21,374 nt of DNA from positions 1 through 21,374 of IMG/VR virus record IMGVR_UViG_3300005265_000045, one strand, 5' to 3'. The notes beneath the pieces were generated by a model. It saw only the letters and a program-made list of their open reading frames with translations, ran no database searches and was not told where the DNA came from. Both the position numbers and the translations under genes were made by a program. Origin of the DNA: a virus. Below are positions 1 to 21,374 of this stretch, piece by piece. The first letter of the stretch is position 1. Each line of letters starts with the position of its first letter.

Positions 1-63
1 CAAGTTTTTCTCGACAGTTCAGAATTATTAAGCTTCTCTTATGCTGAATATATCCAGAAACTC

Positions 64-339
64 TTACCATCTATCTTCGTCCGGATCTTCTGCTAACAGA
101 TTGATATCGTATAATTCGATATATCTCATATTTCCAATCCACCATTTAGCAGAAGTTTGTGCCAGGATTTTTTTAACCATTTTTTGAAAAAAAATGTAAT
201 CCAGTTTTTCCGGTTCACCACTTTCTTCCAGTTCTTCCCTGCAGTCTTCTTCAGTTGCAGATGCTATTTCCTTGATAAATTTTTCTCTAATGTCATTCGC
301 CCATTTGATCTGTTTTACACTACCTGTTAATTTTTCCAT
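64..339 (-). CDS. Small conserved phage-type protein, unknown function
   Basis: A 91-residue acidic soluble protein, the only gene on the minus strand. It starts at ATG 337-339 and is preceded on its own strand by AGGAG followed by an A run, a good ribosome binding site. The N-terminus (GSVKQIKWANDIREKFI) and the middle (TSAKWWIGNMRY) resemble a small family I recall in low-GC phages and their hosts, whose members carry a TGS-KQI-WA motif and an AKWWI-like motif. No function is known to me. No signal peptide, membrane segment or enzymatic motif is visible. It lies opposite to the structural operon, at the edge of the packaging module, where regulatory or replication genes often end. The existence of the gene is fairly sure; its role is unassigned. 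Confidence 0.75.
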   Translation of the reverse strand: MEKLTGSVKQIKWANDIREKFIKEIASATEEDCREELEESGEPEKLDYIFFQKMVKKILAQTSAKWWIGNMRYIELYDINLLAEDPDEDRW

Positions 340-398
340 TTTTTTCTCCTTTTTTTTATTGTTCTTTGTTCTTTTTTTTGCTTTTTAGTTATCTATAT

Positions 399-414
399 TG
401 CACACCCCGTGCCA
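399..414 (-). promoter_or_regulatory. Possible sigma-54 (-24/-12) promoter for the 64-339 gene
   Basis: Read on the minus strand the bases are TGGCACGGGGTGTGCA. This matches the sigma-54 consensus TGGCACGNNNNTTGCW at every defined position but one, with GG and GC at the required spacing. Transcription would start near 388, leaving about 50 nt of leader before the ribosome binding site. The site also contains GCAC-N5-GTGC, so it could instead be a repressor operator, and a chance match is possible. No enhancer-binding site was identified. Confidence 0.3.
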
Positions 415-437
415 AATCCAACTTTTTCGCCAAATCC
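411..437. repeat. Short direct repeat GCCAAATCC, two copies
   Basis: The nonamer GCCAAATCC occurs at 411-419 and 429-437, a period of 18 bases or nearly two helical turns. The first copy overlaps the -24 element of the possible sigma-54 promoter. This could be a pair of protein-binding sites controlling the leftward gene. It is short, so chance cannot be excluded. Confidence 0.3.
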
Positions 438-584
438 CATAACCATACCATATATTGATTTTTCCAATTTGCTACCACAAGAAAAAACATTCAAAATCGG
501 TCATTTCGGCGTTTTTGAAGCCAGACATACTTAAACTATTGTATTTATTATAAAAAAGTATCATTTAAAATATTGGACAAAAAT

Positions 585-613
585 ACAAAACAGGACATTT
601 TCGCCGGTTTTGT
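585..613. repeat. Inverted repeat ACAAAAC / GTTTTGT
   Basis: ACAAAAC at 585-591 is mirrored by GTTTTGT at 607-613, with 15 bases between. It could be an operator or an RNA hairpin in the leader of the packaging operon. The arms are short and AT-rich, so the call is weak. Confidence 0.25.
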
Positions 614-671
614 GTCTAAACTTTTGTAATTTTTGAACTTTTTTATTTTTTTTTCTTGACTTTTTTAGAAA

Positions 672-707
672 AATGAAGAAAAATAAAGAATAATGAAGAA
701 AAATAAA
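672..707. repeat. Tandem direct repeat just upstream of the small terminase gene
   Basis: The 16-mer AATGAAGAAAAATAAA occurs at 672-687 and 692-707, a 20-base period. It ends nine bases before the small terminase start. It sits where many phages keep terminase recognition repeats, but it also overlaps the translation start region, which has no clear Shine-Dalgarno sequence apart from GAAGAAAA. The repeat itself is certain; its function is a guess. Confidence 0.5.
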
Positions 708-715
708 AAATAGCT

Positions 716-1153
716 ATGAAACGCAAGATAGAATTTACGCAAAAACAAATTGATCAGGTAGAAGCTTTAGCATCTGTTTTAACTGTTGAGCAGATATCGG
801 AATATTTTGGCATTTCATACGTAACTTTTGGACGATTACGTAAAGATAATCCTGAAATTGATAGGGCATATAAGAAAGGCAAGGCTAAAGCTATCTATGA
901 TGTGGCAAGCGGTTTGCTGGAAACAGCCAAAAAAGGCAATTTAACAGCTCGTATGTTTTATCTGAAAACGCAGGCGGGATGGCGTGAAGCAAATCGTACG
1001 GAACTCACCGGTCCCGATGGAAAGCCTATTCAAACTGATACGAACAGCCAAAATAAGGTTACTATTGATTTATCTTCTAAAACTACAGATGAATTATTGG
1101 CTATTCATGCAGGATTGAAGATATTAAAGGATACAGCGTGTGACGCAGACTAA
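716..1153 (+). CDS. terS: Terminase small subunit
   Basis: This 145-residue protein recognises the packaging site and loads the large terminase on phage DNA. An N-terminal helix-turn-helix is visible at about residues 18-50, around VEQISEYFGISYVTFGRLRK. It is followed by a helical stretch with DPEIDRAY-like spacing (NPEIDRAYKKGKAKA) and then RMFYLKTQAGWRE near residues 80-92, a combination common in small terminases. The C-terminus is polar and may contact the large subunit. Its end overlaps the large terminase start by 14 bases, so the two are probably translationally coupled. The upstream ribosome binding site is weak. The position directly before the large terminase makes the call strong. 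Confidence 0.9.
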   Translation: MKRKIEFTQKQIDQVEALASVLTVEQISEYFGISYVTFGRLRKDNPEIDRAYKKGKAKAIYDVASGLLETAKKGNLTARMFYLKTQAGWREANRTELTGPDGKPIQTDTNSQNKVTIDLSSKTTDELLAIHAGLKILKDTACDAD

Positions 1154-3938
1154 GACAGTATCTATTTCAGAAACTTCTCTTTCTATGGCAACTTCTTTAT
1201 ATAATAAAGTTGCTGCAATTCTTTGCAAGCGTTCTTTATATTTCTTTATGCAAGAATTTTGGAATGAAATTTCTAATGATACATTAAAAACAAACTGGCA
1301 TATTAAACTTTTTTGTGATGAGTTACAAGCCATAGCAGAAAGAGTGGCACAAAACAAACCAAAAAAATATGATCTGATAACAAATGTTCCACCTGGTACA
1401 ACTAAAACGACATTATTTATAATAATGTTTCCGGTATGGTGCTGGATTAACTGGTATTGGATGAGGTTTATAACAGCATCCTATTCATCAGCATTATCAT
1501 TAGAATCAGCGGAATATAGTAGGGATTTAATTCGTTCAGTAAAGTTTACTGACTTTTTCCCTGAGTTAGCAATCAAGCAGGATAAAGATACCAAATCCAA
1601 TTTTAAGATTATAAAAAAGTTGCCGGATAAAACCATAAAAATTGGGGGAAATAGATATAGTACGTCAGTAGGTGGTACATTAACAGGATTTCATGGGCAT
1701 ATATTATTGGTAGATGACCCTCTTGATCCGAACAGGGCGGTAAGTGAAGTGGAATTGTCGAATGCCAACAGATGGATTGATCAAACATTATCTACCAGAA
1801 AGATTGATAAGGAAATTACTCCTACAATTATGATTATGCAACGACTTCATGAATGTTTACATCCAAATACAAGGATATGGACACAGGATGGATTTACTGA
1901 AGTAATAAATATAAAACGAGGTGAAAAAGTTTTAACAAGCGGTGGATGGCAAAATGTATTGGCAATAAATAACAGACCTTATAAAGGTAAAATAATAGGA
2001 TTAAAAGTTAGTGGACATCCTGAAATTCCGTGGCTAACAACAAATCATAGAGTATATACAGCAAAAGGATGGATTAATGCTGGGGATTTAACTAAAAGAG
2101 ATGTATTGTTATTTCCTTTACCAAATAAAAAAAAGAAGACTGCTGTTGAAATAAAAAAGTTGTGGCCTGCTTTACCATATAAAGAAAAAGCGCCAAAAAT
2201 AATAAAACAAACATTTAATGTGAATGAAAAGCGAGTTCCTTGTACAGAATTAAAAAAACTTGTCGATGGTGGATGGACAAGTAAACAAATGGCTGATTAT
2301 TTTGGTTTTGCAACAAGACAAATGATAGATTTGTACATAGCAAAATACAAAATTGTAAGAAAAAATGCACTAACTGTAAAATCTGATTTGCTGCTTGATT
2401 CTGATTTTTGGAGATTAGTAGGGTATTGGGTAGCTGAAGGTAGTTTGGTGAGGGGAAGAAGAAAAATAAATAATTCTGTTTGTTTTTCTTTTGGAAATAA
2501 AGATGGAGAATTAATAGCAGATGCTGTAAATATATTAAAAAAATATGGATTTAACCCAACAATAACAGATAATAAAGATAATTCATTTACTCTTTTTTGT
2601 GCATCTTATCAACTTGTTTTATTTTTTGAAATGTTTGGTGTAGGTGCCAAGAATAAAAAAATACCGGAATGGATGTCGTCGTTGCCAATTGAGTATATTC
2701 AACAGTTTATTAAAGGATATTGGCTTAGGGATGGTTGTATCGCTCGTAATTATGCACGGTTTGTATCAATATCGGTTGAATTACTTACAGGAATACAAAG
2801 GTTGCTGTTACAAATTGGTATTGTTTCATCTATTTATAAGTATAAAATTCCCATTAAATTTTGTATTATAAAAACAGGATCTGGTAAAGAAAGAAGAATA
2901 AAAGGAAAACATAATCCTTATGAGTTAAGAGTAGCAAGAAAAGATATAAATGCTAAACTTTGGAAAATAGGATTTGCAGACATAGCTTATACTGAAAAAA
3001 CGGTAAATAAAATTAAAGATGGTTATCTTTATGTTAAAATATTGGATATTTTGGAAAAAGACTATATCGGAGATGTTTATGACATTACAACGCCAACACA
3101 TGATTTTTTAGTAGGGTTAACTATGCTGCATAATAGCGATCCATCGGGGCATCTTCTTGCGAAACAGAAAGCTAATCTTAAACATATTAGCTTGCCGGGT
3201 GAAATTCGTAATTTTAGGGAAAGTTTAAAACCAGCTGATCTTGCAAAAAATTATGTAAATGATCTTTTGGACCCTGAACGTATGAGTTGGGAAGTTCTGA
3301 AAGATATGGAAGCCGATTTGGGGCAGTATGGCTATGCTGGGCAGGTTGGACAATCTCCTACACCTCCTAAAGGTGGTATGTTTAAAACAGCTATGATTTC
3401 CATAGTGGAAAGCCTTCCAGATTCTGCCAATCTTACAGGAATGGTAAGAGCATGGGATAAAGCCGGAACTTTTGGCGGAGGAGCATACACCGTAGGTTTG
3501 AAATTATATCGATATTCTTCTGGAAAATATATTATTGTGGATGTCATTCGTGGACAATGGAGTAGTGAAGAGCGTGAAAATATTATTCGTACTGCGGCGG
3601 AAACTGATGGAAGAGATGTTTCTATTGTTATTGAACAAGAACCAGGATCTGGGGGGAAAGAATCAGCGGAAGCTACTATAAAAAATTTGGCGGGGTTTGT
3701 TGTTCATGTGGATAATCCTACTGGGAACAAAGTGTTTCGTGCCGATCCGGTAAGTGTACAGGTTAACAATGGGAATGTCAGTATGTTACGAGGGGCTTGG
3801 AATTTTACATTTATTGAAGAATTACGGCATTTTCCATTTAGCACGTATAAAGATCAAACAGATGCTTTTTCTATGGCTTTTCATTATTTGAATGGAAAAA
3901 AACGTGCAGGAATGTTGTTTGGCAGAAAGAATTGTTAA
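1140..3938 (+). CDS. terL: Terminase large subunit with in-frame intein
   Basis: The 932-codon precursor contains a DNA-packaging ATPase and nuclease plus an intein at residues 239-665. Removing the intein gives about 505 residues, a normal large terminase length. The ATPase half has a Walker A variant PPGTTKT (residues 84-90), a Walker B HILLVDDP (187-194), and the motif MQRLHE|SDPSGHLL, split exactly by the intein. The C-terminal nuclease half shows acidic residues D773 (AWDKAGT), E832/E834 (IEQEPGSGGK) and D905/D908 (DQTDAFSMAF), typical of the RNase H-like terminase nuclease. The start is a GTG inside the end of the small terminase gene, with AAAGGA about 10 bases upstream. An ATG at 1188 is an alternative start. 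The product works as a ring on the portal and drives DNA into the prohead. Function depends on correct splicing. Confidence 0.97.
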   Translation: MTQTKTVSISETSLSMATSLYNKVAAILCKRSLYFFMQEFWNEISNDTLKTNWHIKLFCDELQAIAERVAQNKPKKYDLITNVPPGTTKTTLFIIMFPVWCWINWYWMRFITASYSSALSLESAEYSRDLIRSVKFTDFFPELAIKQDKDTKSNFKIIKKLPDKTIKIGGNRYSTSVGGTLTGFHGHILLVDDPLDPNRAVSEVELSNANRWIDQTLSTRKIDKEITPTIMIMQRLHECLHPNTRIWTQDGFTEVINIKRGEKVLTSGGWQNVLAINNRPYKGKIIGLKVSGHPEIPWLTTNHRVYTAKGWINAGDLTKRDVLLFPLPNKKKKTAVEIKKLWPALPYKEKAPKIIKQTFNVNEKRVPCTELKKLVDGGWTSKQMADYFGFATRQMIDLYIAKYKIVRKNALTVKSDLLLDSDFWRLVGYWVAEGSLVRGRRKINNSVCFSFGNKDGELIADAVNILKKYGFNPTITDNKDNSFTLFCASYQLVLFFEMFGVGAKNKKIPEWMSSLPIEYIQQFIKGYWLRDGCIARNYARFVSISVELLTGIQRLLLQIGIVSSIYKYKIPIKFCIIKTGSGKERRIKGKHNPYELRVARKDINAKLWKIGFADIAYTEKTVNKIKDGYLYVKILDILEKDYIGDVYDITTPTHDFLVGLTMLHNSDPSGHLLAKQKANLKHISLPGEIRNFRESLKPADLAKNYVNDLLDPERMSWEVLKDMEADLGQYGYAGQVGQSPTPPKGGMFKTAMISIVESLPDSANLTGMVRAWDKAGTFGGGAYTVGLKLYRYSSGKYIIVDVIRGQWSSEERENIIRTAAETDGRDVSIVIEQEPGSGGKESAEATIKNLAGFVVHVDNPTGNKVFRADPVSVQVNNGNVSMLRGAWNFTFIEELRHFPFSTYKDQTDAFSMAFHYLNGKKRAGMLFGRKNC
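1854..3134 (+). mobile_element. Intein with LAGLIDADG homing endonuclease in the large terminase
   Basis: The intein spans residues C239 to N665 of the precursor, 427 residues. Block A begins CLHPNTRIWTQDGF. Block B is TTNH at 300-303. The C-terminal block reads VYDITTPTHDFLVG and ends in the His-Asn pair H664-N665, with Ser666 as the +1 nucleophile. Two LAGLIDADG helices are visible, LVGYWVAEGS (426-435, acidic E433) and FIKGYWLRDG (523-532, acidic D531), about 97 residues apart as in single-chain homing endonucleases. The stretch SVELLTGIQRLLLQIGI after the second motif also fits this fold. All catalytic splicing residues are present, so it looks active. The insertion point is the conserved RLHE-D-SGHLL motif of the ATPase, the sort of invariant site homing elements target. 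The coding sequence is visibly richer in A and in ATA/AAA codons than the flanking exteins. Confidence 0.95.
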
Positions 3939-5305
3939 TGTTTAAAAAAAATACCAAAAAATTGCAGGAACAGGTTAATAGAATTAACACTTTGTCCGAA
4001 TTAGTGTCAAGAGCAAAACTTGCTGCGAAGTTAGGTCAACAGTATGGAACTGATCGTGATATTTATGAGGCATTAGGATATCCTACAACACTAACCTATA
4101 AAGATTTTGCTGCTCGTTATGAGAGGCAGGATATTGCAAGGGCGGTGATTGATAAACCGGTAGATGCTTCCTGGCAGGGCGGTTGTTTAATACAGGAAGC
4201 TACAACAGAAGACACTCCTTTGGAAAAAGCGTGGAAAAAATTGATTAAAAATGCGGAACTGGATGTACTTGGTAAGTTGTGCCGGTTGGATAAACTTGTA
4301 GGAATAGGCGGATATGCTGTTTTATTATTCGGATTAGGCGATGTTTCAAACAGAGAAAAATTCATGTTTCCGGCGGGGAAAAATGCTCCATTGATATATT
4401 TACGTCCTCTATGTGAAAACAATATATCAATTAGTCAATGGGAAACTAATACACAGAATTCTCGATATGGTTTGCCTGTAATGTATGAGTTGAAATTATC
4501 GCAAACAGATTCCAATATGACAACAAATTTGCGTGTGCATCATTCTCGAATTCTCCATGTTGCTGGGGAACTTGTGGGAGGAGAGACTGTTCAAGGTTTT
4601 TCGCGATTACTTCCTATATATAACAGATTATTCGATCTTGAGAAACTTGTAGGTGCTTCTGCTGAAATGTTCTGGCGAGGAGCAAGGCCAGGATATAAAG
4701 GAAAGGTAGATAAAGATTACATGTTGACCTCTGATGAAGAAGCGGCTTTTCAGGATCAGTTGGATGAATATGAACATAACTTACGAAGGTTTTTAATTAG
4801 TACAGGAATAGATATTTCTGCTTTGGAAATGCAGGTAGCAGATCCAAGTAAGCATGTTGACGTTCAAATTCAAATGATATCGGCACAAACAGGGATACCA
4901 AAGAGAATACTAACAGGAAGTGAAAGAGGCGAACTTTCCAGTACACAGGATATTGCTTCATGGTATTCTTTGATTCAGGGGAGAAGAGAGAATTATATTG
5001 AAGGAACAATTCTCAGGCCCTTCATTCGTAAGTGTCAGGAATTTGGTATTCTACCGCCGGCGAAAAATGAAGAAGAAGAATATTCTATAATCTGGAAACC
5101 GATGTTTGAGAAATCGGATAAAGAAAAAGCAGAAGTTGGCGAAATCAGGGCAAGGGCGCTTTATCAGTATGCTGCACAGCCTATGGCGGAGTCAATTGTT
5201 CCGCCTGAAGCTTTTTATAAGTATTTCTTAGGATTTAATCAGGATCAGGTGGATATGATTACAGAATTACAAAAAGTTGCGATCAAAGAGGAAGAGGAAG
5301 AATAG
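3938..5305 (+). CDS. Phage portal protein, DUF1073-like
   Basis: A protein of about 455 residues that should form the ring at the unique capsid vertex through which DNA enters and to which the terminase and neck bind. Family-like segments are YERQDIARAVIDKPVDASW near residues 62-80, VHHSRILHVAGE near 205, and the long helical GIPKRILTGSERGELSSTQD near 324-343, followed by an IQGRRENYIEG helix, as in the stem and crown of DUF1073-type portals. Start choice: ATG 3938 overlaps the terminase stop as TAATG. A TTG at 3932 would add two residues. The place right after the large terminase supports the call. Databases sometimes label this family anti-CBASS Acb1-like, but that activity is not supported here. 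Confidence 0.9.
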   Translation: MFKKNTKKLQEQVNRINTLSELVSRAKLAAKLGQQYGTDRDIYEALGYPTTLTYKDFAARYERQDIARAVIDKPVDASWQGGCLIQEATTEDTPLEKAWKKLIKNAELDVLGKLCRLDKLVGIGGYAVLLFGLGDVSNREKFMFPAGKNAPLIYLRPLCENNISISQWETNTQNSRYGLPVMYELKLSQTDSNMTTNLRVHHSRILHVAGELVGGETVQGFSRLLPIYNRLFDLEKLVGASAEMFWRGARPGYKGKVDKDYMLTSDEEAAFQDQLDEYEHNLRRFLISTGIDISALEMQVADPSKHVDVQIQMISAQTGIPKRILTGSERGELSSTQDIASWYSLIQGRRENYIEGTILRPFIRKCQEFGILPPAKNEEEEYSIIWKPMFEKSDKEKAEVGEIRARALYQYAAQPMAESIVPPEAFYKYFLGFNQDQVDMITELQKVAIKEEEEE

Positions 5306-6264
5306 TGTGCCAACTCTGTCTATTATGCAAAAAAAAGAAAGCGGTGGCTGTTTCACGGTATGATCCTACCAGAACAATTCACCTGCGAAATGCTTTTGTT
5401 CGTGATCTGAACAAACGGTTTAGGGCATTACGGGGAATAATTCGCAGAGCCATCGTAGAACAAGACTGTTTCGGCATGCTCGACAGAAAATTCAAAGTAA
5501 CTGCATTAGCAGCTTTCGATTTTTTTCTGCCAGAAAGAAAAGCTTTTGCGTTTCCCCGATCTGAAGAAAAAGTAAATGCTTTTATGAGTTGGTTGCAGGG
5601 ACAGGAAGCAAAAGGACTCCTTGAAATAGGGACAATGCAGCAGATAGGTACTTCAACCGAAACAGCATGGACAAATAAGTATATTAAAGATTCATATCAA
5701 CGAGGTATCATTCGGGCACGGATGGAAATGAAAAATGCCGGATATAAAGTGCCGCCCATATCAGAAACAGGTGGAATATCTGCAAGCATGTCAACGCCTT
5801 TTCACGTAGAAAGATGTGGTTTGTTGTTTTCCAGAACATTTCAGGAATTAAAAGGCATTACCAGCCAGATGGATACACAGATGAGTCGGGTGCTTTCGCA
5901 AGGGCTTGCAGATGGAAAGAATCCAGGAGAAATTGCAAAATTATTGACCAAAACAATATCGGGTCCAGCAGGAAATTTGGGAATAACAGACATATTGGGA
6001 AGATTCATTCCGGTGGAGAAAAGGGCGCAGACTTTAGCAAGAACTGAAATAATTAGAGCACATTCACAGGGAATGATACAGGAAGCAAAATCATGGGCAG
6101 TGGAAAATGTGCATGTAATCGCTGAATGGGTTACCGCAGGATATAAGGTTTGTCCATTATGTGCAGGATTGGAAGGCAGGACATTTTCTTTGGATGAAGC
6201 AATGAACTTGTTGCCATATCATCCAAATTGCAGGTGTAGTTTTATATTTCAGACTGTGAAATAA
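5305..6264 (+). CDS. MuF-like head morphogenesis protein
   Basis: A 319-residue minor head protein. The C-terminal MuF-type domain (about residues 165-316) carries the diagnostic string ARTEIIRAHSQG (245-256), the CPLC motif (283-286) and HPNCRC (306-311), which could bind metal. Proteins of this family sit inside or on the prohead next to the portal and help head assembly or are injected with DNA. The GTG start overlaps the portal stop as TAGTG, and the preceding GAGGAAGAGGAAG purine run can act as ribosome binding site. The N-terminus has an unusual CxxCxxC followed by four lysines. The function of the central helical part is unknown. Confidence 0.9.
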   Translation: MCQLCLLCKKKKAVAVSRYDPTRTIHLRNAFVRDLNKRFRALRGIIRRAIVEQDCFGMLDRKFKVTALAAFDFFLPERKAFAFPRSEEKVNAFMSWLQGQEAKGLLEIGTMQQIGTSTETAWTNKYIKDSYQRGIIRARMEMKNAGYKVPPISETGGISASMSTPFHVERCGLLFSRTFQELKGITSQMDTQMSRVLSQGLADGKNPGEIAKLLTKTISGPAGNLGITDILGRFIPVEKRAQTLARTEIIRAHSQGMIQEAKSWAVENVHVIAEWVTAGYKVCPLCAGLEGRTFSLDEAMNLLPYHPNCRCSFIFQTVK

Positions 6265-6343
6265 AAGACGACAATTTAAATGCGCATCATATGAAAGAAT
6301 ATAGAAAATTGAAGGGAAAACATCTGTTAGGAGAAAAAGAAAA

Positions 6344-7864
6344 ATGCCTTTAGTAACGCCACGTAAGGGCGAAAAACAGGATGTTTTCATTACCAGGTGC
6401 ATGAAAAATAATTTAATGAACAAAGAATATCCAGACGATAAGCAACGCATGGCGGTATGTCACAGTCAGTGGAGGAATAAAATGAAAAGTCAACAATACA
6501 AGATACTAACAACGAATAATTATACAATTAGGACAGAAACGCATCTGGGGAAAAAACATCTTGTTATTCCAGTAGTTATGATGGTGGAAGGAGTTCATAA
6601 TGGAAGTGCTGGACCGCTATTACATACTCAGGAAGAATTAGGCAAAGTTCCTGCTGCGTGGAATGGAATACCTGTATCAATTGGACATCCCGAAGAAAAT
6701 GGGCAACCTGTATCTGCCAATTCTCCAAAGGTCATTGATCAGTCAGTGATTGGTAGGGTATACAATAGTAAAATGGAAGACGGAAAACTGAAAGGAGAAG
6801 TTTGGGCAAATGCAGAAAAATTAAAACAGCTATCACCATTAGCTTATGCTTATATTATGCAGCAAAAACCATTGGATGTTAGTGTTGGTGTTTTTTCGGA
6901 TGATGAACCTGCTACAGGTGAATGGAACGGGGAAAATTACACGGCTATTGCGAGAAACTATCGTCCGGATCACCTTGCTTTGTTACCTGAAGCTACTGGT
7001 GCATGTAGTTGGCAGGACGGCTGTGGCATAAGAGTGAACGCAGAAGGACTTTTGGAAGTAATAAATTTAATTCGGGATAAACTTTATTCCTTGGATAACG
7101 ATACGGATTTATACTATCTTGAAGAGGTTTATGATGATGGTACTTTCATTTACAGGCGAAATGCACGAGGAGCGGAGAAGTATTATAAGAGAACATATCA
7201 AATCAAAGACGGAGAGGTGCAATTTAGTAATGACGAAGAGGAAATAGTGAAAGAGGTAAAATATAGAAAGGTGGTAACTATGCAACGAACAAAAAACAAT
7301 ACAGGAGATATTATGATGAATAAGGTAAAAGAGCTTCTGACTATAGCTCCATCGGTATATACCGAAGATGATAAGGAATGGTTAGAGAAACTGAAAGAGG
7401 AGCATGTTGACAAGCTGATTACTTGTGCCAAAACGAAAGAGGTAGTAGAAGCAGAAAAGACGAAAGCAAAAGAAAAAATTACTGTTTTGGAAGGTGAAAT
7501 TGCAGAATTGAAGAAAGGAACACTTCAGATTAATGAAGAAGTTGCCATGAAAATTCTGAAGGAAAAGGTATCTGATATCAAGACTTTCGAAGAACTTTTA
7601 CCTGATGAATTAAAGAAACAGTTCAATTATGGACAGAAATTATATGAAACTCATCGTCAGGAACTGATTCAGCATATTCTGAATAATCAGGCGGAGAAGG
7701 TATGGGATGAAGAGTCACTGAAGAAAAAGGACGATGATGATTTGCAGAAAACAGCAGATTCCATCAAAAAGCCTGTTTCTTATGAAGGGGCGTCTGGTGG
7801 GTTTTCTGTAAATACGGATGAAGAAATACTTTTTCCACCAGGCGTTAAAGTAGAGAAAAAATAA
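6344..7864 (+). CDS. Prohead maturation protease fused to scaffold, DUF2213-like
   Basis: A 506-residue protein in three parts. Residues 1-46 are a small module with RKGEKQDVFITRCM and QRMAVCHSQW, seen as an N-terminal cap in some phage protease and XkdF-like proteins. Residues about 50-235 form the DUF2213-like protease region with SIGHPEENG (H115), PLDVSVGVFSD (S180) and RPDHLALLP (H210), likely catalytic His/Ser/His of a herpesvirus-type maturation protease. Residues about 325-506 are charged and coiled-coil-like (KTKEVVEAEKTKAKEKITVL), as expected of a scaffold, ending in a lysine-rich tail. It precedes the decoration and capsid genes, the usual order. The start at 6344 has AGGAG 10 bases upstream. 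A second start at 6482 has GGAGG at better spacing and would omit the cap. The catalytic assignment comes from motif similarity only. Confidence 0.85.
   Translation: MPLVTPRKGEKQDVFITRCMKNNLMNKEYPDDKQRMAVCHSQWRNKMKSQQYKILTTNNYTIRTETHLGKKHLVIPVVMMVEGVHNGSAGPLLHTQEELGKVPAAWNGIPVSIGHPEENGQPVSANSPKVIDQSVIGRVYNSKMEDGKLKGEVWANAEKLKQLSPLAYAYIMQQKPLDVSVGVFSDDEPATGEWNGENYTAIARNYRPDHLALLPEATGACSWQDGCGIRVNAEGLLEVINLIRDKLYSLDNDTDLYYLEEVYDDGTFIYRRNARGAEKYYKRTYQIKDGEVQFSNDEEEIVKEVKYRKVVTMQRTKNNTGDIMMNKVKELLTIAPSVYTEDDKEWLEKLKEEHVDKLITCAKTKEVVEAEKTKAKEKITVLEGEIAELKKGTLQINEEVAMKILKEKVSDIKTFEELLPDELKKQFNYGQKLYETHRQELIQHILNNQAEKVWDEESLKKKDDDDLQKTADSIKKPVSYEGASGGFSVNTDEEILFPPGVKVEKK
7267..7274 (+). promoter_or_regulatory. 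Internal ribosome binding site before codon 313
   Basis: AAAGGTGG lies five bases before ATG 7280, within the protease-scaffold gene and in its frame. It is close to the ideal AAGGAGG and would drive separate synthesis of the scaffold part. Confidence 0.5.
7280..7864 (+). CDS. Internal in-frame scaffold protein (predicted nested gene)
   Basis: Two in-frame ATG codons inside the protease-scaffold gene have good ribosome binding sites. ATG 7280 (codon 313) follows AAAGGTGG at 7267-7274, and ATG 7313 (codon 324) follows AGGAG at 7303-7307, both five bases away. They would yield 194- or 183-residue products that are exactly the coiled-coil scaffold part without the protease. This is the arrangement known for lambda C/Nu3, where excess free scaffold is made from an internal start. 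The sequence signals are direct; production of the protein is inference. Confidence 0.55.
   Translation: MQRTKNNTGDIMMNKVKELLTIAPSVYTEDDKEWLEKLKEEHVDKLITCAKTKEVVEAEKTKAKEKITVLEGEIAELKKGTLQINEEVAMKILKEKVSDIKTFEELLPDELKKQFNYGQKLYETHRQELIQHILNNQAEKVWDEESLKKKDDDDLQKTADSIKKPVSYEGASGGFSVNTDEEILFPPGVKVEKK
7303..7307 (+). promoter_or_regulatory. Internal ribosome binding site before codon 324
   Basis: AGGAG lies five bases before the tandem ATG codons at 7313 and 7316, in frame with the protease-scaffold gene. It is the second of two closely spaced internal initiation signals. Confidence 0.5.
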
Positions 7865-7875
7865 CAATAAATCAT

Positions 7876-7882
7876 AGGAGGT
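7876..7882 (+). promoter_or_regulatory. Strong ribosome binding site of the decoration-like gene
   Basis: AGGAGGT ends seven bases before ATG 7890. Full matches of this kind occur in this window only before the decoration, capsid and tail tube genes, which make the most abundant virion proteins. Confidence 0.8.
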
Positions 7883-7889
7883 TCAAATA

Positions 7890-8348
7890 ATGGCAAAAAA
7901 TACGATTAAATTAAAAAAATACTCTGATATCATAGAAGAGTATGAAGCTGCTGCTGCAATTACTCCAGGAATGTTGGTAGAGTTAACCAGTGCAGAAAAA
8001 GTGCAGAAGCATAGTAGCGCCGGACAGTTTGCAGAAAAGATTTTTGCACTTGAAAATGAGTTGGAAGGTAAAGGCATTAATGATGATTATGCCTCGGAAG
8101 ATCGAGTGCAATGCTGGATTGCTGGTAGAGGTGATCAGGTATATGCTTTCCTCGCTGATGGAGAAAATGTGGCGATTGGGGATATTCTGGAATCACACGG
8201 AGATGGTTATCTTCAAAAAGCTGTTGCGGAGGCCGCTGATAGTGCTACATATCCCGGTTCCGTAGTTGGTGTGGCGCTTGAAGCAGTAGATATGTCAGGT
8301 TCTTCCGGTGCGGATCCGAGTGGTAGAATTAAAATCAGAATAATATAA
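7890..8348 (+). CDS. Capsid decoration/stabilisation-like protein
   Basis: A 152-residue soluble protein directly before the major capsid gene. The pattern AAAITPGMLVELTSA near residues 20-34, CWIAGRGDQVYAFLADGENV near 72-91, and a glycine-rich end GSVVGVALEAVDM resembles the small beta-rich DUF2190-like or cement proteins found at this position in many phages. Its very strong ribosome binding site, equal to that of the capsid gene, suggests high copy number, fitting a protein that coats the capsid. No enzymatic motif is visible. The role as decoration protein rests on position, size, expression signal and general sequence pattern, so the exact family is uncertain. Confidence 0.7.
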   Translation: MAKNTIKLKKYSDIIEEYEAAAAITPGMLVELTSAEKVQKHSSAGQFAEKIFALENELEGKGINDDYASEDRVQCWIAGRGDQVYAFLADGENVAIGDILESHGDGYLQKAVAEAADSATYPGSVVGVALEAVDMSGSSGADPSGRIKIRII

Positions 8349-8351
8349 AAC

Positions 8352-8358
8352 AGGAGGT
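8352..8358 (+). promoter_or_regulatory. Strong ribosome binding site of the major capsid gene
   Basis: AGGAGGT ends nine bases before ATG 8368, in the 19-base gap after the decoration-like gene. Confidence 0.8.
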
Positions 8359-8367
8359 AAACAGCAA

Positions 8368-9459
8368 ATGATTGATGCTATATTGGGAAATGGACAAGTA
8401 CATGGTGATGTGGCTGCATATATGGCAGGTAAAGGAAGATTAAATCCTGGTAATATGCGTCCGTGGCTTGGTAAAGATGGGCACGCATATATTACTGTAT
8501 ATACAGGCGGTGATGCGAAGAACCCCAAGAATTATAAGGCTGTACAGGTGAATGCGGCTACATTGCGCAGAGATGAATGGAAACAGTTGGATGATGCTGT
8601 TCTCAAGATAAGTGAAACACGTTTGAATGGTATTGCTGATCTTATTGCAAACGGTTTAACATACGATCTTGGTAATGCAATGGGAACTACTGTGCTTGAA
8701 TGGCATGACGTATCAAATGCCATGGAAGCTGATTTGACAATGGATGGTGTTTCTCGAAGTAGCGGAGATCGTCCTGTTTATCAAACAAATTATCTTCCAA
8801 TTCCAATAATCCATGTTGATTATGAAATCAATGCCAGAGTACTTGAGGCCAGTAGAAAATTGGGAAATCCTTTAGACACTACTTCTGCTGAAAGGGCAGC
8901 CCGGAAGGTTAATGAAAAACTGGAAGCTATGCTGTTTACGGATACTGATTATGCCTGGGGAACTAAAGATGATCGTTCCAGAAACAAAATTTATTCCTAT
9001 CTTAATTATCCTGATGTTAATCAGGTAACTCTTAGTGCGAATTGGGATGCTTCAGGAAAGACAGCCGCACAGATTTTAACAGATGTTTTGAATATGAAGC
9101 AGGCCAGTATTGATGCCAAACATTATGGCCCCTGGATGCTATATATTCCGACGGCGTATGAAACAGTGCTGGATGAAGATTATGACACCACAACTCCTGG
9201 AACTACCATCAGGGAAAGAATTTTGAAAATAGCAGGAATTAAAGATGTCAAGGTCGTGGATACTCTCACGGCAAATCATGTATTGCTTGTACAAATGACA
9301 AGTGATGTTGTTCGGCTTATTAGAGGCATGCCTATTCAAAATGTTGAATGGCAGACTGAAGGCAAGTTTATTACGAAATACAAGGTTTTAACCATTCAGG
9401 TTCCGCAGATTCGCTCTGATCAGGATGGAAATTGTGGCGTTGTATTGCTTGCGGCGTAA
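8368..9459 (+). CDS. Major capsid protein (HK97-fold, encapsulin-like/DUF6260 type)
   Basis: A 363-residue protein expected to build the icosahedral shell. The segment RRDEWKQLDDAVLKISETRL (about residues 67-86) and the following GLTYDLGNAMGTTVLEWHDV and YLPIPIIHVDYEINARVLEA are characteristic of a phage capsid family related to encapsulins, which I recall as DUF6260. The C-terminal TEGKFITKYKVLTIQVPQIR looks like the terminal strands of the HK97 fold. Position after protease-scaffold and decoration genes, and the strong ribosome binding site, support it. The N-terminal 60 residues (GKGRLNPGNMRPWLG) may be the N-arm; whether it is cleaved by the protease cannot be told. Confidence 0.9.
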   Translation: MIDAILGNGQVHGDVAAYMAGKGRLNPGNMRPWLGKDGHAYITVYTGGDAKNPKNYKAVQVNAATLRRDEWKQLDDAVLKISETRLNGIADLIANGLTYDLGNAMGTTVLEWHDVSNAMEADLTMDGVSRSSGDRPVYQTNYLPIPIIHVDYEINARVLEASRKLGNPLDTTSAERAARKVNEKLEAMLFTDTDYAWGTKDDRSRNKIYSYLNYPDVNQVTLSANWDASGKTAAQILTDVLNMKQASIDAKHYGPWMLYIPTAYETVLDEDYDTTTPGTTIRERILKIAGIKDVKVVDTLTANHVLLVQMTSDVVRLIRGMPIQNVEWQTEGKFITKYKVLTIQVPQIRSDQDGNCGVVLLAA

Positions 9460-9471
9460 AATGTGAGGTTT

Positions 9472-9837
9472 ATGGTGAGTGAGAGCAAAGAAATACAGTG
9501 GCGAAAAATAGGTGGTGGTTCCCTCCGGTATATTCGTAACAAAATTATAAAGCCAAATGAAGTTTTTATCGCACGGCCGGAGGAAATACCACTTGCTTTT
9601 CGCAGGCAAGTGGTTGCGCTGGAAGATGTTCCAGAAACAATGGTTGAACCTGTTCGGCCTTTTACTGTTCGTAAAAGAAAATCTTCTTTAGACACTAAAG
9701 CAGAAGTATATAAAGTGCAGCAGCGCTCAACCAATGGTTGGTGGGATGTTGTAAATTCTGTATCTGGAAAGATTATCAATGAAAAAGGTCTTCGAGAAGA
9801 AGCAGCGCAACAGTTGGTAAAAGAATTAAACGCATGA
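9472..9837 (+). CDS. Small head-associated protein, unknown function
   Basis: About 121 residues. The N-terminal core IQWRKIGGGSLRYIRNKIIK followed by ARPEEIPLAFRRQVVALED recurs, as I recall, in proteins encoded just after the capsid gene in related phages; the beta-rich part may bind capsid or connector. The C-terminal half (YKVQQRSTNGWWDVVNSVSG, then a helix) is a compact separate region. Start is ambiguous: ATG 9472 and GTG 9475 follow GAGGT at 9465-9469, while GTG 9463 lies close behind the capsid stop without a clear binding site. It overlaps the next gene as ATGA. No enzymatic motif is visible. Confidence 0.7.
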   Translation: MVSESKEIQWRKIGGGSLRYIRNKIIKPNEVFIARPEEIPLAFRRQVVALEDVPETMVEPVRPFTVRKRKSSLDTKAEVYKVQQRSTNGWWDVVNSVSGKIINEKGLREEAAQQLVKELNA

Positions 9838-10571
9838 TTTGGACTGTTCCTCAATTATGGGAAAACGCTATATGTTGGATTATTGGAGGTGGGACTTCTG
9901 TTTCTCAACAATTTGGAGTTCCTTCCGAGATAATTCGAAAAGTATATGAAGGGAGGCTTTCTCCTTCATTATATTCTAAATACATGAAACCACTCCATGA
10001 CAAGCATATAATAGGAATTAATAATGCGTATCAGCTTGGAACGTGGATTGATATTCTGTTTTTTGGTGATAGCCATTGGTATTTGGAACATCGGGGAAAA
10101 TTAGCAGTATGGCCAGGTTTAAAAGTATGCTGTGATCAAAAATTCGCAAATCGTCCACGTAACAAAATGGAGGGCATCAAGTTTCTTGAACGTGATACGG
10201 AAAGAAGAGAGGGAATAACGTCTAATCTTTCAAAAGTTTCATGGAATGCAAATTCTGGAGCAGCGGCTATTAGTTTAGCTCATCATTTGGGAGTTCGCAG
10301 AATAAATTTGTTAGGGTTTGATATGGCTATGGATGCTGCGAACACGTATAGTCATTGGCATGGTTCTCACATGCCTCCAGGACAAAAAATCAAACGAACT
10401 CCGCCGTTCAAAAAACATTTAAAAGGATTTCCAGCAATAGCAAGAGATGCAAAAGATTTGGGCATAGAAATATATAACCTTAGTCCTTTTAGCAAAATAG
10501 ATTGTTTTCCAAAAATTACGTTAGAGGAAGCATTGAAGGAGTACGAAAAATGCAACGGGTTACTTGCGTAG
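9834..10571 (+). CDS. DUF115/MptE-like Rossmann protein of unknown role in the head module
   Basis: A 245-residue protein with nucleotide-binding character. WIIGGGTSVS (15-24) is a glycine loop after a beta strand, followed by GINNAYQLG (61-69), DILFFGDSHW (73-82), NSGAAAISLAHHLGVRRINL (140-159) and LLGFDM (159-164). This order resembles the DUF115/6-hydroxymethylpterin pyrophosphokinase-like and related sugar-transferase-like folds. Similar genes occur between capsid and connector genes of some phages, sometimes under the unhelpful label norphogenetic protein. It starts inside the previous stop (ATGA) and ends 22 bases into the next gene, so it belongs to the operon. The substrate is unknown. 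It could modify a virion protein or a host envelope sugar, but that is inference. Confidence 0.65.
   Translation: MIWTVPQLWENAICWIIGGGTSVSQQFGVPSEIIRKVYEGRLSPSLYSKYMKPLHDKHIIGINNAYQLGTWIDILFFGDSHWYLEHRGKLAVWPGLKVCCDQKFANRPRNKMEGIKFLERDTERREGITSNLSKVSWNANSGAAAISLAHHLGVRRINLLGFDMAMDAANTYSHWHGSHMPPGQKIKRTPPFKKHLKGFPAIARDAKDLGIEIYNLSPFSKIDCFPKITLEEALKEYEKCNGLLA
10536..10541 (+). promoter_or_regulatory. Ribosome binding site fixing the start of the connector gene
   Basis: AAGGAG lies eight bases before ATG 10550 inside the end of the upstream gene. It selects 10550 over the in-frame ATG at 10502, which has no binding site and would extend the overlap. Confidence 0.7.
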
Positions 10572-10921
10572 AAGTAACAAGAATTATTGATACTGATTTG
10601 GACATTTCTGTTATTGAAGCGTATATTTCTACGGCATACGAGGTAGTTAATAATATACTCGGTTCTGATACAACCATATCAGACGAATTAAAACGTAATA
10701 TAGAAATATGGTTTACCGCTCATCTGATTGCCGCAACAAGGGAGCAACAGATACAAAAAGCAGGTGTTGGGAGTGCAGATGTAACCTATCAAGGCATAAC
10801 GGGGAAAGGATTGGAAGCTACTTTATACGGACAGCAGGTACTGGCGATTGATGTAACAGGAAAAATGAAAGCACTTGGTGCAAAACGAGCTAAGATAACA
10901 GCAATAACTTCGTTTGATTAA
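10550..10921 (+). CDS. Head-tail connector/adaptor-like protein (DUF4054-like)
   Basis: A 123-residue mostly helical protein. The pattern DISVIEAYISTAYEVVNNIL, then ISDELKRNIEIWFTAHLIAA, then GLEATLYGQQVLAIDVTGKM, is that of small neck adaptors which stack under the portal (DUF4054 or gp6-like). It comes first in a run of four small genes of typical neck size and order. The start at 10550 is chosen from the AAGGAG eight bases upstream. The family name is given from pattern memory; the neck role is well supported by position. Confidence 0.7.
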   Translation: MQRVTCVEVTRIIDTDLDISVIEAYISTAYEVVNNILGSDTTISDELKRNIEIWFTAHLIAATREQQIQKAGVGSADVTYQGITGKGLEATLYGQQVLAIDVTGKMKALGAKRAKITAITSFD

Positions 10922-10925
10922 AAAA

Positions 10926-11294
10926 ATGGCAAAACCAATAGAAAAATTTCTTGGAAAGTTAAGTGTACAAACAGCAGTATATTGGGGAGCACCTGCAAAC
11001 AATGGATATGGAGGTTATACCTATGACACACCGGTTGAAATTGCTGTTCGTTGGGAAGATTCTACAAAAGTAATCACTACTTCCAGGGGAATAGAATACG
11101 TCAGTCGAGCAGAAGTTATAGTTAATCAGGATGTAGATGAAGAAGGGTATCTGTATTTAGGGACATTATCAGACTTGACAGATGCACAGAAAGCAGAGCC
11201 TAAGTTGGTGAATGAGGCATGGAAGATTATACGATTTGATAAAATTCCCATGATTTTCAAGACTGATGAATTTATGAGAAAATGTTATCTATGA
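10926..11294 (+). CDS. Putative neck/head closure protein
   Basis: About 122 residues. It has beta-rich segments: SVQTAVYWGAPANNGYGGYT, then VEIAVRWEDSTKVITTSRGI, YVSRAEVIVNQDVDEEGYLY, and WKIIRFDKIP near the end. Size and pattern are those of head-closure or stopper proteins that lie between adaptor and tail completion proteins, and the gene order fits. Start is taken as ATG 10926, five bases after the previous stop. A TTG at 10914 inside the previous gene is possible, and neither has a clear Shine-Dalgarno sequence. It ends ATGA-overlapped with the next gene. Confidence 0.6.
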   Translation: MAKPIEKFLGKLSVQTAVYWGAPANNGYGGYTYDTPVEIAVRWEDSTKVITTSRGIEYVSRAEVIVNQDVDEEGYLYLGTLSDLTDAQKAEPKLVNEAWKIIRFDKIPMIFKTDEFMRKCYL

Positions 11295-11674
11295 ACACTG
11301 CAATAGAAAAAACGAGTCTTCAGGAAGTAGTAAAAAATCTCAATAAAGAGATTAAGGGAATTGAAGGACGCTGTATGAAAGGATATCTTGAAGGCGCAAG
11401 AATAATCAGGTATGATATGGATAAAACACCGCCTTTAATTCCTGTATATACTGGAAATTTGAGGCAGAGTTGGTTTACTTCTCCAGCATATCGGGGGAAT
11501 ATTCCTGTTTTATATTTTGGTTTTTCTGCGAATTATGCTTTGAAGGTGCATGAAATGTATGGTGCTCATTTTCGTCGTCCTAATGCAGGTGCCGGTTTTT
11601 TTGTTTTATCAATAAAAAGAAATAAAAAAAATATTCTGAATGCAATTAAAGAAAATGCGAAGGTGAAAAAGTGA
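11291..11674 (+). CDS. HK97 gp10-like tail completion/neck protein
   Basis: About 127 residues. A helical N-terminus precedes TPPLIPVYTGNLRQSWFTSP, the hallmark P-V-x-T-G-x-L-R-x-S motif of the HK97 gp10-like family, followed by YFGFSANYALKVHEM and a basic helical C-terminus. These proteins join the head connector to the tail. ATG 11291 overlaps the previous stop as ATGA; ATG 11282 is an alternative in the same frame. The gene ends in a GTGA overlap with the next one. Confidence 0.8.
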   Translation: MNTAIEKTSLQEVVKNLNKEIKGIEGRCMKGYLEGARIIRYDMDKTPPLIPVYTGNLRQSWFTSPAYRGNIPVLYFGFSANYALKVHEMYGAHFRRPNAGAGFFVLSIKRNKKNILNAIKENAKVKK

Positions 11675-12072
11675 ATCCATCCAGTATAGATATCAGCACA
11701 TTATTGGAAGCAGATTCAAATCTTGAATTAACATTTGCTGTTAATCTATTTGTTGGAAAAGAGCCGGCTCTTCCAGATAACTGCGTAACAATTTTTGATA
11801 TTCCTGGTGATGCTCCAGTATTAACCTTAACGGGAAAAGGCGGCGGTGATTACTATCGTCCTTCTGTTCAGGCAAGAGTACGAAATAATGATTATTTAAC
11901 CGGATGGAAATTAATTCATGATATTCAGAAATATTTGCATGGTATCAATGGTGTAATAGAAGATAGTGCAGAGTATCTTCTAATTCAAAGTGTAGATTCT
12001 CCATTTTTACTGGATTGGGATAAAAACAATCGTGTTAGATTTGCAGCAACATTTTCGATATATCGAAAATAG
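11671..12072 (+). CDS. Putative tail terminator protein
   Basis: A 133-residue protein beginning with a GTG that overlaps the previous stop as GTGA and has AAGGTG five bases upstream. The order helix, NCVTIFDIPGDAPVL strand region, YYRPSVQARVRNNDYLTGWK, and SPFLLDWDKNNRVRFAATFS near the C-terminus is that of minor capsid or tail terminator proteins, which cap the tail tube at the neck. It directly precedes the tail tube gene, as terminators usually do. Function is inferred from pattern and position. Confidence 0.65.
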   Translation: MNPSSIDISTLLEADSNLELTFAVNLFVGKEPALPDNCVTIFDIPGDAPVLTLTGKGGGDYYRPSVQARVRNNDYLTGWKLIHDIQKYLHGINGVIEDSAEYLLIQSVDSPFLLDWDKNNRVRFAATFSIYRK

Positions 12073-12075
12073 TAC

Positions 12076-12082
12076 AGGAGGT
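12076..12082 (+). promoter_or_regulatory. Strong ribosome binding site of the tail tube gene
   Basis: AGGAGGT ends eight bases before ATG 12091, marking the third highly translated virion gene in the window. Confidence 0.8.
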
Positions 12083-12090
12083 AAATATAT

Positions 12091-12531
12091 ATGACAGCAG
12101 TAAAAGGTATAACAGGAGTAGGAACAGTGTTTCGCAGGTGGAACACTTCTACAAGTACATGGGAAGCAATAGCAGGAATAACAAATATTGGCGGTCCTTC
12201 AGCATCACGGGAAACACATGATACTACAGCACTGGATACTATAGGTGGATATCGTACATTTCTTACGGGATTCAGAGATGCAGGGGAAATTACGCTTTCA
12301 ATGATTTTCGATCGAACAGGATACGATCTTATGCTATCTGATTTTGAATCAGATGATTTCTGTAATTATGAAATTGTGCTTCCAGATGATGAACAAACTT
12401 CGTTTGAGTTTGAAGGATTAGTTACTGGTATTCCATTAACAATTCCAGAAGCACCAGTAACATTAGAAGTAACAATCAAGATTTCAGGAGCAATTACAGT
12501 AAACTCGGGTAGTTGTTCAGGCGCTCCTTGA
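12091..12531 (+). CDS. Major tail (tube) protein
   Basis: A 146-residue beta-rich protein. The motifs WEAIAGITNIGGPSASRETH, DTTALDTIGGYRTFLTGFRD and EITLSMIFDRTGYDLM match the usual tail tube pattern of Gram-negative-type siphophages: a start describing a strand, a distinctive T-T-x-L-D-T segment, and G-x-x-D-x-G-E-I/V. The acidic middle and the ending VTLEVTIKISGAITV complete the tube fold. Its very strong ribosome binding site fits the high copy number needed. It sits between terminator and chaperone genes, exactly where the tube gene is expected. Confidence 0.85.
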   Translation: MTAVKGITGVGTVFRRWNTSTSTWEAIAGITNIGGPSASRETHDTTALDTIGGYRTFLTGFRDAGEITLSMIFDRTGYDLMLSDFESDDFCNYEIVLPDDEQTSFEFEGLVTGIPLTIPEAPVTLEVTIKISGAITVNSGSCSGAP

Positions 12532-12588
12532 TGATTCCAGGAAAAGGTTATATTTTAAGCAGATGAAGTAGTTACAATGTATAATATC

Positions 12589-12593
12589 AGGAG
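12589..12593 (+). promoter_or_regulatory. Ribosome binding site favouring GTG 12604 of the tail chaperone
   Basis: AGGAG lies ten bases before GTG 12604. The upstream in-frame ATG 12577 has no comparable site, so the chaperone probably starts at 12604. Confidence 0.55.
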
Positions 12594-12603
12594 AAAAATC
12601 AAA

Positions 12604-13026
12604 GTGAAAATATTAAATAGAGAAAGTTTACTAAAGAAAGAGAATTTAAAAAAAGAAAAAGTTAATCTTGGAAAAGACGAATATGTATTTGTTCGTCAGA
12701 TGACAGGACGTGAACGCGATCGTTTTGAGCAAAGTTTATTGAAAGAAGTAATAGATAATAAAGGGCAATCAGAGTTCAAACGTTCACTTGATGATTTTCG
12801 TGCAAAGTTAGCAGTTCATACGGTTTGTGATGAAAAAGGAAATAATCTTTTGCGGCCGGAAGATGTTTCTATTTTATCTCAGAATATGAGTGCGGCACGG
12901 TTGGAATTAATTGTCAACAAGGCACAGGAGTTGAATAAAATTTCAGAAGAAGATAGGGAAAATTTAATAAAAAACTCAGAAGCCGCCCAGAGCGGCAATT
13001 CTACTTTCGACTCTGTCGAGAATTAG
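12604..13026 (+). CDS. Tail assembly chaperone, short form (gpG-like)
   Basis: About 140 residues in the short form. The beginning ILNRESLLKK, then KDEYVFVRQMTGRERDRFEQ, is the pattern of tail assembly chaperones, which bind the tape measure and recruit tube subunits and are absent from the virion. The gene lies between tube and tape measure genes. A -1 slippery site at codons 123-124 allows a minority of ribosomes to shift into the frame of the downstream sequence and make a longer form of about 247 residues. Starting at ATG 12577 instead would add nine residues. Confidence 0.85.
   Translation: MKILNRESLLKKENLKKEKVNLGKDEYVFVRQMTGRERDRFEQSLLKEVIDNKGQSEFKRSLDDFRAKLAVHTVCDEKGNNLLRPEDVSILSQNMSAARLELIVNKAQELNKISEEDRENLIKNSEAAQSGNSTFDSVEN
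12969..12975 (+). promoter_or_regulatory. -1 ribosomal frameshift slippery heptamer A_AAA_AAC
   Basis: In the frame of the short chaperone the bases read ATA AAA AAC, giving the classic X_XXY_YYZ heptamer A_AAA_AAC. Six bases later a GC-rich stem begins. The -1 frame is open through this point and on to 13346. All elements of a standard programmed -1 frameshift are present. Confidence 0.85.
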
Positions 13027-13346
13027 GCTGTTTTCATCCGGATTACCTGTTAAATGAATTGACATCGGAACAGGTTAGTGAATGGATGGCTTACGACAGT
13101 ATTGATCCTGTTGGAAAACAAAGGGATGATTATGGCTGGGCGATGATATGTTCTGTAATATATAATTTGGTGCTTGATATATATTCAGTGAAAGGATCTC
13201 ATCCAAAACGAACTACTCCTATTGATTTCATGCCTGATTGGGGAAATACAAGGGAAAAAGCGCAGAAGATACAGACGGTAGATGAGCAGAAATCTATTTT
13301 GTCAGGTTTAGCAAGAAGACGTAAGAAGGAAAAAAAACATGGCTGA
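12975..13346 (+). CDS. Tail assembly chaperone, frameshift extension (gpGT-like)
   Basis: This reading frame lies -1 to the short chaperone and supplies its C-terminal extension of about 123 residues. Read from the slip point it gives ERQFYFRLCRELGCFHPDYL, then LTSEQVSEWMAYDSIDPVG, the recognisable T-part of gpG/gpT-type chaperones. The conserved FRLCRELG section lies upstream of the first possible independent start (TTG 13059), so a separate gene would lose it. The fused product would be about 247 residues. The very basic C-terminus (GLARRRKKEKKHG) may contact the acidic or coiled-coil tape measure. The end overlaps the tape measure start by eight bases. Confidence 0.85.
   Translation, partial: LRSRPERQFYFRLCRELGCFHPDYLLNELTSEQVSEWMAYDSIDPVGKQRDDYGWAMICSVIYNLVLDIYSVKGSHPKRTTPIDFMPDWGNTREKAQKIQTVDEQKSILSGLARRRKKEKKHG
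12978..13002 (+). promoter_or_regulatory. Frameshift-stimulating stem-loop
   Basis: GCCGC (12982-12986) pairs with GCGGC (12992-12996) over a five-base loop, and AGAA (12978-12981) can extend the stem with TTCT (12999-13002) across a two-base bulge. It starts about six bases after the slippery heptamer, the usual spacing. A second small hairpin, TCGAC-TCT-GTCGA (13007-13019), follows. Confidence 0.7.
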
Positions 13347-15822
13347 TTTGGGGTCTCTGATAGTTTCGATGGGCGCTGATCTTGATCCATTAAAACAGGG
13401 CATGCATCAGGCGGAAGCTCAATTTCGTAAGTTCCAATCAAGCGGTGTAGCTGCATTAAATAGAGTTAATAAGGCTGTTTTTAGTTTACAAACTGTCATA
13501 AGTGGTTTAGCTATTGGAATGATAGCTAAAGATATTACCAAGACCAAAAACGAATATGTAAAGTACCAAAAAACGCTTGAAATTCTTGAAGGTTCTCACG
13601 ATAAGGCGAACAAAAAATGGCAGGAAATGCTCCAGTTTGCTGAGGAAACACCTTTCAAGATAAAACAGGTTATGGAATCTTACAAAACATTGAAAGCTTT
13701 TGGTCTAGAACCTACTGTCGAAACCATGCGAACTTTGGGTGATGTTGCTGCTGCATTAGGCGGAGCAGATGTTATGGGAAGAGTAGCGTTGGTACTGGGT
13801 CAAATTAAGACGCAGGGATTTATAACGGCAGAGGATATGAACCAGCTTGCTAATGCCGGTATCAATGCTGGTAAGGTGATGGAAGACGCGTTTGGTGCTG
13901 CACGCGATGAAGTAGCGCTATTAAAAAATCAAGGTGTTACGGCGAATATGATAATTAGCGCTTTGATGAAAAACATGCAGGAAAAGTTCGGCGGTCAGAT
14001 GGCGAAAATGAACAAGGAACTGTCAGGCCAATGGGAAATGTTGATTTCCATATGGGAACGGTTCGAAGTCAAGATTATGGACAGTGGTTTATATAATTAT
14101 ATCCGTAATTTTCTTACAGTGATTAATGAAAAAATAATTGAATTGCGGAAAGAAGGTAAACTTGATGAATGGGCGAAAAAAATATCGGATAATATCATTA
14201 ATACATTTGAAACAATGGCAATGGGTATTGCAGGATTTTGGGATTTTGCAGAACCGTTGTTAAAAGATATAAAAAAAGGTATGACGGATATATGGGATTG
14301 GTATAAAAAACTTCCTGGATGGATAAAAAAAACTGGTTTGATATTAGCGCTATTTGGAGGACGCTCTACAAAAATAGGTCTTGGATTTCTTGCCGTAACG
14401 TCTTCAAAAATGGAAAAACTGAAAAAACAGATTGATGAATTTCAAAAAGAAGGTGGTAAAGGCGGTTTTTTGGCTATGCTTAAATGGCAAAAAGAAAAAA
14501 AAAACAGAAACATTCTAAGCTTTAAAATAGCACCTGCCAAAGCAACGCCTATTGAAATAAATGAAAAAGAATTATCAAAAACGCAAAAAAGATTACAGAA
14601 ATTTTTCAAAGAGCTTCGTTCTATACAACATTCAGCAGCAGAAACAAAAATAAACCCGACAGTAGAAACAGAACAGGGAAATAAAAAAGAAATTTCAAAA
14701 ACTTATGATGAAGAAATTAGCCGACAAAAAAAGCATATCCAGCTCATGAAAGAAGGAAAAGCCTTAACAGAATCTTTATTAACGCCTCAGGAACAATATA
14801 CTAAAACAATAGAGCATTTAAATACTTTGCTGGATGCAGGTGCTATTTCACAAGAAACATATAACAGAGCGCTGAATAAAGCAGAAGAAAGTATAAAAGG
14901 CACTACTAATGGATACGAAAAATTAATTTCAGGAATAGATTTTGAAAAATCCTTACTTGGAAAAAACAAAACAGTTCAGCGTGCTATGACTATGGCAAAG
15001 GAAAACAATATAAAAATAGGATCAGAACAGTATAATCAACTTCTTAAAAAAATATCTGCATATGATACCGAAGCAGATCGTTTGGCAGATGAAAAAAAAG
15101 CGCAGGAAGAGCGCTTGCAAATCGTTCAGGATTTTAATGCACAATATGAAAACTTGGGAAAGAATCGATTTGAAATAGAAAGAGAAAATTTGGAAAAACA
15201 GGTAGCATTATGGGAAAAAGCCGGTATTGATAAAGAGCGGATAGCAAGAATGACATCGAAAAAGCTTGATCAAATTAATTTGGAAGAAACAAAATCTGTT
15301 ATGAGCATGTATGCTGATATGGCCGGAGGTGTTGCAGGTGTATTTCAGCAAATCGCACAGGCAGGCGGAAAACAGAGCAAAGAAGCTTTTATAATGTATA
15401 AGGCTTTTGCAGTGGCGCAGGCCGGAATTCAAGCTACTTCAGCTATTTTAAATACTTTAGCAAGTCCGCTTCTGACTCCGCCAATGAATCAGATAATGGC
15501 GGGTGTGATAGGTGCCATGGCTGCCGCAAAAGTGGCTGCGATAGTATCTGCACAACCTCCTTCTTATGATGAAGGCGGAATTTCTAAAGCGAAAGGATTT
15601 TATCAGACAGGAAATATAGCTGAAGCTCATATTCCATTAAAAAAAGGCAGGATCCCTGTAGAACTAAAGAAACAGGAAGAAAAAACACCCGTTGATGTTA
15701 CCATATTGAACGCTTTTGATCCGGCCATGATAGACGAGTATATGTATTCTTCACAAGGGCAATCTGCAATATTGAATGTAATAGGAAACCATTCACAAAC
15801 TGTTAGACGTGTATTAAGATGA
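13339..15822 (+). CDS. Tape measure protein
   Basis: An 827-residue protein that sets tail length and is threaded inside the tube before ejection. The N-terminal half (about residues 1-245) has the tape-measure domain pattern: MGADLDPLKQGM helices, a hydrophobic VISGLAIGMIAKDI, then ETPFKIKQVMESYKTLKAFG and TQGFITAEDMNQLANAGINA. A hydrophobic stretch at 332-353 and charged coiled-coil regions follow. Near residues 655-735 is an Ala/Gly-rich hydrophobic region, then PPSYDEGGISKAKGFYQTG and a typical C-terminus. AAGGA lies eight bases before the ATG. It overlaps the chaperone gene before it and the distal tail gene after it. It is shorter than in many siphophages, which suggests a tail of ordinary length. 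Confidence 0.95.
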   Translation: MADLGSLIVSMGADLDPLKQGMHQAEAQFRKFQSSGVAALNRVNKAVFSLQTVISGLAIGMIAKDITKTKNEYVKYQKTLEILEGSHDKANKKWQEMLQFAEETPFKIKQVMESYKTLKAFGLEPTVETMRTLGDVAAALGGADVMGRVALVLGQIKTQGFITAEDMNQLANAGINAGKVMEDAFGAARDEVALLKNQGVTANMIISALMKNMQEKFGGQMAKMNKELSGQWEMLISIWERFEVKIMDSGLYNYIRNFLTVINEKIIELRKEGKLDEWAKKISDNIINTFETMAMGIAGFWDFAEPLLKDIKKGMTDIWDWYKKLPGWIKKTGLILALFGGRSTKIGLGFLAVTSSKMEKLKKQIDEFQKEGGKGGFLAMLKWQKEKKNRNILSFKIAPAKATPIEINEKELSKTQKRLQKFFKELRSIQHSAAETKINPTVETEQGNKKEISKTYDEEISRQKKHIQLMKEGKALTESLLTPQEQYTKTIEHLNTLLDAGAISQETYNRALNKAEESIKGTTNGYEKLISGIDFEKSLLGKNKTVQRAMTMAKENNIKIGSEQYNQLLKKISAYDTEADRLADEKKAQEERLQIVQDFNAQYENLGKNRFEIERENLEKQVALWEKAGIDKERIARMTSKKLDQINLEETKSVMSMYADMAGGVAGVFQQIAQAGGKQSKEAFIMYKAFAVAQAGIQATSAILNTLASPLLTPPMNQIMAGVIGAMAAAKVAAIVSAQPPSYDEGGISKAKGFYQTGNIAEAHIPLKKGRIPVELKKQEEKTPVDVTILNAFDPAMIDEYMYSSQGQSAILNVIGNHSQTVRRVLR

Positions 15823-16988
15823 ATGTGTATTTTACACCAAGCATACAAAACCAGTCATTGGAACATATTTGGAAAACAAATATTCAAGAAAATATACAAG
15901 GTATGGAAAAACGAACAGCCCTGTTTACATGGCCTCGTGTACGTTTGGAAAGCACTGTTCAACTGATTACAAAAAAAGAGCAGCGAATTTTCAGAACATA
16001 TACTGAAAATATACATAATATCTGGTATTTTCCAATAATTTTCAATAGAACAATATTGACAGAAATTGCAGATGCAGGGCAAAAAATAATCATGGTTGAA
16101 GAGACCTTATACCGTCATTTTTATAATGGAAGATTATGTATTTTAATAAATCCTGCAGATAGAGAAATATATGAAATTGTAGAAATATCCTCTGTAGATT
16201 CTTCTACTAAAATAACAGCTAAGGATAATTTAACAAATACATGGCCTGCAGGAACTTTAATTTATCCATTTTATCCAACACACATTAAACCTGCACAATC
16301 ACGGACAATTAAACAATTGAATTTATTAGAAACTTCTATTGTTGCAGAAGAAAGTTTTGAAACAGTTCATTCTTTTTCATACACGCTTCCAGGTATAGAT
16401 GTTGATATATTTCCTGAATATAATTCTTTACATTCGTTTTTGATAAGACCATTGCCACCAATAGAAGAAGAATTTCAACATCCTTATTCTTTATTGAATT
16501 TTTTAGGAAAACAAACTGTTTTTAGTAATTATGAAAACACAAGAAATACTATGCGTAGAAATTTCCTGATTACTACAAGAAAAAACATACAAGCTGTTCT
16601 TGACTTTTTTGATGCACAAAAAGGGCGTTTAGGTGCATTTTATACACCTACATGGTTGAAAGATATCATAATTACTGAAGGTTTCTCTGCTGATGCTACC
16701 ATATTAACCGTACAGGAATTATATATGACGGAAAGTGAAATCACAGGAAAACATCTATACATTCAATTTCCTGATAAAACTTATGTTTGCAGAGAGATTA
16801 TAGGTGCGCCTTCTCAAACATCCATAATAATAGATTCTGCTATAGGAACGGCGGTCGATACTGAAAATTTGAATGATATGTTATGTAGTTTTTTCCCTGA
16901 AGTTCGTTTTAATCAGGATAATATAAAATTAATATATCTATATAAATCAAGCCTGGCTAAAATTGATCTAAATTTCAAAACATTATGA
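15819..16988 (+). CDS. Distal tail/tail-tip assembly protein
   Basis: A 389-residue protein directly after the tape measure, where distal tail proteins are encoded. I see no enzymatic motif. The C-terminal half contains NFLITTRKNIQAVLDFFDAQ and KGRLGAFYTPTWLKD (about residues 248-282). This resembles the strand and helix pattern F-x-A-R/Q-K-G-R-x-x-x-F-x-x-P in tail tip proteins of DUF2460 or lambda gpM-like type. The N-terminal half (PRVRLESTVQLITKKEQRIF near 39-58) is beta-rich. It overlaps both neighbours as ATGA, so it is part of the same translation unit as the hub and NlpC/P60 genes. The exact family is uncertain. Confidence 0.65.
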   Translation: MNVYFTPSIQNQSLEHIWKTNIQENIQGMEKRTALFTWPRVRLESTVQLITKKEQRIFRTYTENIHNIWYFPIIFNRTILTEIADAGQKIIMVEETLYRHFYNGRLCILINPADREIYEIVEISSVDSSTKITAKDNLTNTWPAGTLIYPFYPTHIKPAQSRTIKQLNLLETSIVAEESFETVHSFSYTLPGIDVDIFPEYNSLHSFLIRPLPPIEEEFQHPYSLLNFLGKQTVFSNYENTRNTMRRNFLITTRKNIQAVLDFFDAQKGRLGAFYTPTWLKDIIITEGFSADATILTVQELYMTESEITGKHLYIQFPDKTYVCREIIGAPSQTSIIIDSAIGTAVDTENLNDMLCSFFPEVRFNQDNIKLIYLYKSSLAKIDLNFKTL

Positions 16989-17803
16989 AAAATGTAAGTG
17001 AAACTTATATAACAAAAGAGGTAGCTTCTCAAAGAAGGCCGGCTGAATTATATCATATCTGGCGGGATGGTGGAGAACATTGGTATTATACCAGCGGTGA
17101 TACTACGATAACATATGATGGGAATGACTATCTGCCGGCGACTTTAAAACGGGCATCTGCAAAGTATGACTCACAATTAGAAGTTACAACAATGGAAATT
17201 ACATTGGGATATTTGGAAGATCCTGTAACTGAATTTATAGCAAATAATCCTATAGAAATTCTTTGGATAGATATCAGGAAATTATTCCGGGACCAAGACC
17301 CTTTTGAAACCAGTGTTATTTTTTTGGGACAAATCAAAAAGGTATCTTTTCAGGGAAATTCAGCCAAGGTTGTATGCGTAGGTTTTGAACATTTTTTGCA
17401 AATGCCTGTTCCTGTTTTTCGATACCAAATAACCTGTAATCATAAATTATTCGATGATAGCTGTGGAATAGATAAGGCGACTTATAAAATAACTACAAAT
17501 GTAACTTTAAGTGCGGATAAAACAAAATTAACAAGTTCTGATTTTGAATCATATGATGATGGATATTTCATATATGGTTCTGTGGAACATGGATCAGAAT
17601 ACAGGATGATAACTGATCATGTCGGCGATACCATTACAATAGCGTATAAAATGAATGAATTTGATGAATACACTGATTCAATAGATGTTTATCCGGGTTG
17701 CGACAGACAAATAGAAACATGCAGAGATAAATATGATAATGTCATTAATTTTTTAGGATTTCCATTCATTCCGCAAGAAAATCCTGCAACAAGGATGCCG
17801 TGA
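16985..17803 (+). CDS. Tail hub protein, BR0599/DUF2163 type, likely iron-sulfur binding
   Basis: A 272-residue hub protein. It starts with beta strands (ELYHIWRDGGEHWYYTSGDT) typical of the family. The middle has QITCNHKLFDDSCGI and the C-terminus has YPGCDRQIETCRDKYDNVIN followed by FLGFPFIPQENPA, the signature of Phage_BR0599-type proteins in gene transfer agents and phages. Four cysteines, C151-x8-C160 and C239-x6-C246, have the same spacing within each pair as the cysteines I recall for the [4Fe-4S] site in lambda gpL, so a cluster is likely. The protein would join the tail tube or distal ring to the tip protein. It overlaps both neighbours and directly precedes the NlpC/P60 gene, as in known modules. 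Confidence 0.85.
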   Translation: MKNVSETYITKEVASQRRPAELYHIWRDGGEHWYYTSGDTTITYDGNDYLPATLKRASAKYDSQLEVTTMEITLGYLEDPVTEFIANNPIEILWIDIRKLFRDQDPFETSVIFLGQIKKVSFQGNSAKVVCVGFEHFLQMPVPVFRYQITCNHKLFDDSCGIDKATYKITTNVTLSADKTKLTSSDFESYDDGYFIYGSVEHGSEYRMITDHVGDTITIAYKMNEFDEYTDSIDVYPGCDRQIETCRDKYDNVINFLGFPFIPQENPATRMP

Positions 17804-18252
17804 TGTATTATTTTGAAGATAAAGACAAACAGCAGAAATTAAAAAAGATTTTAGACAGTTGGCTTTCTACTCCTTTCCGGCATCATACAGGGGTAAAAGG
17901 TGCGGGATGTGATTGCATTCATTTTGTAATACGGGTCTATGAAGAAATGGGCATTCTTAAATATGAACGTAATTTTGTTCCTGATTATCCTAAAGATTGG
18001 CATCTTCATAATACACGTGAGTTATTGGCTGAAGGAATTGAAAGAAAAGTTAAAGTACAAAAAATAAGTTTGGACGCTTTAAAAAACGGAGATATAATTT
18101 TATCTCATTATGGAAAAGCTGCTTCTCACGCTTCTATTTATTTCGATGGATATGTATATCATTCCGTAACTAATATAGGAGTGTGTAAAATTAATTTCAA
18201 AGACAGGTTTTTCAGACGACAAATGCGATTTGCATACAGGATATTAAAATGA
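17803..18252 (+). CDS. NlpC/P60-family tail-tip peptidase (lambda gpK-like)
   Basis: About 149 residues. The NlpC/P60 signature is visible as KGAGCDCIHFVIRVYEEMG with catalytic Cys38 (after Asp), followed by GDIILSHYG, SHASIYF with His109 and YVYHS with His120, completing a Cys-His-His set. The family cleaves peptidoglycan peptides; in tails it helps the tip cross the cell wall or is used in tail assembly. ATG 17803 is chosen because AAGGA lies seven bases upstream; GTG 17800 would add one residue and overlaps the hub stop as GTGA. Genes of this type almost always follow the hub gene, as here. Confidence 0.9.
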   Translation: MYYFEDKDKQQKLKKILDSWLSTPFRHHTGVKGAGCDCIHFVIRVYEEMGILKYERNFVPDYPKDWHLHNTRELLAEGIERKVKVQKISLDALKNGDIILSHYGKAASHASIYFDGYVYHSVTNIGVCKINFKDRFFRRQMRFAYRILK

Positions 18253-20390
18253 GTTTAGGCGGAATAGCAGGCGGAATCATGGGCGGAATCGCTGGATTTC
18301 TGATTGGCGGTCCCATCGGACTTCTATATGGAGTAGGCGTTGGATTCAGCATTGGTATGATGATAGACCCTATGACTCCTGATATGGCTCCTCCAGGAAC
18401 GCCGTTACAAGAATTACAAGTTACTACAAATAAAATAGGACTTCCTATTCCTGATTTGGTAGGAACTGGAAAATTGTCCGGTAATCTTTTATGTTATGGA
18501 AAAGAAAGAGTAGAAGAAGTAGTACAGGAAACCGACAGTGGAAAAGGTAGCGGCGGCAGTACTGAACAAATAACAGGATATAAATATTATGCTTCATGGG
18601 CATTGGGTATATGTCTTGGTGAAATAGATGCTTTATTAAGCGTATATCGAAATGATGAAATAATATGGTCGGGTACTTTAGAACGTCCTGAATCAGGTGG
18701 ACAGGAATCTTTATTGTTAAATGAAATGGGTATTATGACTTTCTACTTCGGAACGAATGATCAGTCCGCCAATTCCAAAGTAGGAGCGTTGATAGGAGAT
18801 AACACACTAAATTCACCAAATCGTGGATTATGCTGGGCTTTTTTTGATGATTGCTGCATAGGCGGATATAACAGGATACCATCCATGAAATTTGTAGTCA
18901 GAAAAATACCTGAACCGCCTTTTGCGCAAACAGAAAAAGTAATTCAGGAATATGATTATAATCCTGTCTGCGCTATCTGGTATACATTATGTGAATTAAC
19001 CGGCTTGCCTTCCACATGGCTGTATTTTCCTGATTTTATAAGTACTGCTTATGCTTTGTTTGCTGAAAAAATGGGAATGAGTCTTATTTTTGACCGGCAA
19101 AATAGTGCGTTATCTTATCTGGAAACTATTAATAGGCATATAGACAGTATAATCCGATATGGTTCAGATGGAAAATTTCATCCAAAATTAATCAGAGATG
19201 ATTACAATATAGAAAATCTTCCATTAGTGGATGAGACTGTATTGCTGGAAGCGCCTACTTTTTCAAGAAAAAGCTGGATAGATACAATTAATGAAGTAAA
19301 AGTCCAATATACTGAAATAATTGCTAACAGAACGTTAGGATATCCTTTATGGACTACTGGATTGAATGATTATGGACAGTTAGGGTTAGGCGATGCGGAT
19401 GACAGAGATCATTTTACACAGGTTGAAGTGAGCAATACATGGAAAAAAGTATCTTGCGGAGATCATCATACGATTGCTATAGACCCGGCTGATAATGGTT
19501 TATGGGGAGCTGGCGATGATTCATACGGGCAATTGGGACATGGGTGTTATACACATTATCTTGAATTTGAGTCTTTAGAACGTTTTTCTCCTTATGGATG
19601 GAAACGAAATAACTGGTATGATGTATCGTGCGGTTGGCGAAACTCTGTGATTATAAAATCAGATGGTACATTATGGGATACTGTTGGCTGCGGTTTTGTG
19701 CAGCGTGGGACAGATGTATGGATATCTGTTTCTTATGGACAAGGTTACGGAAAAGTATTCTTTATGGCTATTAAATTGAATGGCACATTATGGGGTAAGG
19801 GTGATAATGACAATGGTCAGTTAGGGTTAGGTGATGAAGATGACAGGGATGAGCTTACCCAGGTTGGTACTGATGATACATGGCAGATTATTGCCTGTGG
19901 TGGCAAGCATACCGCTGCTATAAAATCAGATGGTACATTATGGACTACCGGATATAATGGCAATGGTCAGTTAGGATTAGGCGATAGAATTAGCAGGAAC
20001 GAATTTACTCAAGTAAATTCTGATGAATGGTTAGCTGTAGCTTGTGGATATTATCATACTTTGGCTATCAAAGCGGATAAAACTTTATGGGCTACCGGAT
20101 ATAATAATCATGGTCAGTTAGGATTAGGAGATACAAATCATAGAGAAGAATTTACTCAAGTCGGTACTGATGATACGTGGAAAATTATCGCTTGTGGATG
20201 TTATCACACTATGGCTATTAAAACGGATAAAACTCTATGGGGTGCTGGTAATAATGACTATGGTCAGTTAGGGTTACGTTATCCAGATAACAGGCTTGAA
20301 TTTACTCAAATTGGCAGTGGTGGTATATCTTTTGAAGATGTAGCTTGCGGCGCTTATCATACAGCAGCTTTAGGAAACGTTAACAGCTAA
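18249..20390 (+). CDS. Tail-tip protein N-part fused to a seven-repeat RCC1 propeller
   Basis: A 713-residue protein. Residues 1-40 are a glycine-rich hydrophobic segment typical of tip proteins. Residues 41-360 carry the tail-tip domain: LPIPDLVGTGKLSGNLLCYG (65-84), YYASWALGICLGEIDALLSV (113-132), NRIPSMKFVVRK (208-219) and KSWIDTINEVKVQYTEII (341-358). Then, without a linker, seven RCC1-type repeats follow at 367-709, with motifs such as LWTTGYNGNGQLGLGD, FTQV and VACGYYHTLAIK. Repeat 3 (475-513) is degenerate. Seven repeats are the number in a closed RCC1 propeller. A TAA ends the frame four residues after the last repeat. The missing tip sequence continues beyond the stop in the same frame. 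The start overlaps the NlpC/P60 stop as ATGA, with AGGA seven bases upstream. A receptor-binding role for the propeller is inference. Confidence 0.85.
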   Translation: MSLGGIAGGIMGGIAGFLIGGPIGLLYGVGVGFSIGMMIDPMTPDMAPPGTPLQELQVTTNKIGLPIPDLVGTGKLSGNLLCYGKERVEEVVQETDSGKGSGGSTEQITGYKYYASWALGICLGEIDALLSVYRNDEIIWSGTLERPESGGQESLLLNEMGIMTFYFGTNDQSANSKVGALIGDNTLNSPNRGLCWAFFDDCCIGGYNRIPSMKFVVRKIPEPPFAQTEKVIQEYDYNPVCAIWYTLCELTGLPSTWLYFPDFISTAYALFAEKMGMSLIFDRQNSALSYLETINRHIDSIIRYGSDGKFHPKLIRDDYNIENLPLVDETVLLEAPTFSRKSWIDTINEVKVQYTEIIANRTLGYPLWTTGLNDYGQLGLGDADDRDHFTQVEVSNTWKKVSCGDHHTIAIDPADNGLWGAGDDSYGQLGHGCYTHYLEFESLERFSPYGWKRNNWYDVSCGWRNSVIIKSDGTLWDTVGCGFVQRGTDVWISVSYGQGYGKVFFMAIKLNGTLWGKGDNDNGQLGLGDEDDRDELTQVGTDDTWQIIACGGKHTAAIKSDGTLWTTGYNGNGQLGLGDRISRNEFTQVNSDEWLAVACGYYHTLAIKADKTLWATGYNNHGQLGLGDTNHREEFTQVGTDDTWKIIACGCYHTMAIKTDKTLWGAGNNDYGQLGLRYPDNRLEFTQIGSGGISFEDVACGAYHTAALGNVNS
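19347..20375 (+). repeat. Seven tandem RCC1-type repeats (about 140-150 bases each)
   Basis: At protein level the repeats begin near residues 367, 418, 475, 514, 565, 613 and 663. At DNA level the last four share GGTCAGTTAGG at intervals of 150, 147 and 150 bases (about 19815, 19965, 20112 and 20262), and longer near-identical stretches such as the one around ACTGATGATACATGG also recur. The clear nucleotide similarity implies recent internal duplication or recombination between blades. Confidence 0.9.
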
Positions 20391-20411
20391 AAAAAAAGGC
20401 ACTATTCATAT

Positions 20412-21374
20412 ATGTCTATAGATTTCAGAGATTCAATGGCAGTTCCAAATGCTGTAGATATAGGAAATATATCAATTCAGGGCAGGGTTGTATCTAAAAC
20501 TATTAAACTGGCTTCTTTTACAACCAATGCGAATGCCGTCAGAGCCGGTAGACAGGCACTTTTAAAAGAATCATATCCGTTTGCGTTCATCAGTTTTACT
20601 GCTAATAGAGACGTATTCCGATATGAAGTAGGAGACTGTTTTAAATTTTCATATGCGCAATATGGAATTTCTAATATGATTTGCAGGGTTTTGCAAATAG
20701 AAGAAGCTGAACTGGAATCTGAAATCATAACTATTCATGCCATGGAGGATATATTCAGTGTAAATAATCCTGTAACTGAATATAAGGACCCTGAAGATCA
20801 TACTATAGACCCTATAGAGTACGATATAGAACCATTAGCATATCAAAATGTAATAGAGTCTACATATATAACAAATGGGAATACCATAGGTATTATTCCT
20901 ATAGCAGTAAGATCTTCTGATAATCAGTTAGGCTATGAATTATTTATGAGTTCTGATGGAGGAAATTCTTATAATTCATTAGGTACTTTTGGAAATTTCA
21001 GCTGCAAGGGGATACTTGCAAAGGAATATTCCAAGGATACGTATCAAATAGATGATGATACGATATTGGAAGTAAGGTTTACCGATTATAGTAATATAGA
21101 TCAATTTGAAACAGTTACACGTCAGGAAATGCTGGGTGCTTCCAATCTGGTTTTAATAGACAATGAAATAATGACGATTCAGAATATAGACCCTCTGGAA
21201 GGAACATGGTATAATTTATCTGGTATATATCGGGGCCGATTTGATACGCAAAAAGAAGATCATGCTATGTATGCTGACGTTATTCTCACCAATGGCAATA
21301 ATATACAAGTTGTTACAGATGCTGACATAGTATTGGGAACAAGTAGAAAATTTAAATTTGTTCCGTATAATTCT
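20412..21374 (+). CDS. Tail-tip protein C-part, partial at the window end
   Basis: The frame is open from the base after the TAA at 20388-20390 to the end of the window, and the first ATG is at 20412, giving at least 321 codons. The product begins MSIDFRDSMAVPNAVDIGNI and continues ISIQGRVVSKTIKLASF, NAVRAGRQALLKESYPFAFI, YEVGDCFKFSYAQYGISNMI, and LVLIDNEIMTIQNI, YNLSGIYRGRFDTQKEDHAM. This order is the second half of GTA gp15-like or Phage-tail_3-type tip proteins, normally continuous with the region ending KVQYTEII in the upstream frame. Translation may restart here: a weak AAGG lies 12 bases upstream and the previous stop is 21 bases away. It is in the same frame as the upstream gene, with only one stop between them. 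The 3' end lies outside the window. Confidence 0.8.
   Translation, partial: MSIDFRDSMAVPNAVDIGNISIQGRVVSKTIKLASFTTNANAVRAGRQALLKESYPFAFISFTANRDVFRYEVGDCFKFSYAQYGISNMICRVLQIEEAELESEIITIHAMEDIFSVNNPVTEYKDPEDHTIDPIEYDIEPLAYQNVIESTYITNGNTIGIIPIAVRSSDNQLGYELFMSSDGGNSYNSLGTFGNFSCKGILAKEYSKDTYQIDDDTILEVRFTDYSNIDQFETVTRQEMLGASNLVLIDNEIMTIQNIDPLEGTWYNLSGIYRGRFDTQKEDHAMYADVILTNGNNIQVVTDADIVLGTSRKFKFVPYNS

Follow-up and report, generated by a model that had tools for sequence, protein, structure and literature searches.

The last two open reading frames (ORFs) of the window, the whole 21,374-nucleotide stretch of viral DNA that was analysed, encode a central tail hub that carries an RCC1-type beta-propeller in one loop of its core. 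In the lineage to which this phage belongs, that loop is a hypervariable slot. We consider it likely that the slot is a socket for exchangeable cell-surface-binding modules in a split, presumably trimeric siphophage hub, whose relatives are the hubs of Chi and JBD30 and the RcGTA megatron.

A tail hub gene split beside a beta-propeller

ORF1 (18249-20390, plus strand) encodes a protein of 713 amino acids, in which a megatron/gpJ-like hub N-half (residues 1-361) is followed by seven RCC1-type repeats up to the stop. The N-half (18249..19331) ends at KVQYTEIIANR, corresponds to residues 2-283 of the Chi tail-tip protein 8vjh and was modelled by AlphaFold2 with pLDDT mostly >90. The slot occupant forms the C-terminus of ORF1 (19323..20387, plus strand), and the frame closes with a TAA stop (20388..20390). 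The second ORF begins 21 nt on with its own ATG at 20412, in the same frame as ORF1 and preceded by only a weak SD. It encodes the hub C-half (20412..21374, plus strand; Rcc01698_C PF23666, 2.8e-9; 8vjh residues 298-432), which is incomplete here because the ORF reaches past the window end and is truncated by it. The original prediction had placed the insertion in the middle of a tail-tip protein. The position is correct, but the insertion is in a split gene and not inside one continuous protein: the stop gives two ORFs, and the module is at the C-terminus of the first. No RNA family was matched in the window, and thus no known intron.

Between 13339 and 21374 the genes follow the order tape measure, distal tail, hub, NlpC/P60 and megatron, which is the order of g11-g15 in RcGTA (PMC7296036). 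All are on the plus strand. The tape measure gene (13339..15822; PF20155, 7.2e-25) is followed by a DUF2460-like tail gene (15819..16988; PF09343 below cut-off, phrog_1082 4.5e-41), presumably in the distal-tail position of RcGTA g12, and by a companion hub gene in the g13 position (16985..17803; BR0599 / phiJL001 Gp84 N-terminal, PF09931 and PF09356). Directly upstream of the hub, in the g14 position, lies an NlpC/P60 peptidase gene (17800..18252; PF00877, 1.8e-7). Long serine-only tracts end tail genes adjoining the hub in contigs L091 (319-3606) and L066 (2-2536 and 9316-9954). Elsewhere in the window, an intein bearing a LAGLIDADG endonuclease (PF14890, PF14528) interrupts the gene for the terminase large subunit (1140-3938).

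The flanks form one conserved tail hub

Residues 52-359 of ORF1 align with positions 30-352 of the phrog_1101 "tail protein" profile (4e-55), and residues 15-321 of the second ORF align with positions 362-657 (2.3e-47). Because the two matches are colinear, the halves together make up a single protein family and no part of it is missing between them, as had been proposed from the sequence of the window, and the slot sits between profile positions 352 and 362. When the halves are combined in a joint profile, its matches to two uninterrupted solved proteins, the Chi tail tip 8vjh (E=1.8e-71) and the JBD30 hub 8rk3 (E=8.4e-51), cross the junction without a break. Each of these proteins is one chain in which the slot position is a short loop, near residues 284-297 in 8vjh. 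The flanks are thus not pieces of unrelated proteins.

Structure prediction supports a hub fold for the gene pair of the window. The hub was modelled as one artificial fused chain, with the TAA read as Gln. This model matches solved hubs with Z scores of 15-27, among them JBD30 (Z 27), Chi (Z 26.5) and the RcGTA megatron (Z 24.2, rmsd 2.8 over 366 residues), and also those of T5 and lambda. Among cultured phages, 606 records match the uninterrupted joint query, and each of the 60 sampled from these at regular intervals covers the junction without interruption at the slot. There is no close cultured relative, and scanning genome contigs with the N-half profile gave no prophage relative.

The insert is a predicted seven-bladed propeller

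ORF1 matches RCC1 (PF00415, E=1.8e-51) and the RCC1-like domain (PF25390, E=3.9e-63), and a 1.1 kb insert of this kind is far beyond chance. The seven repeats lie on the plus strand at 19347..19499, 19500..19670, 19671..19787, 19788..19937, 19938..20084, 20085..20234 and 20235..20387; the third is degenerate and weak in Pfam, and is predicted as four strands. The AlphaFold2 model of the module has 28 strands, 7 x 4, with a pLDDT of 93.3 and a pTM of 0.92. It superposes on RCC1, HERC2, RPGR and UVR8 with Z 45-49 over ~322-340 residues. The module was modelled alone, with an alignment of 56 viral RCC1 rows, because AlphaFold2 gave a poor module in the fused chain, where the alignment was without depth. 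The original count of seven repeats, their boundaries and the placement of a complete propeller exactly between the flanks are right, and prediction supports a whole propeller closed by its seven blades. A single-protein scan found no close relatives of the propeller. Ran exchange or chromatin binding is not expected in a phage, and the RCC1 fold alone reveals no function.

Unrelated modules occupy the same slot

Scans of viral contigs yielded ~80 related loci. Nearly all that reach both halves have extra sequence at exactly the slot point of the window, and ~50 distinct related environmental phages carry modules of 0.5-1.7 kb or more there. Across 59 backbones differing by >2%, 10 are uninterrupted, 11 hold an insert in one chain, 34 have the gene split there, and a further 4 additionally carry docking-segment cassettes as separate ORFs. 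The 58 non-redundant modules form 28 groups between which no similarity was detected, and most of these groups had no match in Pfam. RCC1 modules fill the slot in the window, in L039, twice in L091 and in L204, a 50 kb contig where seven RCC1 repeats are followed by a stop, an SD and the C-half. RCC1 has therefore reached the slot in several lineages. A kelch module is found in L007/L096 (1.2e-17) and a CBM96 module in L023 only (5.7e-13), while the L099 module has a weak BNR/Vps10-like match and the L066 module a weak LamG-like match below cut-off.

Close relatives have other modules or none, and so the RCC1 repeats are not a fixed, ancient part of the fold at this point. The propeller had also been thought to be a modular unit acquired as a whole. 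It does behave as an exchangeable unit; the idea of a singular acquisition does not hold, since relatives carry unrelated modules at the same point and RCC1 recurs in L039, L091 and L204. A separate scan for RCC1 repeats, in which L204 came up, returned 114 viral loci with at least three repeats, the window included. Six viral contigs without hub flanks (L126, L170, L119, L185, L201 and L235) contain ORFs of ~380 aa that are separate but arranged in tandem, and each of these ORFs has exactly seven RCC1 repeats.

Exchange on near-identical backbones

The pairs L009/L095, L011/L095, L033/L044 and L024/L026 have hub halves that are 91-97% identical and modules that are unrelated. Between L009 and L095, DNA identity of 92.7% extends 1 nt beyond the final codon of the N-half, and identity of 92.2% sets in again 2 nt ahead of the ATG of the C-half. 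In the other exchange pairs, DNA similarity stops at most 12 nt from the slot edges. The L033 module resembles that of L026 (60%), and the L044 module resembles that of L022 (26%). Modules cross between hub backbones in this way. A 58-bp stretch near the right edge of the slot is common to L026 (2141-2198) and L024 (3622-3678), whose modules differ, and resembles a scar left by an exchange.

With the chosen outgroup, the tree of hub halves has most of the uninterrupted forms at its base, and the rest of the tree consists of interrupted ones; the uninterrupted, inserted and split states need at least ten changes. The exception is L102, whose slot is uninterrupted, yet which is placed inside the interrupted clade. 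The hub N-half of L102 is interrupted by ~900 bp elsewhere (2354-3270), and its usual slot is without an insert. In both hub halves dN/dS is 0.03-0.10, indicating purifying selection. Sequence comparison thus shows the slot position, the module diversity, the exchange, the split of the gene and the selection on both halves.

The hub as two probable polypeptides

At split junctions the C-half ATG is mostly 0-31 nt after the stop and sometimes overlaps it. In some loci, for example L010 and L011, the gap between the N-half ORF and the C-half is longer and contains further ORFs. One possibility is that the stop is read through, producing one long hub chain with an inserted propeller, like that of the continuous relatives. 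The two ORFs of the window do share a frame and lie only 21 nt apart, and L012, L058 and L063 keep the insert in one continuous ORF. However, a C-half in frame with ORF1 is expected by chance in a third of cases, and over the split junctions the C-half occupies frames 0, 1 and 2 relative to the first ORF about equally (8/6/5). An SD of at least 4 nt is present at 22 of 35 C-half starts compared with 20% in shuffles, often together with a separate ATG, including overlapping stop-starts. The mechanism, whether frameshift or readthrough, would need to vary phage by phage. Because the junctions lack a frame bias and the C-halves often have an SD and a start codon of their own, we find readthrough very unlikely.

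Another possibility is that the gene has decayed, the insertion having broken it and left its halves to drift. That the gene is interrupted here and intact in cultured relatives fits such a history. Both halves, however, are open in dozens of independent contigs at the low dN/dS given above, and arrays of hub segments keep exactly one C-half copy (10/10 contigs tested), which makes decay scarcely credible. The readthrough and pseudogene readings were both rejected on the frame data and dN/dS. Most simply, the split hub is two polypeptides that must fold together, and we infer a two-chain assembly. Near position 1055 of L018, an in-frame TAA lies within the hub N-half (GGKKKK*ITGYE); it is either a real break or a sequencing error.

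Tandem N-halves beside a single C-half

Several contigs encode more than one N-half. L041 and L099 have three in tandem (58-61% identical) with different modules and one C-half (L041 683-6929), L083 has two and L101 has at least two. In L101 (1-4913), the tandem N-half-plus-module ORF is accompanied by g13/g14-like genes between copies, with 88% DNA identity in part of the N-half, possibly a duplication of the tail-tip block. In L066 (4937-9326), L091 (6286-10170) and L082 (5807-8975), modules follow a docking segment of 48 residues (M..KFKLxLLR...TNDVKVQY) that has an ATG of its own, and each contig has several such ORFs. The short docking segment of L091 had no match in cultured phages.

Since some contigs combine a lone C-half with more than one N-half or docking cassette, each with a different module, a dedicated switching system, such as a diversity-generating retroelement or an invertible shufflon, could be driving the variation. 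We regard this as highly improbable. A search of 19 contigs, possibly fragments, turned up no reverse transcriptase, and none of the hub segments in ~110 loci is on the opposite strand. Repeated hub segments are 42-76% identical and not near-identical, and the variation consists of whole-module replacement, not point hypermutation. More tentatively, the split may make the hub a true plug-in socket, in which the single C-half could accept each of the N-half-plus-module subunits encoded by the same genome (three in L041/L099, two in L083, and the short docking cassettes of L066 and L091). If true, one phage could build mosaic tips with different modules on the three hub subunits, and so recognise hosts multivalently or alternatively with no need for DNA inversion or retroelements.

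Proposed role of the modules

We propose that slot modules, here the RCC1 propeller, would project from the tail tip, which is presumably a trimer, and attach to the surface of the host, with glycans as the most likely target. For the majority of the clade, including the window, the hub would be made as an N-half plus module and a C-half, which are expected to fold together non-covalently. The module could then be replaced as a C-terminal tail, with no reading frame to keep through the hub. There would be three modules per tip, displayed at the surface and presumably binding host glycans or proteins, and we infer a receptor-binding role for the propeller, as originally suggested.

Position, turnover and the few named folds argue for a role shared by the modules. 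Recognition is the most likely one, given the precedents of phage adhesion sites that have propellers and of Tal, Dit and megatron proteins into which binding modules are inserted (PMC4901313, PMC7291167, PMC10276861). The main rival is an enzymatic role, in which the modules would mainly degrade or modify glycans, or else act as structural spacers, and would not be receptor binders. The kelch module has a further match to NANM, the model for N-acetylneuraminate epimerase, one module is BNR/Vps10-like, and the megatrons of RcGTA and R4C bear a mannanase-like peripheral domain (PMC10276861). However, RCC1, CBM96 and LamG-like modules have binding folds for which no common active site is known, and rapid replacement by unrelated folds suits recognition better than one enzymatic step. 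We therefore find it unlikely that the modules are mainly enzymes or spacers, and favor recognition.

The determinants of phage host range are usually sought in the tips of tail fibres. In this clade, what varies sits at one fixed point of the hub core, and its boundaries are sharp in sequence. With ~28 unrelated sequence groups catalogued at one equivalent position, the slot offers a direct route to host-recognition modules of uncultured phages. It also poses a testable structural question: how the core of a hub copes with a broken chain next to a large domain, and whether mixed tips arise from the tandem alternatives.

Comparison with known systems

Insertion of binding modules into tail-core proteins is already known, as are phage beta-propellers, so the propeller itself is not new. 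No paper describing this slot was found in the literature searched, which was covered in part. As far as shown within that literature, the new elements are a fixed hypervariable hub-core slot with ~28 unrelated module groups, a gene split at that slot, sharply bounded module swaps between backbones that are nearly identical, and tandem alternatives that share one C-half.

The best matches in sequence and fold are the Chi tail-tip protein 8vjh and the JBD30 hub gp53 8rk3, each directly homologous to the two halves. Unlike the window hub, each is a single chain with an uninterrupted slot. In JBD30, separate receptor-binding protein trimers attach at the hub C-terminus (PMC11445458). A hub trimer at the tail tip is known from the papers on RcGTA, R4C and JBD30.

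The RcGTA megatron (Rcc01698, g15) has the same core fold and the same gene order of hub, NlpC/P60 peptidase and megatron. Both this protein and the megatron of roseophage R4C contain an inserted peripheral mannanase-like domain, and R4C also has a nested carbohydrate-binding domain (PMC7296036, PMC10276861). Their insertion follows the adhesin-like domain, at about residue 230 of the window protein, whereas the window slot is at 361, which by domain lengths would be inside the RcGTA central domain. Moreover, these megatrons are one chain and have not been reported as a variable slot, while the window hub is split.

In siphophages of lactic acid bacteria, evolved Dit and evolved Tal carry carbohydrate-binding modules in loops of tail-core proteins, including the gp27-like domain of Tal (PMC7291167). 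The window likewise has an extra module in a loop of a conserved tail-core domain. Evolved Tal and Dit, however, belong to Gram-positive phages, have mostly carbohydrate-binding modules of one fold and are single chains, whereas the window clade has many unrelated module groups, a gene split at the slot and tandem alternatives. Propellers are also found at the adhesion sites of other phages, in the phi11 RBP, PRD1 P2, phiKZ gp131C and the K1F endosialidase (PMC4901313), but these are of other families and have other attachment points, outside the hub core.

A single polypeptide is usual in solved hub members, and this is not so in the window (stop at 20388-20390, ATG at 20412) or in most of its relatives. 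Hub domains are also divided between two proteins in lambda and RcGTA, elsewhere in the fold (PMC10721106). In lambda, gpJ and gpL build a hub from two polypeptides that share one domain, and gpJ has insertions, FNIII-A and a beta-sandwich at 483-569 (PMC10721106). The lambda chain break, however, falls in HDI and the HDII-insertion, whereas that of the window hub lies directly beside a variable module.
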